A stretch of DNA of 64,000 nt. It comes from Candidatus Roseilinea sp. GTDB taxonomy: Bacteria > Chloroflexota > Anaerolineae > J036 > Brachytrichaceae. Under the pieces are notes generated by a model. That model saw only the letters and a program-made list of their open reading frames with translations, was not told the DNA's origin and did not search any database. Made by a program: the position numbers and the translations under genes. Positions 1-64,000 of the stretch are shown piece after piece. How positions within the stretch are numbered: the stretch's first letter is position 1; each line of letters starts with the position of its first letter. Where the stretch lies: positions 124,001-188,000 of the forward strand of contig BPHV01000004.1 of NCBI GenBank assembly GCA_026003755.1, read 5' to 3'.

Positions 1-1575
1 CGGCTCGATGCCGCGCGACCAGTCCTCGAAGTTCAAATGCAGACGGCGCGATAGCACATCGTCGAGCGTCACAGCCATCTCTCGGCGGCAAGCATAGACG
101 ACTTCGGCCAGAATGTAGGGCAAGTCAGACGCGATGCGCGCAGCGAGCGAAGGATCGTCAGCACACCATTGGAGAATCGCGCCGGCTTCGCTGCCGTACT
201 GGCTCAGCCTGTTGATGACGTCGGCGCCCCAGCCGAAACGGCCGGCGGCTTCCGATAGCGCTGCGCGGCAAGCCGGATAGCCCTCCGCGCCATCGAGCGG
301 CATCTCCTCGGTAGGATGGGCAACCGGCTTGCCCTCGCGCCTGGCGAGGTGATCGAGCGCATCTTGGGCCATCCGGCGGTAGGTGGTGAGCTTGCCGCCG
401 GTGATGGTGATCATGCTGCCCGGCCCATCCACCACAACGTGCGTGCGCGAGAGCTTAGCCGTGTCAGCGCCGTCGGACCCGGCCGGGCTGATGAGCGGAC
501 GATAGCCCGCCCACGCGCTGATTACGTGCGCGCGGGTGAGCTTGATGCGCAGGTAGGCGTTGGCCGTGTTGATCAGATAGTCAATGTCCTCATCGGTCGC
601 CACCGGATGGTCTAGATCGCCCCCCTGGGTATCGGTTGTGCCGAGCGTGACGCGCGTATTCCACGGCACGATGAACAGCAGCCGCCCGTCGGGCGTCTCC
701 GGCAGCACGACGGCGTATTCGGTCGTCGGGAGCGCGTCGCGCGGCAGCGTGAGGTGCACCCCCTTGGCCGGCTGGATTGCAACGCGAGACTCGCCAGCCA
801 TGGCTGCGATGCGCCCAGCAAACGCGCCCGCCGCGTTGATGATCGTCCCGGCGGGGATGACCCACTCGTCGCCGGTGAGCGCATCCCGCACGCGAGCCGC
901 GCGGATCGCAGCGGGATTGGCCGGCGCATCAAAGTCGAAACCCAGCACCTCGGCGTAATTCGCCAGCAAGGCGCCGCGTTTGGCCGCAGTGCGCAGGACG
1001 GTCAGCGTCAGGCGGGTGTCATCGGTCTGACAGTCATAGTAGATGAAGCCATCTCGCAATCCCTCGGCTTTCAGCGCCGGCGCCAGTTCGAGCGTCTTCT
1101 GCGCGCCGATGTGTTTGTGGCCGGCGATGGCCAGGCGCCCCGCCATCACATCGTAGAGGATCAGGCCGGAACGCAGCAACCCGCTCATGCCGACGCCACC
1201 CGGCAGGGCGATGGGCGCGCCGAGTGGCCGTTTGTTCTCGACGTAGAGCGGCAGCACAAAGCCGAGCGGCCTCACCAGGTGCGGCGCGTTGCGCATCAAC
1301 CGTCCGCGCTCGATCAGGGCTTCGCGCACCAGCGCAAAATCGAACTGTGGTAAATAGCGAATGCCGCCGTGCACCAGCTTGGTGCTTTTGCTACTGGTGC
1401 CGCTGGCAAAGTCAGCCTTCTCCACCAGGCCGGTGCGGTAGCCGCGCGCGACGGCCTCCAGCACGACGCCGGCGCCGGTGATTCCGCCGCCGATGACCAA
1501 CACATCCACGCCATCGGCCGCCATGCGGCGCAATGCCGCGCGCCGTTCATCGTGCGATAGCCTGCCCTGCGTCAT
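1..1575 (-). CDS. glpD: Glycerol-3-phosphate dehydrogenase (FAD), 3' end beyond the window
   Basis: The open frame runs 525 codons from an ATG at 1575 to the window edge without a stop. It should oxidise sn-glycerol-3-phosphate to dihydroxyacetone phosphate with FAD at the membrane. The N-terminus has the dinucleotide-binding motif VIGGGITGAG (residues 28-37), followed by the family signature SGTSSKSTKLVHGGIRYL near residues 59-76, which is diagnostic for GlpD/GlpA. The visible end reads DWSRGIEP, within the C-terminal all-alpha domain, so only a short piece is missing. It diverges from the oxidoreductase gene starting at 1665, with 89 bp between them. Substrate assignment follows the family; the signature makes another FAD oxidoreductase unlikely. 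Confidence 0.93.
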   Translation of the reverse strand, partial: MTQGRLSHDERRAALRRMAADGVDVLVIGGGITGAGVVLEAVARGYRTGLVEKADFASGTSSKSTKLVHGGIRYLPQFDFALVREALIERGRLMRNAPHLVRPLGFVLPLYVENKRPLGAPIALPGGVGMSGLLRSGLILYDVMAGRLAIAGHKHIGAQKTLELAPALKAEGLRDGFIYYDCQTDDTRLTLTVLRTAAKRGALLANYAEVLGFDFDAPANPAAIRAARVRDALTGDEWVIPAGTIINAAGAFAGRIAAMAGESRVAIQPAKGVHLTLPRDALPTTEYAVVLPETPDGRLLFIVPWNTRVTLGTTDTQGGDLDHPVATDEDIDYLINTANAYLRIKLTRAHVISAWAGYRPLISPAGSDGADTAKLSRTHVVVDGPGSMITITGGKLTTYRRMAQDALDHLARREGKPVAHPTEEMPLDGAEGYPACRAALSEAAGRFGWGADVINRLSQYGSEAGAILQWCADDPSLAARIASDLPYILAEVVYACRREMAVTLDDVLSRRLHLNFEDWSRGIEP

Positions 1576-1664
1576 GCAGACCACTTTATCATCAATCAAT
1601 CTGATGACGCCGACGGTAACGCCATCGCCCCCACGTCCTTCCAATTCAGATATCATTCCCCATC

Positions 1665-2754
1665 ATGACCGCGCTGCCTACCTGCATCGGCATCATCGGC
1701 GCCGGCAACATCAGCTCGACCTATCTCGAAGCCGACCGCAAGTTCAAGAACATCTACATCACCAAAGTAGCCGATATTGACATGAACCGCGCGCAGGCGC
1801 AGGCGGAGAAGCACGACAAACAGGCCGCCACGGTGGATGAGCTACTCGCCGATCCTGAGATCACCATCGTCGTCAACCTAACCGTGCCGGCGGCGCATGC
1901 GCCGGTTGCGCTGCAAGCGCTGGAGGCCGGCAAGCACGTTTACAACGAGAAGCCACTGGCCACGACGCGGGAGGACGCACAGCGAATGCTCGCCCTGGCC
2001 AAGTCCAAAGGGTTGCGGATTGGCGGCGCGCCAGACACCTTCCTCGGCGGTGGGTTGCAGACCTGTCGCCGGCTGTTGGACGAAGGCGCAATCGGCCAGC
2101 CGGTCATCGCCTTCGCCCGTATGCTCTCGTGCGGCATGGAGAGCTGGCACCCCAACCCGGAGTTTTTCTTCAAACCGGGCGGCGGGCCGATGTTCGACAT
2201 GGGGCCGTACTACCTGACCGCGCTGGTGACGCTGCTCGGGCCGGCGCGCCGGGTATCGGGAATGACGCGGATCACCCACCCGGAACGCACGATCACCAGC
2301 CAACCTCTCTATGGCAAGAAGATCATCGTCGAGACGCCCACGCTCGTCAGCGGTTTGATCGAATTCGACAACGGCACAATCGCGAACATCGTGACGACGT
2401 TCGACGTGGCCGAGGGCTACGACATCGGCCTGACCCTCTATGGCACAGAAGGCACGCTCCAATGCCCCGACCCGAACGGCTTCGGCGGGCCGGTGCGGCT
2501 AAAGCGCAAGGGCGACCCGGACTGGCGCGACGTGGGCATCCAGCACAAATGGGTGACCAACAGCCGCGGTCTGGGAGTGGCCGACATGGCGGCGGCGATC
2601 CAAGAAGGCCGGCCGCACCGCGCCAGCGCCGAGCTGACCTATCACGTGCTCGACCTGATGCACGCCTTCCACGATAGCGCGCGCAAAGGCCGACATGTGG
2701 CGCTGGAGAGCACCTGTGACCGCCCCCGCCCCCCTGCCCCCCGATTGGCCCTAA
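1665..2754 (+). CDS. Gfo/Idh/MocA-family oxidoreductase, frameshifted near its 3' end
   Basis: This is an NAD(P)-dependent sugar or sugar-acid dehydrogenase of the Gfo/Idh/MocA family; the substrate cannot be read from sequence. The Rossmann motif GIIGAGNIS lies at residues 9-17 and the family EKP motif at residues 95-97 (HVYNEKPLATT). The C-terminal domain follows normally up to GRHVALEST. Beyond that, a tract of three C-runs at 2722-2742 puts the frame out, and the unshifted frame runs on as nonsense to 3086. Shifting one frame in the C-runs gives a short tail and a TAA at 2752-2754, a normal length of about 362 residues. The rhamnosidase-like gene begins 19 bp later, so the two probably form a sugar-catabolic operon. 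Confidence 0.85.
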
Positions 2755-2772
2755 CCCACCCCGCCCGCGCAC

Positions 2773-5179
2773 ATGACCGCTCGACGCGTCTTTGTCGCCG
2801 ACGACCCTTTCTTGCCGCTGAACGCCGACAAGCCCTGGCGCGAGCGCGGCTTGTGGCCGGCATCGTGGGTCACACACCCCGACGCTCACCCCCCCGTTTG
2901 TGGCCGCTTTCCGAAAACAATTCACCCTTGAGCGCGCGGCCACCATTCGCATTCACGTCAGCGCCGACCAGCGTTACCAGTTATATGTGGATGGCGCATG
3001 CATCGGCCAGGGGCCGGAGCGCGGCGCGCCCGACCTGTGGTTCTACGAGTCGTACGAGCTGGCGCTCGATGCCGGCGCACACGTGATCGTCGCGCGCGTC
3101 TGGCATTGGGGCGCACACGCGCCGCAGGCGCAAATGAGCGTGACGCCCGGCTTCCTGCTTGCTGCCGAGGATGCATGGCAGGCGACGCTGAGCACCGGCC
3201 TGAGCGACTGGACATGCAAACTACTCGACGGCTATGCGTTCGGCCAATTCGAGCGCATCCCCTGGAAGGGCGGCAATACCTACCTGGACGGGCGCGCCTA
3301 TCCCTGGGGCGTCGAACGGGGTGAAGGCGAAGATTGGCTGCCGGCGCAGACGCTGCGCCGCGCCATGACGCGCCGGCTCGACTGGGAGCTGCCGCCACAA
3401 CACATCCTCACGCCCGCCGCGCTGCCGCCGATGCAGGACGAGACTTGCCGCGCCGGCGTCGTTCGCCTTGCCGCGGACGTCGCAACGATCGAAACCCGCG
3501 ACATCCCAATACGCCGGGCCGACCATGACGCCGAGGCAGCGGCGGCCTGGCAAGCTGTGGTGCGCGGCGAAGGCGAGGTCGTCATCCCGCCCCGCACCAT
3601 CACGCGCGTGCTCATTGATCTGCAAGATTACTACCTGGCTTACACGACGCTCACCGTTAGCGGCGGCGCCGAGCGCGAATCATCCGCGTGCGCTGGGCCG
3701 AAGCGCTCAACCGCGATACCAACCTGTGGCACGGCGACAAAGGCCAGCGCGACGAGGTCGAAGGCAAGTTCTTTCTGGGCAATGGCGATCAGTACATCAG
3801 CGACGGCGGAGCGCGGCGCGCGTTCGCCCCCGTTGTGGTGGTCGGCCGGCCGCTATGTCGAAGTCGTCGTCCAGACGTTCGATGCGCCGCTCACGATTCA
3901 TACGCTTGTGTTCCGCGAGTCGCGTTACCCACTGGAAATGGCGAGCGCATTCGAGGCCAGCGACGCGCGGTTGAACGAGAATCATCCCCATCCTCGCGCG
4001 CGGCGTCCAGTGCACAGCCAACGAGACGTACTTCGATGGGCCGCACTGGGAAGAGCTGATGTATCTCGGCGACACGCGACTGGAAGTGCTGTGCACTTAC
4101 GTGATGAGCGGCGACGACCGGCTGCCGCGCAAGGCGCTGCGCCTGTTCGATGTCTCGCGCCTCCCCCAACGGTCTGACCCCGTCGCGCTATCCGTGCAGC
4201 CTGTTGCAGATCATTCCGCCGTTTTCGCTGTGGTGGGTGCTGATGGTGCATGACTTCGCGCTGTGGCGCGGTGATGCCGCTTTTTGTGCGCAGTCTGCTG
4301 CCCGGCATGCGCGCAGTGCTCGAAGGCTACGCGCGCTGGGTCGGCGACGACGGATTGTTGCGCGCACCGGAGGGCTGGAATTTCATGGACTGGGCACAGG
4401 GATGGCGGGCGCAGTCCGGCATCCCGCCGGACGGCGTGTCCGGGGTGAGTGGCCTGCTCAACTGGCATTACGCCTACGCGCTCACGCAGGCCGCGGATCT
4501 GGAGGCGATGCTCGGCGAGCGGGCGCTGGCGGCACGCTGGCGCAATCAGGCCAGACGGCTTGCCGCAGCAAGCCCACGCCACATTCTGGGATGAATCGCA
4601 CGGGCTGATGGCAGACACGCCGGCGCGCGAATCGCTTCTCGGAGCACACGCAGTGCATGGCCATCCTAAGCGGGCTAGTTGACGCGCGCAAGCGCCGGCG
4701 CATGGCGCAGGGCCTGCTGGGCCACCCCGACCTGGAGCGCTGCACCATCTACTTCAGCTTCTACCTATTTCGAGGCGCTGCGCGCGCTGAAACGCAGCCG
4801 ACGCGATCCTCGATCGGCTGGGCGCTGTGGTTCGAGCTGAAGGCGAACGGGCTGCGGACGCCCGTGGGAGCAGCCGGAGCCAACGCGCAGTGACTGCCAC
4901 GGCTGGGGAGCGCATCCGCTATTCCACTACTTCGCCACCATTCTTGGGATTCGGCCCGCATCGCTCGGCTTCAGCACGGGTGGTAGTGCGGGCCACAGTT
5001 GGGCCGGCTGACGCGCGCATCCGGGCGACTGGTGCACCCCGCGCGGGGAGATCATCGCAGACTTCCGCACGGAGCACGGTCGGCTGCGCGGCTCGCTGCA
5101 ACTGCCGGAGGGCGTGCGCGGCGACTTGATCGCTAACGGCGAACGGCGCGAAATTGGGGGCGGGTTGGCGATCATTTAA
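2773..5179 (+). pseudogene. Alpha-L-rhamnosidase-like glycoside hydrolase (GH78 type), many frameshifts
   Basis: Reading across frames gives a nearly complete protein of about 800 residues. It starts MTARRVFVADDPFL at 2773. A C7 run near 2888-2895 shifts it into the frame with the N-terminal sandwich region (FRKQFTLERAATIRIHVSAD), typical of bacterial rhamnosidases. Further shifts are needed near 3672, 3835, 3975, 4280, 4560, 4640, 4775 and 4880. The (alpha/alpha)6 region contains YFDGPHWEELMYLGDTR, matching the DxPxxExLxYxGDTR segment of GH78-like enzymes, then SGDDRL. The C-terminal beta-sandwich ends at a TAA at 5177-5179. At least seven indels make the gene non-functional as written. Either it has decayed or this stretch is poorly sequenced. 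A related six-hairpin hydrolase is possible. Confidence 0.72.
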
Positions 5180-5288
5180 CGTCGGCGACAGATTTGCAGC
5201 CAAAGCCGCCGTCGCAGGAGCGCGTGTCTTTAACCTGGTCTCGCGCTTACAGAGAAGGCGCTTGCGTATCCGGCGTCGAGGTGCGATA

Positions 5289-5294
5289 TATAAT
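5289..5294 (+). promoter_or_regulatory. Candidate -10 box (TATAAT) upstream of the regulator gene
   Basis: A perfect TATAAT stands in the gap between the rhamnosidase remnant and the regulator gene. The best -35 candidate, TTGCGT at 5262-5267, is 21 bp away, which is wider than usual, so this is a weak call. The leader to the ATG at 5448 would be about 150 nt. Confidence 0.3.
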
Positions 5295-5447
5295 GCCGCG
5301 CACTTCACCAGAGGGCATTAACGCTCTGTGAGTACTCCGGATCAGGCGTCTGGACGAAACGCGATCCGGATAGTCACTAAGCGCCTGCGAGACAAGCTGA
5401 GATTCGCGCAGCCTGACAGGGGAGGCGTCGGGCTGCAGAAGCATCCT

Positions 5448-6138
5448 ATGAAGACGGCGGCAACGAAGATCCTCCTCGTGCAAGGCGGCCTGGGTGACTC
5501 TGTCGGACCGGTGCTCGAACGCCAATGGGTATCGCGTAATCTGGGTGCGCACGGCTAAGCATGCTTTAGAACGCGTAGCCAGCGAAAAGTTGGCGCTGGT
5601 GGTGATTGACGCACCTTCGCTCAATGCCAACGCAGAAAAGCTATGCCAAGAAATCAAGCGCATCAAAGCGCTGCCGGTGTTGATGATCGGCGCGGATGTG
5701 TCGGCCGCCAATGGGACGAATCCAGGTGCCTACCAAGGCTGCGCCGACGGCTTCATCGCTCGGCCCCTGCAACTGCGTCGCTTGCTCTCACGCTTGGAGA
5801 AGCTGCTGCCCGAATGGCTGACCCTGGAGCTGCGCTGCGGCGAACTGGTGTTTCGGCCCGCAGACGGCATCTTGCGCAAACGCAACGAAGAGATCTACCT
5901 CAATCCGAAGCTTTCCAAACTGCTGCAGCTTTTCATGCAACGGCAGGGCGAGGTGTTGCCGCGCAAATTCCTCATGCAACAGGTATGGGAAACCGATTAC
6001 CTCGGCGACACGCGCACGCTCGACGTGCACATCCGCTGGCTGCGTGAAGCGATCGAGGACAACCCGACCGAACCCATGTATCTCCGCACGGTGCGAGGCC
6101 AAGGCTACCGCTTCGAAAATCCCAAGGCCAAGAAATGA
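5448..6138 (+). CDS. OmpR/PhoB-family response regulator, single frameshift in the receiver
   Basis: The DNA-binding half is intact: a winged helix ending DVHIRWLREAIEDNP and RTVRGQGYRF, the standard Trans_reg_C signature. The natural start is ATG 5448 (MKTAATKILLVQGG). One extra base at about 5520 (codons CGC CAA TGG, where CGC AAT GGG is expected) breaks the frame; removing it gives a 229-residue protein reading PVLERNGYRVIWVRT. The receiver is atypical. The phospho-acceptor position is kept (LVVIDAPS), but the acidic pair expected after strand 1 is replaced by VQGG, so phosphorylation by a kinase is doubtful. No histidine kinase lies nearby. The stop overlaps the PfkB start (ATGA at 6135-6138), implying coupled expression. 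Confidence 0.8.
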
Positions 6139-7112
6139 ATATCGTCGTCACTGGATCGATCGCCTACGACTACCTGATGACCTTTCCAGGATCGTTCAGC
6201 GAACACATCCTGCCGGAGCACATGGCGCGCATCAGCCTGAGCTTCCTGGTGGATTCGATGGAGCGCCGGCGCGGCGGTTGCGGCCCGAACATCGCCTACA
6301 CGCTTGCGCTGCTCGGCGAGCGCCCACACTTGATGGGCACAGCCGGCCAGGACTTCGACGAATATCGCGTTTGGCTGGAATCGGTCGGTGTGGACACATC
6401 GCTCATCCGCGTCATCCGCCATAAGTTCACGGCGTCGTTCTTCTGCAGCACCGACTGCAACAACAACCAGATCGCATCGTTCTACTCCGGTGCGATGGCC
6501 GATGCGCGCGAGCTCTCCTTCAAAGAGCTTCCTTTTAAGCCCGACATCGTCATCATCTCGCCAAACGATCCGCAGGCGATGCTCCGGTATGCGCAAGAAT
6601 GCCGCGAGCTGGGCATTCGCCACATCTTCGACCCCGGCCAACAGGTCGCGCGCTCGTCCGGCGAGGAATTGAAGGCCGGCATCATCGGCGCCGACATGCT
6701 GATTTGCAACGACTATGAGTTCGAGGTCATCCGCCAAAAGACCGGGCTGACCGAGGCGGATGTGTTGTATCACGCCGAGGCGCTCATCATCACGCGCGGC
6801 GAGAAAGGCTCGACCATTCTGCTGCGCGACCATCGCGTGGACATCCCCGCCGTGCCGGAAGAGCGCGTGGTGGATCCGACCGGCGTCGGCGACGCCTTCC
6901 GCGGCGGTTTGCTCAAGGGGCTGGCAGCCGGCGCCGACTGGGAGACGTGCGGCCGGCTGGGCAGCGTCGCAGCCACCTTTGCCCTAGAACACATTGGCGG
7001 CCAGGGTCATTGCTACACCTGGGAGCAATTCCAGGCGCGCTACGAAGCGCACTTCGGCCCGCTCCCCATTTCGTTCAACGGGAGCAAAGCACCACGACAC
7101 CCTGACCCTTGA
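6135..7112 (+). CDS. PfkB-family carbohydrate/nucleoside kinase
   Basis: This cytoplasmic ATP-dependent kinase has 325 residues, the usual PfkB length. The N-terminal PfkB pattern appears as GGCGPNIAYTLALLGE near residues 46-61. The C-terminal signature DPTGVGDAFRGG near residues 247-258 contains the catalytic Asp of the anion-hole GxGD motif. The overall shape, including the short lid and MNIVVTGSIAYDYLM start, is closer to adenosine kinase-like and ribokinase members than to phosphofructokinase. Substrate is not certain. The ATG overlaps the regulator's stop by 4 bp, so the two genes are probably translated together. Confidence 0.9.
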   Translation: MNIVVTGSIAYDYLMTFPGSFSEHILPEHMARISLSFLVDSMERRRGGCGPNIAYTLALLGERPHLMGTAGQDFDEYRVWLESVGVDTSLIRVIRHKFTASFFCSTDCNNNQIASFYSGAMADARELSFKELPFKPDIVIISPNDPQAMLRYAQECRELGIRHIFDPGQQVARSSGEELKAGIIGADMLICNDYEFEVIRQKTGLTEADVLYHAEALIITRGEKGSTILLRDHRVDIPAVPEERVVDPTGVGDAFRGGLLKGLAAGADWETCGRLGSVAATFALEHIGGQGHCYTWEQFQARYEAHFGPLPISFNGSKAPRHPDP

Positions 7113-7456
7113 CGGCGTCCCCTACGAAATCGCCGAACATCCCGCCACCGGTGCCGGTCCGCCCCACATCTTCCCTAGTGGCCGCGCTCCTGCCCTTTGG
7201 CTTCACCCTCATCGGCCTGAGGCTTTCGGTCGCTTTTCTAACCACCAACAGTTCCAGTTTTCTCTTGCTCTCCCTGCCGCTCATGTTCGGCTCGGCGCTG
7301 GTCGGCGTCATCAACTACTTCAACGAGCGCAAGAAATACCATTCAAACCCTGGAAGACCGTCAGCGCCTCTAGCGCGACCATCTCCACGAATAACGCCAG
7401 GCGCTGAGCGAACGGGTTGCTCAGCAGCGCCGTGCCCAGGAGCAGGCCGCTGCTTC
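7109..7456 (+). pseudogene. Decayed N-terminus of an FtsK/EssC-like membrane ATPase
   Basis: A TTG-started frame encodes a proline-rich start and then two adjacent membrane helices (LVAALLPFGFTLIGLRLSV and FLLLSLPLMFGSALVGVINY) followed by FNERKKY. This two-helix arrangement resembles the start of type VII secretion EssC/FtsK-type ATPases. After a one-base shift the next frame continues sensibly as IQTLEDRQRL-stop-RDHLHE-stop-RQALSERVAQQRRAQEQ. Both stops sit where Tyr codons (TAC/TAT) would fit. Nothing of the ATPase domains remains. I read it as an inactive remnant; the family call rests on the topology and the coiled segment only. Confidence 0.45.
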
Positions 7457-7558
7457 GCCGAGGCGAGCCGGCAGGGAATGTCGTTGGCGTCGCTATCCCC
7501 TCCGACAGCCTCGAAAGGCTGTCCTACGCCGTCCCATCTTTCGCGCGGCCACATACGC

Positions 7559-7580
7559 TATAATGTGTCCACAAGGAGAA
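7559..7580 (+). promoter_or_regulatory. -10 box and Shine-Dalgarno of the phd-vapC pair
   Basis: TATAAT at 7559-7564 is followed by AAGGAGAA at 7573-7580, five bases before the ATG at 7585. No good -35 hexamer is visible. The transcript leader would be very short. Antitoxins of this class usually repress this site. Confidence 0.5.
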
Positions 7581-7584
7581 CGCC

Positions 7585-7860
7585 ATGTCTGAGATGAAGA
7601 TCGGCACCCGGGAGTTAAAAAACCGTCTGAGCCAGTACCTGCGCCGTGTCAAGGCCGGCGAGACGCTCGTCATCACCGAGCGCGGCAAGCCGATCGGTCA
7701 GATCGTACCCATCCAGCCGGACCTGACGGCGCGCTTGAAACAACTGGCCACGGCCGGCGTGGTGGAGTGGAACGGCCAGCCTCTCCCTGCTTACCGCCCC
7801 AAGGCTGTCAACCGCAGCCAGCGACTGCTTTCCGATTTGATCGCTGAGGAACGGGAATGA
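7585..7860 (+). CDS. Type II antitoxin, Phd/YefM family (prevent-host-death)
   Basis: This 91-residue protein has the Phd/YefM DNA-binding N-terminus ([21 protein letters not shown], then [15 protein letters not shown]), followed by a C-terminal tail that should fold on the toxin. It neutralises the PIN toxin encoded immediately downstream and represses its own promoter. The ATG at 7585 has a strong ribosome site. Its stop overlaps the toxin start (ATGA, 7857-7860), the normal arrangement for such pairs. The gene sits in an accessory strip next to mobile-element remains. Confidence 0.93.
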
Positions 7861-8288
7861 TCCTCTACGCCGATACCAGCGCGCTGGTCAAGAAGTACGT
7901 CCACGAAGTCGGCTCGGAGGAGGTCCTCGCCCGTTTCGCCAGTTTCGAGACGGTAGCAACCGGAGCCCTGACGCAGGTGGAGATGGCCGCCGCCCTGGCC
8001 AAAGCCGCTCGTCAGGGCTGGGCTGATGAGGCCGGCCTGCTGCAAGCCTGGCAGGATTTTCTGGAACACTGGCCATCCTACACGCGTTTGCCCATTTCTG
8101 CCGGCGCCGTGGAGCGCGCCGCCCACTTGGCCTGGAAGCACGGACTGCGGGCCTATGACGCCCTCCATTTGGCCTGCGCCCAAATCCTGCAGGAAGCCAC
8201 CGGCGAAGCCACCCTCTTCGCCTGCTTCGACCAGCGTCTGCGTCAGGCTGCCAGCGCCGAAGGGCTGCCGCTCTGGCCTGAACCGTAG
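7857..8288 (+). CDS. vapC: PIN-domain ribonuclease toxin, VapC family
   Basis: This 143-residue protein has the PIN acidic residues in place: Asp6 (YADTSALVK), Glu42 (QVEMAAAL), Asp101 (AYDALHLA) and Asp125 (CFDQRL). These bind Mg2+ and cut RNA, usually tRNA or rRNA. The C-terminal DQRLRQAA is typical of the VapC subgroup paired with Phd-type antitoxins. The gene appears intact. The start overlaps the antitoxin stop by 4 bp. Confidence 0.92.
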
Positions 8289-8424
8289 GGGAATCTTTCA
8301 GGTTATCCCCTGCGCCCCAAAGGAGTGACCGCTGTCCTTCTGCTCCAACTGCCTGCTCCCTGTCTACCTGTTTACCGACCATGCGCCCACCCGCCCACCT
8401 GACTACGGCACCACGATTCAACTA

Positions 8425-8716
8425 GGTATAGCGCAGATTTGTGACAGTCACCGCCGGCGGCACTGACGGATTGCGGCGTCTAGCCGATTGCTGTGCAGTT
8501 CACACCAGGCGGCGAGCATAGCCGTAGCATGCCGCCGTTCCCAGCCCCGACACAAACGTCGCCGTATCACCGTCTTGCAGCCGCGCTCCACCATGCCGCT
8601 GCCAATCGGCCGGGAGCTGTTCGCGCCGCTGCGCGTGACTGGATACGGTTGATGGCTTCATGTCCCCTATTTTGCTCCCGCTGCAGAAAAGGTCGCCCAC
8701 ATTTCTGCGCTACACC
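8425..8716 (-). mobile_element. ISKra4-derived short element, copy A
   Basis: This 292-bp element is bounded by near-inverted ends: GGTATAGCGCAGATTTGTG on the left and TTTCTGCGCTACACC on the right. On the minus strand it holds the last part of a transposase with GSGMVERGCKTVIRRR, an ISKra4-type C-terminal motif. Compared with the copies at 40570-41049 and 45644-46056 it has its own internal deletion. It cannot encode a working transposase. The flanks (8289-8424 and 8717-8957) contain no recognisable gene. Confidence 0.7.
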
Positions 8717-8957
8717 CATTGCGGGTTTTCCCTCTTGCGCCCGGCATGCCAGAGGAGTAAAAACAGAGATGGGAGCAGACATGAGGCTGATCGAGCGTGG
8801 CAACGTCTGGTGTCCTGGGCAGCCATATGCCCGGGCAACAACGCAAGCACCGGAAAGCAGCGCATGAGAACGACTTTGGCGAGCGCGACTGCAAAGGGGC
8901 TGGGCACCGCGTAGCACGCTGCCTGGAACAACTCAGCAATAACGAGGGATTTTAACA

Positions 8958-10985
8958 ATGAAAAGGCTGCATTTTGGCAAACTTATTGCTATAGTAATCA
9001 GCCTAGCCTTTACCGGCTTGACATGGGTTGTAACAGAGGCCGGGCAGCAGAATGTACCACCTGATCAGACCCTTCGACGCACCCCTACAGCAACACGTCG
9101 AGCCACCGTCACTCCAACCCCAAGACCCACTGCAACCCCCGCGCTTCCTTTCGCTGGGAAACTTCACCTGATTCCGGTGGTGGAGAGCGACCACCCCTAC
9201 GCTAACCTTGAGGACAAGCTCTGGCTCGTCTCCAACCCTGACGCCAACGCTGGGGCCACCCGGCTGCGTTTTGCTCGTTTTGAATTGGAAGAGGGGGTGG
9301 ACTGGCTCCTGGTGCTTGACGCCTACGATAACGAGATGCAGCGCCTCACTGGACGGCTACCAGACAACTTTTGGACTGAGCCAGTGCCCGGCACCATGGT
9401 CAAACTGCGGCTGGTGACCGATGGCTCAGTACGACGCTGGGGCTTCGCCGTGGACGCTCTGGCCTCAGTGCCCTACACTACTCTGGCCTATAGCCCTCAT
9501 CCTTATCCGCACAACAGCAGCCTAGAATGGCGCTTCAACAACCTGGACGCCAACGCAGCCGGGACACGGCTGCATTTCTCGCGCGTTGAGCTAGAGGAAA
9601 ACGTGGACTGGCTGGTGATCATGGACATCACCGAGAGGCCGTATCAATGGATCACCGGCAGCCATCCCGACGGCCTGTGGACCATCGGCGTGCCGGGCAA
9701 CGGGGTCATCGTGCGGCTGATCAGCGATGGCTCGGTGAGGAAGTGGGGGTTCAATCTGGATGCGCTGGAATCGGCCAAGCCTGACGAGGTGCAGCCGCGA
9801 CCAGAACCTGAGAAGGCTCTGGCTGAATCCAAACATCCATATGAGCCCAACAAGCAGTTGGAGTGGACCCTGGTAAATCCGAATCCGGCGGCGGCGTTCA
9901 GCAAAGTGCACTTCACGCGACTGGAGCTCCGAGGTGGCGACAGCTTGGTTCTCCTGGATGGCAATAACAACCGCATTCAGACTTTTGGTGAGGACACGGA
10001 CCTGTGGGACTTTTGGAGTGACGACGTACCAGGTCGAATCGTCAAGGTCCAGCTCAATGCGGGTGACTGGAGAGAAGGCTGGGGCTTCCGCATTGATCGG
10101 CTTGTAGACGGAGAGGCCCAAGCAGCCCTGGCTGAGAGCCCACATCCCTACTACCCCAATTGGACCAACACCTGGACCCTGGTGAACCCGAATCCAGCAG
10201 CGGCGTTCAGCAAAGTGCACTTCACGCGACTGGAGCTCCGAGGTGGCGACAGCTTGGTTCTCCTGGATGGCAATAACAATCGCGTTCAGACTTTTGGTGA
10301 GGACACGGACCTGTGGGACTTTTGGAGTGACGACGTACCAGGTCGAATCGTCAAGGTCCAGCTCAATGCGGGTGACTGGAGAGAAGGCTGGGGCTTCCGC
10401 ATTGATCGGCTTGTAGACGGAGAGGCCCAAGCAGCCCTGGCTGAGAGCCCACATCCCTACTACCCCAATTGGACCAACACCTGGACCCTGGTGAACCCGA
10501 ATCCAGCAGCGGCGTTCAGCAAAGTGCACTTCACACGACTGGAGCTCCGAGGTGGCGACAGCTTGGTTCTCCTGGATGGGAATAACAACCGCATTCAGAC
10601 TTTTGGTGAGGGCACGGACCTGTGGGACTTTTGGAGTGACGACGTACCAGGTCGAATCGTCAAGGTCCAGCTCAATGCGGGTGACTGGAGAGAAGGCTGG
10701 GGCTTCCGCATTGATGACATCGCACCAAAGGCCGAGGAGAAGCCCACTCCTGCGTTTGTAACCTCCGTCCGCGTCCGCCTCGGCCAGCCGGGGGATCTCT
10801 GGCTGAACAACGTCTATCTGGGTCGGGCCTCCGTCGCAGGTGAGTATCTTGTCCGCCTACCCCAACTGGGGGAGAACCTGATCGCCGTGGAGACCTTGTT
10901 CCACAGACAGGAGATCGTAGTGGGCACCGAGAAGGATGGCAGTGTGCGGATCGAGTACAGTGGCATCCAGCCGAAGGAGAAGTAA
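8958..10985 (+). CDS. Secreted CUB-like repeat protein with PEGA-like C-terminus
   Basis: The 675-residue product starts with a signal peptide (about residues 1-30), then a Thr/Pro/Arg-rich linker (PTATRRATVTPTPRPTATP). Five repeats of about 100 residues follow, each starting near HPY and ending GWGFRIDRL or RWGFAVDAL. The pattern (W..VNPNA, LHF.R.ELE, D.LVI.D, W....PG..VK..L) resembles the calcium-binding CUB-like modules of secreted proteins. The last three repeats are nearly identical. The C-terminus (about residues 595-665) looks like a PEGA domain (GDLWLNNVYLGRA). Function is unknown; adhesion or substrate binding is plausible. It is followed 64 bp later by another secreted protein gene, possibly in the same unit. 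Confidence 0.8.
   Translation: MKRLHFGKLIAIVISLAFTGLTWVVTEAGQQNVPPDQTLRRTPTATRRATVTPTPRPTATPALPFAGKLHLIPVVESDHPYANLEDKLWLVSNPDANAGATRLRFARFELEEGVDWLLVLDAYDNEMQRLTGRLPDNFWTEPVPGTMVKLRLVTDGSVRRWGFAVDALASVPYTTLAYSPHPYPHNSSLEWRFNNLDANAAGTRLHFSRVELEENVDWLVIMDITERPYQWITGSHPDGLWTIGVPGNGVIVRLISDGSVRKWGFNLDALESAKPDEVQPRPEPEKALAESKHPYEPNKQLEWTLVNPNPAAAFSKVHFTRLELRGGDSLVLLDGNNNRIQTFGEDTDLWDFWSDDVPGRIVKVQLNAGDWREGWGFRIDRLVDGEAQAALAESPHPYYPNWTNTWTLVNPNPAAAFSKVHFTRLELRGGDSLVLLDGNNNRVQTFGEDTDLWDFWSDDVPGRIVKVQLNAGDWREGWGFRIDRLVDGEAQAALAESPHPYYPNWTNTWTLVNPNPAAAFSKVHFTRLELRGGDSLVLLDGNNNRIQTFGEGTDLWDFWSDDVPGRIVKVQLNAGDWREGWGFRIDDIAPKAEEKPTPAFVTSVRVRLGQPGDLWLNNVYLGRASVAGEYLVRLPQLGENLIAVETLFHRQEIVVGTEKDGSVRIEYSGIQPKEK
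9821..10725 (+). repeat. Three 309-bp in-frame tandem repeats
   Basis: Units begin at 9821, 10130 and 10439, an exact 309-bp (103-codon) period. Units two and three are almost identical in DNA, and the first differs mainly in its first 60 bp. The third is cut short where the C-terminal domain begins (about 10725). Such identity at the DNA level points to recent duplication, so copy number may vary among strains or be collapsed in assembly. Confidence 0.9.
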
Positions 10986-11049
10986 CCGGCGTGGTGGGCA
11001 ATAGCAAGTCAGGCAGGGCCTTCGCATCTAGTCCTATGGAGGTGTACCC

Positions 11050-12705
11050 ATGTCAATCGCTCGTCCTGTTTCTATGCGCTTGCGCTGGCTAGCGCTACTC
11101 TTCATAGTGGCGGCTGAGCTAGCACTGGGAACTCACCCTGCTCAGGCCGACTGCATCTATGGCAACCAGGTGGACAAGCCGTCCTTCTTCACCGAGGTCG
11201 CCAGACAACTCCGCAACCCTAGTGTACCGGAAGATGCCTTGGACTTTGCCGTGCGCGCCTTCCTGGCCTGGGAGCCATACGAGAACACGGCAGCTTGCTG
11301 GAACCCGCTGGCCACCACCCTGCGCTACGGTGGCGAGTGCCAGAGCTGGAACCTACCCGGCAACAGCGCAGGGGTCCAGCAATATCCCAGTCGGGAATGC
11401 GGCATCCGGGCCACGGCCGACACGCTCAATTACACCTTCAACGGCAACGGCCGGGCCTATCAAGCCATCCGCCGCATGATGGCTAAACAGGGCTTCGATG
11501 AGGCAGCGCTCGTCGCAGAGCTGCGGCGCTGGGTAGGCAGCGAAGGCTACGCCAGGGCGGTGGTGAGCCGGTGGCGAGAGCTGTACTACGGCGGCAGCGG
11601 CGGAGGCCCCTCCGGCTACACCTTCTGCGCCTGGGAGGACGAGCGTTGCAACTTCAGCGGCACGGCCGACGTGGCCTACGGCGCTAACGGCCAGTTTGCC
11701 TACCGCCAGGGAGTTTCCGATGGCATCGACTGCAACAATGGTGTCTTCGGCGACCCGGCCTATGGTGTGCGCAAAGCGTGCTATGTTCGGCAGACTGGCA
11801 GCAGCCCGGCCCAGTGCCCTGGCCAGTATCGGGCCGAATACTTCGCCAACCGCGACTTGAGCGGCAGTCCTGTCCTCGTCCGCTGCGAGGGCTGGCCCAT
11901 CCGTCACGACTGGAGCGGCGGCAGTCCCGGCAGCGGCGTGCCCGACGATGGCTTCTCGGCCCGCTGGACCGGCCGTGCCCGCATCGAGAGCGGCACCTAC
12001 ACCTTCATTACCCGGGCCGACGACGGCATCCGCGTATGGCTGGACGGAGACCTGATCATTGATGCTTGGCAGGATCAGCCACCTACTGAATACCGCAACA
12101 CTCGCTTCGTGTCGGCCGGAGAGCACGCTATCCGGGTAGAATACTACGAGAACGGCGGCGGCGCTCTGGCCGAGTTCCGCTGGGAGCAGGCCAGTGCTCC
12201 CGCGTCATGTCAGGGTCAGCCTATCGCTTTGGAACAGCGGGTGGAGGGCCGGCTGAGCAACGCCACGTCTAGCGTCAGTTACTGCTTGCATGCTTCAGCC
12301 GGGCAGATAATCTCGGCTCGTATGTTCGCCCTCGGCGATGACAGCCTGGACACCCACCTGAAGGTGTGGAGCGTTGAGGGGCAGCTTCTGGCCGAAAACG
12401 ACGACGGCCTGAACATCGGCTATAACTCGTTTCTCAGCGTGCGCCTGCCGCAGGACGGGGTCTATCGCATCGAGGCCACGCGCTACGGCAGCAGCGAGGG
12501 GCGCTACGCACTACGGGTGGAGGCCGGCTTCGAGGCGGCTGTGGGCGACCTGGACCGGGATTGCGATGTGGACAGCATGGATCGCGACCGGCTGTGGAGC
12601 TTATTGGGCAGAGCCGATCCCAATGCCGACCTGGACCTGGACGGCATCGTGAGTACCCGGGATGCCCTCTTCCAGATGCGCAACCTGGGCATCCAGTGTC
12701 AGTAG
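11050..12705 (+). CDS. Secreted multidomain protein: PA14, pre-peptidase C-terminal and dockerin-like domains
   Basis: The 551-residue product has a signal peptide ending near QADC (residue 35). An unfamiliar N-terminal domain (about 36-180) has several Cys and a pattern loosely like a helical hydrolase. A linker and a small Cys-rich segment follow (about 185-255). A PA14 domain then runs from CPGQYRAEYFANRDL to FRWEQA (about 257-380), with the usual DDGIRVWLDGDLIIDAW core. A PPC-type beta-sandwich comes next (about 385-500). The end is a dockerin-like pair of EF-hand loops (DLDRDCDVDSMD and DLDLDGIVSTRD). Carbohydrate binding or surface attachment is likely; no catalytic site was recognised. 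Confidence 0.82.
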   Translation: MSIARPVSMRLRWLALLFIVAAELALGTHPAQADCIYGNQVDKPSFFTEVARQLRNPSVPEDALDFAVRAFLAWEPYENTAACWNPLATTLRYGGECQSWNLPGNSAGVQQYPSRECGIRATADTLNYTFNGNGRAYQAIRRMMAKQGFDEAALVAELRRWVGSEGYARAVVSRWRELYYGGSGGGPSGYTFCAWEDERCNFSGTADVAYGANGQFAYRQGVSDGIDCNNGVFGDPAYGVRKACYVRQTGSSPAQCPGQYRAEYFANRDLSGSPVLVRCEGWPIRHDWSGGSPGSGVPDDGFSARWTGRARIESGTYTFITRADDGIRVWLDGDLIIDAWQDQPPTEYRNTRFVSAGEHAIRVEYYENGGGALAEFRWEQASAPASCQGQPIALEQRVEGRLSNATSSVSYCLHASAGQIISARMFALGDDSLDTHLKVWSVEGQLLAENDDGLNIGYNSFLSVRLPQDGVYRIEATRYGSSEGRYALRVEAGFEAAVGDLDRDCDVDSMDRDRLWSLLGRADPNADLDLDGIVSTRDALFQMRNLGIQCQ

Positions 12706-12806
12706 AACACGGCAAAGTCGCGCTAGCAAGGAACGGAGGTGCTTATGGAGTGCGGAAGAGCATCGCCATGAGTAGATATCATCACGTCAGTTCGGGATAA
12801 GGAGCG

Positions 12807-12853
12807 CCCTTTCGGTTAAGCTTGTAGCACCAAACTCCAGCCAACCGAAAGGG
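12807..12853 (+). repeat. 11-bp inverted repeat upstream of the IS982-like start
   Basis: CCCTTTCGGTT at 12807-12817 is repeated inverted as AACCGAAAGGG at 12843-12853, with a 25-nt loop. It ends 8 bp before the ATG at 12862. It probably belongs to the left end of the IS982-like element. Confidence 0.55.
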
Positions 12854-12861
12854 GTTCCACC

Positions 12862-13282
12862 ATGGGTTTACTCGAATTGTTCTGCCAGGTGGATGAATTT
12901 TGCCAGGCCTTTCTGCCTGCCGATCACCGCGCCCTGGTGGCCGCCGGCTACCGTGCGGGAAACATTGATCCCGGCGCCGATGTGACAGGGGTTAAACTCA
13001 TTGAGCGCCTCAGCGACATGCCCCCAGAGCGCGCCTTCGATGTGGGCTTGCGTCAACCGCTGCGCCTGCTGGCGGAGCAGGGCAATTTGCAGCCGCTGAC
13101 CCTGCTGGTGGACGCGCTCGACGAAGCTTGGCAGGCGTATCAAAACCATCCGAGCATCGTGGAACTTCTGGCCGGAGCGGCCGATCTTCCGCCCCAGGTG
13201 CGCTTCATCTTGCTGGCGCGCAACAAAAGCGAGAGCTGCGAGACCTTGCGCCCGGTTTCGCCCAAAGTATTAAAGGCGGATA
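12862..13282 (+). pseudogene. IS982-like transposase start fused to a NACHT-type ATPase fragment
   Basis: The first 19 codons (MGLLELFCQVDEFCQAFLP) match the N-terminus typical of IS982-family transposases. The frame then switches without interruption to an unrelated segment. This has the look of a NACHT/AAA_16 ATPase middle: LLVDALDEAWQ as Walker B, then SIVELLA and LPPQVRFILLARN. Neither half is complete, and the reading frame is broken by the next element from 13283. The fusion is a recombination scar, not a functional gene. The ATPase may be what is left of a signalling or defence STAND protein. Confidence 0.6.
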
Positions 13283-13922
13283 GTTGCTCAGTTGAAAACC
13301 TCGCATAATGCGAAGCGATGAATGCCAAAACCAAAGGTAGACAACTGCGTGAGCGTCGGCATGTGAAAGCGGCGCGGATCATCTACGCCCAGGCGCAGGC
13401 GGCGTTCCCGCGCTACAGCCATCGGTTCAGCCCGAAGACGCGAGCAGGCTCGACTCGACCCTCTTTCGCCCGACGAATGCCAGCGCCTACTTTCAGACCT
13501 GCCGCGGCAAGCTGTTCAAACGCCGGCTGAAAGGCGCGTATGCCGTCAGCGTCGGCAGCCAGATGGGGCGCATGGCGTCGGGCCGAGCAACGACGCGCCG
13601 CACTTGTCGGCGCTCAAGCGGCGCGCAGGGCGGTATGGCAAACGTGAGAAAAGCGGTCATCCAATTTGGGTGAGGCTGGCCGACAGCGGCTTCGAGGGCA
13701 AGACGGTTGGCCCGCGTGAGGTCATCCCGCCGATTCGGCGTGGGGGTAGCCTAACGCCAGGCGCGGGCTGAGTTGGCCTCGCATGCGCGTCTGGACGGCT
13801 TGTTTTGGAAGAACGAAACCGTCAACTCGGTCATCAAACGCAAATTCGGTGATCAAGTCTGTCGTTTACAACGCCCATCGCTGAGCATGTCCTTGTGTCT
13901 GCAGGTTTTCAACTGAGCACCC
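13283..13922 (+). mobile_element. Degraded DDE-transposase insertion sequence with terminal inverted repeats
   Basis: The ends are inverted repeats: GTTGCTCAGTTGAAAACCT at 13283 and its inverse AGGTTTTCAACTGAGCACC at 13903-13921, one mismatch over 19 bp. Inside are transposase pieces in several frames: an N-terminal part from 13318 (RYSHRFSPKT), then ADSGFEGKTVGPREVIPPIRRGG around 13680-13745, then TVNSVIKRKFGDQ near 13818-13857. This layout is that of an IS4/IS5-like DDE enzyme. At 640 bp it is shortened and frameshifted, so it is dead. It interrupts the chimeric remnant just before it. Confidence 0.65.
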
Positions 13923-14113
13923 TATCTTCCCCAACTCTTGCAACACGATGTTGGGCATCGTTGGCAGCCCGACGCCAAACCCCGAATGTTTGGGTGAGAC
14001 TTCCGTTCACCCGTGCGTCAGTCGGGTGAAAGAACGAACCGGGGGGCGTCGCAGCCATGTGCGGCCTATCCAAAAGCTGCGCCACAAGAGCACTTTCGCA
14101 ACCAGGCAAACAA

Positions 14114-14142
14114 AAACCAGGCTTCTTGAAGAAGCCTGGTTT
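14114..14142 (-). terminator. Rho-independent terminator of the tRNA-Glu gene
   Basis: A 12-bp perfect stem (AAACCAGGCTTC / GAAGCCTGGTTT) with a 5-nt loop is followed on the minus strand by TTTTTG. It lies 11 bp past the end of the tRNA. Confidence 0.8.
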
Positions 14143-14153
14143 CTCGTCTTTCA

Positions 14154-14226
14154 TGACCCCTACGGGACTCGAACCCGTGTTTAAGCCTTGAGAGGGCTTT
14201 GTCCTAGACCACTAGACGAAGGGGCC
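14154..14226 (-). tRNA. tRNA-Glu (anticodon CUC)
   Basis: This 73-nt cloverleaf has acceptor arms GGCCCCT and AGGGGTC (one G-U pair), discriminator A, and T-loop GGTTCGAGTCC. The anticodon arm AAGCC-CTCTCAA-GGCTT gives anticodon CUC, reading GAG. CCA is not encoded, which fits the CCA-adding enzyme gene 15 bp downstream on the same strand. Confidence 0.95.
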
Positions 14227-14241
14227 GCAAGGCGAATCTTA

Positions 14242-15516
14242 TCACATTCCTTCCGTTTCGATCAACCGTTGCAGCAGGCGCTGCTCATCGGCGTAGGACT
14301 TCACCTCATCATCCAACCATGCCCTGCGCAACCGGCTCAAAATGCGGCCGTATGCCGGGCCGGGGGGCAGGCCGAGCGCGCGCAAATCATCGCCTGTCGT
14401 CACCGGTTTCACCCAACGCCAATCCTTCCACTCGCACAACAAAGCGTCGCACTTCAGTTTGTTCGTCTCGAACAGATAGGCCAGGAAGAGCGACAAGCCG
14501 CTGAAGCCGCGCAACAATTCCGACAGCCGGCTGCGCCGGGCGCGGAAGGACGCCGACGACAAACTGCTCAACGGGCCGAGGTCAATCAGCGCATCGCGCA
14601 CAGCATGCTCGAACGGGATCCACTCCACCCAGCGCGCAATGCCGAGCTGGCCCACGTTGTAGGTCAACGCGCCCCACCCGATCGCATGGAGCAGATCGCG
14701 CGCGCCGATGTGCAGCGTCTCGACCGGCCATTCGCCCGACCACAACACCGCGCGCGCCCGGCGAAAGCGATGCACCAATGAGTCGGCCGGCGGCACAGGA
14801 ATAGCCGCAGCCTCGAAGAAGCCCCACTCCCGAAGCAGGGTCAGCGCGCCTTCCGGCTCGCGGTCTTCGAAGTTCAACTCCAGATCGTATTTCACGCGCT
14901 CGCCGCTGAGCGCGCGCACATAGGGCAAGCCGGCTGCCAGGGCAACATGTGTCTCGGCGTCCAGCTCAAACTTGAACCGCGCAGCGTAACGCGCCCCGCG
15001 CAACATGCGCGTCGGATCGTCTACAAAGCTGCGGGGGTGAATGACGCGCATGACGCCGCGTCGCAGGTCATCCCGGCCGCCCAGCGGGTCAATCAGCGTG
15101 AAGTCGTCCAGGCGCATCGCAATGGCATTGATGGTGAAATCGCGCCGGAGCAGATCGGTCGGCAGGTCGCTCGGCTCGACGACCGGCAACGCCGCCGGCC
15201 GAGGATAGGACTCGCGCCTGGCCATGGCCAGGTCTACCGCCACACCGTTCATGTGCCAAGTGGCCGTGCCGAACTTGGGGTACGCCTGCACCTCGCCGCC
15301 ATGACGCTGCCGGAGGGATTCGGCCAGGGCCATCGCGTCACCCTCGACGACGAAGTCGAGATCATCAATCTCGGGCAACTGCAACAGCCAGTCGCGAACC
15401 GCGCCGCCGACCAAATAGGCCGATGTGCCGGATTCCTGCGCCGCATCGCGAATCGCATCCAACATGAAGCGCTGCTGAGGGTTGAGCAGCGATGTAACAT
15501 CCGTCATCTCCTGCAA
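14242..15516 (-). CDS. cca: CCA tRNA nucleotidyltransferase/poly(A) polymerase family protein
   Basis: It is a class II nucleotidyltransferase that adds or repairs the 3' CCA of tRNAs. The head-domain signature YLVGGAVRDWLL is followed by the metal-binding DLDFVVEGD and the RRDFTINAIAM motif, then the neck region RMLRGARYAARF. At 424 residues it is slightly short of HD-containing relatives, and I see no HD motif in the C-terminal part. Start could be 15516 or the ATG at 15507 (MTDVTSLL). The adjacent tRNA gene lacks an encoded CCA. An A-adding-only or poly(A) polymerase activity cannot be excluded. Confidence 0.88.
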   Translation of the reverse strand: MQEMTDVTSLLNPQQRFMLDAIRDAAQESGTSAYLVGGAVRDWLLQLPEIDDLDFVVEGDAMALAESLRQRHGGEVQAYPKFGTATWHMNGVAVDLAMARRESYPRPAALPVVEPSDLPTDLLRRDFTINAIAMRLDDFTLIDPLGGRDDLRRGVMRVIHPRSFVDDPTRMLRGARYAARFKFELDAETHVALAAGLPYVRALSGERVKYDLELNFEDREPEGALTLLREWGFFEAAAIPVPPADSLVHRFRRARAVLWSGEWPVETLHIGARDLLHAIGWGALTYNVGQLGIARWVEWIPFEHAVRDALIDLGPLSSLSSASFRARRSRLSELLRGFSGLSLFLAYLFETNKLKCDALLCEWKDWRWVKPVTTGDDLRALGLPPGPAYGRILSRLRRAWLDDEVKSYADEQRLLQRLIETEGM

Positions 15517-15538
15517 TTCTCAGGTGAAGGCACTGAAA

Positions 15539-15727
15539 ATGCAACACATCGCCGTCTTCGCGCTGCGCCGGATGCACACGGATGTCACTTACGCGTTGCG
15601 CCTGGCCGATGCGCTGGGCGTAGCCGTCCCAACCGGCGCGCTCACGCGCGAGCCGTTGCGCATGGCGATGCAGCGCGGCCTGGGGAATCAAGATCCGTCG
15701 GCGTTGATCGAAGTAGCGCGCGGCTGA
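15539..15727 (+). pseudogene. C-terminal fragment of a 3-hydroxyisobutyrate dehydrogenase-like protein
   Basis: The 62 codons from 15539 read FALRRMHTDVTYALRLADAL and later GLGNQDPSALIEV, the pattern of the NAD_binding_11 tail of beta-hydroxyacid dehydrogenases. The Rossmann half and catalytic Lys region are absent upstream, where the cca gene begins on the other strand. It therefore looks like a deletion remnant. Its stop overlaps the end of the AlaX gene. Confidence 0.6.
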
Positions 15728-16947
15728 CCGCGCAGCCAGGCGCGCGCCGCAGCAATGGCGGCCTGCACCTGCGACTGATCGGCGGGCGCGCCGCCGCCCT
15801 GTGCGAACGCCGGCGCGCCCCCACCCTTCGCCGCGCCATCCGGCGAGAGCACGGCCAAAGCGCAGCGCAGCGCCGCGGCCATGTCGCCGACAGCATCCTG
15901 CGCGCGGGCGAAGACCAGTTGCGCTTTATCGCCCGACGTGCCGAGCAACACCACGACGCGCGACGCGCCTGCAAGCTGCTTGGCCAACGCACGCAGCTCG
16001 GCTGGGTCGCGCCCGACGAACGTCCGCGCGACCCAGCGCAGCTCACCCTCCTCCGCGGCGCCGGCCAGCAGCTCGGCGGCCTCGTAAGCGATCAGCCGCG
16101 CCCGGGCTTCTTGCAGGGCCTTGCGATCCGCGCGAGATTCGGCGATCAGCTTCTGCACCGCCTGCTCCACCTCGTAGCGTCCGGCGCTCAGCGCCTCCAT
16201 CAGGCGACCGGTCGCGGCGCTCAGGCGCACATAATCGTCGAGCGCCCGGCCGCCACAGCGAAAAGTGACCCGCGTTTCCGCCCCGCGCTTCTCGGCTTTG
16301 ATGATTTTGACCAGGCCGATCTGCGCTGTGCTGCGCACGTGCGTGCCGCCACATGCCGACCAGTCGTAGCCCTTCACCTCGACGATGCGCACCGCGCCGC
16401 TCACCTTGGGGGGACGGCGCAACGGGATTGACGGCAGGTCGGCATCGCTCACCTCATAGGCCAGGATCGGCCGGTCCTCCATGATGATGGCGTTGGCTTC
16501 CCGCTCAGCGCGTTCGAGCGCATCGGACGGCAGCGCCGCGGTTGGCAAGTCAATCGTGCAATCGCCGCGGCCGATGTGCATGGCGATCGTGTCTAAGCCG
16601 ACGACGCGGATAAACGCCTGGGATAACACATGCTGGCCGCTGTGCTGCTGCATGTGGTCGAAACGGCGCCCCCAGTCCACGCGCCCCTGCACCTCATCGC
16701 CGGGTCGTAGGGAATCCACGGCGTCGCCCTCCAGGAGATGCACGATTTCCCCTTCGGCATCCTCAATCACGTTCGTGACGCGGGCGTGGGCGATGTCCCC
16801 CACGTCGTGGGGCTGTCCGCCAGCTTGGGGATAGAACGCTGTCCGATCGAGGATGAGCGCCGGCGCGCCGTTGTGCGTCACACGCGCAACGACCCGCGCC
16901 GTGAAGCAGGCGAGATACGCATCGGTGCGATAAAGGCGAAGGGCCAT
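15688..16947 (-). CDS. alaX: Alanyl-tRNA editing protein, AlaX-L type with DHHA1 domain
   Basis: It hydrolyses mischarged Ser- or Gly-tRNA(Ala) in trans. The editing domain has both zinc-binding parts of the AlaRS family: QQHSGQH (His102, His106) and SACGGTH (Cys199, His203). The middle (about 235-290) is helical. The C-terminal part is a DHHA1 domain with a GGGAPAFAQGGG glycine-rich loop near 380-392. At 419 residues it is the long AlaX form. It lacks the aminoacylation domain of AlaRS. It is transcribed toward the cca and tRNA genes, so this is a tRNA-maintenance cluster. Confidence 0.9.
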   Translation of the reverse strand: MALRLYRTDAYLACFTARVVARVTHNGAPALILDRTAFYPQAGGQPHDVGDIAHARVTNVIEDAEGEIVHLLEGDAVDSLRPGDEVQGRVDWGRRFDHMQQHSGQHVLSQAFIRVVGLDTIAMHIGRGDCTIDLPTAALPSDALERAEREANAIIMEDRPILAYEVSDADLPSIPLRRPPKVSGAVRIVEVKGYDWSACGGTHVRSTAQIGLVKIIKAEKRGAETRVTFRCGGRALDDYVRLSAATGRLMEALSAGRYEVEQAVQKLIAESRADRKALQEARARLIAYEAAELLAGAAEEGELRWVARTFVGRDPAELRALAKQLAGASRVVVLLGTSGDKAQLVFARAQDAVGDMAAALRCALAVLSPDGAAKGGGAPAFAQGGGAPADQSQVQAAIAAARAWLRGQPRATSINADGS

Positions 16948-17090
16948 GCGCGGGGATTATAGAGAACCGACCGACGCGGTGGATGACGCGAACTGGGTGA
17001 GGCGCGTTTTCACAACGCGCCCGATCACCCCGCAGTGAGGTGCTATGATTCGAGCATACGCTCATTAGTCGACCTGACCCAAAACCGGCT

Positions 17091-17411
17091 ATGTATCCCG
17101 ACAGCGAAATCCTCTTCCCCGCCCGCTCGATCCCTGAGATCCGCAACGCGCGCCCCGGAGTCGCCTGGCGCAAGCTGATCGATAAACTGAGCAACTCGCC
17201 GGAGACCAGCGAGGATGTGCTGGCCTTCTCGCTCATGATGATAAAGCTGGGCAATTGCTTAACTTGCGACCTGGACAGCTATCGCGCCAGTCTGGGATGC
17301 ACGCAGTGCGCGCGCCGCACCGTGCAAAGCTTCAAGCAGAGCGACGAAGTGCTGATACAGAAAATGGAAGAAGCGCGCAAAGAGCTGAAGGCGTATTTAA
17401 CGAAGGCGTGA
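17091..17411 (+). CDS. Small conserved-looking protein with four cysteines
   Basis: This 106-residue protein matches no family I know. Four Cys in the pattern CxxC-(10)-CxxC (CLTCDLDSYRASLGCTQC, about residues 59-78) suggest a zinc ribbon or Fe-S site. The rest is mainly helical with a Lys/Glu-rich end. It precedes the HD hydrolase gene by 55 bp on the same strand, so the two may be co-transcribed. Confidence 0.6.
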   Translation: MYPDSEILFPARSIPEIRNARPGVAWRKLIDKLSNSPETSEDVLAFSLMMIKLGNCLTCDLDSYRASLGCTQCARRTVQSFKQSDEVLIQKMEEARKELKAYLTKA

Positions 17412-17466
17412 GCCAAGCCTAAGACGCAAGATTCGACGCCGATGACGCGCCAACACGCTGCCGCCA

Positions 17467-18384
17467 GTGATGTCCCGCATCATCCTGCCTCATCCCCCTT
17501 CGCGCGATGGCGCCAAGCTGAACACGCCGCTGCCAGACGACTACGGCGAGCTGGCCATGCGCGCCGACATCGTCATCCGCACACTCGCCGCGCCCTACCC
17601 ACGCACGGCGAGAATGTATGAGAAGCTCATCGCCGACCGGCGCGTAGATGCCCACTGGAATCTGTCGAACTACACCACCGTGGGTAAGCTGAACTACAAC
17701 GACCACGGCCCGATCCACGCCCGCGTCACTGCATCCTATGCCCTGCAGATCATGCAACTCCTCATCGAGGCCGATGTGCCGATGGATGTGGTGAAGTCCG
17801 GCGCCGGCGATGTGGACGATGCCTGCTTGGTCGCGCTTGCCGGCGTGATGTTGCACGACATCGGCAACGCCACGCACCGTGTGGGACACGAGCTGATGAG
17901 CGTCATCCTCGCCCAGCCGATCTTGGCCGATATGCTGGCCGAGTTATACGACGACGCCGAACAACAGGCGCTGATCGGCGATTTCATTTTGTCGGCCATC
18001 CAATGTCACGACATGAACCCACCGCCGTTGTTCATGGAAGGCGGCGTGGTCGCCGTGGCGGATGGCTGCGACATGACGAAGGGTCGGGCGCGCATGCCGT
18101 TCGACCTGGGCAAGCTGGACATCCACGCCGTGTCCGCCCTGGCGATCGAAGAGGTGAACATTCGGCCGTCCCACTACAGCCGGATGCCGGTGGAGATCGA
18201 GGTGCGGATGAGCAACTCGGCCGGCATCTTCCAAGTCGAAGAGACGTTGGTGAAAAAGATCAACGCCACACCGCTGCAACACTACGTGATGGTGCATGTG
18301 ACCTCGATCCATCCCGAGCAGCAATTTGAGAAACGCATCCTGAGCAACGCGATGCTCGAGAACGGGCGGCTGAAGCCGGTATGA
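17467..18384 (+). CDS. HD-domain metal-dependent phosphohydrolase
   Basis: This 305-residue cytoplasmic protein has an HD core: His84 in HGPIHARVTAS, the HD doublet at 130-131 (MLHDIGNATHRVGH), and a later CHD (AIQCHDMNPPP) with GGVVAVADGCDMTKGRARM, where an Asp completes the metal site. This is a nucleotide or second-messenger phosphohydrolase fold; no partner domain (HD-GYP, GAF) is present. The C-terminal third is a separate beta-rich region. Start could be 17467 or the next ATG at 17470. The substrate cannot be read from the sequence. Confidence 0.83.
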   Translation: MMSRIILPHPPSRDGAKLNTPLPDDYGELAMRADIVIRTLAAPYPRTARMYEKLIADRRVDAHWNLSNYTTVGKLNYNDHGPIHARVTASYALQIMQLLIEADVPMDVVKSGAGDVDDACLVALAGVMLHDIGNATHRVGHELMSVILAQPILADMLAELYDDAEQQALIGDFILSAIQCHDMNPPPLFMEGGVVAVADGCDMTKGRARMPFDLGKLDIHAVSALAIEEVNIRPSHYSRMPVEIEVRMSNSAGIFQVEETLVKKINATPLQHYVMVHVTSIHPEQQFEKRILSNAMLENGRLKPV

Positions 18385-18461
18385 GGGTGAGCGCCTCGCG
18401 CAGCTAAACGAGAGTGCGCTGCTGAGCGTTGCGCCATGAGCGTTTGCGCGGCACGCCAACG

Positions 18462-19583
18462 TCACGCTATCGCCTGCGCGAGATCGGCGATCAGGTCGTC
18501 GGGGTGCTCCAGCCCGACCGAGAGGCGCAGCAGGTTGCGCGGCGTCGGCGTATCCGGCCCCTCGACCGATGCGCGGTGCTCGATGAGGCTCTCCACGCCG
18601 CCCAGGCTGGTGGCGCGCACGATCAGCCGCACGCGCGCGGCAACGGCCATCGCCTCGGCCTCGCCACCGACCACTTGAAAGGACAACATGCCGCCAAAGC
18701 CACCCTGCATCTGCTGGGCGGCAATCGCGTGGCCGGGATGCGCGGGCAAGCCAGGATAATGCACGCACGCCACCCGCGGATGCGCGGCCAGGAATGCCGC
18801 AACGCGCATCGCGCCCTCCGACTGCGCCCGCACCCGATACGGCAGGGTTGGGATGCTGCGCAACAGCAGCCAGCAATCGAACGGCGACGGCGCCGCGCCG
18901 CCGAACACCTGATACGCCCGCACGCGCTGCATGAAATCATCATCGGCGTTGGCGATCACACCGCCGCCCAGCGCATCGCTGTGCCCGCCGATATATTTCG
19001 TCGTGGAGTGCACCACGAGATCGGCGCCGAGCGCCAGCGGCCGCTGAAGCACCGGCGTGGCAAAAGTATTGTCGCAAACCAACCGCGCACCGCCGGCATG
19101 GGCGATCGCTGCTGCCGCCGCAAGATCGGTCAGCCGCAGGCGGGGGTTCGACGGCGTCTCCACCCAAACCAATCGCGTGTTCGGACGCATGGCGCGCGCG
19201 ATATTCGCCGGGTCACTCATATCCACGAAGTCCGCCTGCAAGCCCCAGCGCCGCAGCGCGCCCGTGAGCACGGCGCGCGTGCCATAGTACGTCTCCATCG
19301 AGGCAATCACGTGGTCGCCCGGCGCCAGCGCCTGCAAGACTGCCGAAGTCGCTGCATTGCCGGAGGCGAAAGCCACGGCAACGCCGCCGCCCTCCAATGC
19401 GGCCAGCGCCCGCTCCAGCGCGTCGCGGTTGGGATTGCTGTTGCGCGTGTAAATGTGCCCGCCGGGGAAGGTGCCATCCTCGGCGCGCTCGAAGGTGGTC
19501 GAAAGCGTGATCGAGGGGGTAATCGCGCGCGTCGCCGGCTCCACCTCACGGCCGGCATGCACGGCAAGTGTTTCGAGCTTCAT
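18462..19583 (-). CDS. Cystathionine gamma-synthase/gamma-lyase family PLP enzyme
   Basis: This PLP-dependent enzyme of methionine/cysteine interconversion has 373 residues, the usual family length. The Schiff-base Lys196 is in HSTTKYIGGHSD, the PLP-binding Asp171 in CDNTFATP, and the N-terminal IYTRNSNPNRDALE is the family's substrate-phosphate segment. Sequence alone does not separate synthase, gamma-lyase or O-acetylhomoserine sulfhydrylase. It ends 15 bp before the obgE stop on the same strand, so it may be read with obgE. Confidence 0.9.
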   Translation of the reverse strand: MKLETLAVHAGREVEPATRAITPSITLSTTFERAEDGTFPGGHIYTRNSNPNRDALERALAALEGGGVAVAFASGNAATSAVLQALAPGDHVIASMETYYGTRAVLTGALRRWGLQADFVDMSDPANIARAMRPNTRLVWVETPSNPRLRLTDLAAAAAIAHAGGARLVCDNTFATPVLQRPLALGADLVVHSTTKYIGGHSDALGGGVIANADDDFMQRVRAYQVFGGAAPSPFDCWLLLRSIPTLPYRVRAQSEGAMRVAAFLAAHPRVACVHYPGLPAHPGHAIAAQQMQGGFGGMLSFQVVGGEAEAMAVAARVRLIVRATSLGGVESLIEHRASVEGPDTPTPRNLLRLSVGLEHPDDLIADLAQAIA

Positions 19584-19597
19584 GACCTACGACGACT

Positions 19598-20929
19598 TCA
19601 CCCTTCGCTCCACTCCAGCACGTAATCGCCGATGTACACCATATCACCGGGCCGGATGCCGAGCCGCTCAAGTTCGGGGCCGACGCCGCTGCGCTCCAGA
19701 AAGCGTTGGAACTGCAGCACGGCGTCATCCAAGTCCCAGCGCGTGATCTGCACGCGGCGCTCGAGCAGCGGCGAGATCACGCGAAAGCCGTTGCCTTCGC
19801 GGACGACTTCAAAGGAGGCGTCCGGCTCCGGCAGGGCGTCCGGCTCCGGCTCAACTGCTGGGGGCGGCGGCAGCGCCTCGAGCACACGCACCGCGCGGCT
19901 GAGCAGCTCACGTGTGTTCTCGCCGGTCGCTGCGGAGATCGGCAGCACGCAGAGCGGACGGCCAGGCGCAGGGAGAAACGCATCCGGTTCATCTGGCGGC
20001 GCACAGCGGGCATCGGCGATCCTGCCCTCGCCGACGAACAGCTCGAACGCCGCCCGTGCATCCGGCAGGTCCATCTTAGTCATCGCCACCACCTGGGGCT
20101 TATCGGCCAAGCCGTGGCCGAAAGCGGCCATCTCGCGGTTGACCGTCTCATAATCTGCCAACGGATCTTCGCTCAGGCCATCGAGCAGATGGATAAGCAC
20201 GCGCGTGCGCTCAATGTGGCGGAGGAAATCGTGGCCCAGGCCGGCGCCTTCACTCGCGCCCTCGATCAAACCCGGGATGTCGGCCAGGACGACCGTCCGC
20301 TCATCGTCCAGATAAGCGACGCCCAAGTTGGGGCGCAGGGTGGTGAACGGGTAGTCGGCGATCTTCGGCTTAGCAGCCGTGAGCGCAGAAAGCAGGGTGC
20401 TTTTGCCGGCGTTGGGCAGGCCGATGATACCGATATCGGCGATGAGCTTGAGTTCAAGCCGGAGCGTGCGGCGCTCGCCCGGCTCACCGTTCTCGGCGAT
20501 CTGCGGCGCTTGGTTGGTAGGCGTCGCGAACATCGCGTTGCCGCGCCCACCGCGGCCGCCCTTGGCTACGATGAGCTGCTGGCCGGGCCGGGTTAAGTCG
20601 CCCAACACTCGGCCGGTCTCGGCATCGTACACGAGGGTGCCGGGCGGCACCTCGATATACTTCGGCCGGCCGCTGCGCCCTGTCTTGTTCTGGCTTCCGC
20701 CATTGCGGCCATCTTCAGCCTCGAACTGACGTTGGCGCTGAAAGCGCATCAAGGTATTCAGGCGCGGGTTGACGACGAGGATGACATCGCCGCCGCGGCC
20801 GCCGTTGCCGCCATCCGGCCCACCGCGCGGCACACGCGCCTCGCGCCGGAAGCTCATCATGCCATCGCCGCCCCGCCCCGCCTTGACCGTGATGGTGGCC
20901 AGGTCATACATCGTTGATCGTTCTGCCAT
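19598..20929 (-). CDS. obgE: GTPase ObgE/CgtA
   Basis: This ribosome-associated GTPase takes part in 50S assembly and stress control. The Obg fold comes first (VKAGRGGDGMMSFRREARVPRGGPDGG), then the G domain with G1 GLPNAGKST, G3 DIPGLIEGA and G4 TKMD. An OCT domain closes the protein (FEVVREGNGFRVISP to YIGDYVLEW), a version found in Gram-positives and Chloroflexota. I chose the ATG at 20929 because GGAAAG sits just upstream; a TTG at 20941 and an ATG at 20911 are alternatives. Length is 443 residues. Confidence 0.96.
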   Translation of the reverse strand: MAERSTMYDLATITVKAGRGGDGMMSFRREARVPRGGPDGGNGGRGGDVILVVNPRLNTLMRFQRQRQFEAEDGRNGGSQNKTGRSGRPKYIEVPPGTLVYDAETGRVLGDLTRPGQQLIVAKGGRGGRGNAMFATPTNQAPQIAENGEPGERRTLRLELKLIADIGIIGLPNAGKSTLLSALTAAKPKIADYPFTTLRPNLGVAYLDDERTVVLADIPGLIEGASEGAGLGHDFLRHIERTRVLIHLLDGLSEDPLADYETVNREMAAFGHGLADKPQVVAMTKMDLPDARAAFELFVGEGRIADARCAPPDEPDAFLPAPGRPLCVLPISAATGENTRELLSRAVRVLEALPPPPAVEPEPDALPEPDASFEVVREGNGFRVISPLLERRVQITRWDLDDAVLQFQRFLERSGVGPELERLGIRPGDMVYIGDYVLEWSEG

Positions 20930-21163
20930 GCGACTTTCCAAAGGCGACTATTATCACGCTTTTATCACCGTTGGGTCACACGCTGAAAGGCTGTGTCTGT
21001 CGTATGAGCAGTGGGCAAATTGCAGGGGTCTTTGAAGGAGCAGATTCCCGCGCTGTGCTTGCGGCTGCCCGGGAACGACTCGGCCCCATCAGTCCGCCCT
21101 TCGGCCTACCACTCACTCTCACCAGATTCTTATCCTGACTTGCTAAGAATTGTCCGGGCGCAA

Positions 21164-21643
21164 ATGCGAGAAATGAACACGGATCGTCCGCCAGGCGTCG
21201 GCAGTGGGCATTGGATCGGGCGGTTCTTTGGCGAGCTGCTGCGCGAGGTCAAACATCACACCGACCCGGCCAATCACCGGCCGATTCACATCGCGCCCGT
21301 CACACATCCCGTTAAGCGCGCGCTGGTGATCTTCGCCGGATTCGGCGCGCTGGGCTTGGCCGGCATCGGCGCAATTACGCCGGTCATGCCGGTATGGCCA
21401 TTTGCGCTGGTCGCGCTTTTCTGCTTCGCCCGTAGCTCGACGCGGGTGCGGCACTGGGTGAGTCGCAACCCTATCATCAAGAGTGCGATGAGCTTTATCT
21501 GGTCGCGCCCAGAGCGGCCATTCGCCTGGGCGCGCCGATGCATCGAACTGCTGAGCGGCGCCGGCGGCCGCACGACCTCGGAATGTGGGATGATAGGCAG
21601 CTATAAAAGGGAGCGGTGGATCACCGAATTGCCGCCCCAATGA
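21164..21643 (+). CDS. DUF454/YbaN-family inner-membrane protein
   Basis: This small membrane protein has two helices: ALVIFAGFGALGLAGIGAIT and PVWPFALVALFCFARSS, with the DUF454 signature (GxIGxxxPxxPxxPFxLxAxxCFARSS) and a following RxxxWxxxNPxIK-like stretch. Function is unknown in the family. The frame is open from 21011, but the first 50 codons are low-complexity. ATG 21164 or 21173 is a more natural start. It ends with a 4-bp overlap onto the next gene. Confidence 0.78.
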   Translation: MREMNTDRPPGVGSGHWIGRFFGELLREVKHHTDPANHRPIHIAPVTHPVKRALVIFAGFGALGLAGIGAITPVMPVWPFALVALFCFARSSTRVRHWVSRNPIIKSAMSFIWSRPERPFAWARRCIELLSGAGGRTTSECGMIGSYKRERWITELPPQ

Positions 21644-23277
21644 AGACGATGAACGAACTGACGGAGATCATACGGGCATGGTCGCGTCGCGCGCGCCTGC
21701 AACACAGCATCCGTCTGGCCTTCTTCGGGCTGGCCTGTGGCTTGGGTGTAGCGCTATTGATCGCCCTCGCCTCGCGCGTGTTCCCCCTGATGAGCACGGC
21801 GACCCTCATCGGTCTGTCCATCGCGCTGGCCATCGCCGGCCTGGTCGGCGCGCTCGCCTACCCCTGGCTGCGACATGCGCGCACCTCGCCGATGCAGTGG
21901 GCGCGCGTCTTCGATCAACGCTTCGGCCTGCAAGAGCGAACGTCCACTGCGCTCGAGATCGGCGAGGGCCGCCTCAGCGTCAGGAACGACCTGATCCGCA
22001 ACATCCAGCGCCAGGACGCCGAGCGCGTCACCGAGAGCGTGGACGCCCACAAGCTCATGCCGTTGCACATCTCCCGGCGCGACGCCATCGTCTCGCTCAT
22101 CTTCCTGATTGCCCTGGTCCTCGCCATCCTGCTGCCTAACCCCCAACAGCAAGTGCTGGCCCAGCGCGAGCAACTGCGCCAGACGATTGCCCAGCAGATC
22201 GAGCGGCTAGGGCAAGCCCAGCAGATGATCGAGAACTCGGCGCTGAGCGACGCGCAAAAGCAGGCCGCCATCCAAGCGCTAGATGAAGCGCGCCGCAAGC
22301 TGGAAGATCCGCACGTCACCCCAGAGGAAGCGCTGGCCGCGCTGAACGAGGCCCAATCGCAGCTCGACGCCTTGAACGACCAGGCCGCCCAGCAGCAGGC
22401 CGAAGACCTGCGGCGCGCCGGCGAGAGCCTCGCGCCCGACGCGTTGACGAATGCACTGGCCAACGCGCTGGCCAACGAGCACTTCGACCGCGCGGCCGAC
22501 GAGATGCGCCGTTTGACGGATTCGAGCGAAACCGGCCAACCCTTGAGCGAGGAGGAAATGCAACGCGCCGCCAATCAACTGGATCAGCTCGCCCGCAGCG
22601 TGCAGAACAGCGACCCCGAATTGGCGCAGCGGCTGCGCGAGGCGGCCCAAAATATGCGCGAGGGCAACATCCAGGCGGCACAACAGCAGCTCGACCAGGC
22701 TGCGCAATCGCTCGAGCGCGCCCAAGAAACGCGTGAGGCATCTCAAGCGCTAGACCGCGCGCAATCCCAAACCGAAGCGGCGCGTCAAGCCATCGCCCAG
22801 CAGGCGTCGCGATCACAATCGCAGCGGCCTGGCGCCGACCAGGCCGGGTCGAACACCCCGGTCGGCGCGCAGGGGCGACAGTCCGGCCAGGGCCAGGCGC
22901 ACATGTCCGGCCGCGGAGAGGCCGACAATGCGTCGGCGCGCGGCAGCACGACGGCCAGCGACGAGCGCAGCGGCGCAAGCTCCTCGCGCAAGAGCGACGA
23001 TTTCGGCTCGGACGATACAGTGTATGCGCCGCGCCGCATCAGCGGTGAAGGCCGGCCGGTTGTGCTGCCCGAAGCGCAGAACCCGACTGCCCCTGATCCC
23101 GACGGGCGCACCTCCACCGCACCGGGCGGCGGCAGCAGTGTGCCCTACGAACAGGTCTACGGCGACTACTCGAAAGCCGCCGACGAAGCGCTGCAGAGCG
23201 GCCGTGTGCCGCCCGACATGCGCGACTACGTGCGCGACTACTTTAGCTCACTCGACCCCAATCCGGGTAACCGATGA
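21640..23277 (+). CDS. Membrane-anchored protein with long Gln/Ala-rich coiled coil
   Basis: Starting at the ATG 21640, which overlaps the upstream stop, the product has 545 residues. Three membrane helices lie in the first 165 residues (two near the start, then VSLIFLIALVLAILLP). A coiled coil rich in Gln, Ala, Glu and Arg follows to about residue 390. The tail is low-complexity Ser/Gly/Pro, ending in VPYEQVYGDYSKAADEAL and PPDMRDYVRDYF. This order is seen in DUF4175-like membrane proteins found next to MoxR/DUF58 genes, but none of those is here. Function unknown. Confidence 0.75.
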   Translation: MKTMNELTEIIRAWSRRARLQHSIRLAFFGLACGLGVALLIALASRVFPLMSTATLIGLSIALAIAGLVGALAYPWLRHARTSPMQWARVFDQRFGLQERTSTALEIGEGRLSVRNDLIRNIQRQDAERVTESVDAHKLMPLHISRRDAIVSLIFLIALVLAILLPNPQQQVLAQREQLRQTIAQQIERLGQAQQMIENSALSDAQKQAAIQALDEARRKLEDPHVTPEEALAALNEAQSQLDALNDQAAQQQAEDLRRAGESLAPDALTNALANALANEHFDRAADEMRRLTDSSETGQPLSEEEMQRAANQLDQLARSVQNSDPELAQRLREAAQNMREGNIQAAQQQLDQAAQSLERAQETREASQALDRAQSQTEAARQAIAQQASRSQSQRPGADQAGSNTPVGAQGRQSGQGQAHMSGRGEADNASARGSTTASDERSGASSSRKSDDFGSDDTVYAPRRISGEGRPVVLPEAQNPTAPDPDGRTSTAPGGGSSVPYEQVYGDYSKAADEALQSGRVPPDMRDYVRDYFSSLDPNPGNR

Positions 23278-23412
23278 GGCTTGGCATCCCGCCCGAACAC
23301 CGCTTGAGTGATCACCGCTATTTGCAAAAGATGAACAATTATTCAAAAATCGTTGAGACTTAACGCTGAGAATACGCCACGATTGCGTGCTCGATGGAGT
23401 GGCCACGACAGC

Positions 23413-23419
23413 AAGGAGG
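23413..23419 (+). promoter_or_regulatory. Shine-Dalgarno deciding a TTG start for spoVS
   Basis: AAGGAGG at 23413-23419 lies 11 bases before the TTG at 23431. No other start in the frame has a comparable site; the first ATG at 23353 would add a poorly conserved extension. Confidence 0.75.
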
Positions 23420-23430
23420 AAGAAGCAAAC

Positions 23431-23691
23431 TTGGAACTCATCAAGGTATCTGCCACATCGCGTTCAACGGCAGTCGCGGGGGCGATCGCCGGCGTGGTGC
23501 GTGAACACGGACGAGCCGAAGTTCAGGCCATCGGCGCGGGCGCGGTTAATCAGGCCGTCAAGGCAGCCGCTATCGCACGCGGCTATTTGCTGCTCGATGG
23601 CATTGACGTGGTGTTAATCCCTTCGTTCGGCGAGGTGAACATTGACGGCGTCACGCGCACCGCCGTCAAGTTCACCATCGAACCGCGCTGA
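23431..23691 (+). CDS. spoVS: Stage V sporulation protein S family (Alba-like)
   Basis: The 86-residue product is the usual SpoVS length: ELIKVSATSRSTAVAGAIAG, then the GAGAVNQAVKAAAIARGYL core. It is a small Alba-fold protein that probably binds nucleic acid; in Bacillus it affects late sporulation, but homologues occur widely in non-sporulating phyla. The gene is alone between an unrelated membrane protein and ilvD. The TTG start is chosen from the ribosome site and the alignment of the core. Confidence 0.9.
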   Translation: MELIKVSATSRSTAVAGAIAGVVREHGRAEVQAIGAGAVNQAVKAAAIARGYLLLDGIDVVLIPSFGEVNIDGVTRTAVKFTIEPR

Positions 23692-23855
23692 CCAGCGCGC
23701 AACCTGAATTTCACCCACGCCCGCCGAATGCGATCGGCCCGGCGGATGTGCGTTACTCCGCTCGCCTCGCGCAAGGAGCAAGGACAAACCTGCGCGCAGC
23801 GCAAAGCCGAAAATCGCCTCGGCACGTGCGCCCTGCGCCGATGTGAGCACCACGC

Positions 23856-25553
23856 CTAGTGCGTCACGGCGCCGTCGCAGGCGCGGCCCACCAAGCGCGC
23901 ATACTTAGCCAACGCGCCGCTGGCGTAACGCGGCTTGGGCTGCTTCCACTGCTTCAGGCGCTGGGCGATCTCCTCACGACTGAGCTTGACGTTGAGCTTG
24001 CCCTTGGCCGGGTTCGAGGCGTCAATTTCGATGATGTCGCCATCGCGCAGCGCGGCGATCGGCCCGCCGACGAACGCCTCTGGGCCGATGTGCCCCACCA
24101 TCAAACCGGTCGTCGCGCCGGAGAAACGCCCATCGGTGAGCAGAGCGACATCGTAGCCCAACCCTTGCCCACGAATCGCGGCGGTGACCGAGAGCATCTC
24201 CGGCATGCCGGGCGCGCCCTTCGGGCCGACGTAGCGAATCACCACCACATCGCCGGGCTTGATCTCGCGGCGCGCCACTGCCTCCGCGCAGGATTGTTCA
24301 TCGTCGAACACGCGCGCCGGCCCAACGTGTCGCAGGTTCTTCACGCCGGCTACCTTCACCACACCGCCCTCCGGCGCCAGGTTGCCCTTCACGATGACTA
24401 TGCCGCCACTCTCGCGCAGGGGCTTGCTCACCGGATAGACCACGTCTTGCTTGGTGAGTTGCTCGGCGTTCTTCACTTTCTTCAAGTTTTCGGCCACCGT
24501 TTTGCCGGTGACGGTCATGCAGTCGCCGTGCAATAAGCCGGCATCGAGCAGCGTCTTCATCACCACCGGCACGCCGCCGATGCGATGCAAGTCTTCCATC
24601 ACATACTTGCCGCCGGGGGTCATGTCGGCGATGTGGGGCGTCCGGCAGGTGACGCGCGTGAAGTCGTCGAAGGTGAGCTGGATGCCCAATTCGTGGGCGA
24701 TAGCCGGCAGGTGTAGGGCCACGTTGGTCGAGCCTCCCATCGCAAGCACGACGGTGAGGGCATTCTCGAACGCCTCTTTGGTCATGATGTCGCTGGGCAA
24801 GATGCCGCGCTGCATCAGGCGCATCAACGCCTTAGCGCTCTCGTAGGCGATCACCTTGCGTTCCTCATCCACGGCCGGCGGTGAGGCATTGCCCGGCAGC
24901 GCCATGCCCAACGCCTCGCTCACGCTCGCCATGGTGTTCGCCGTGAACAAGCCGCCGCACGAACCGATGCCGGGGCAGGCCGCACACTCCAACTCGTAGA
25001 GGTCCTCGTCGGTCATCAGGCCGGCTTCGCGTTGGCCCACCGCCTCATAGACGGTTTGGATGGTCACGTCGCGCCCGCGGAACTTGCCGGGCTTGATCGT
25101 GCCGCCGTAAACGAAGATGCTGGGCAGGTTCAACCGCGCCATGGCCATCAGGGTGCCGGGTAGGCTCTTGTCGCACCCGGCCATGCCATAGAGCGCATCG
25201 TAGCAATGCGCGCGCATCATCAGCTCGATCGAGTCGGCGATGATCTCGCGGCTGGGGAGCGACGCTTTCATCCCCTCGTGGCCCATGGCGATACCGTCGC
25301 TGACGGCAATGCTGACGAACTCGCGCGGGGTGCCGCCCAACTCGCAGATGCCACGCTTGGCTTCCTGCGCCAGGAATTGCATGGACATATTGCACGGGGT
25401 CGCTTCGTTCCAGGTATGCGCCACACCGATCAGCGGTTGTCGCAAATCTTGATCGGTCAAGCCCATCGCGCGCATAAACGCGCGATGCGGCGCACGGGCG
25501 ATGCCTTCCAATTCTCGGCTGCGGGTCTTGAGATGTTCGGTTGACTTTGCCAT
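23856..25553 (-). CDS. ilvD: Dihydroxy-acid dehydratase
   Basis: It makes 2-oxo acids in branched-chain amino-acid synthesis with an Fe-S cluster. Length is 565 residues. Characteristic segments are present: [19 protein letters not shown] (Cys ligand), [17 protein letters not shown] (Cys ligands) and [20 protein letters not shown] near the C-terminus. It starts at an ATG at 25553 and diverges from the Gfo/Idh gene at 25698, with 144 bp between. Intact; ordinary codon use. Confidence 0.97.
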
Positions 25554-25697
25554 GAGTGAATCGTGCCTCTCCTTGTTGCTACGCAGATTCTATGCGCGGC
25601 AGCGCAGATTGCACGTCGAACGCGCGTCGCCCACTGTGGGCGTGCCGGTGCTAAACTTGCGCGGCATCATTCCGCCATCGAAGGAGCATCACCGCGT

Positions 25698-26771
25698 ATG
25701 AGCACACCTCCCTTGCGCGCCGGCGTCATCGGGGCCGGCGCGATCGGACAGCAAGGCCACATCCCCGGGTTCCAGGCCGCCGGCGTCGAAATCGCCGCGG
25801 TCTGCGATTCGAACTTCGCCCGCGCACAAGAAGTCGCGCACAAGTTCAACATCCCCAAAGTCTTTGCCGACTACCGCGAACTGCTGGCGCAGCCGGAGAT
25901 TGACATGGTCTCCGTCGGGCTGCCCAACAGCCTGCATGCGCCGGTGACGATCGAGGCGCTGAACGCCGGCAAGCACGTGTTGTGCGAGAAGCCGATGACG
26001 ACGTCGAGCGCGCTGGCCGCCGAGATGATCGCGGCTGCGCAGAAGAACGGCCGGCTGCTCAGCGTCAACCAGCACATGCGCTTCGACCGCACCGCGCGCG
26101 CGATGCGCGACATCCTCGCCGCTGGCCGCCTGGGACGCGTCTATCTGGCCGAGTCTAAGTGGATCCGTCAGCAGGGCATCCCCGGCTTCGGCAGTTGGTT
26201 CACCAACAAAGACCAGGCGGGGGGAGGCGCCCTCTACGATATCGGCGTGCATTTGCTCGACCTGATCTTGTATTTGCTGGACTTCCCTGAAGTCGTCGCG
26301 GTGAAGGGTTTTCTGAGCGGCGAACTGGGCAAGCAAAAGATCGGGCTGGGCGGATGGGGCGCCGACCGTTTCACCGACGGCCGCTTCGACGTGGACGACA
26401 CGGCCTTTGCCGTGCTGACGCTGAAGGACGGCGCACAAATCCGCTTGCTGGTGACGTGGGCCGCCTTCGGCCCCAGCGAGGATCGCGTCACGCTCTACGG
26501 CACACAGGGCGGATTAGATCGCAGCGGCTTCTTCAGCGATTCGCCGTCGCTCAAATACTATTCGGCGCAGGGTGGCAAAATCGTCGCCGAGGAACCCGAT
26601 CTTTCGCCTTACCCCAACGAGCAAAGCTGGTTGCAATCTGTGGGCGCATTCGTCAGAGCCGTGCGCGGCGAAGCCCCCCTCGCCGTCCTACCCGAGCAGG
26701 CGTTGCAGGTCGTGCGCATCTTGGAAGCCATCGCGGCCTCTGCGGCGAGCGGGCGAGAGGTCAGCTTGTGA
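25698..26771 (+). CDS. Gfo/Idh/MocA-family oxidoreductase
   Basis: This NAD(P)-dependent dehydrogenase has GVIGAGAIGQQGH at the start and HVLCEKPMTTSS with the conserved EKP. The C-terminal domain carries GGGALYDIGVHLLDL. Length of 357 residues is usual. Start is ATG 25698 with AAGGAG at 25681-25686. The substrate is probably a sugar, inositol or sugar acid; it is a different subgroup from the gene at 1665. It ends 75 bp before argJ. Confidence 0.9.
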   Translation: MSTPPLRAGVIGAGAIGQQGHIPGFQAAGVEIAAVCDSNFARAQEVAHKFNIPKVFADYRELLAQPEIDMVSVGLPNSLHAPVTIEALNAGKHVLCEKPMTTSSALAAEMIAAAQKNGRLLSVNQHMRFDRTARAMRDILAAGRLGRVYLAESKWIRQQGIPGFGSWFTNKDQAGGGALYDIGVHLLDLILYLLDFPEVVAVKGFLSGELGKQKIGLGGWGADRFTDGRFDVDDTAFAVLTLKDGAQIRLLVTWAAFGPSEDRVTLYGTQGGLDRSGFFSDSPSLKYYSAQGGKIVAEEPDLSPYPNEQSWLQSVGAFVRAVRGEAPLAVLPEQALQVVRILEAIAASAASGREVSL

Positions 26772-26846
26772 GACGCGATCCACAGATGTACAAAACACCA
26801 AGCGCAAGACGCTTCGCGCAGTGCATTGTGCGCATGCGACCTAACG

Positions 26847-28046
26847 ATGTTGAATAATCCCACACTTCCCAAAGGCTTTCGCGCAGCCGGCATCGCTGCC
26901 GGCATCAAGAAGAACGGCAAGCTAGACCTGGCGCTGATCGCCAGTGAGACCGACTGTGTGGCTGCAGCGGTCTTCACCCAGAACAAGGTGAAGGCCGCGC
27001 CGGTGATCTATGACCAGCAGCTGATGGCCGAAGGGCACAAGCTGCGTGCAGTGGTGATCAACTCCGGCTGCGCCAACGCCTGCACCGGCGAGCCAGGGCT
27101 GCGCGACTGCGAAGAAATGGCTCGCCTAACCGCCGAGGCGCTCTCGATTGGGCCGCATCAGGTTTTCGTCATGTCCACCGGCGTGATCGGCGTCCCGCTG
27201 CCGATGGACAAGCTGCGCGTGGGCATTCCCCTCGCGGCGCAGGCGCTGTCGGAAGGCGGCCTGGAGGCCGCTGCATACGCCATCATGACGACCGACACCG
27301 TCCCCAAGATAGCCGCCGACGACATCACCGTGGCCGGCGACGAGAAGCAAGGCGGACCGCGCATGGCGCATTTGGTCGGCATTGCCAAGGGCGCCGGCAT
27401 GATCCATCCCAACATGGCCACCCTGCTGGCCGTGGTGATGACCGATGCCGTCGTCGCGCCGGAGGTGCTGAAGAAGGCGCTGACCAACGCCGTGCGCAAG
27501 TCGTTTAACCGCATCAGCGTAGACGGCGACACCAGCACCAACGACACGCTGGTGGTGCTGGCCAACGGCGCCAGCGGCCTGCAACCCACGCCGCTGGAGT
27601 TCGAGATCCTGCTCACCAGCATCTGCACCGACCTCGCTAAGCAGATCGTGCGCGACGGCGAGGGCGCGACCAAGTTCATCACCATCGAGGTGACCGGCGC
27701 GCGCGACGAGCGCATGGCCGAGAACGTCGGACGCACCATCGCCAAATCGCCGCTGGTGAAGACGGCGTTCTACGGCGAAGACGCCAACTGGGGGCGCATC
27801 ATCGCTGCGGCCGGCTACAGCGGCGAGGACGTGCAACCGGAGAAAATGTCGCTGTGGTTCGGCGGCGTGCACGTGTTCGCCAAAGGCGCCCCAACTTCAT
27901 ACGCCGAAGCAGAGGCAGCCGCGGCGATGAAATCGCGCGAGATCGTCGTGCGGCTCGATCTCGGGCTGGGCAATGCCAGCGCGACGATCTGGACCTGTGA
28001 CCTCTCGCACGACTACGTGACGATCAACGGCAAATATCGCACGTGA
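26847..28046 (+). CDS. argJ: Glutamate N-acetyltransferase/amino-acid acetyltransferase
   Basis: ArgJ recycles the acetyl group between N-acetylornithine and glutamate in arginine synthesis. It is made as a precursor that cuts itself before the Thr in GMIHPNMATLL, splitting the chain into alpha and beta subunits. Other signature parts are NSGCANACTGEPG and ISVDGDTSTNDT. The ATG at 26847 (MLNNPTLPKGF) is the likely start, giving 399 residues. Whether it also uses acetyl-CoA (bifunctional type) cannot be told. It marks the left border of the defence island. Confidence 0.95.
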   Translation: MLNNPTLPKGFRAAGIAAGIKKNGKLDLALIASETDCVAAAVFTQNKVKAAPVIYDQQLMAEGHKLRAVVINSGCANACTGEPGLRDCEEMARLTAEALSIGPHQVFVMSTGVIGVPLPMDKLRVGIPLAAQALSEGGLEAAAYAIMTTDTVPKIAADDITVAGDEKQGGPRMAHLVGIAKGAGMIHPNMATLLAVVMTDAVVAPEVLKKALTNAVRKSFNRISVDGDTSTNDTLVVLANGASGLQPTPLEFEILLTSICTDLAKQIVRDGEGATKFITIEVTGARDERMAENVGRTIAKSPLVKTAFYGEDANWGRIIAAAGYSGEDVQPEKMSLWFGGVHVFAKGAPTSYAEAEAAAAMKSREIVVRLDLGLGNASATIWTCDLSHDYVTINGKYRT

Positions 28047-28186
28047 ATTAGGCCACCCCGGCGCTCGGTTCCTGCGCGGCGACAAACCGGCAGCGCCCGC
28101 GGTCGGTGCAGAACGTCTCGGGCAGGCCGTCGGGACAGACCTTCACGCCGCGGCGTGATCAGCAACCGGCCGGGCACGGCAATCCG

Positions 28187-28219
28187 TCGGCGCCGACCGT
28201 CATAAATCTGCGCTACACA
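28187..28219 (+). mobile_element. Solo right end of an ISKra4-derived element, copy D
   Basis: CATAAATCTGCGCTACAC and the bases before it (CGGCGCCGACCGT) align with the right end of the other copies (CGGCGGTGACTGTCACAAATCCGCGCTACAC) with about 5 mismatches. The interior to the left (28047-28186) is not recognisable as the element; it holds a minus-strand open stretch with several Cys whose family I do not recognise. Confidence 0.5.
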
Positions 28220-28490
28220 CCGAGGCGTTTTTCGCGGTTTTCGCTCGCGCCCGCTGCTCCTGCCCCTTCTCGCTCTGCGCGACCTTGTACTTGCTGGCGG
28301 GCAGCGTAGCGACGACAACTGCTCCAGGGACCTGCTGCACTGCCTCGGCGAGCTGCTGGATGGACGAGACGGTCTGATCCGCCAGGCTCGTGTCGCCGAC
28401 CGGCACCGTGGTTGCGCCGACGCAGTAGTCGGCCAGCTCGTCGAGCAGGATCAGGCATGGGGCGGCCACCCTCTGATCAAAGTTGCGGCT
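28220..28490 (-). pseudogene. Fragment of a second DUF499-type ATPase
   Basis: About 90 codons read VAAPCLILLDELADYCVGA, then SIQQLAEAVQQVPGAVVVAT and SKYKVAQSEKGQE. This is the Walker-B and following region of DUF499 AAA+ ATPases. It differs from the equivalent part of the full gene at 28489-31401 (PVLILLDEVLKYMERA), so it comes from a paralogue. The rest is missing, and the fragment is cut at the ISKra4-type end at 28219. Confidence 0.6.
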
Positions 28491-31401
28491 ACGACTGCCC
28501 GTCTAGCTCTCGCTCGATATTAGCCTCGTCCAGCGGCTCCTCGACCGCGTTGCGGAGCCACGCGGGGTCGAAGCCCTCCGAAGACTGTCCTTCGACGTGG
28601 ATCGTGACCTTCCGGTCGTCCGATTTGTCCGCCAAGTTGGCGATGGCGGGAAAGGCCCTGAAAATCTGGTCCCTTGTGGCCTTGAACTTCAATCGCACGG
28701 TGCCTTGGCGTGCTGCGCCTGCTGCACGGGGCGTTGGGGCAAGAACCGGCCCATCCTCCATAAGCCGAGGAGGCGCCCCAGAGGTGGGAACCGGAACCCC
28801 AGGTGGGACCGGAACGGTTCCCGGTACATGCGTGGCTGCTGCTTCGGGAAGGGCCGTAGGCACCATGAGGAAGCCAGACTCGAAATCCACATCGTCCTCG
28901 GCAAGCGTCCGTCTGATCACCACCTTGTCACGGGCCACCTGGAACTTCCCGTCGGGGCCGAGCGCAGGCTGTGATCCGCTCGTGTAGGCAAAGGTTCCTT
29001 CCGTCACCCCACGCGCAATACCTTTCCGAAGGACGTTCGACGATTCGAGGCGCGGCGGCGCGATGTCCCGGAAGAAGGCCTCCAGCACCTCTGAGGCTTT
29101 GATGCCCAAGAGTGGCGATTCGCCCGGGGCAAGTGGTTCTCCCAGCCGCACGCGCTCTACGATCTTGCGCGGGGTGACGCTGCCATGGACGCGCGGGGTT
29201 CCCACGCTCGTGAGCAGCTCCATGATCCGCTCGTGAATCCCGGTGGCTTGAAGGGGCCGACCGCCCCGTTCCACGCGCTCGATGCCGATCCCGCCGTTTT
29301 CGACCCGCGGCAGCCACCCTGCCGTGTAAAGGTCGCGGAAGCAGGATTCCGCCGTCGCTTCTTCGGTGCGCTTCCGCTCTTTGAGCTGGTCGAGCTGGTC
29401 CTTCGTCAGTCGCAGTTGCTGCTTCTTCGCCTCCACCCGCTCTATGGCCAGGAGATAACGAACGGCGCGGCGGAGCGGCTCGATTTGCCTCTTGTCGGGG
29501 ATCGCCAGCCCGAGACCATTGCGGAAGCGCCTCGGCCTGTCTCCGTACTTCGACAGATATTCCTTGGCCTGGCGCTCCTGCTCCGCCATGCTCTCCGCCG
29601 CAAATTCCAGCGGCAGGTAGGCCACGAGAAAACGCGGCTCGCCGTCCGGGATGTCTTGAGTCTTCTCCGGCCACACAATGGCGCCGGCGTGCCCCGCAAG
29701 GCGCGCGTCGAGCATCTCCTTGATCCTATCCCGAACCGGACCGCGTCCTTGGGCTTGCGCCTCTTGCCGCGCAACTTCCTGTTCCACGTCCTCGATGAGC
29801 TTGGTGACGTTGGGGTCCTTCTTGAAGCAGTAGCGAACGCCGTCGTAGTGCAGGTAGAGGCAGGTGTTGCGGAGTTCGGAGAGCACCGCGGTCGCCGTGA
29901 TGTTGTCGAGGTCGGGACCCACGCACGCCGCAAGAAGCTCGCTCTCGGTCACGCCCGGGGGAAGCGTTTCCGCGTCGCCCGAACCTTCACGCCGGAGGCC
30001 ACCGAACGAGTACAGCAGAATGGCGGTGGCCAGGCGGGTCGCTGGCTTGACGCTCGCGAGTTGAGGCGTCTCCCGGGCCAGCCGCTCGTCAATGCGCTTG
30101 GCCCGGGCGTTTGGCCCCTCGATGTCCGCCGTGATCACCGGGTCGTAGTCGTTCTGGACCCCGAGCTCCTTGAGCAGCTTGACCCGCACGTCCCCGTCCC
30201 GAGCGGCACGTCCCCAGGGCCCAGGAGCGGCCCCGCGCCGCCGTTTCGCTTGAGCGAGTGCATGCAAGAGGCGAGGAAGCGCAGCGCCCCCCGGGTTCGC
30301 TGGAAGGCGTCAACGGCGGTCCACCTTTCCCGCATGATGTCGATGAGCGCGGGGTGGAAGGGATAGGCGGCCCGCATCCGGTCGCGCAGCAAACGGCCTT
30401 CTTCTTCGGCCTGCTGGCGTTCGGCGGGCGTCTCCGCGTGGGCCCTCTGCATGCCGGTCACGACTTCCTGATACGCTGTCGCGACCTCCGTGGCGACGGT
30501 GTGGTCCGGGGGAGCGCCGAGCAGGCGACGCTGCAGAATGGGAAGCACCTCGTCTCCGCTGACCGGTTCGCGAAGCTGATCCACCCGCGCGGCGAGCTTG
30601 TCGATCTCGGCGAGCAGCGCGACGTTGCCCAAGCGCCTCCCGCGCGCTCCAGGTGAGCGAGTACACGAGCGCCGCGTTCGTGCTCCCGGCCACCTCGACG
30701 GTCAGGTTCTGGAAGAAGTCCTTGGCCTGCCGTTGAAGGGTCGAGTCGAGCACGGCCACCGCCGCCGCCCGCTCCATGTACTTCAGCACCTCGTCGAGCA
30801 GGATGAGGACCGGACGTCCGCCCGCCCCCTTGGTGAGAACATCGCGGATCACGTCCCCGCCCGGAGCGACGCGATCCTCGTCGTGCTGCGCAACGATGGG
30901 GAAGGCCCTCTCCGGGTCGATCTGCCAGGCGAGCCAGCCCCACATCGTCCGGATCGTCCGACCGCCGTCGAGTTCCTTGCCGTTGCGGGCGTCGAACTTT
31001 TCCCCGTCGAACACGGCTACCGCCACGTTCTGCGGGCGGGCGAAGCCGCTGCGCTTCGGGAATGCAATCGAGAGCTTCGCGACTCCGCGCTGCGTGCAGA
31101 AGCGCCGCCAGGGTGTGCGACTTCCCCCTCCGAACGGCGTGCGCAGCTTGAGCACCCGGTTGTAGCCCGACTTTCCGGCGAGCGACGCCAGCACCTCCTC
31201 GAGAAGCTTCTGGAGGTCGGCGGTCAGGTACGTCGCCCGGAAGAAGGCCTCCGGGTCGCGGTTCACGACGGGCACGTTGGGATCCCCGCCGCGATGGCGC
31301 CGAGGTCGATGGCGAAGACCGCCTCCGTGAGCGACGCCCGCTTCCACATCGGGGTGCAGCTTCACGAGGTCGGTCCAGGGGCGCAGGGCTCGGGTGGTCA
31401 T
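28489..31401 (-). CDS. DUF499 AAA+ ATPase of a defence operon, about six frameshifts
   Basis: Read across frames, the product has about 970 residues. The start is ATG 31401 (MTTRALRPWTDLVKLHPD), overlapping the DUF5615 stop. Frame changes are needed near 31345, 31285, 31130, 31090, 30630 and 30205. The Walker A segment (FGGGKSHTLAALLHA) spans the change at 31130, a G5 run. Walker B is PVLILLDEVLKYMERA at about 30780-30825. From 30200 to 28489 the frame is open for about 570 codons. DUF499 ATPases accompany DUF1156 methylases in defence loci, perhaps as the sensor or motor. As written the gene is broken, by decay or by homopolymer errors. Confidence 0.72.
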
Positions 31402-31784
31402 TCAGATTCTCCTTGTTCTCTGCCTTCGCGAGGCTCGTGAATGCGGATTCTTCCAGGCTCGACGATCCAAAGACCACTCTTCAGTGGCCTGGATCGGATC
31501 TCGGGCAACGCGCTGAGCAGTGTTGCCCGAATCAGGCTCAACAAGGGCCGAGGAACACGAACGATGACGATGCCCTCGGTGGACTCCGGCGGATAGCGAA
31601 GAGGATTCGAGAAGTCGAGGGCCAGGCTCACCAGCACTCGTTGGGAATCGCGACAGACCTGATAGATTGTCTGGTCTGTCGATCCCGACAGTCCCTCGTC
31701 GCGCACCGTGTCCACGTCGAACCCCTCGTTCTGCAGCACGGGCACGAGCCGCACGTCGAAGTTCTCGTCGAGCTTCAGCCTCAT
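31398..31784 (-). CDS. DUF5615-family PIN-like toxin
   Basis: This 128-residue protein begins MRLKLDENFDVRLVPVL and has LALDFSNPLRYPP in the middle, the signature DEN and LDFS elements of the DUF5615 PIN-like family. It should be the ribonuclease-like toxin partner of the DUF433 protein directly upstream. It starts in a 4-bp overlap with that gene and ends in one with the DUF499 gene. It looks intact. Confidence 0.83.
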   Translation of the reverse strand: MRLKLDENFDVRLVPVLQNEGFDVDTVRDEGLSGSTDQTIYQVCRDSQRVLVSLALDFSNPLRYPPESTEGIVIVRVPRPLLSLIRATLLSALPEIRSRPLKSGLWIVEPGRIRIHEPREGREQGESE

Positions 31785-32032
31785 GCCCCTTCCGCCTTGG
31801 CGGGGATCGGGATCACTCGCTCGCGCGTCATTTCCGCCGCATACGCCAAGGCCGCCCGGATGTCCTCGACCGTCAATTGCGGATAGGCTTCAAGAAGCTC
31901 TTGTTCGGAGACACCTTCTGCCAAATTGTCCACGATTAACGATACCCAAATCCGAGTGCCCTTGATGCAGGGGCGGCCGTGACACACGTTCGGATTAATC
32001 GAGATCCGATCTCTCCAGTCCCTTTCGCTCAT
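31781..32032 (-). CDS. DUF433-family antitoxin
   Basis: This 83-residue protein has the DUF433 helix-turn-helix pattern: RISINPNVCHGRPCIKGTRI and then EGVSEQELLEAYPQLTVEDI. DUF433 proteins pair with DUF5615 toxins, and here the toxin gene follows with an ATGA overlap. The start overlaps the corrected stop of the DUF1156 methylase gene. Its placement inside the operon suggests it may also regulate or guard the operon. Confidence 0.88.
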   Translation of the reverse strand: MSERDWRDRISINPNVCHGRPCIKGTRIWVSLIVDNLAEGVSEQELLEAYPQLTVEDIRAALAYAAEMTRERVIPIPAKAEGA

Positions 32033-34983
32033 GGTGCGTTCTCCCTTCCAAAAAGCGGCAGTTCTGCCAGCCGCTGGTCAATCAGCACCCGCCAGTTGGC
32101 GAGCAGTTTCTTGAGCGCGGCCTGCTTCGGCGGCAGTCGTCACGCTGCGCATCCATCCTGCCCTTCCGAGAGCGGTCCCGGCCAGCACCTGGGCCAGCAG
32201 GCGCAGGCGCTCGCGGTCGGGCCGGGCCTCGTCGAGGAACGTGTTGAGCGCACGCGGCTGGTTCTCCACGAGCCACAGGATGCGGTGCAGCGCGTCGATG
32301 AGGGGCGCCGGCGTTCCGTCCTCCGGCAGCCCCAGTTTCTCGTCTTCGCCCCGCTCGGTGAAGTCCCGCAGGCGGTACTTCCCCTTCTTCTTTGCGACGA
32401 GTGGGGCAGGCCGCCGGCCTGCCAATCCCTTAGGACCGTCCAACTCCACACCTCTGCCCGTAGGTGAAGACGATGGCCTCGCCCGCCTCCATCTCGGCGG
32501 CCTTGTAGGCGTAGCGCCAGAGCACATAGAACCGGCTCGGCCCGTCCACGGTGGAAACGCCGCTGCCCGCCATGCCGAAGATCTTCTCCAGGAGCGTCTC
32601 CAGCACAACCCCTTCCACCTCGGCGAGGAACTTCTCGGCGGGGACCTCCTCGCCGTTGGCGTACTCGACGCGGGCGAAGCGGGTGAAGGCGCGCAGGCCC
32701 GCGCCCACGGCCGCGATCGCCAGGTCCGCGCCCGCGATCCCCATCTTCCAGAGCGAATCCACCCGCTCGCGGACGATCTGCTCCAGCTCGGGCCGCACCT
32801 CGTCCTCGTAGGATCCGACTTCTGCCCCTTCGCGTTTGCGCGCGACCAAGAAGATGCTAGAGGCGAGGGCGGCGGAGTCCATGCCGCGCAGCCGCGATTT
32901 CATCTCGGTGTCGAGCGGCCACGCTTCGGTGACTGTGAACCCGGCCTGCCGCAGGGCATCCACGAGCGTGGCCCAGCCGAGCGTCGTCTTGTGCGCATAG
33001 ACGACCACCATGGAGCCACCCGGCTTCAGTACCCGGTTCGCTTCGGCGAACGACTTGCGCCATCATCTGCTCGTAGGCGGCGCGGGCCTTCTCCTTGCTG
33101 CCGCCGTGGCGGACGGGATCCGCGACGATCTCTTGCCTCTTGGGCGTGCCTTCCGTAGCGAAGTGCTCCGGGTAGAGGTGGCCGATCGTGCGCTTGAGCC
33201 AGACGTAGAAGAAGTCCGAGATGTCGGCGTAGGGAACGTTGTCGTAGTAGGGCGGGTCGGTGACGACGGCGTCGAAGGAGGCCTCGGGATATCGGAGCGC
33301 CGTGGCCGAGCCGCGGGTGACGGCGGCGGCGTGGCCACTGTCGGCCTGTGTCTCGGCTACGCCGACGATCCAGTCCAGAGCACCTTCAGGCGAACCAGAC
33401 GCGCCGCCAAACGGCGCAAGCTCGGCGAAGTCCCAGACCATTGGTAGGGCTTGGCGACCAAATGTTCCAGCGATCAGTTCACGGGTAACGTGCCAACGCG
33501 CCAAAGAGGAGTTGTAGTCCGCTTGCCGATTGACCAGCACGCCAAGATACATCAACACCGCCTTGGCCAGCTCGGCATCCACGCCCGCCTTCCGCATCTC
33601 CTCCTGCGCCTCCCGCACCGCCGCGGCGAAGGTGAGCAGGCAGAGCATCTGGCGGGGGGTGAAGAGGTCGCCCCAGGTTCGCAGGCCATAGGGCCGGACG
33701 GTGATGCCCAGGCTGTTATCACGGCAGTCCGAGGGGAGATTCGCGATCGGTTCGCTTGGCACCGAAAGCCCGGTTCGCTTACAAAGCGCCTTAATCCTTT
33801 GACCGATCTCTTCGTCGTCGGGACCGGTGTCGCGCAGATCGTCAGGCGACAGGTACACCTTGCCCTTTCCCCCGGGTCGCGTGCAGACGACGGCCATCAA
33901 CTGGCGGCCCAACCGGCCTTCCCAACCCTCGTCCTTTACGTAGTCAATATCGGCGACTGTCCCGCAGAAGGGGCAGGTCGCGTTGCCGCCTCTTGAGAAG
34001 CCCGCCGGGTCGAAGCCCAGGCCTTGCTCGGTGCGGCTCTCGACGACCTCAAAGCGTACCTGCTTCTCGCCCTTGGGCGCGATCATCTTCAGCGCCACAT
34101 AGCGGTTCTTCTTCTTGCACAGCCAGGTCTGCCGCACCAGCGGCACGGTCGCCCCGCACGAGGGATTCTTGCAGCGCACCGTCCGCGTCCAGAGGTAGGC
34201 GACGGGCACGAGGAAGCCGGGCGGTACTTCCTTCTTTGGCTCTTTCCACAAGGCTGTCTGCGTTTCCGGCCTCCGCCCTTTGTACCCCGGATCAGGAATG
34301 AGCGGATAGAGGTCGCCGATCTCGGCCTTGACCTTTTCCAGCACCCAGTTCCCCCAGTAGCGGACCTCTGCGGCCAGCCCCCCCCAGGTCGGTTCACCCT
34401 CGGCGTTCTTGGGGCCGGTCATGCCGCGCGCGTTTGGGTCGGACTTGCCGTACTTCTGCGGATAGACCAGCGTGCAAAGCTCGATAATGTGCGCGACGGG
34501 GTTCAGATCGAGCGCGTAGGCCTCGCAGCCGAGGCGCAGCGCCTCCAGCGGAATCGCCCCACCGCCGGCGAACATGTCGAGTACCTTGGGCCGGGGCGCG
34601 CGGCCCTCGAGGATGTCCTCGACCGTGACCGGCTTGCCGGTCTCCTGGGTGAGCCGCTCCGCGTGGGCATCGAGGATATGCTTCTGTGCGTCGGCGATGG
34701 CCTGGGGTGAGCCCGGATACTGGCACAGCCGCTCGACGAACTTGGCCGCATTGGCCCAGCCCAGGCTCTGCTTCTTGTTGTCCGGCCCGTTCGCGGGAAC
34801 GAAGCGCGAGGCCGGCACCAGCGCCCCGTACACCGCTGCCCGGCACGCCACGAGCGGCCGCCTGGCCCACCAGAGATGCAGCGTCGAAATGTGCCCCTTG
34901 CGCACGGATTTTTCCCGCGAGGCCTCCTTGCTGATGGCCTCGATGGGCAGGTAGTCCTCGATGAGCTGGCGATCGTTGGTCAT
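32029..34983 (-). CDS. DUF1156 Zn-ribbon adenine-specific DNA methylase, about three frameshifts
   Basis: Reconstructed length is about 984 residues. The DUF1156 N-terminus is visible (IEDYLPIEAISKEASREK, LHLWWARRP), then the AdoMet loop VLDMFAGGGAIPLEALRLG, a zinc-ribbon region (CKNPSCGATVP and CPFCGTV) and the catalytic motif DPPYYDN. The shifts are near 33058, 32462 and 32130. The corrected C-terminus reads LLANWRVLIDQRLAELPLFG and stops at 32029-32031, overlapping the DUF433 start. The start is ATG 34983, overlapping the preceding stop. Such enzymes are predicted to methylate adenine in phage-defence modules. The three shifts leave it inactive if real; the AdoMet and catalytic motifs are both upstream of them. 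Confidence 0.83.
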
Positions 34984-35585
34984 GGGGTGGCTGGAAACCA
35001 TACCTGCAAAGTCTCCCTAAAACGCAGAAAAGCAGAATCCTGGCAGCGTTCCACACTCACAGTCTGCGCGAGGGTGCGATAGATGGCGGACGATCGCGGC
35101 TTTCGGACTTCGTAGAGCGCCGACTCGACCGCGGCCTTTGGATGCTTGGGTTTCGGATCGGTGGCTGCCCACAGTCCTTTCTGCTGGAGCCACTCCTTGA
35201 GCGCCGGATCACGCCCGGCCCAACCGAGCGCTTCGTCCACATGCGGCGAATCGCTCCAGACCCAGGCTTCCAGTTCGGGAACAATGACGATGGCCTGAGC
35301 CCAGCCAGCAAGGCCCGCGTTGTCAAGAGCTTGATCGATCTCGCTTTGTACATCCTGTGGCGCGCCTTCCCACGCCGCATCGAGCACGAGAAGGCCGTGG
35401 CGGTACTTGTTGTGAAGGGAACGCAGAAAGTCGATACCCTCCCCAAACACGCCAGGATCGCGCCGAGGATGAACCTTAATCTCGGCATCCAGCGGGCGGA
35501 TACCCAGGGCCGCATTCCGCGTGAGAAGCCCCTGCACGGCCGCCTCCATGTTCTTGTCTGCGACGAGACAGATAAGATCCTTCAT
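34980..35585 (-). CDS. Small TOPRIM/DUF4276-like protein
   Basis: The 201-residue product starts MKDLICLVADKNMEAAVQGL and has HGLLVLDAAWEGAP, then VIVPELEAWVWSDSPHV. An acidic residue near the start, a D-x-x-x-E strand and a later Glu-rich strand fit a TOPRIM-like or DUF4276 nuclease pattern, though I cannot assign the family with certainty. Proteins of this kind are usually encoded beside an AAA ATPase of the OLD type, as here. Both ends are ATGA overlaps. The gene is intact. Confidence 0.6.
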   Translation of the reverse strand: MKDLICLVADKNMEAAVQGLLTRNAALGIRPLDAEIKVHPRRDPGVFGEGIDFLRSLHNKYRHGLLVLDAAWEGAPQDVQSEIDQALDNAGLAGWAQAIVIVPELEAWVWSDSPHVDEALGWAGRDPALKEWLQQKGLWAATDPKPKHPKAAVESALYEVRKPRSSAIYRTLAQTVSVERCQDSAFLRFRETLQVWFPATP

Positions 35586-36895
35586 CCCAGAATCCCGCTT
35601 GCGAAGAGCGTTCCTAGGTCCCGCGTTCCTCGCCATTCCTTGAGCTCGGGGTGTTGGTCACCCGAAACGACATCGGTCGCCCCATTTTGGTCGCGTGCAA
35701 AGCAGAGAATCTCGCTCGGCTTTGCCATGCTGAGGATCACCGGAGAGTGCGTGGCCAACAGCACTTGGGCTCCATAGACTGAGGAGAGAGACTGATAGAC
35801 CGTTTCTACCGCTCGCGGATGGATGCCGTTCTCCGGTTCCTCAATGAGACAGATTCCCAAAAGATCCGGTATGTACGCCAGCAGCGTCAGTGCGAGCAGG
35901 CGCAGCGTCCCATCGGAAACAAGCCAGGAGGGAATCGTGAGTCCATTCTTGTAGTGCAACACGAGATAACGATGTCGGTCTTCTTCCCGCTCCCGAGTCT
36001 CAATGCGTTCGATGTCGGGCAGAGCCTCGCGGACGTGGGCGACCCAGTCCTGCAAACGCGCCGGGTGCTCTTTCTCAAGGGCATGGACGACCCACGGCAA
36101 GTTCGAGCCGTCGGGGAGATAGCCTCTGGCACGACTGGGCGGGCTGGGCAGGCGCATGGCCTCGCTCGACAGAGTCAGCCGCTGGATACCCTCAGCCAGG
36201 ACCTTGCGAAACCACGTTGCCACGGGAAAGCGTTCTTCGTCCTCCGGCAGATTTGCAAGTGCTGCCTTGTCAGCCGGGACGCGGAACGGGTTATTCCAGC
36301 CCGAGGTCTCCGACCAAAAGGTGACTCTCTCCGGCTCGTCGCCTCGACCGACGACTTTTTTCCAGCCGGGTAGGCGTTTCCGAGGGGCTTGCACGATGCT
36401 CTCAGGAGGCTCCGGTGGTTCGGGAAATAGCGTTCTTTGCACCGAACCCGAAGTCCGATTTTCGGGAACTTCAGGCCGCAACCACAGGTTCTCCGTCGCC
36501 ACACGGGGCGCGCCTGAAACGTCCACAGCGATTTCATAGCGACAGAGATTGGTATTGCCGTTTTTGAGGTGGCTCTGAAGATGAGAAGGAATGGCGGCTT
36601 CGACTGCCAGCTCAAATCGCTTGCCCTGTCGCATCCAAGTGAGCTGTTTTGCGTCCGAGGCTCGATGCGGAATGCTGAGCTTTGGCTCGCCTTCCACCGC
36701 AGCCATCAGACTTGAGCGAAGCAGATCCCCCAGGAAGGCAGGAACATCGAGAAACGTGGATTTACCGCTCGCATTCGGCCCAACGAGAACCTGAAAGCGC
36801 TGTAAACAGAAGGAAACGTAGCGCAAAGACCGATAACCAAGCGCCTCGATGCGTACGATGGATCCAGGGGCGGATCGGATAGGCTCGCCGTTCAT
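35582..36895 (-). CDS. AAA ATPase of the RecF/OLD-like (AAA_15/AAA_21) type
   Basis: The 437-residue product has Walker A GPNASGKST at residues 39-47, a LSSEAMRL region, and near the C-terminus Walker B ICLIEEPENGIHPRA with an ATHSP switch motif. This fits ABC-type ATPases that sense DNA ends or partner with a nuclease. The start is ATG 36895, overlapping the helicase stop. No nuclease domain is fused; the gene that follows probably supplies it. Intact. Confidence 0.85.
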   Translation of the reverse strand: MNGEPIRSAPGSIVRIEALGYRSLRYVSFCLQRFQVLVGPNASGKSTFLDVPAFLGDLLRSSLMAAVEGEPKLSIPHRASDAKQLTWMRQGKRFELAVEAAIPSHLQSHLKNGNTNLCRYEIAVDVSGAPRVATENLWLRPEVPENRTSGSVQRTLFPEPPEPPESIVQAPRKRLPGWKKVVGRGDEPERVTFWSETSGWNNPFRVPADKAALANLPEDEERFPVATWFRKVLAEGIQRLTLSSEAMRLPSPPSRARGYLPDGSNLPWVVHALEKEHPARLQDWVAHVREALPDIERIETREREEDRHRYLVLHYKNGLTIPSWLVSDGTLRLLALTLLAYIPDLLGICLIEEPENGIHPRAVETVYQSLSSVYGAQVLLATHSPVILSMAKPSEILCFARDQNGATDVVSGDQHPELKEWRGTRDLGTLFASGILG

Positions 36896-39800
36896 GAACG
36901 AACTTCCTTTTCGCTTCGCGCTACGCTTTGGACCGCCTCCGCCGGGATCTCGAAAAACCGCGTCGCGACGATCTCGCGCTTGGCATGGTCCAATCGTACC
37001 GCGGGATTCTGGATGCGCACGAGCTCCGGGTTCGGGCCGAGCGGATCCCACACGACGTAGAGCCAATAGGTCTCGGCAAGTTGCTGTGCTTTATACCACT
37101 CGTTGGTCGTGAGGCGCACGGGCTGGCCGCGCATCCGTCCCTTGACCTCGACGCGCTTCACGAGCACCTCGCCGGTCGCTTCGTCCAAGATTCGGTGGGC
37201 GCGGATGTCGAAGCCGAGCTTCAGGTGCCCCACGCGCTCGATGCGATCCTCGGGGAAGCCTTCCTCCTTGAGCGCGGCAACCACCATGTCCTCGGCGGCC
37301 AGCTCGCTCTGCCTTCGGACGTTGGGGTCGAGTTCATCCGCGAGGTCCGCAAGCTGGCTTTCCGTGTCCGCGCTGGTAGGCAAGACGATGGCCGTGGCCA
37401 GGTGGCGCACGGGGCCGGTGTGGGCGACTTCCAACCGATCGAGCCCGCCGAGTCGCTCCTCGCGCTGGCGTTGCAGTTCCTCCACGTACTTGCGCGCTTC
37501 GTCCGCCGACAGCTTGTACTCGGGCTTCGCCGTCGCCTCCGCCGCGAGCAGCATGGCCCGCTCCTGGGCTCGCTTGATCCGGGCATCGAAGGAGCGCTGC
37601 AGATACTCCCGGCAGATGCGGGCGAAGCGCTGGCGCTCTTGCTGGCAGCGTGCGCGACATTGCTGTAGGTAATCTTTCTTGAGGAAGTCGGAGGCCGCGT
37701 GGGTGTCGACGGGATCAACTGCGGACGGTGGGTTGGCCAGAGGTGGCAAGTTGAGCAGGATGTCGCTTGGGACGATTTCGAACTGCCCCCGTTGCTCTCG
37801 GACGGCTACCAGCTCGCCGTGGAGCGACACGTTGTTTCCCCTGGAGTCCTTGCCGCGAATGGTGATCTCGAAGAAGTGGAGCCGGTACGGCTCGGTCGTG
37901 AGCGGGTCTACGTAGAACCCAACACCTCCTTGAAGGGACGCCAGCTTCTCGTTGAGTTTTTCGTCAACCGCCGCATACAAGGGATGCCCCGGCCCCATCA
38001 GCACGGCATCCAGATGGTCGGGCTGCTCGAGGTGGTGCTTGTGGAACGTGACCTTGCGGTAGGAAGGATCGGCCTTGCCGAGGCGGTGGACCGACCGAAG
38101 CCGGTCGGAACGCAGGTCGGCTAATACGTGCTCGATACGCCAGAGGCCGTCGGCCCTCGGCTCGACGCGCAGGCCGATTTCCTTGGCCGCGGCGATGAAC
38201 TGCGCCTCTACGTAGCGGGGCATCAGCCGCTTCTCCTCGACCTCGAGGTTACGGCGCTGGAATCCGCTGAAGTCCACGTGGCTCCGGGCGAGAGCGATGC
38301 CCGTGGCCTCTTCGTACTCCTTCAATTTGGCCGGATCGATGCGGTCGATCTGGTCGAGGTATTCATCCAGCCGGCGGGGATCGTAGGCCGCCTCCCTGAG
38401 CATGTCCGGGAGGTTCACGTCGTTCAGCGACAGGACCTCGCCGATGACGTCGAAGACCCGTCCTTCCAGGGCCTCGTTCATCCTGTCGAGCTTCTCGAGG
38501 AGGCGATGCAGGATACGCCCCTCGACGATGGGCTGACCGTCCTCGGAATCCGTGGCCACGAAGTTGAAGGCGTAAACGTCGCGATCTTGGCCGATCCGAT
38601 GAATGCGCCCCAAGCGTTGCTCCAGGCGCGTGGGATTCCACGGCATGTCGTAGTTGATCATCAGGTGGCAGAACTGAAGGTTGATGCCTTCGCCGGCGGC
38701 TTCGGTCGCCACGCAGATTTGGGCGGCAGTGCGGAACTGCTCCTGCGCTCGCTTGCGTTCGTGGGGATTCATGCCGCCATGGATCTCGCAGGTGCTGTAG
38801 CCCCAGCGCTCGAGGTGCGCGCGCACGTAGGCGAGCGTGTCGCGGTGCTCGGTGAAGACGAGGAGCTTGCCCCGGCCATCCTTGAGCTCGGCAAACTGCG
38901 CCTCGCCCAGGCACTTCTTGAGGGCGGCCAACTTGGAATCGTTCGCCTGCTCGCGCACCCGGCGGGCCTGCTCGACGAGTTCCTTGAGAGCGGCGATTTC
39001 GGCCCTAAGCTGCTCCAGTTCCAGCGCCGCCGTGTACTCATTGACGAGCCGGTCGCGGACCTCGTCATCGAGGTCGTCTTCATCCTGCTCCGCGTCGGGC
39101 AGGCGTCCTTGAAGAGCTGCAAGGCGCTTGGCCCGCTGGGCCGGGGAAAGGCCCTCCAGCTCATCCAGCAGGTCCTGCTGCTTCTTGAGCCGCCGTTTCA
39201 GGGATTCGTGAATGGCGCAGGTCGAACTGACCAGACGCCGCTGGAGGACCGTGCGCGTGAGCGCGGCCGATGACCCCCGCTTGCCGCTCTGCTGGGGGAT
39301 GAACTCGTTGATGTAGGCCGTGACGGACTTGTAGAGGGCGTACTCCTCGCTATTGAGGCAGAAGGTCACGGTCTTGGCAAGCCGGTCGGAAAACAGCCGC
39401 TTGCCGTTCAAATCGCGCAAGTCCTCCTTGAGCCGGCGCAGACACCAGGGGGAACTCCTGCCGAGCTTCAGCACCTCTCTGCGGATTGCGCTTGCCTCTT
39501 GCGCCAAGCGATGGGGCTCCGGGAAAAGGTCGGGATCCACGAGGCGGAGAAAGTGCGCAAACCGGTCCTCGTTTCCATGGTGGGGGGTTGCGGTCAGGAG
39601 CAACACATGGTCGGCCGATTCGGAAAGGCGCTTGGCCAATTGGTACCGCTTGGTCTCGGCCACTTCGTCGCTGCGTCCCGAGGAAGACTTGGTATAGGCC
39701 GAGCACTTGTGGGCTTCGTCAATGACAACGAGGTCCCACCTCTGCTGCCACACCCGCTCGCGCACGTCGTCCTGCTTCGCGTAGTCGATGGAGGCGATGA

Positions 39801-40419
39801 CCTGCGACGAGCGCTGCCATGGGTTCGTGAGCTGCTGCTGGTCCACGGCGGAGAAGATGATGTCAAACGACTCGCCGAACCACCGGAGCATCTCGTCTTG
39901 CCATTGAATCGTGAGGGGCGCAGGGCAGAGGATGAGCACGCGCTCGATAGCCTGCCGCAGTTTCAACTCCTTGATCAGGAGACCGGCCATGATGGTCTTC
40001 CCGGCCCCCGGGTCGTCGGCGAGCAAGAAGCGCAGGCGCGGCTGCGGCAGCATGGCCTGGTAAACGGCCTCGATCTGGTGCGGCAGCGTACGGATGCCCG
40101 AGAGGCTTACCGCGAACTGCCGGTCGTGCGCGTAGGCCAAGCGTATGCGGGCCGATTCGACCAAGAGACGCAGCCGTTCTGCGTCCACGGGCTCGATCGC
40201 CGTCGGCGCTTCCAGGTCCGTGCCACAGAGTGACGCCGCTTCTGCAGGCGAGATGACTGTCTCCTCGAGCGTGCCGTCGGGCAGCCGGACGCGGCACTCG
40301 TAGCCCGCCGAGCCGTCGGCGCCGAGGGCCCGAACATCCTCCAGGATCACGGGCACGTCGAAGTGCCCCGGCAGGGAGATCTGCCGTCCGATCTGCGTTG
40401 AAAGGCGATTCTCAGCCAT
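36892..40419 (-). CDS. SNF2-family helicase with C-terminal DUF3883-like domain
   Basis: The 1175-residue protein has the SF2 motifs: DDPGAGKTIMAGLLIKEL as motif I, LVVIDEAHKCS as motif II, LLLTATPHHG as motif III and QRLGRIHRIGQ as motif VI. The end has KRVEVKGRMRGQPVRLTTNE and AETYWLYVVWDP, the pattern of DUF3883, a predicted nuclease-like or methylation-sensing domain. It is the first gene of the operon. The frame opens at 40464, but ATG 40419 (MAENRLSTQI) is the best start. A GGAGG lies 18 bases upstream, which is far for a ribosome site, so start use is unclear. Intact. Confidence 0.9.
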   Translation of the reverse strand: MAENRLSTQIGRQISLPGHFDVPVILEDVRALGADGSAGYECRVRLPDGTLEETVISPAEAASLCGTDLEAPTAIEPVDAERLRLLVESARIRLAYAHDRQFAVSLSGIRTLPHQIEAVYQAMLPQPRLRFLLADDPGAGKTIMAGLLIKELKLRQAIERVLILCPAPLTIQWQDEMLRWFGESFDIIFSAVDQQQLTNPWQRSSQVIASIDYAKQDDVRERVWQQRWDLVVIDEAHKCSAYTKSSSGRSDEVAETKRYQLAKRLSESADHVLLLTATPHHGNEDRFAHFLRLVDPDLFPEPHRLAQEASAIRREVLKLGRSSPWCLRRLKEDLRDLNGKRLFSDRLAKTVTFCLNSEEYALYKSVTAYINEFIPQQSGKRGSSAALTRTVLQRRLVSSTCAIHESLKRRLKKQQDLLDELEGLSPAQRAKRLAALQGRLPDAEQDEDDLDDEVRDRLVNEYTAALELEQLRAEIAALKELVEQARRVREQANDSKLAALKKCLGEAQFAELKDGRGKLLVFTEHRDTLAYVRAHLERWGYSTCEIHGGMNPHERKRAQEQFRTAAQICVATEAAGEGINLQFCHLMINYDMPWNPTRLEQRLGRIHRIGQDRDVYAFNFVATDSEDGQPIVEGRILHRLLEKLDRMNEALEGRVFDVIGEVLSLNDVNLPDMLREAAYDPRRLDEYLDQIDRIDPAKLKEYEEATGIALARSHVDFSGFQRRNLEVEEKRLMPRYVEAQFIAAAKEIGLRVEPRADGLWRIEHVLADLRSDRLRSVHRLGKADPSYRKVTFHKHHLEQPDHLDAVLMGPGHPLYAAVDEKLNEKLASLQGGVGFYVDPLTTEPYRLHFFEITIRGKDSRGNNVSLHGELVAVREQRGQFEIVPSDILLNLPPLANPPSAVDPVDTHAASDFLKKDYLQQCRARCQQERQRFARICREYLQRSFDARIKRAQERAMLLAAEATAKPEYKLSADEARKYVEELQRQREERLGGLDRLEVAHTGPVRHLATAIVLPTSADTESQLADLADELDPNVRRQSELAAEDMVVAALKEEGFPEDRIERVGHLKLGFDIRAHRILDEATGEVLVKRVEVKGRMRGQPVRLTTNEWYKAQQLAETYWLYVVWDPLGPNPELVRIQNPAVRLDHAKREIVATRFFEIPAEAVQSVARSEKEVRS

Positions 40420-40454
40420 GCTTTTATTTATACAGAACCTCCAATTTAGAAATA

Positions 40455-40570
40455 TAGTTTGCACTAATTATATTACTGTTAATATTTTCTATCAACATAC
40501 GATTTCAGGCGCTTAGCTTGCAGTGACTATATCATTGTTAAGTTTGCCTGTCAAGATCCGATTTTAGGCC
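40455..40570. repeat. Two imperfect 59-bp AT-rich tandem repeats upstream of the defence operon
   Basis: Unit 1 (40455-40513) and unit 2 (40514-40570) align without gaps: both begin TAGYTTGCA, have a TATAT/TGTTAA stretch in the middle, then TCAA and GATTTYAGGC. About 70 percent of positions agree. They lie just before the helicase start in the only clearly AT-rich gap of the window. A doubled operator or promoter is possible. Confidence 0.7.
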
Positions 40571-41049
40571 GACAGAAACGTGGGCGACCTTTTCTGCAGC
40601 GGGAGCAACATAGGGGACATGAAACCATCCACCGTATCCAGCCATGTGCAGCAGCGCGAACAGTTCCCGGCCCTGGCCGCCCAGGCCTATACGGCGAAGG
40701 CCTGGGCGGAGAGACAACCGGACGCGCTGTAGGCCGGCGGAGCGCAGGCCGTTGCGGAAGCGGTGCGAGGGCTGCCTCAGGCTGAGGCGGCGGCGCCGGC
40801 GAGCGACTTTGCCGAGAATGCGGGGCGCATGCGTGATGCAGCGTTCCGCGCGCAAGGGCTGCCGATTGGCAGCGGCGTGGTGGAGCGCGGCTGCAGGACG
40901 GTGATACGGCGACGTTTGTGTCGGGGCTGGGAACGACGGTGGCATGCGGCGGCCATGCTCGCCGCCTGGTGTGAACTGCACAGCAATCGGCTAGACGCCG
41001 CAATCCGTCAGTGCCACCGGCGGTGACTGTCACAAATCCGCGCTACACC
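40570..41049 (+). mobile_element. ISKra4-derived element, copy B
   Basis: This is the longest copy (about 480 bp). Its right end is TGTCACAAATCCGCGCTACACC; the left end has lost the outer GGTGTAGCG and starts at GACAGAAACGTGGGCGACC. It contains a broken transposase frame, 40619-41026, with an internal TAG at 40729-40731. The surviving C-terminal part reads LPIGSGVVERGCRTVIRRRL, an ISKra4-type motif. It directly follows the two 59-bp repeats and closes the island on its right side. Confidence 0.72.
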
Positions 41050-41054
41050 CTGGC

Positions 41055-41330
41055 CTGCTCTCTCACCAAAATCCCGGCCAGTGGCGAGAAGATCCGCATC
41101 GAAAGTTGCTGAACTTCCTCAAGACCGAGATGCCCGAGGAATTCAAAAAGATCCGCTTCGGCGCGATCGCCACGCCCAACCTGAACGGCAACCACCTCAG
41201 CGACGCGCCGGCCGCCTAGGTAGGCTGCATCGGCATCGCGCCCGGCGGCAACATCAACTACGTCACCGGCCATGCCATCTTCGAGGCGCCCCACGGCACC
41301 GCACCCAAATACGCCAATCGCAGTCATGCT
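41055..41330 (+). pseudogene. Isocitrate dehydrogenase remnant with internal deletion
   Basis: The start reads [14 protein letters not shown], the typical N-terminal stretch of NADP isocitrate dehydrogenases. It then jumps to a C-terminal stretch: [31 protein letters not shown], then a TAG where Gln would fit, then [17 protein letters not shown] and [11 protein letters not shown]. The roughly 900 bp between them are missing. The gene is cut beside IS copy B. No intact isocitrate dehydrogenase gene is in the window. Confidence 0.7.
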
Positions 41331-41435
41331 TTTTTGCCCATGTCCGGTTGTTTTATCTGAACATCCACATGCAACACAGGCCGGGGCACAAGCGGGCGAA
41401 ACACCCTGCTTGTGCCCCGGCGGTGCGTATTCCTT

Positions 41436-44366
41436 TCAGGGCTTTCGCACGATTGGCGCGAATACACGACGCAGGTTCTGGAACTCAAACGCGCCGGTGT
41501 CGGCGTGGAGCGTGCCGCTGGGCCGCGGTTGGCCGAGTTGATCAATGCCGGCCAGGAAAGCGTACGGCACCCGATCGTGCAGATCGCTGCCCAACGCTGT
41601 GGGGTGATACCAGGTGCCGCTCGGCGCGTGGAAGGTCAACGGCAGCAACTTCACGTTGGCCGCGTTGTTCAGGGCGCCGCTGCCGACGAAGAAAACGCTG
41701 CAGCTCCCGTCATCGCTCACGCTGGCATCGCTATTGACCACGCTGCCGCCCTGATTGAGGCAGTTGCCGCCGCTGTTGTGCGCCAAGGCTACCGCCCGCA
41801 GGGAGAGATTGGCTCCGACCAGCCCCACCCCTGCGCCGGTGTTGCTGGCCACGGTGGTGTGGGTCAAGTATGCGGTGCCGGTCAGCACCATGCCTTGCGG
41901 CCCGACCGCTCCGGTATATCCGTTGCCGCTCACCGTGGCGTTAAGCAGATGCGTCTCGGCCGCGCCGTAGGTGTTGATGCCTGAGCCATACGCCGCTTGG
42001 TTGTGGATCACCGAGGCGCGCTGCAGGCGCACCACCGCGCCGTTGTTCACTCCACCGCCTCCGCCCACGACAGCGCTGGGGTTGGACACGCTTACCACGC
42101 GGTTATCACGGATGACGATCTCCTCGGCATCCACTACGCCAGAGCTGCCGACGCCAAGTCCGGCCCCGCCGCTGGCGTTGTCGCCCATCGTCAGATTACC
42201 GGAGATCACCACGCCGCGCAGCCATGCTTGGCCACCATCAACGTTTATCCCCCCCACGTAAGCCGGGTTACTCGTCGCCAACGCTGTGTTGCTCAGCACC
42301 TGGGTGGCAGTGAGCCACAGTTTGGCATTGCTGCCAATCAACGCCGCGCCGCCGTTGGCATACCATACGGCTTCCACGCGGTTCTCGCGTAACACCGAAT
42401 GAGAGATGTGGAACTCTCCCCCGTAGCGCATGAGCGCCCCACCTGCACCACTCGGCGCGCTCACCACATTGCCCGCGATCAGGCCGGCCGTGACGACCAC
42501 CGTGCCGTCCCCGGACCACGCTCCGGCCTGGGCATAGACGGATCCTGTGGCGACATTGCCGGTGACGGTGATGGCGCGCGCAAACACAGCGGCAGAGCCG
42601 TTATCCACAAATCCACCACCGTTCAATGCGGTATTGGTGCTCACTTGGGTATGGGTGATGTAGAGCGCGCCATCCACGCCGAATCCTCCACCATTGGCAA
42701 ATTGTGTTCCGGTGATGACGTTGCCGTAAACCCAGGCGTCTTCCACATGCGCCACGCCCCAGTTCACATACATGCCGCCGCCCAGCGTGCCGGCCGAGGA
42801 AGCGGAGGAAGACCCCGCGCTGTTCCCCGCGATTTGGGTTCGCCGCACCCACACGTCGCCGCCGGTATGCACGCCGGCCCCACCACCGAAACGAAAGCCA
42901 AACAGCGCGTTGCCTTCCACGACGGCGTCCTCAATCACACCGGCAGGAACCGCAACAGCGCTCACCCCGCCGCCAAATCCGTTGGTGTTGTCGGTCGAGG
43001 GGCCGATGTAGCGCGCCGCATTCTCGCGCACCTGCGTCCCCTGCGTCATGGTGAAGGCTACGCCCTGGCCGAAGAATGCACCGCCGCCAAAGACGGTGGG
43101 GGTGACCACGCCCGGCGACGAAGCCGCGCTGGCCGTGGCGGTATTGTGGGATACGTGGCCCCCGTTGAGGGTCACCACAGGCGGCAGATAGCCGGGTGGG
43201 TAGTACGACAACCCTGCGGCCAAGCCACCCCCCAGGGCATTTTGCGTCGCACTCAGCACGTTGCCCGAGATCACCGTGCTGCCCGTGATGAGAGCGCGCA
43301 CGCCCTGCAACAGCGCCACGCCGCCGCCATAGGCAGACACGCCGCCTTCCGAGATGTTGCCCTCCACCGTCGCTTGATCCATCAGGACATCAGCCGGCGT
43401 GTTGTCCAGCCGCAACGCCACGATGCCGCCGCCTTGCGCCTCGGCGCCGGGTGCGTTCTGCTGCACCCGGTTGGCGCGCACTTCGCTCTGCGAGATGATC
43501 AGCGAGCCAGTGATGACGCCCAAGCCGCCGCCGCCGGCATGGCCATAGTAGCCACCGCTCAGCACTGCGCTGTTGCCCAGCACAAACGACTGCACCACCG
43601 TCAGCGGGCCGCTGCTCCATATCCCGCCGCCGCCCAGCACCCAATCCACCTGATCGGTGCCGCTCAGCCCAACCGTGTTCGAGATCACCTGCGCCCTGCT
43701 GAGGGCTAATGCGCCCCCTTCGCGAACGCACACCCCACCGCCGGCGTAGGCTGCCGCGTTCTCTTGCAGCGTCGCCTGGCTCAACAGCGCGCTCACCCCC
43801 GCCTGGACGCGCAGCGCGCCGCCCCCGACCGCGCACTTAATTTGATCCTGGTTGCCGCTGAAAGTGTCGGTAGTGAGGCCAATGCGCAAATCGCCGCCCG
43901 AAACGCGAACGCGATCCAAGGTGAACGCCCCGCTGCCGGAAGGATCGGCGTATACGTCAAAGGCGCGGTCGAAGAGGGCGCGCACCACGATGTCAACCGG
44001 ACCTTGGACAGTAAGCGTGCCGCTCACCGTCCCCACGAAGACGTCGAGATCGCCGTCTTCGTTGTGGTCGTTATCTAGGCCGCTCACAGTGCGCGTGATG
44101 AACACCGTGGTCACACCAGGGTCAAACACGATGACATCATCGTCCAAAGAGCCAAGCGCTTGACATCCCGCAAACGGGTTATTCGTGTTCGCGGTTTGAA
44201 CTGCCTCGCGCAGCGAGCAATCACTGGTTGCGCCGGCGTCGAAGCGATCGAACCCCAGCGTCACCGTGATCGTGCCGGCGTGCGCGGGTTGAGCGCCTAA
44301 CCACACAGCAGCACACAAACCACCGATGAGGCCACAAACGAAATGAGAGAGTGTTTTCAGTTTCAT
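41436..44366 (-). CDS. Secreted right-handed beta-helix repeat protein
   Basis: The 976-residue product has a signal peptide (residues 1-30, cut near AHA) and then the CSLREAVQTANTN segment common in choice-of-anchor Q proteins. Many short repeats of about 25 residues with GGGG, NTA and V..N patterns form a parallel beta-helix. Near the end is the LNQGGSVVNSD to FEFQN region seen in this group, and the last residues VFAPIVRKP form a short basic tail after a hydrophobic run. Start ATG 44366 has AAGGAGAGGAG just upstream. It probably acts at the cell surface. No catalytic residues were recognised. Confidence 0.85.
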   Translation of the reverse strand: MKLKTLSHFVCGLIGGLCAAVWLGAQPAHAGTITVTLGFDRFDAGATSDCSLREAVQTANTNNPFAGCQALGSLDDDVIVFDPGVTTVFITRTVSGLDNDHNEDGDLDVFVGTVSGTLTVQGPVDIVVRALFDRAFDVYADPSGSGAFTLDRVRVSGGDLRIGLTTDTFSGNQDQIKCAVGGGALRVQAGVSALLSQATLQENAAAYAGGGVCVREGGALALSRAQVISNTVGLSGTDQVDWVLGGGGIWSSGPLTVVQSFVLGNSAVLSGGYYGHAGGGGLGVITGSLIISQSEVRANRVQQNAPGAEAQGGGIVALRLDNTPADVLMDQATVEGNISEGGVSAYGGGVALLQGVRALITGSTVISGNVLSATQNALGGGLAAGLSYYPPGYLPPVVTLNGGHVSHNTATASAASSPGVVTPTVFGGGAFFGQGVAFTMTQGTQVRENAARYIGPSTDNTNGFGGGVSAVAVPAGVIEDAVVEGNALFGFRFGGGAGVHTGGDVWVRRTQIAGNSAGSSSASSAGTLGGGMYVNWGVAHVEDAWVYGNVITGTQFANGGGFGVDGALYITHTQVSTNTALNGGGFVDNGSAAVFARAITVTGNVATGSVYAQAGAWSGDGTVVVTAGLIAGNVVSAPSGAGGALMRYGGEFHISHSVLRENRVEAVWYANGGAALIGSNAKLWLTATQVLSNTALATSNPAYVGGINVDGGQAWLRGVVISGNLTMGDNASGGAGLGVGSSGVVDAEEIVIRDNRVVSVSNPSAVVGGGGGVNNGAVVRLQRASVIHNQAAYGSGINTYGAAETHLLNATVSGNGYTGAVGPQGMVLTGTAYLTHTTVASNTGAGVGLVGANLSLRAVALAHNSGGNCLNQGGSVVNSDASVSDDGSCSVFFVGSGALNNAANVKLLPLTFHAPSGTWYHPTALGSDLHDRVPYAFLAGIDQLGQPRPSGTLHADTGAFEFQNLRRVFAPIVRKP

Positions 44367-44481
44367 TCTCCTCTCCTTAGAAGATAGGTATTAATTGGAT
44401 CAGCAAAAAAGGCATAACTGCGGGTAGACTTGATTCAGTTGACCCATTCGCCCCGTGCAGATTTGCCAATGTCCAGTCTCC

Positions 44482-45543
44482 TTAGCTACTACAGTTGCTA
44501 TAGAGGCAATAAGCCGATGAGGCGCGGCGGACCAGGTGTGTGGACACGCTGATCGTCACGCGCGGCAGCTCAGGCGTGCACACACGCTCGATCAACTGGC
44601 GCACGCCCAGCCGTCCTAGCCAGGCTTTAGGGACATGCACCGTGGTGAGAGCTGGTTGCACCTCGCTGGCTAGCGCTATATCGTCGAAGCCAACGATAGA
44701 GAGTTCACCCGGCACGCTTAAGCCCATATCCCGCGCTGCGTTCAACACGCCGATGGCCGTGTCATCATTCACCACAAACACGCCGGTGACATGTGGCGCG
44801 CGCTGAAGCAAGCGCTTGAGCGACTCATAGCCGGCCTCACGAGTCATCACGTCATCTTCGACATAGGTCTCCAGGCCAAGGCTGCGCGTGGTCTGAAGAT
44901 AAGCCTGGCGCCGCTCTAAAACATCAGGCGGCGAATTCGGATTCGAGCCGATCAAGCCGATATGGCGATGGCCCAGCGCGAAAAGGTGGCGAACCGCCAC
45001 TGCAGCGCCGTTGAAGTTGTCAATCAGCACGCTATCGAAAGGATAAGCCGGCGCGTAGCTATCTACCAGGACGATCGGTTTGTTCATCCACACCCGCAAT
45101 AGCGGCTCCATAATTCCAGTGATGTTCGTCCCCAAAATCAACAGACCGTCCACCGCCTGATCCTCGATCATGCGCGGCCAAGCTAGCGGCTGGTTGCTGC
45201 GATCCACCTCTACCGTGGCCAACATAAGGTTGAGGCGTCGCAATCGGCACTCCTGCTCCACACCCGCCTGGATAGGGGAGAAGAAGGGATTGAACGTCAT
45301 CGGCGACACGCCTGGGTCCAGCTTGACCAGCAGACCTATCGTGGATAACCCGTGGCCGTTACGGCTGTAGGTGCGCCGATAGCCGAGCTGCTCGGCAGCT
45401 CGCAACACCTTCTCGCGCGTTTCCGGCATGATGTTCGGCCGATGGTTCAGCGCCTGCGAAGCGGTTCCTATCGAAACGCCAGCCAACTCAGCTACTTGTC
45501 GCAGGGTCGGTCGCCGGTGATTTGTTTGATGGCGTCGGCTCAT
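44482..45543 (-). CDS. LacI-family transcriptional regulator
   Basis: The 353-residue protein has a LacI helix-turn-helix at residues 13-55 (TLRQVAELAGVSIGTASQAL) with the hinge EKVLRAAEQLGYR, then a periplasmic-binding-protein-like core (SIVGFDDIAL, TTVHVPKAWLGR). It binds DNA as a dimer and senses a sugar-like ligand that cannot be named. No sugar transporter or hydrolase gene lies nearby, so its targets are elsewhere. It follows the beta-helix gene in the opposite-facing sense of transcription order, 115 bp apart and on the same strand. Confidence 0.93.
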   Translation of the reverse strand: MSRRHQTNHRRPTLRQVAELAGVSIGTASQALNHRPNIMPETREKVLRAAEQLGYRRTYSRNGHGLSTIGLLVKLDPGVSPMTFNPFFSPIQAGVEQECRLRRLNLMLATVEVDRSNQPLAWPRMIEDQAVDGLLILGTNITGIMEPLLRVWMNKPIVLVDSYAPAYPFDSVLIDNFNGAAVAVRHLFALGHRHIGLIGSNPNSPPDVLERRQAYLQTTRSLGLETYVEDDVMTREAGYESLKRLLQRAPHVTGVFVVNDDTAIGVLNAARDMGLSVPGELSIVGFDDIALASEVQPALTTVHVPKAWLGRLGVRQLIERVCTPELPRVTISVSTHLVRRASSAYCLYSNCSS

Positions 45544-45599
45544 CGCTCTGGTAAGTCACGATTCAGACGGTGATCATTTCATTGAATATTTCATGTAGG

Positions 45600-45626
45600 A
45601 TTTTAACACAGAAGGCGACTTGTCAA
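45600..45626 (-). promoter_or_regulatory. Candidate sigma70-like promoter of the LacI gene
   Basis: On the minus strand TTGACA (45621-45626) and TAAAAT (45600-45605) are 15 bp apart, which is short of the usual 17. A direct repeat ATTTCAT-TGAAT-ATTTCAT lies between it and the start. A perfect LacI-type palindrome was not found. Confidence 0.45.
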
Positions 45627-45643
45627 CCGACGATGGGCCATGG

Positions 45644-46056
45644 GGTGTAGCGCAGATTTGTGGGCGACCTTTCCCGGCCCTGGTCACCCAGGCCTATACG
45701 GCGAAGGCCTGGGCGGAGAGACAACCGGACGCGCTGTGGGCCGGTGGAGCGCGGGCCGTTGCGGAAGCGGTGCGAGGGCTGCCTCAGGCTGAGGCGGCAG
45801 CGCCGGCGAGCGACTTTGCCGAGAATGCGGGGCGCATGCGTGATGCAGCGTTCCGCGCGCAAGGGCTGCCGATTGGCAGCGGCGTGGTGGAGCGCGGCTG
45901 CAAGACGGTGATACGGCTGCGTTTGTGTCGGGGCTGGGAACGACGGCGGCATGCTGCGGCCATGCTCGCCGCCTGGTGTGAACTGCACAGCAATCGGCTA
46001 GACGCCGCAATCCGTCAGTGCCGCCGGCGGTGACTGTCACAAATCCGCGCTACACC
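45644..46056 (+). mobile_element. ISKra4-derived element, copy C
   Basis: This 413-bp copy has both ends: GGTGTAGCGCAGATTTGTG (left) and CACAAATCCGCGCTACACC (right), inverted with one mismatch. It carries 130 intact codons of a transposase C-terminus (LPIGSGVVERGCKTVIRLRL), but lacks the catalytic start and the leader sequence present in copy B. It is thus a non-autonomous deletion derivative. It lies between the LacI promoter and the S9 peptidase gene. Confidence 0.75.
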
Positions 46057-46095
46057 CACAGCCACATGTGTAAGGTGCGTTAGCCTCAGGCGATA

Positions 46096-48045
46096 ATGAA
46101 CCGCATGGCTGCTCTTTGCATCGCCCCATACGGCACATGGAAGTCGCGCATCACGGCGGATGCCATCGCCCGCCGTAGCGTCAGCATGGGTCAGGTCACC
46201 TGTTGCGGCGAGGCCGTGTATTGGGTTGAAAGCCGCCCTGCTGAAGGGGGACGGTATGCCCTCGTGCGCTGGCGCAACGGCTTTATCGAGGAGGTGACCC
46301 CCGCCTGGTTCAACGTGCGCACACGGGTGCATGAATACGGCGGCGGCGCCTACGTGGTGCACGACGGCGCGGTCTACTGCGTGCACTTCGCCGATCAACG
46401 CCTGTACCGAGTCGTCAACTCCACCATTTGCACACCGCTCACGCCGGAAAGCCAAGGCCGCTTGCGCTATGCCGACGCGGTGATAGATGCCCGGCGACGT
46501 CGTCTGATTTGCGTGCGAGAGGATCATACCGCTGCCGACCGCGAAGCGGTGAACACCATTGTGGGGGTGAGCTGCGACGGCGACCCCGGCGGTGGTCAAG
46601 TGCTCGTGGCCGGCCACGACTTCTACGCTGCCCCGCGTTTAAGCCCCGATGGCTCACGCCTCGCCTGGTTGGCGTGGAATCATCCCAACATGCCGTGGGA
46701 TGGCTGCGAGCTTTGGTTGGCCGAGGTCCTCCCCGAGGGCGGCTTGGCAAACTCGCGTTGCATCGCCGGCGGCGCGCGCGAGTCCATATTTCAACCGGAG
46801 TGGTCCCCCGATGGCACGCTACACTTCGTCTCCGACCGTACGGGATGGTGGAATCTCTACTGTTGGCGCAACGATCGAGCACACGCGCTCTGCCCAACGG
46901 CCGCCGAGTTCGGCGTGCCGGCCTGGGTGCTCGGCCAGCGCACCTACGCCTTCATCGAAGGCTCACACATCATCTGCACCTACGTGCGGGACGGGCAATC
47001 GTACCTCGCGCTCCTGAACAGCCAAACCGGCGCCCTGCATGATCTGGCGCTGCCCTACACCGCCTTCAGCGACGTGAGCGCGTGCGACGGAGCGGTCGCG
47101 TTTCGCGCAGGGGGAACGACCGAGCCGCCGGCCATCGTCCGTTACACCCTTGCCAACCATCAACAAACAGTCCTCAGACGCGCCGGAGAGCTACCCCTCC
47201 CCCCAGACGACATCGCCATCGGCCAACCCATCGCCTTTCCGACCGAGGACGGAGAAACGGCTTACGGCTTCTTCTATCCACCGCACAATCGCGCTTACAG
47301 CGCTCCCCGCGACGAGCGCCCGCCATTGCTCGTGCTGAGCCATGGTGGGCCAACCGGTGCGACCAACAACGCGCTCAACCTAAAGATCCAGTTCTGGACC
47401 AGCCGCGGCATCGCCGTGCTCGACGTGAACTATGGCGGCAGCACCGGCTACGGGCGCGCCTATCGCGAGCGTCTGAACGGCCAATGGGGCATCGTGGACG
47501 TGCACGACTGTCTCAACGGCGCGCGCTATCTGATCGCGCATGGCCTGGTAGACGACAAACGCCTGATGATCGCCGGCGGCAGCGCCGGGGGGTTCACCAC
47601 CTTGTGCGCGCTCACCTTTCACACCCTCTTCAAAGCCGGAGCAAGTTACTACGGAGTGAGCGACGCCGAGGCGCTGGCCCGCGACACGCACAAGTTCGAG
47701 TCGCACTACTTAGACACCTTAATCGGCCCTTACCCCGAGCGTCGCGACTTATATGTTCAGCGCTCGCCGATCCATTTTGCCGACCGCATCAGCGCACCGC
47801 TCATTCTGTTCCAGGGATCGGAGGATGTCATCGTGCCGCCTCAGCAATCGGCCGCCATGTTTGAGGCCGTGCGCCGCAAGGGCCTGCCGACGGCATTGCT
47901 GATGTTTGAGGGCGAGCAGCACGGCTTCCGCAAGGCGGAGAGCATCAAACGGGCGTTAGAAGCCGAGCTGTCCTTTTATGCCCAGGTGTTCGGCTTCACG
48001 CCCGCCGATCCCCTGACGCCTGTTCAAATGAACACAAGCCGCTGA
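46096..48045 (+). CDS. S9 (prolyl oligopeptidase) family peptidase
   Basis: This 649-residue cytoplasmic serine peptidase has an N-terminal beta-propeller (to about residue 400) and a C-terminal alpha/beta hydrolase. The catalytic triad is visible: Ser496 in GGSAGGF, Asp577 in GSEDVIVP and His609 in GEQHGF. It should cut peptide or acyl-peptide substrates from the N-terminus (DPP/acylaminoacyl-peptidase type). The ATG at 46096 may be replaced by one at 46105. No signal peptide is seen. Confidence 0.92.
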   Translation: MNRMAALCIAPYGTWKSRITADAIARRSVSMGQVTCCGEAVYWVESRPAEGGRYALVRWRNGFIEEVTPAWFNVRTRVHEYGGGAYVVHDGAVYCVHFADQRLYRVVNSTICTPLTPESQGRLRYADAVIDARRRRLICVREDHTAADREAVNTIVGVSCDGDPGGGQVLVAGHDFYAAPRLSPDGSRLAWLAWNHPNMPWDGCELWLAEVLPEGGLANSRCIAGGARESIFQPEWSPDGTLHFVSDRTGWWNLYCWRNDRAHALCPTAAEFGVPAWVLGQRTYAFIEGSHIICTYVRDGQSYLALLNSQTGALHDLALPYTAFSDVSACDGAVAFRAGGTTEPPAIVRYTLANHQQTVLRRAGELPLPPDDIAIGQPIAFPTEDGETAYGFFYPPHNRAYSAPRDERPPLLVLSHGGPTGATNNALNLKIQFWTSRGIAVLDVNYGGSTGYGRAYRERLNGQWGIVDVHDCLNGARYLIAHGLVDDKRLMIAGGSAGGFTTLCALTFHTLFKAGASYYGVSDAEALARDTHKFESHYLDTLIGPYPERRDLYVQRSPIHFADRISAPLILFQGSEDVIVPPQQSAAMFEAVRRKGLPTALLMFEGEQHGFRKAESIKRALEAELSFYAQVFGFTPADPLTPVQMNTSR

Positions 48046-48074
48046 GGACGTCGGTGCGCGTGCGCCGCGCGATA

Positions 48075-49205
48075 ATGCCCGCTGCCATGACCCTCAGCGC
48101 CCCACAAGTGCGCGAACGCGCCCTCGAGATGGGGTTTGACCTAGTCGGCTTTGCGCCGGCCGGCCCCACGCCGGGCGCAGCGCGATTTTTAGCGTGGCTC
48201 AACGCCGGCTACCACGGCGAAATGGCCTACATGGCCCGTGCGCCGGAGCGTCGCTTGGACCCGCGGCGCCTCATGCCCAACGTGCGCACCATCGTCATCG
48301 TGGGCGTGAGCTATGACACCCTGGCCGTGCCGGAGGAGATCCTGCACGACCCCGCCCGCGGGCGCATCGCGCGCTATGCCTGGGGCGCCGACTACCACGA
48401 CGTGATCACGCCGGTGCTGCGCGCCTTCGGCGAGTGGCTGGCCCAGGCCTCACGCGCCTACGTAGACACCGGCCCAATCCTGGAACGCGCCTGGGCGGCA
48501 CGCTGCGGCCTCGGTTTCATCGGCAAGAACACCTGCCTGATTCACCCCAAGCGCGGCAGCCACCTGTTCCTGGGCGCAGTGCTCTTGAGCGAGGAGATCA
48601 TCGAGGAGGAGGCCGACCATGAGCACAGCGCCGCTGCGCCGCCGCTGAACACAGCCGGCGCGCCGCACCACAGCATGGGCGAGGACGCGCTGTTCAGCCG
48701 GTGCGGCCGCTGCGCGCGCTGCCTCGCCGCCTGTCCGACCCATGCCCTGCCGGCGCCCGGCGTGCTCGATGCGTCTCGCTGCATCTCCTACCTCACCATC
48801 GAACTCAAAGGCAGCATCCCGCTTGCGCTGCGCCCGCAAATGGGCAACTGGGTGTTCGGCTGCGACATCTGCCAAGACGTATGCCCGTACGTCCGGCGCT
48901 TCTCACGCCCCTCGGACTCGCCGCTGGCGAAGGCGTTTCGCCCGCCCGACCCCGAGCGCATCGCGCCGCGCTTGCTCGATTTGTTGAGCATGGATCGGAC
49001 GGCGTTTCACGCGCGATTCAAAGGCACGGCTATCATGCGCATCAAGCGACGCGGCCTACTCCGCAACGCCTGCGTGGCCGCCGGCAACTGGGGCAGCGAC
49101 GAAGCCTTGCCGGCGCTGCGCCGCCTGCTCGATGACGAAGAACCGCTGGTGCGCGAGCACGCCGCCTGGGCCATCGCCAGAATTCAGCAATTGGCATACA
49201 CTTAG
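48075..49205 (+). CDS. queG: Epoxyqueuosine reductase
   Basis: QueG reduces epoxyqueuosine to queuosine in tRNA with cobalamin and two 4Fe-4S clusters. The cluster Cys sets are both present: CGRCARCLAACPTHALP and CDICQDVCPYVRRF. The N-terminal domain has the DUF1730 signature. A HEAT-like tail follows (LPALRRLLDDEEPLVREHA). The frame is open from a GTG at 48054; ATG 48075 or 48087 is more natural. It starts shortly after the S9 gene. Confidence 0.93.
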   Translation: MPAAMTLSAPQVRERALEMGFDLVGFAPAGPTPGAARFLAWLNAGYHGEMAYMARAPERRLDPRRLMPNVRTIVIVGVSYDTLAVPEEILHDPARGRIARYAWGADYHDVITPVLRAFGEWLAQASRAYVDTGPILERAWAARCGLGFIGKNTCLIHPKRGSHLFLGAVLLSEEIIEEEADHEHSAAAPPLNTAGAPHHSMGEDALFSRCGRCARCLAACPTHALPAPGVLDASRCISYLTIELKGSIPLALRPQMGNWVFGCDICQDVCPYVRRFSRPSDSPLAKAFRPPDPERIAPRLLDLLSMDRTAFHARFKGTAIMRIKRRGLLRNACVAAGNWGSDEALPALRRLLDDEEPLVREHAAWAIARIQQLAYT

Positions 49206-49231
49206 CGTCGTGCAAGGGGAGGGCAATACCG

Positions 49232-51251
49232 ATGAAACAGGCTCATCTTTTGATATCGGCGATCGTTGTGACGCTCATCGGCGGCGTTTGGGCGCCGGCG
49301 CCGAGCGTCCTGGCCCAGAGCGGTGATGTCGTGATCGCACGACATTCCCCATCTCCCCCACCCTCTTTCACCGATGAGATCATCGTGAAGTACCGCACAC
49401 CGGAGAAGTTCCGCCTGCTGGATGCCGACGCCAGCGCCATGGCGGCTCAGGCGGCTGGTCAGCCGGTGCCTCCGATGCACCGCTTGAGCGACGAAGCGAT
49501 GCAAGCCCTCAGCGCGCAAGCCGGCATAGCGCTGACTCACGTGCGCGAGATGTCGGGCGAAGCTCACGTGTTGCGCTTGCCCGAGCCCATGCCTTACGAA
49601 GCCGTGGCGCGCATCGCCAAGCAACTCGAACAACTTGCCGAGGTCGAGTACGCTTCCCCCTCGGAGCGGATGTTCATCGCGCTCACGCCCAACGACCCGC
49701 TCTATTCCCAACAGTGGCATTACTTTGCCCCTGCGCCGGGCAACTATGGCGCCAATCTTCCCAACGCCTGGAACATCATCACCGGCTCGAACAGCATCGT
49801 GGTCGCCGTGGTGGACACCGGCATCCTCTCTGGGCATCCCGACTTGTCCGGGCGCACCGTGGGCGGCTACGATTTCATCAGCAACGTCACTTGGGCTAAC
49901 GACGGCAACGGGCGAGATGCCGACGCCAGCGATCCAGGGGACTGGGCGAGCGCGAACGAATGCTACCCTGGGTCTCCTTCTTCAAACAGTAGCTGGCACG
50001 GCACGCACGTTGCCGGGACGATCGGGGCGCGCACAAACAACGCCACCGGCGTGGCAGGGATCAACTGGGTCTCGAAAATCCTGCCGGTGCGCGTGCTGGG
50101 CAAGTGCGGCGGGGCCTCCTCTGATATCATTGATGGGGGTACGCTGGGCGGCCGGCCTGAGCGTGCCCGGCGTGCCGGCCAACGCTAACCCGGCCCGCGC
50201 CATCAACCTCAGCCTGGGCGGCAGCGGTGGTTGTTCGTCGGCGTGGCAAAACGCAATCAACCAAGCGGTAAGCAACGGCGCCGTCGTGGTCGTCGCCGCC
50301 GGAAACAGTAATGCGCCGGCCGGCAACTTCACGCCGGCCAGTTGCGCCAACGTGATCACCGTGGCTGCGACAAACCGCAACGGCAGCAAGGCATACTACA
50401 GCAACTACGGCCCTGCGGTTGAGATCAGCGCTCCGGGCGGTGAAACGCCCTCCAACACCGGCGACGGCGTGCTCTCGACATTGAACAACGGCGCCACCGC
50501 CCCCGGCGCACACAGCTACAAGTTCTACCAGGGCACGAGCATGGCGGCGCCGCACGTGGCGGGGATCGCCTCGCTCATGCTGTCGGTCAAACCCGCGCTC
50601 ACGCCGGCCCAGGTGCTCGCCCTCTTGCAGAGCACTGCCACGCCCTTCCCCTCGGGCAGCACGTGCAACACCACCAACTGCGGGGCCGGGATCGTGAACG
50701 CCGCGGCAGCCGTCCAAGCAGCACAGAACAGCGCCCCCACGACGAAGCGCGCCTACCTGCCGATTGCGCGGAGGCAACTTGCTTCGGTCGGCGGGATCGT
50801 AAACGGCAACTTCGAGCAGGGTCCGAATGTGGGCTGGACGACCAGCTCAAACTACACTTCCTGCCTGATCTGTGATCAGAGCAATCTTCCACCGATCGGC
50901 CCACACGGCGGCAACTGGGCAGCGTGGTTCGGTGGCGTACACAACGAGAATGCTGCGCTCAAACAAACCGTCACTGTGCCTGCCAGCGCGCCTTACCTCG
51001 GCTTCTGGCATGCCATTTCTTCATCCGATTTGTGCAACGATGCCTACGACGTTGCGCGCGTCAAGGTGAACGGCGCCGAAGTGACGAAGTTCCACTTGTG
51101 CACCGCCAACAACACCACCTGGACGGCGACCTCGGTGAACTTGAGCGCTTACGCCGGCCAGTCCGTGCTCTTGGAATTCACCGCAAAGACCGACCATGTT
51201 TTTTACAGCAGTTGGTTTGTAGATGACATCGCATTCCAAACCACACCGTAA
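49232..51251 (+). CDS. Secreted subtilisin-like (S8) serine protease, one frameshift
   Basis: The product has a signal peptide (1-29, cut after AQS), an inhibitor-like prodomain and a subtilase core. Catalytic residues are Asp in VVDTGILSGHPDL, His in SWHGTHVAGT and Ser in GTSMAAPHVAG. A G5 run at 50144-50148 adds one base; without it the two frames join as SDIIDGVRWAAGLS, giving 673 residues. After the core come AYLPIARR and a C-terminal beta-sandwich (NGNFEQGPNVGW to WFVDDIAFQ). It should work outside the cell. The shift could be a sequencing error. Confidence 0.87.
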
Positions 51252-51291
51252 GCGCAAAAACCCATCCGATCGGTGAGGCCCGCCGATGGCA

Positions 51292-52815
51292 TCATGCGGC
51301 TGCCTGCAATTGCGCCGCGGCGCGCTCCAGCCGCTGTAGGCACGTCTCGCGCCCCAAGATGGCCATGGTGGCGAAGAGCGGCGGGGTGACGGGTTTGCCG
51401 GTGACCGCGTTGCGCACCACCGTGAAGAGCTGCGTCGGCTTCAAGCCCAAGGCCTGGCACAGCGCGCGCAAGGCCTGTTCCAGCGGCGCATCCTCAAACG
51501 GCTCGACCGTGGCGACCACGCGACGCGCCGCGCGCAGCGCCTCCAGCGATTGCAGCCGATCCATCTTCGGGCCGACCAACATCTCTGCCGGCGGGGGGTG
51601 AATATCGCCGAAGAAGAAATCCACCAGCGGCGCGGCATCGGTGAGCTTTTTGATGCGCTCCTGGACGTGCGGCACAATGCGCAGCAGCCGGGCGCGCTGC
51701 TCCGGCGTGTCCACGAGGATGCCGGCGCGGGCCAGAAAGGGGACAAGGCGCGCCGCCAAATCCTCTACCGGCAGGCGCCGGATGTGCACGCCGTTCAGCC
51801 AGTCCAACTTGTTGTAGTCGAACACGGCCGGCGAGCTGCCGACGCCCTCCATCGAAAACTTGGCGATCAGCTCCTCGCGGGTGAAGACGTTCTGCTCGTC
51901 GCCGCCGCCCGGCGCCCAACCCAAGAGGGCCAAGAAGTTGATCAGCGCTTCGGGGATGTAGCCCTGGTCGCGGAACTCAAACACACTCTGCGCCCCATGG
52001 CGCTTGCTCAGCTTTTTGCCGTCGGTGCCCAGCACGTTGGGCACGTGCGCCCACTGCGGCTCCGGCCAGCCAAAGTAGCGATACAGCAACACGTGCTTAG
52101 GCGCGCTGGGCAGCCAATCGTCGCCGCGCAGCACGTGGGTGACCCCCTGAAGATGGTCATCCACCACCACAGCCAGGTGATACGTTGGGAAGCCATCCAT
52201 CTTCAACAACACTTGGTCGTCCACTTGGGCGTTGTCGAAGCTCAGGCGGCCTTTGATTAGATCGTCGAACTCGGTGCGGCCGTCGCGCGGCAGAACGCGC
52301 ATGCGGATCACATGCGGCTCATCGGCGCGCACGTCGGTGCGCAGCCGCATCTCCTCGCGAAAGATGAAGGTCTGCTTGCGCGCCTGCGCCTCTGCGCGCA
52401 TGCGCTGAAGCTCCTCGGGCGTTTCGTTGGCGCGATAGGCGTAGCCGTTCTCCACCAACCACTCCGCCCACTGCTTGTAAAGGTGCAGGCGATGCGATTG
52501 CACAAACGGGCCGGGGATGCCCTTGTATTCGCCATCGTCGAGCGCGCCGGGGTAGTCCTCATCGGTGCGCATGGCCCGTAGCTCATCGTGATCCGGGCCG
52601 CCATCGAGGGTCAGGCCCAGCCAATCGAACGCCTCCAGGATGCGCCGCGTCGCGCCGGGGACGTAGCGCTCCTGGTCGGTGTCCTCAATGCGCAGGTAAA
52701 ACTCACCGCCGGTGTGCCGGGCCAGCAACCAACTGAAGATCGCGGTGCGCACCCCGCCGATGTGCAAGTCGCCTGTTGGGGAGGGGGCAAAGCGCGTGCG
52801 CGCCCTGGCGCTCAT
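51292..52815 (-). CDS. gltX: Glutamyl-tRNA synthetase
   Basis: This class I synthetase charges tRNA-Glu; the tRNA-Glu(CUC) gene is in the same window. The ATP-binding motifs are PTGDLHIGG (HIGH type) and KLSKRHG (KMSKS type). It is 507 residues from the ATG at 52815, which overlaps the ndk stop by 4 bp. In organisms without GlnRS it may also misacylate tRNA-Gln; no GlnRS is visible here. Intact. Confidence 0.97.
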
Positions 52816-53261
52816 TCCTTCAACCAGACGTCTCCGGCGCGCTGGTAGCTGATCAACTCTTCCGGCTTGAAGTAGAGCGCGATCTCGCGCGCAGCAGTCT
52901 CGGGGCCATCGCTGCCGTGCACAATGTTGCGCGAGACATCCAGGCCAAAGTCGGCGCGGATGCTGCCGGGCGCTGCTTCGTGGGGACGGGTAGCGCCCAT
53001 GGTCTGGCGCGCTGCGACAATCGCATGCGGCCCCTCTAGGCACATCACCACCACTGGCCCGGAGGTGATGAACTTCACCGTGCCCTCGAAGAACGGCTTG
53101 CCGCGGTGCTCCGCATAGTGAGCCTCGGCCAGCTCGCGCGAAATTTGCATCAACTTCAGGCCGGCAATGCGCAGGCCGCGTGCTTCAAACCGTCGAATGA
53201 CTTCGCCGACCAACGCGCGCTGCACGCCGTCGGGCTTGATAATGATGAGTGTTCGCTCCAT
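52812..53261 (-). CDS. ndk: Nucleoside diphosphate kinase
   Basis: It transfers the terminal phosphate between NTPs and NDPs. The 149-residue protein has the active-site His in [12 protein letters not shown] and the N-terminal [14 protein letters not shown]. The gltX start overlaps its stop, so the two genes form an operon. Nothing unusual. Confidence 0.97.
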
Positions 53262-53334
53262 AGGATATCGTGGGATGTGGTGTTGTCAGATGTGTGTTGG
53301 GTTGTAGCGTCTAACCGTCGCTGCGGCCCGCCGG

Positions 53335-54888
53335 TCATGTTTCGGCGGCCAGCAGCATGGCGCGATGATAGGCGTCGAGCGCAGCGCTCAAGTCACCCTT
53401 GCGGGTATAGGCCATGCCGAGAAGCTCGTGCGCCGCGCGCGCCAGGGGCTGCACAGCGCTCAGGGCCTCCAGGTCAGCGATGACCTCATCCAGCGCCTTC
53501 CCCCGCCCAAACGCAATGGCTTTCTCGTAGAGGCTCATCGCCTCCTGCCAGCGGCCCCGGTTGATCGCCTCACGCGCGGCCGCCGCCCGGCTAGTTGCCA
53601 TCGGGCCGGCCAACGACGCGCTCGATGCGCCCCACCTGGGCATGTGCGGCTTTGGCTTGGCGATCGGCGTCGGAATCGTCGCTTCGTTCGCCACCCATTC
53701 CGGCGACGCCCCAACCGCGGACACGCCCGGCATCGTGGGTTGTGGGGGCATCGGGATGAAGCCGCCCGGCTCGGCGTCCGCCGCGTCGGTCAGCCATGCC
53801 GAAGTTGCCTCGCCGCCTTCGCCGGACACGTCCTCGGCCTCCTCCCACTCGAGCGGGATGAGCGACTCGACAGGCATCACATCGTCGCCGGCGCCTTCGG
53901 CGGCGTCGAGGTGAACGCCGTCGCCGGCGGCCGCCGCTGCGAACTCACCGCTCGAGGCAGCGGCGATCAGCGCGTCATCGCGCTCCAACGGATGCGCCAC
54001 GTCGTTAGCCGAAACCGGCTGCACGATGCGCTCCAACGGCTTCGGCGCAGATGAAGCCGCAGCCACCAAATCGTCCACCCACTCCGCACGATCCAACGCC
54101 TCGGCCTCCTCGGCAGCCGACCGGGCAGAGGGCTGACGCACCGCCGGAACGCTCACCACTTCCAGCGGCGAATCATCGCCGAGCAGCGCCTTGATGTGGC
54201 GGTGATCGGGATCGAGGCGCTCGATGGCATTCAGGTGCGCCTGCTCCAGGCCGGGCGGGCCGATCTGCCGCCAGAGCGCCAAAAGCAGCGCATGCGCGTT
54301 CAGGCAATCCGGCTGGATGTCCAGGATGAACTGACACGCTTCGGCAGCGGCAACGCGCAAGCCGGCCTCCCAGAGCGCATGGGCCAGCGCCACCAGCGCA
54401 TCGGCGCGGTCCGGGCATCGCGCGACGACGCTATGCAGCCGCGCGATGCCCCGGTCAAACAGGCCGGCGCGCACGTCGTTCAAGCCCTCGCGCAGGGCCA
54501 CGCCCACTTCCGGCCAATCGGCGTCTTCACCGTCGGGAGTTGCAACGATGCGCAGCATCGCCTCATCCTCCGGCGCGTAGTCGAGCACTTGCCGAGCGAC
54601 GAGTTTCGCCTCAGCGCCTTTGCTGGAGTGGCTCAGCGCCAGCGCCAAGCGCCGCATCGCGTTGACATCGGCCGGCGCGATGTCGAGCACGCGCTGGTAT
54701 GCCTCCGACGCCTGGAACGGCCGTCCCGACGCGTCGAACGCTTCGGCCCGCGCGCGCCAAACGCCGATCGCATCCGGGTAAGACTGCAGCAAATCATCGG
54801 TGAGCGCGATCGCGCGATCGGGATCGCCAGCCGCAATCGCAGCTTCGACCTCCGACAGTGCCTCGCCGAGCGTGGACTCGCTGGTCAT
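53335..54888 (-). CDS. TPR-repeat protein with long acidic linker
   Basis: The 517-residue product has helical TPR units at the N-terminus (about residues 1-210), then a long acidic Ala/Glu/Asp-rich linker, and another TPR-like stretch at the end (GRWQEAMSLYEKAIAFGRG and HELLGMAYTRKGDLSAALDAYHRAML). It is probably a protein-protein scaffold; partners are unknown. The start is ATG 54888; the frame extends upstream to 54954 but lies over the neighbouring terminator. Function is not named. Confidence 0.75.
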   Translation of the reverse strand: MTSESTLGEALSEVEAAIAAGDPDRAIALTDDLLQSYPDAIGVWRARAEAFDASGRPFQASEAYQRVLDIAPADVNAMRRLALALSHSSKGAEAKLVARQVLDYAPEDEAMLRIVATPDGEDADWPEVGVALREGLNDVRAGLFDRGIARLHSVVARCPDRADALVALAHALWEAGLRVAAAEACQFILDIQPDCLNAHALLLALWRQIGPPGLEQAHLNAIERLDPDHRHIKALLGDDSPLEVVSVPAVRQPSARSAAEEAEALDRAEWVDDLVAAASSAPKPLERIVQPVSANDVAHPLERDDALIAAASSGEFAAAAAGDGVHLDAAEGAGDDVMPVESLIPLEWEEAEDVSGEGGEATSAWLTDAADAEPGGFIPMPPQPTMPGVSAVGASPEWVANEATIPTPIAKPKPHMPRWGASSASLAGPMATSRAAAAREAINRGRWQEAMSLYEKAIAFGRGKALDEVIADLEALSAVQPLARAAHELLGMAYTRKGDLSAALDAYHRAMLLAAET

Positions 54889-54913
54889 GGCCACGATTTT
54901 AACCGCGAGAAAA

Positions 54914-54943
54914 GCAAGGGGCAGCCCGCAGGCTGCCCCTTGC
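54914..54943 (-). terminator. Rho-independent terminator of the RRM gene
   Basis: A 13-bp perfect stem (GCAAGGGGCAGCC / GGCTGCCCCTTGC) with a CGCA loop is followed on the minus strand by TTTTC. It sits 20 bp after the RRM gene stop. Confidence 0.85.
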
Positions 54944-54963
54944 GCGTCGTTCATGTGATGCGC

Positions 54964-55371
54964 CTAGAAGTCGTCGTAAGCGTCTCGCCGCCAATCGCGA
55001 TTGCGTTCGCGGTCGCGCCCGCGCGCTGCGTCGCGGCGATCGCGATTGCCGCGATTCCCGCTGCTGCCGCCGAGGCGACTCGTTCGCTCAGGCGCATTGC
55101 TGCTCATATTGCGCGGTCGTTCTTCTTTGGGTCGAGCAAAATCAATGCGAATCGGACGCTGGTCAAGCAGCTTCCCATTGAGCGTGTTGATGGCGTTCTG
55201 CGCGCCCTCGTCGGTAGCCATCTCAACGAAGCCGAAGCCCTTTGAACGCCTGCTGCCGCGCTCCAGCACAATCTCCGCAGATTTCACCTCGCCGGCGGCC
55301 GCAAAGAAGTTGCGCAGCCCTTCGTCGGTCGTGGAGTACGCAAGGTTACCCACATACAGTCTGCTGGTCAT
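54964..55371 (-). CDS. RRM-type RNA-binding protein
   Basis: The 135-residue product has one RRM domain with RNP2 LYVGNL and RNP1 KGFGFVEM, and a C-terminal Arg/Gly/Asp-rich tail. These proteins bind single-stranded RNA and are often cold-induced in bacteria. A ribosome site AGGAG is about 17 bases before the ATG. The gene ends at a clear terminator. Confidence 0.93.
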   Translation of the reverse strand: MTSRLYVGNLAYSTTDEGLRNFFAAAGEVKSAEIVLERGSRRSKGFGFVEMATDEGAQNAINTLNGKLLDQRPIRIDFARPKEERPRNMSSNAPERTSRLGGSSGNRGNRDRRDAARGRDRERNRDWRRDAYDDF

Positions 55372-55766
55372 AGCGTGTATGTCTTTTTCTCCTGTTCAAA
55401 CGTTGCTGATCTCGAACTCAACGAACAACGGAACGCTCCGGATCGGAGCCGAACGTAGATGGGATGGCGGATGATAGGGTTGAATGTTCTTCCTTCTTTC
55501 GCGTAGCTCTCTCCTGCTAAGCGCGGCGAACGCGCACACTGGGGTGTGGCTCGTTTGTCACCGATGAGTCCTCGACGCGCAATGCACCGGAAAGGTCAGA
55601 GACTGGGGGTTGAATGGCAAAGGGCAAAAGCGGACAGGACGAGAGGAGACTCGTGAGCGAAGGGGATCATGCGATGAAACGATGCCTGCACCTGATCTAA
55701 ACCTCGCCCGGATTCAGCGCCGGACGGGCGAAATATAACACGTCGCCGGCAGTTTGCAAATTGCCC
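55372..55766. other. 395-bp gap upstream of the RRM gene
   Basis: This gap holds the 5' leader of the RRM gene and the 3' side of the csoR gene. It is somewhat less GC-rich, but I see no clear promoter, hairpin or open frame beyond a minus-strand extension of the csoR neighbourhood (55697-55835). Confidence 0.4.
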
Positions 55767-56102
55767 TCATGTCCCACCAGGCCGCCGGCCGGCACCGCGC
55801 ACCCGTACACGTTTTGCGCTTCGGGCTTCTCCGGCAGCGCCAAACACGTGGAGCAGTTCCGAGACGACGCGCTCACGCTCGCGTGGGTCGTCGCTGCGGA
55901 TCGCGGTAGCGACACAGGTGTTCAAATGCTCCGAGAGCAGCACCGCGTTAAAGCGCGCCAACGCCTGCTGGATGGCTTTCACCTGGTGGATGACGTCAAT
56001 GCAGTACGCGTCGTCTTCAACCATGCGCTGGATGCCGCGCACGTGTCCCTCGATCGTCCTCAGACGGGTGAGCAAGTCTTTCTTCGTCGTCTGGCCAGCC
56101 AT
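55767..56102 (-). CDS. csoR: CsoR-family copper-sensing repressor
   Basis: This four-helix DUF156 repressor carries the copper-binding Cys-His-Cys set: DDAYCIDVIHQ and SEHLNTCV. It should release DNA when it binds Cu(I). The ATG at 56102 (MAGQTTKKDLLTR) is the start, giving 111 residues. It is divergent from the copper chaperone and copper ATPase genes, 79 bp away, with an operator in between. The last 25 residues are Arg/Gly-rich and unlike other CsoR tails; another frame, ending at 55697, could be the original end. Confidence 0.88.
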   Translation of the reverse strand: MAGQTTKKDLLTRLRTIEGHVRGIQRMVEDDAYCIDVIHQVKAIQQALARFNAVLLSEHLNTCVATAIRSDDPRERERVVSELLHVFGAAGEARSAKRVRVRGAGRRPGGT

Positions 56103-56121
56103 GGTGTATAATCCCTCGTGC

Positions 56122-56147
56122 TTACCCCCTCCCCAGGGGATGGGATA
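56122..56147. promoter_or_regulatory. CsoR-type operator (G-tract palindrome)
   Basis: TTACCCCCTCCCCAGGGGATGGGATA is an imperfect palindrome of the ATACCCC...GGGGTAT type recognised by CsoR proteins. It lies between the divergent csoR and copZ starts, so it should control both. Confidence 0.75.
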
Positions 56148-56181
56148 CATGCAAAGTATATCACCGACGGACCGCAGAACC

Positions 56182-56403
56182 ATGAACACCAAGACCTTTC
56201 GCGTCCCCAACATCGGGTGCGATGGCTGCGCGCGCGCCATCCAGAATGAACTGAAGGACATGCCCGGCGTGACCTCGGTTCAAGCCGACCCAGCGACCAA
56301 GATGGTCACCGTGACGTGGGACGAACCGGCGCACTGGGACGCCATTCGAGAGAAGCTGGTCGCGATTCACTATCCACCTGAGTCGCGGAGCGCACTTGAT
56401 TAG
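56182..56403 (+). CDS. copZ: Copper chaperone, HMA domain (CopZ-like)
   Basis: The 73-residue protein is a single HMA domain with a GCDGC metal-binding motif (residues 11-15). It should carry Cu(I) to the neighbouring ATPase. The stop at 56401-56403 is immediately followed by the copA ATG at 56404, so the two are co-translated. Confidence 0.9.
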   Translation: MNTKTFRVPNIGCDGCARAIQNELKDMPGVTSVQADPATKMVTVTWDEPAHWDAIREKLVAIHYPPESRSALD

Positions 56404-58905
56404 ATGAGCGCGATCGAACTGCCCATCACGGGCATGACCTGCGCCAACTGCGCCAACACTATCGCGCGCGTCCTGCGCAACACGCCCGGCGTCACCGACG
56501 CGTCGGTGAACTTAGCGGGCGAACGCGCCTCGGTGACGTTCGACCCGGCACAGATCTCAGCAGCCCAGCTCATCGAGCGCGTGCGCGCTGCAGGCTACGA
56601 TGTGCCGCTGGCGCGCGTCGAGCTGCCGGTCGTGGGCATGACCTGCGCCAACTGCGCTCATACGATTGAGCGCATCGTGAAGCAATTGCCCGGCGTCGCC
56701 GAAGCCAGCATCAACCTCGCCAGCGAGCGCCTGTCCGTGGGCTATCTGCCCGGCGCAGCGAGCATCGCCGAGGTCGTCGCCGCGATCCGCCGGGCCGGCT
56801 ATGACGTGCCAACACAAGCTACGACGGCCGATCGCGCATCGCCATCGGAGGTGGGGCGCACCGCGCACCGCGCCGAGATCGCCGACCGCCAGCGGCGCAT
56901 GGTCGTGGGCTTGATCTTCGCCCTGCCGGCCTTCGCGCTCAGCATGAGCCGCGACCTGGGGCTGCTGGCGGCGCTGTTCGGGCCGCACTTCGCCCCGATG
57001 GCCGGGCACCGAATGCCGGAGCATATCGCCGTCAACTGGATCCTGTTCGCGCTTACCCTGCCGGTGCAGGTCTACACGGGCTGGCCGTATTATCGGCACG
57101 GCTATCGGGCGCTGCGCAACGGCGCGCCCAACATGGACGTGCTGATCGCGCTCGGCTCCAGCGTCGCGTTTGGATACTCCGCCCTCGTCTTGCTGGGCGG
57201 AGGCGATGGGCATGTCTATTTCGAGACTGCGGCGATGATCCTGGCGCTGATCAGCGTGGGCAAGTATCTGGAAGCGCGCGCCAAGGGGCGCACCGGCGCC
57301 GCCATCGAGCGTCTGATCGGCTTGACGCCGAAGACCGCGCGCGTGCTGCGCCGCCGGGATTCCGCCCAGGACGATGCCTACGAAGAGATCGAAACGCCGA
57401 TCGAGCACATCGCCATCGGCGACGTGATCATCGCCCGGCCCGGCGAGCGCATCGCGGCGGACGGCGTGGTGGTCGCCGGCCGTTCCGCAGTGGACGAGAG
57501 CATGATCACTGGCGAGAGCGTGCCACGCGACAAACAGCCGGGCGACCCGGTGACCGCCGGCACGCTGAACAAGGAAGGGGTGTTGCGCTACGAAGCAGCG
57601 CGCGTCGGCAAGGACACTACCCTGGCGCAGGTCATCCGGCTGGTCGAACGGGCGCAAGGCAGCAAAGCACCCATCCAAACACTGGCCGACCACATCTCGG
57701 CCGTCTTCGTGCCGACGGTGTTGGCGATCGCCGCCCTTACCTTCGCAGCATGGCTGGTGCTGAGCGGCGACTTCGGGCGCGCCATGATCAACGCAGTGGC
57801 CGTGCTGGTCATCGCCTGCCCCTGCGCGCTCGGCCTAGCGACGCCCACCGCAATCATGGTCGGCATGGGCAAGGGCGCCGAACTCGGCATCTTGTTCAGG
57901 AACAGCGCGGCGCTGGAGCAAGTCGCGCAGGTCGGCGTCGTCGCGTTCGATAAAACCGGCACACTCACCCAGGGCAAGCCCACAGTAAGCGAGGTGCTCT
58001 CCTTCGGCGATGTGAAGGCCGAATCCGTACTCGCGCTCGCCGCAAGCGCCGAGTGGAACAGCGAGCACCCGTTAGCGCGGACCGTGGTCGAGGCTGCCGA
58101 GGCGCGCCGGCTCCCCATCGCGCCGGCGGGTCGCTTCCAGGCGCTGCCCGGCCGCGGCGTCACGGCGATCACGACGAATGGTTCGGCATCGGGCGCAGCG
58201 CAGCATCTCGTCGCCGTGGGCAACCTCAAGTTGATGCAGATGCAGGGCGTCGCTGTGGACGCGCAAGCCAGCCGAGACATCGCGCAGTTGCAGGCGAAGG
58301 GTCGAACAGTGATGCTGGTGGCAATGGACGGCAGGCTGATCGGCGCGATTGGGCTGATGGATGCACCGCGGCCGGAAGCCCGGGCGTGCATCGCCGAACT
58401 CAAGCGGCGCGGCATCTTCACCGCTATGCTGACCGGCGATAACGCGCAGGCAGCCCAGGCAGTGGCGCACGACGTCGGCTTGGACGAGGTCATCGCCGAA
58501 GTGTTGCCCGCCGACAAAGCCGCGCGGATTGCAGCGCTGCAAACGTCCGGGCGCGGCGCGGTCGCCATGGTCGGCGACGGGATCAACGACGCCCCGGCGC
58601 TGGCGCAAGCCGACATCGGCATCGCCATCGGCGCCGGCGCAGACGTGGCGATCGAGGCCGCCGACATCACCCTAATGCGCAGCGACCTGCGCGGCGTAGT
58701 CCAAGCCATTGACCTTGCCCGACTGACCGCGCGCGGCATCCGCCAAAATCTGTTCTGGGCGTTCTTCTACAACGCCCTGCTCATCCCAACGGCGGCGCTT
58801 GGCGTCTTTCAGCAATACGGGCCGATCCTGGCCGCGGGGGCCATGGCCTTCAGCTCGCTCTTCGTAATCGGCAACAGCCTGCGCCTGCGCCGGGCGCGGG
58901 TATAA
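56404..58905 (+). CDS. copA: Copper-exporting P1B-type ATPase
   Basis: The 833-residue inner-membrane pump has two N-terminal HMA domains (GMTCANCANTI and GMTCANCAHTI), then membrane helices, the Cu-binding CPC (residues 472-474) and the phosphorylated Asp516 in DKTGTLT. The hinge is GDGINDAPAL. It exports Cu(I) from the cytoplasm. It follows copZ directly and is probably controlled by CsoR through the operator at 56122. Intact. Confidence 0.97.
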   Translation: MSAIELPITGMTCANCANTIARVLRNTPGVTDASVNLAGERASVTFDPAQISAAQLIERVRAAGYDVPLARVELPVVGMTCANCAHTIERIVKQLPGVAEASINLASERLSVGYLPGAASIAEVVAAIRRAGYDVPTQATTADRASPSEVGRTAHRAEIADRQRRMVVGLIFALPAFALSMSRDLGLLAALFGPHFAPMAGHRMPEHIAVNWILFALTLPVQVYTGWPYYRHGYRALRNGAPNMDVLIALGSSVAFGYSALVLLGGGDGHVYFETAAMILALISVGKYLEARAKGRTGAAIERLIGLTPKTARVLRRRDSAQDDAYEEIETPIEHIAIGDVIIARPGERIAADGVVVAGRSAVDESMITGESVPRDKQPGDPVTAGTLNKEGVLRYEAARVGKDTTLAQVIRLVERAQGSKAPIQTLADHISAVFVPTVLAIAALTFAAWLVLSGDFGRAMINAVAVLVIACPCALGLATPTAIMVGMGKGAELGILFRNSAALEQVAQVGVVAFDKTGTLTQGKPTVSEVLSFGDVKAESVLALAASAEWNSEHPLARTVVEAAEARRLPIAPAGRFQALPGRGVTAITTNGSASGAAQHLVAVGNLKLMQMQGVAVDAQASRDIAQLQAKGRTVMLVAMDGRLIGAIGLMDAPRPEARACIAELKRRGIFTAMLTGDNAQAAQAVAHDVGLDEVIAEVLPADKAARIAALQTSGRGAVAMVGDGINDAPALAQADIGIAIGAGADVAIEAADITLMRSDLRGVVQAIDLARLTARGIRQNLFWAFFYNALLIPTAALGVFQQYGPILAAGAMAFSSLFVIGNSLRLRRARV

Positions 58906-58946
58906 CTGGCGCGCGCCCGCGCAAGCGGTACACTCTTCACCCAGCC

Positions 58947-60485
58947 GTGACAGTTAGACCTACTTCCCTCCTCGACAAACTGGGGCTGCGCGAGGTGAAC
59001 TGCGGCGCATGCGGCGACGGCCATTGGATCAACGACCGCGACGGCAGCGAATTGATCTCCTACGACCCGACCACTCACGAGCCGCTCGCCCGCGTGATCC
59101 AGGCCACGCCGGCCAGCTACGACGTGATCGTCCGTCAGGCACAAAACGCCTTCATGGAATGGCGGCTGCGCCCGGCCCCCAAACGCGGCGAGCTCATCCG
59201 CGACCTGGGCAACGCGCTGCGCGAGCTGAAGGAGCCATTGGGCGATCTGGTCTCGCGAGAGATGGGCAAGATCCGCGTCGAAGGGCACGGTGAGGTGCAA
59301 GAGATGATTGACATCTGCGACTTCGCCGTCGGACTCTCGCGCCAGCTCTACGGCCTGACGATGCACTCGGAGCGGCCGGCGCACCGCATGTACGAGCAGT
59401 GGCATCCGATTGGGCCGGTCGGCGTGATCACCGCATTCAATTTCCCCGTGGCGGTGTGGTCGTGGAACGCCGCTATCGCCGTGGTCTGCGGCGACCCGGT
59501 GGTGTGGAAGCCATCGTTGCTCACGCCGCTGTGCGCCATCGCTGTGCAACACATCTGCAACCGCGTGGCCGCCGATCACCACGCCCACGGCGTCTTCAAC
59601 CTGGTCATCGGGCCAAACGAAACAATCGGCGAGGCGATGCTCAACGATGCGCGGCTGCCGTTGATCTCCTTCACCGGCTCCACCGAGGTCGGCCGACACG
59701 TAGCGGAGGCCGTGGCGCGCCGCCTGGGGCGCACCATCCTAGAGCTGGGCGGCAACAACGCCATCATCGTGACCGAGGACGCCGACCTGGATCTGGCCGT
59801 GCGGGCGATCGTGTTCGGCGCAATCGGCACGGCCGGCCAGCGCTGCACGACTACTCGCCGATTGATCGTCCACAAGGCCATTGCGCCGGAGCTGATCCGC
59901 CGACTGCAACACGCCTATGCACAGGCGGCCCAGCGCCTTGGCGACCCGCTCGCACCGGGCACGCTGGTCGGCCCACTGGTCACGCCGCAGGCCGTGCAGC
60001 GTTACTGCGAGGCGCTACAAGAGGCGATAGCCCAAGGGGGTGAAGTTCTCGCCGGCGGGCGCGCGCGCCCCGACATCGGCCCCAACTTTGTTGAGCCCAC
60101 CCTCATCAAGATGCCCTGGCAGACGCCGGTCGTGCGGCGCGAAACCTTCGCGCCCATCCTATACCTGATCGAGTACGAGACGCTCGACCACGCGATTTAC
60201 CTGAACAACGAAGTGCCGCAGGGGTTATCGTCGGCCATCTTCACCGACAGCCTGCGCGCCGCTGAGCAATTCCTCTCGGCTGCCGGATCGGACTGCGGCA
60301 TCGCCAACGTCAACATCGGCACATCCGGCGCCGAGATCGGCGGGGCGTTCGGCGGCGAGAAGGACACCGGCGGCGGGCGCGAATCCGGATCGGACGCTTG
60401 GAAGGCCTACATGCGTCGGCAGACCAACACCATCAACTACTCGCGCGACCTGCCGCTGGCGCAGGGCATCCGGTTCGAGGCATGA
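58947..60485 (+). CDS. Aldehyde dehydrogenase, ALDH7 (alpha-aminoadipate semialdehyde) type
   Basis: The 512-residue enzyme has the ALDH signatures FTGSTEVGR, the catalytic Glu in LELGGNNA and Cys in GTAGQRCTTTRR. The C-terminus GGEKDTGGGRESGSDAWKAY is typical of ALDH7 (antiquitin) enzymes of lysine breakdown, which oxidise alpha-aminoadipate semialdehyde. The start is a GTG at 58947. Neighbours do not confirm a lysine pathway, so other aldehydes are possible. Confidence 0.9.
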   Translation: MTVRPTSLLDKLGLREVNCGACGDGHWINDRDGSELISYDPTTHEPLARVIQATPASYDVIVRQAQNAFMEWRLRPAPKRGELIRDLGNALRELKEPLGDLVSREMGKIRVEGHGEVQEMIDICDFAVGLSRQLYGLTMHSERPAHRMYEQWHPIGPVGVITAFNFPVAVWSWNAAIAVVCGDPVVWKPSLLTPLCAIAVQHICNRVAADHHAHGVFNLVIGPNETIGEAMLNDARLPLISFTGSTEVGRHVAEAVARRLGRTILELGGNNAIIVTEDADLDLAVRAIVFGAIGTAGQRCTTTRRLIVHKAIAPELIRRLQHAYAQAAQRLGDPLAPGTLVGPLVTPQAVQRYCEALQEAIAQGGEVLAGGRARPDIGPNFVEPTLIKMPWQTPVVRRETFAPILYLIEYETLDHAIYLNNEVPQGLSSAIFTDSLRAAEQFLSAAGSDCGIANVNIGTSGAEIGGAFGGEKDTGGGRESGSDAWKAYMRRQTNTINYSRDLPLAQGIRFEA

Positions 60486-60560
60486 GGGTTTTATCCGACT
60501 CGCTACTCCCGATCCCCGACGAATCAGCAGTCGGGGCGAGACTGGGCCGATAATCGCAAC

Positions 60561-61535
<975 letters not shown>

Positions 61536-61554
61536 GCGAAGCGTTGCAACCGGG

Positions 61555-62226
61555 TCACTCACCGGGCTGACCGCAGAGGCCCTCGATGATGCGCCAGCCG
61601 CGCTTAACCGCCTCGGCGCGCAACGCCGCATCGGGAAAGACAGCGACCGGCTGCTGAGCCAAGCGCAACATCGGGATATCGCCTTCGGTATCGCCATAGG
61701 CGGCCAGCAACACATCGTCGCCCAGCCACGCGCGCACGCGCGCCGCCTTCACCTCGCCGGTGGAGACGACGCCATCCAGCCGGCCGGTGGCGCGGCCCGC
61801 CTCGTCGAACTGGATCGGCGTGGCGATGGCCTGCGCGCCGATGCGGCCGGCGAAGGCTTCGGCAGCCTGGCGATACGTGCCCGATGCGATGAGCAGGCGC
61901 GCGCCGGCGGCGCGGTATCCCTCCAGTTCGGCGACGACATCCGCGCGCCGCGCGCGCCAAAGTTCATCGGCGATCGCGCGCGCCAGGTCTTCGATCTGCG
62001 CGCGGGAGAGGCCGGCCAGCAGCCTCGTCATGTCCTCGAACCAGCGCTCGCGATAGCGCTGCGCGTTGATCAATCCGGCGCGCGCTGCCAGCACGCCCGG
62101 CAAACGCGAATAAAAGAACAGGCGGTAGCGCCCACCGCGCCCATGCGTCTTGAGATACTCGCCTACGATGCGCCAGGTCTCCCCTGTCGTCAGCGTGCCT
62201 TCCAGGTCCGATACCACAACACCCAT
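61555..62226 (-). CDS. HAD-superfamily (IB/PSP-like) phosphatase
   Basis: This 223-residue cytoplasmic phosphatase has the motif I SDLEGTLTTGETW (nucleophile Asp7 and acid Glu9), motif II SGTYRQAAE and motif IV AAYGDTEGDIPML. It uses Glu rather than the usual second Asp of motif I, an uncommon but known variant. It could act on phosphoserine or a related small phosphate. It follows nnr by 2 bp on the same strand and is probably co-transcribed. Confidence 0.85.
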   Translation of the reverse strand: MGVVVSDLEGTLTTGETWRIVGEYLKTHGRGGRYRLFFYSRLPGVLAARAGLINAQRYRERWFEDMTRLLAGLSRAQIEDLARAIADELWRARRADVVAELEGYRAAGARLLIASGTYRQAAEAFAGRIGAQAIATPIQFDEAGRATGRLDGVVSTGEVKAARVRAWLGDDVLLAAYGDTEGDIPMLRLAQQPVAVFPDAALRAEAVKRGWRIIEGLCGQPGE

Positions 62227-62228
62227 CT

Positions 62229-63833
62229 CTAATCCCCTTTCATGATGCGATGGCGCACTTCAGGCAGGATCGGGAGCAGGTCGCCGGCCAGCATGCCAGC
62301 GTCGCCGTGCGCCTTGCGCCAACGCTCACCCGCTGCGCCATGCAAGTAAGCGCCGCACACCGCGGCATCGAACGGCGCCAAGCCCTGCGCCAGCAAACCG
62401 GCGATGCAGCCGGCCAACACGTCGCCCGTCCCCGCCGTAGCCATGGCCGGGTTGGCAAACGGCAAGACGACGCCGCGGCAACCCGGCGCAGCGATCACGG
62501 TGTATGCCCCCTTCAACACAAGGATGTGCCCCCAGACATCGGCATATTTCAGCGCGTTGCCGATCCGATCGGACTGAATCGCGTCAACCGTTGCCCCGGC
62601 CAGGCGCGCCATCTCGCCGGCATGCGGCGTGAGGACGGCCGGCGCCGGCAGGCGCGCCGGCCAATCGGGCAGCCGCGCCAGCAGATTGAGGGCATCGGCG
62701 TCGCACACCCACCCTTTCAATTCGACGGGGCGCGACGCCAGCGCGTCGAGCAGATCGGCGACGAACGCCGCCGTCTCCGGCGCCTGCCCAATGCCCGGCC
62801 CGAGCGCCACCGCTGCGCCGCCTTTGACCGCAGCGAGCCATGCGACGAGATGAGGCAACGCCGCCGGCGTATGCCGATCGTGCGTTTCGGGCAACGAGAT
62901 GAAAGTCGCTTCGCTGCACGCGGCAGCCAGGCTCGGCTTGATCGCTTCTGGCACGGCCAGCGCGACCAGCCCCGCGCCGGCGCGGTAGGCGGCGCGCGCG
63001 GTCAACCCCGGCGCGCCGATGTAATCGCTGCAGCCGCCGATGACGGCCACGCGCCCAAATGTGCCTTTGTTAGCGTCGGGGCGCCGCACGGGCAACAGCG
63101 CGCGGATGAGCGCGTCATCGGCGAGTTGAAGATGGGGAATCGGAGGTTGAAGGTTGCTCGTCAACCTCCAATCGCGCACCCCCAATTGCTCGATGCCAAT
63201 CGGCGCAACTTCCAACTCGCCGCATGCGCCTGCTGCCGGGAAGCAATAGTGCCCGCGCTTCGGCGCGTGAAAGGTGATCGTGAGATCAACGGGCACGGTC
63301 GCCGGGTCCAGCGCGCCGGTATCGTAGTTCATACCGGTCGGCCCGTCGAGCGCAATCATCAGCGGACGCGGGCGCCGCGCATCCACCGCGCGCAACACCT
63401 CCCGCAGGGCGCCGTCAATCGGCCGCGAGACGCCGGTGCCGAGCAGAGCATCTACGACGACGTCGGCCTGCGCGATCATCTGGCGCAGCGCGCGCAAGCC
63501 GACGTCGTTCTGCGCGTCGGCGATGAAGAGCCCCTGCGCGCGCGCAGCGGCATAAACCGGATCGTCATCGTCGCGCGGCCTGAGCAGGTAACACTGCACA
63601 GTCACGCCGGCTTTCGCCAGCGCCGTCGCGCACACCAGGCCATCGCCGCCGTTGTTGCCCGGACCAACCAGCACCAGCGCACGGGGCTGGGCCGTTTGCA
63701 GCGCACTCAGACGGCGCAAGATCAGCGCCGCTGCGCCGTGGCCGGCGTTCTGCATCATCTGCGCATAGCGCAACCCATGCGCATCGGCGATGCGCTCAAC
63801 CTCGCGCATCTCCGCGACCGAGAGGATCTCCAT
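62229..63833 (-). CDS. nnr: Bifunctional NAD(P)H-hydrate epimerase/dehydratase
   Basis: Nnr repairs hydrated NAD(P)H. The 534-residue protein has the YjeF_N epimerase half (VLVGPGNNGGDGLVCATAL, about residues 54-72) and the ADP-dependent dehydratase half with the GTGDVLAGCIAGLLAQG signature near residue 468. Both halves look intact. The start at 63833 is MEILSVAEM. Confidence 0.95.
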   Translation of the reverse strand: MEILSVAEMREVERIADAHGLRYAQMMQNAGHGAAALILRRLSALQTAQPRALVLVGPGNNGGDGLVCATALAKAGVTVQCYLLRPRDDDDPVYAAARAQGLFIADAQNDVGLRALRQMIAQADVVVDALLGTGVSRPIDGALREVLRAVDARRPRPLMIALDGPTGMNYDTGALDPATVPVDLTITFHAPKRGHYCFPAAGACGELEVAPIGIEQLGVRDWRLTSNLQPPIPHLQLADDALIRALLPVRRPDANKGTFGRVAVIGGCSDYIGAPGLTARAAYRAGAGLVALAVPEAIKPSLAAACSEATFISLPETHDRHTPAALPHLVAWLAAVKGGAAVALGPGIGQAPETAAFVADLLDALASRPVELKGWVCDADALNLLARLPDWPARLPAPAVLTPHAGEMARLAGATVDAIQSDRIGNALKYADVWGHILVLKGAYTVIAAPGCRGVVLPFANPAMATAGTGDVLAGCIAGLLAQGLAPFDAAVCGAYLHGAAGERWRKAHGDAGMLAGDLLPILPEVRHRIMKGD

Positions 63834-63885
63834 ACCCGGAGGGCCTACATATCCCTTCCCCGCCCTTCCCTCGGGCGCAGGCGCG

Positions 63886-64000
63886 TCAGCTCAACAGTTT
63901 CATGGCTTCTTCCACAACGCGCTCAACGGTGAAGCCAAGCCGGCTGTAGACATCTTTGAAAGGCGCTGACGCACCGAAGCGATTGTCGAGCGCGACAAAA
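63886..64000 (-). CDS. tkt: Transketolase, C-terminal end only (5' part beyond the window)
   Basis: The minus-strand frame reads LDNRFGASAPFKDVYSRLGF and ends VVEEAMKLLS at the stop 63886-63888. The GASAP segment is typical of the transketolase C-terminus. Only 37 codons are inside the window, so the assignment rests on that one motif. Confidence 0.75.
   Translation of the reverse strand, partial: FVALDNRFGASAPFKDVYSRLGFTVERVVEEAMKLLS

What the first reader, a model, noticed from the sequence alone, without database searches (positions are those of the whole stretch)
40455..40570. Two 59-bp imperfect tandem repeats directly upstream of the operon
The units align end to end without gaps, are far more AT-rich than their surroundings, and lie just before the first gene. 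They may be a doubled operator, a phase-variable promoter or a recombination site. They match no TA or CRISPR repeat I know.
Basis: seen in the sequence. Interest (0 to 1): 0.55.

Follow-up and report, generated by a model that had tools for sequence, protein, structure and literature searches.

The report
Doubled promoter beside an insertion sequence
Two worn copies of a 59-letter stretch each carry a near-perfect bacterial "start reading here" signal just ahead of an acquired phage-defence operon, so the repeat is most simply a duplicated promoter; more unusually, the jumping gene next to it seems to land again and again just upstream of such signals.

Summary
The repeat is real: units 40455-40513 and 40514-40572, 42 of 59 letters identical ungapped, far above chance. 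On the minus strand each unit holds, in the same register, a near-consensus sigma-70 promoter facing an Hma / DUF499 BREX-related operon (hmaA ATG at 40419). TTGAYA-17-TATART occurs four times in the 3.34-Mb genome; two are these. Best reading: a tandemly duplicated promoter, local to this copy: none of 68 examined homologous operons has it, and 17 of 64 have a small HTH_17 gene there instead. It is not part of the adjacent ISKra4-like IS, nor of the empty site in genus relatives. No support for inversion, attC or an RNA element. Following the IS gave the most surprising result: in this genome 10 of 14 left ends of this IS have TTGAC 12-21 nt outside the tip, reading away from the IS, 8 of them with a good -10; 0 of 13 right ends do. 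One of two left ends met in other species shows the same. So the IS apparently lands, in one orientation, at the upstream edge of promoters, and P1 is one such site. Unmeasured: transcription starts, any regulator, transposition. hmaB and hmaC are frame-broken here.

The parts
40514..40572 (-). distal repeat unit, with promoter P1
   Evidence: 42/59 identical to the other unit; TRF
40455..40513 (-). proximal repeat unit, with promoter P2
   Evidence: as above; GC 0.29
40526..40554 (-). P1: TTGACA, 17 nt, TATAGT, with TG before the -10 (11 of 12)
   Evidence: its -35 begins 18 nt from the IS sequence, as at other copies of the IS
40467..40495 (-). P2: TTGATA, 17 nt, TATAAT (11 of 12)
40438..40442 (-). 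GGAGG, Shine-Dalgarno-like but 18 nt from the ATG (longer than usual)
   Evidence: read directly from the sequence
36892..40419 (-). hmaA-like SNF2 helicase with C-terminal NOV_C domain, first gene of the operon (open frame reaches 40464)
   Evidence: PADLOC HmaA 4.2e-188, Pfam; start from homologues
35582..37066 (-). AAA_21 ATPase (HEC-01A / mad3-like), accessory
34980..35636 (-). 218-aa protein, mad4 / HEC-01B-like, accessory
32078..35001 (-). hmaB-like DUF1156 methyltransferase, in three frames here
31781..32032 (-). DUF433 protein
   Evidence: PF04255 1.4e-27
31398..31784 (-). DUF5615 protein, next to DUF433
   Evidence: PF18480 2.3e-20
28223..31401 (-). hmaC-like DUF499 ATPase, in pieces
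   Evidence: HmaC 5e-30 and 1.2e-28; left limit set by the IS tip, inferred
40573..41048 (+). short ISKra4-like IS copy abutting the repeat; left tip of about 10 nt missing
28204..28218 (+). IS right-tip remnant at the other end of the operon
45598..45659 (-). second IS left end in the window with a promoter (TTGACA-15-TAAAAT, -35 at 45626) 16 nt outside, before a LacI-type gene

Best explanation
The repeat is a tandem duplication of a sigma-70-type promoter module. Each 59-bp unit carries a -35 and -10 box in the same register pointing into the Hma-type (DUF499 BREX-related) operon. RNA polymerase would start at about 40519 (P1) and 40460 (P2), giving leaders of about 100 and 41 nt before the hmaA ATG at 40419. 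With starts 59 nt apart both promoters can be occupied at once, so the pair would raise or steady operon expression. The neighbouring IS probably landed at the upstream edge of P1, as it did at other promoters in this genome. Shown: the repeat, the in-register promoter match, its rarity in the genome, its orientation, its absence from other IS copies, from the empty sites read and from the homologous operons examined, and the association of IS left ends with promoters. Inferred: that the promoters are used, their starts and strength, that the module arose by local duplication, and that the IS chooses promoters as targets.
For: Two sites of 11/12 with 17-nt spacing, same offset in both units, both facing the operon. 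They are the only 17-spaced sites of at least 11/12 on either strand of the 64-kb window; of 5000 dinucleotide shuffles of 40421-40572 8 had one or more such sites and none had two. Genome-wide, TTGAYA-N17-TATART has 4 sites, 2 of them here; the reversed-pattern control has 0. Upstream regions of homologous operons are enriched for such promoters on the sense strand: a 17-spaced site of at least 10/12 in 10 of 68 against 1 of 68 antisense; L009, L014, L015 and L057 share the distal unit's TTGACAGG. The -35 of P1 begins 18 nt from the IS; at 9 other left ends of this IS a TTGAC begins 12-21 nt outside, independent support that P1 is a promoter. hmaA is under purifying selection (identity at codon positions 1/2/3 of 0.91/0.94/0.62 to L057).
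Against: No transcript data. Identity between the units is spread evenly (12/15 upstream, 5/6 -35, 11/17 spacer, 5/6 -10, 9/12 downstream), so the boxes are not conserved above the rest. The only SD-like GGAGG is 18 nt from the ATG. hmaB and hmaC are frame-broken, so the operon may be decaying (or the assembly may hold indels). Use of the sigma-70 consensus in this unnamed host is assumed. 58 of 68 relatives show no 17-spaced site of at least 10/12 within 450 nt.
Confidence: 0.82

Rival explanations
1. A doubled operator: each unit is a repressor or activator site overlapping a promoter, so the repeat is a regulatory switch, as in RptR-controlled defence islands.
For: Identity runs through the spacer and flanks, not only the boxes. 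Defence islands can be repressed through direct repeats overlapping the -10 (RptR, PMC12255303, passages read). Part of the relatives encode an HTH_17 protein at this place.
Against: No inverted repeat above shuffles in the region. The HTH gene is missing here and the best match in the genome is weak (33% identity, E 2.2e-4). The leader word GGTTTGGTTGGCA shared by several HTH-bearing relatives is absent here (best 8 of 13). None of the 68 relatives examined has the repeat.
Confidence: 0.15
2. Relic: a promoter-bearing AT-rich fragment duplicated by chance, without a present role because the operon is decaying. (Concerns present function; not exclusive with the promoter reading.)
For: hmaB and hmaC are split across frames; the fragment abuts an IS with a lost tip; the neighbouring icd is a remnant.
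Against: Both promoters keep 11/12 matches although the units are 29% diverged; hmaA, the AAA gene, the 218-aa gene and the DUF433/DUF5615 genes are open frames. Frame breaks could be assembly indels.
Confidence: 0.25
3. Recombination or inversion site (phase-variable promoter, attC-like 59-bp element, transposase-binding subterminal repeat).
For: Period of 59, position beside an IS.
Against: One 7-nt inverted pair against a mean of 1.4 in shuffles; one GTTRRRY core and no RYYYAAC on the plus strand; the other IS left ends read do not carry the repeat.
Confidence: 0.03
4. On the IS-promoter association: not target choice but survival. Insertions between genes, upstream of a promoter, are the harmless ones, and the orientation in which transposase transcription runs away from the promoter is favoured.
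For: Survival bias towards intergenic sites is general knowledge. The transposase reading runs left to right, away from the promoter (frames). The two copies with clear target duplications (9 and 7 nt) have no TTGAC near.
Against: All ten TTGAC boxes fall in a 10-nt band (12-21 nt); outward boxes at 50-400 nt in the same flanks are 6 in 4844 positions. 0 of 13 right ends have one within 50 nt.
Confidence: 0.35

Closest known systems
Tandem sigma-70 promoters of bacterial operons (E. coli set analysed in PMC8830795)
   Same: Two co-directional promoters close together; start distance above 35 bp, where both can be occupied (abstract and passages read).
   Different: Here the two promoters are visibly duplicate copies (71% identical) and nothing is measured.
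RptR direct-repeat promoter of a defence island (PMC12255303)
   Same: Direct repeats in the promoter of a phage-defence operon.
   Different: There three 9-bp repeats with a TAGCTA core overlap one promoter and a repressor is encoded beside them; here two 59-bp units each hold a whole promoter and no regulator gene lies beside them (passages read).
Promoter region of homologous Hma / DUF499 BREX-related operons (for example L020, L055, L009, L014)
   Same: Promoter of the TTGAC-17-TAT type reading into the operon; TTGACAGG shared with the distal unit in some.
   Different: Single promoter about 350 nt upstream, followed by an HTH_17 gene; no repeat.
ISKra4-family insertion sequences; IS near promoters in general (PMC9208149, passages read)
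   Same: Transposase pieces match NF033572 transpos_ISKra4 (1.5e-15 and 3.5e-4, below the whole-protein cut-off because fragments). IS are known to sit often in promoter regions.
   Different: Here the association is one-ended and in a narrow band from the -35 box; I did not find that described in the listings and passages seen.

Membership tests
Tandem (duplicated) sigma-70 promoter | two -35/-10 pairs at 16-18 nt, same direction | tested here: met
   17-nt spacers, both minus strand
Tandem (duplicated) sigma-70 promoter | the promoters are copies of one another | tested here: met
   42/59 ungapped, same register
Tandem (duplicated) sigma-70 promoter | two transcription starts in vivo | not testable with these tools
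   no RNA data
Hma / DUF499 BREX-related operon | SNF2 helicase, DUF1156-type MTase and DUF499 ATPase together | tested here: met
   HmaA 4.2e-188, HmaB 9.3e-121, HmaC 5e-30; MTase and ATPase frames broken here
Hma / DUF499 BREX-related operon | C-terminal nuclease domain on the helicase (Type 1 of PMC12839542) | tested here: inconclusive
   NOV_C 2.4e-13 at 1057-1149; its equation with the REase domain is my inference
Part of the IS element | repeat present next to the same IS end in other copies | tested here: not met
   the 11 other matches do not extend past 40573; outside sequences of the other left ends are different
ISKra4 family (the neighbouring IS) | ISKra4-type transposase | tested here: inconclusive
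   fragments match NF033572 at 1.5e-15 and 3.5e-4, scores below the curated cut-off of 205 bits
Invertible / phase-variable promoter | inverted repeats flanking the promoter | tested here: not met
   one 7-nt pair, shuffles mean 1.4
Integron attC (59-be) | paired RYYYAAC ... GTTRRRY cores | tested here: not met
   one GTTRRRY, no RYYYAAC on the plus strand; motif definition recalled
RptR-type repeated operator | short repeats with a TAGCTA core and an adjacent repressor gene | tested here: not met
   no TAGCTA in the units (sequence); no HTH match in the window's upstream kilobase

The most novel reading that the evidence does not exclude
The ISKra4-like element beside the repeat chooses promoters: it inserts in one orientation at the upstream edge of sigma-70 promoters, its left end 12-21 nt from the -35 box (about -48 to -57 from the start), as if guided by promoter-bound RNA polymerase or by the -35 region. 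The doubled promoter of this defence operon is one such landing site.
Probability: 0.45. Interest if true: 0.65.

Novelty: new member of a known kind. Interest (0 to 1): 0.35.

Why it matters
The repeat itself is explained as an ordinary doubled promoter of one copy of a widespread defence operon, useful as a natural case of changed upstream control after transfer. The IS result would matter more if it holds: one-ended, promoter-edge insertion would be a simple target rule that keeps genes intact while placing the element in control regions, and it is directly testable with a transposition assay.

Tried and rejected
Repeat copies elsewhere: at E up to 10 only the locus itself and two weak pieces (28 and 14 nt) in the own genome; 24 of 149 genomes (own one included) gave matches at E <= 1, those outside the own locus short, best E 0.05; phages 6 records (best E 0.04) and plasmids 1 record (E 0.5), none covering 80% of the query; 0 exact pattern matches in viral contigs.

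RNA element: one Rfam match at E <= 1 (RsmV, 10.3 bits against a gathering score of 100, opposite strand); the leader from P1 folds no better than shuffles (z -0.36). Rejected.

IS-borne repeat: rejected. HTH gene moved elsewhere in the genome: not supported. The viral relatives L147 and L148 show no 17-spaced promoter of at least 9/12 in the stretch scanned; L148 has an HTH-like frame upstream by eye. L043 has another imperfect upstream repeat (39 of 63), not followed.

IS relatives to widen the promoter test: none of the IS left end in plasmids or viral contigs; one distant transposase in plasmids (29.5%), not followed. In 118 loci from other genomes two left-type tips were met: L139 (G002) has TTGACA 16 nt outside, L134 (G007) has no TTGAC in the 44 nt held. 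Against the rule in the own genome: L154, L157, L160 and L163 have no TTGAC within 50 nt; L157 and L160 share their flank, so they count as one; L158 and L166 have TTGAC but no good -10. L164 was dropped from the 15 left matches because it does not reach the tip. The window copy lacks the tip, so its 18 nt are counted from the first IS base left.

Rows dropped: of 73 loci, five (L044, L048, L052, L053, L066) begin at or near a contig edge and were left out, so 68 were used; 64 of these have at least 300 nt upstream. Start codons in relatives were chosen by script and some are doubtful (for example L026), which shifts distances. HTH hits were counted at E <= 0.01 within 1 kb (weakest 0.003; L046's lies about 200-375 nt away).

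The codon comparison used a start one base off and is void; one search replaces it.

Full report
Observation. The two units 40455-40513 and 40514-40572 align end to end without gaps with 42 of 59 identical positions; TRF finds them with score 132. Composition-matched shuffles never exceed 30 of 59 in 20,000 trials, and there is no third copy between 39000 and 42000. The region is AT-rich.

What the units contain. Read on the minus strand, towards the operon, each unit has a near-consensus sigma-70 promoter at the same offset: TTGACA-17-TATAGT (40554-40526, with TG before the -10) and TTGATA-17-TATAAT (40495-40467). These are the only 17-spaced sites of at least 11/12 on either strand of the window; of 5000 dinucleotide shuffles of the region 8 had one or more such sites and none had two. 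In the 3.34-Mb genome TTGAYA-N17-TATART occurs four times, two of them here; the reversed-pattern control gives none. Identity is spread evenly over the unit, as expected of an old duplication that has drifted.

What it drives. The first gene, 36892-40419, is HmaA-like (Pfam SNF2, Helicase_C, NOV_C). Behind it lie an AAA_21 ATPase and a mad4/HEC-01B-like protein, a DUF1156 HmaB-like methyltransferase, DUF433 and DUF5615 genes, and a DUF499 HmaC-like ATPase. This is the system named Hma in PMC8565338 (passages) and DUF499-centred BREX-related in PMC12839542 (one section and passages). HmaB and HmaC are each split over several frames here; decay and assembly error cannot be told apart. hmaA shows strong purifying selection: identity at codon positions 1/2/3 is 0.91/0.94/0.62 to L057 and 0.87/0.93/0.52 to L009.

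Where it sits. IS sequence begins at 40573, directly after the distal unit. Eleven other places in the genome match that IS end and none extends past 40573; a tip of about 10 nt present in other copies is missing here. So the repeat is not part of the IS. Transposase pieces of other copies match the ISKra4 model below its full-protein cut-off. The IS right tip is at 41034-41048, and another right-tip remnant lies at 28204-28218, at the far end of the operon. Stretches of five genus relatives were read. None matches the operon. In G003 and G006 argJ and an icd gene are 43-44 nt apart at this place; in G002 and G007 they are about 1.5 and 2.3 kb apart; in G004 icd was not found in the stretch. 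In the window icd is a remnant at 41048-41317. The operon and the repeat are therefore inside an insertion bracketed by IS ends. The closest HmaA relatives (88% and down) come from many phyla, while the best near-full-length match outside the own genome among 149 genomes of the relatives search is 42%, which indicates horizontal acquisition.

Comparison with homologous operons. Of 73 loci 68 had usable upstream sequence. Seventeen of the 64 with at least 300 nt upstream have an HTH_17-type match within 1 kb, in most directly before hmaA (the L057 protein: PF12728 1.8e-13, PADLOC mad1 2.3e-8); among them are L057, L009 and L010 of the four closest (L076 has none). The window has no such gene there and no close one in the genome. 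Ten of 68 have a 17-spaced sense promoter of at least 10/12 within 450 nt against 1 of 68 antisense; none has two. No relative has a repeat as strong (best L043, 39 of 63). The distal unit shares TTGACAGG with L009, L014, L015 and L057, which allows, but does not show, that it descends from the operon's own promoter. The leader word GGTTTGGTTGGCA of several relatives is absent.

The IS and promoters. Reading the outside of other IS copies showed a pattern. Fifteen matches of the left end were found in the genome; 14 reach the tip, or its truncated form in the window. In 10 of these 14 a TTGAC box starts 12-21 nt outside, reading away from the IS; no other outward TTGAC lies within 50 nt. Two of the four exceptions share one flank, so the independent count is 10 of 13. 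Eight of the 10 have a -10 of at least 5/6 at 15-17 nt. In the window only 2 of 88 TTGAC boxes have such a -10, and both are the IS-adjacent ones, 40554 and 45626. None of 13 right ends has an outward TTGAC within 50 nt. With the window's or the outer flanks' TTGAC frequency the chance of 10 of 14 is about 1e-19 or 1e-17 (the band was chosen after seeing the data, so these are too small, but a wider band would not change the verdict). Genes downstream differ. In G002 a left end of the same IS has TTGACA 16 nt outside; in G007 a left-type tip has none in the 44 nt held. Upstream of LacI-type homologues of the window's 44482-45543 gene in relatives, a TTGACA box with a -10-like box is seen by eye in five of seven stretches (L132, L134, L135, L137, L140), none with the IS in the stretch shown, so that promoter type predates the IS there. 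I read this as target choice at the upstream edge of promoters; survival bias is the rival. The two copies with clear target duplications (9 and 7 nt) are both without a promoter, a point against.

Mechanism of the repeat. I conclude that it is a duplicated promoter module. Predicted starts are about 40519 and 40460. In the E. coli model of PMC8830795 (abstract and passages) starts more than 35 bp apart avoid occlusion, so two such promoters would raise total output until it saturates. P1 also lies at the distance from the IS at which other copies meet promoters, which is independent support. Loss of an HTH regulator and gain of two promoters is a possible history, not a result.

Rivals. A doubled operator remains open (RptR is the nearest precedent). 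A relic without present function remains open because of the broken frames. Inversion, attC and RNA-element readings found no support. In print: searches for Hma gene names (3 papers listed), DISARM regulators (none), duplicated promoters (6 listed), ISKra4 with target site (6 listed) and IS target choice with promoters (none; none) showed no description of either element in the listings; I read passages or sections of five papers only, and the library holds open-licence papers only.

Noticed in passing
left ends of the IS: G000 C4:67339, C5:305976, C1:338160, C3:141329, C1:862757, C4:164573 (window 40573), C1:239579, C5:21939, C3:37741, C4:169643 (window 45643): TTGAC box 12-21 nt outside the left tip, reading away from the IS, in 10 of 14 left ends; 0 of 13 right ends.
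   Followed up: yes
L157 and L160 (G000 C1:100085 and C3:34148): Two IS copies with target duplications of 9 and 7 nt sit next to the same long repeated flank beginning GGGTGCATTTCAG.
   Followed up: partly
41048-41317: Remnant of a native isocitrate dehydrogenase gene (intact in G003) beside the island; the best other matches in the genome are about 48% identical or less.
   Followed up: partly
28204-28218 and 40573-41048: IS ends of the same kind bracket the defence operon in the same orientation, like a composite element.
   Followed up: partly
32078-35001 and 28223-31401: hmaB and hmaC homologues are split over several frames while hmaA is intact.
   Followed up: partly
31398-32032: DUF433/DUF5615 genes between hmaB and hmaC; matched in only one (L009) of 17 relative loci searched, several of which end before that place.
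   Followed up: partly
L020, L023, L055, L014, L050 about 320 nt upstream of hmaA, L026 about 264 by the start used: Shared leader word GGTTTGGTTGGCA (12-13 of 13) after the promoter, a candidate operator for the HTH_17 protein.
   Followed up: no
L043 about 180 nt upstream of hmaA: Another imperfect tandem repeat, period 63, 39 of 63 identical.
   Followed up: no
9864-10715: Strong 309-bp tandem repeat, 2.8 copies, 97% matches.
   Followed up: no
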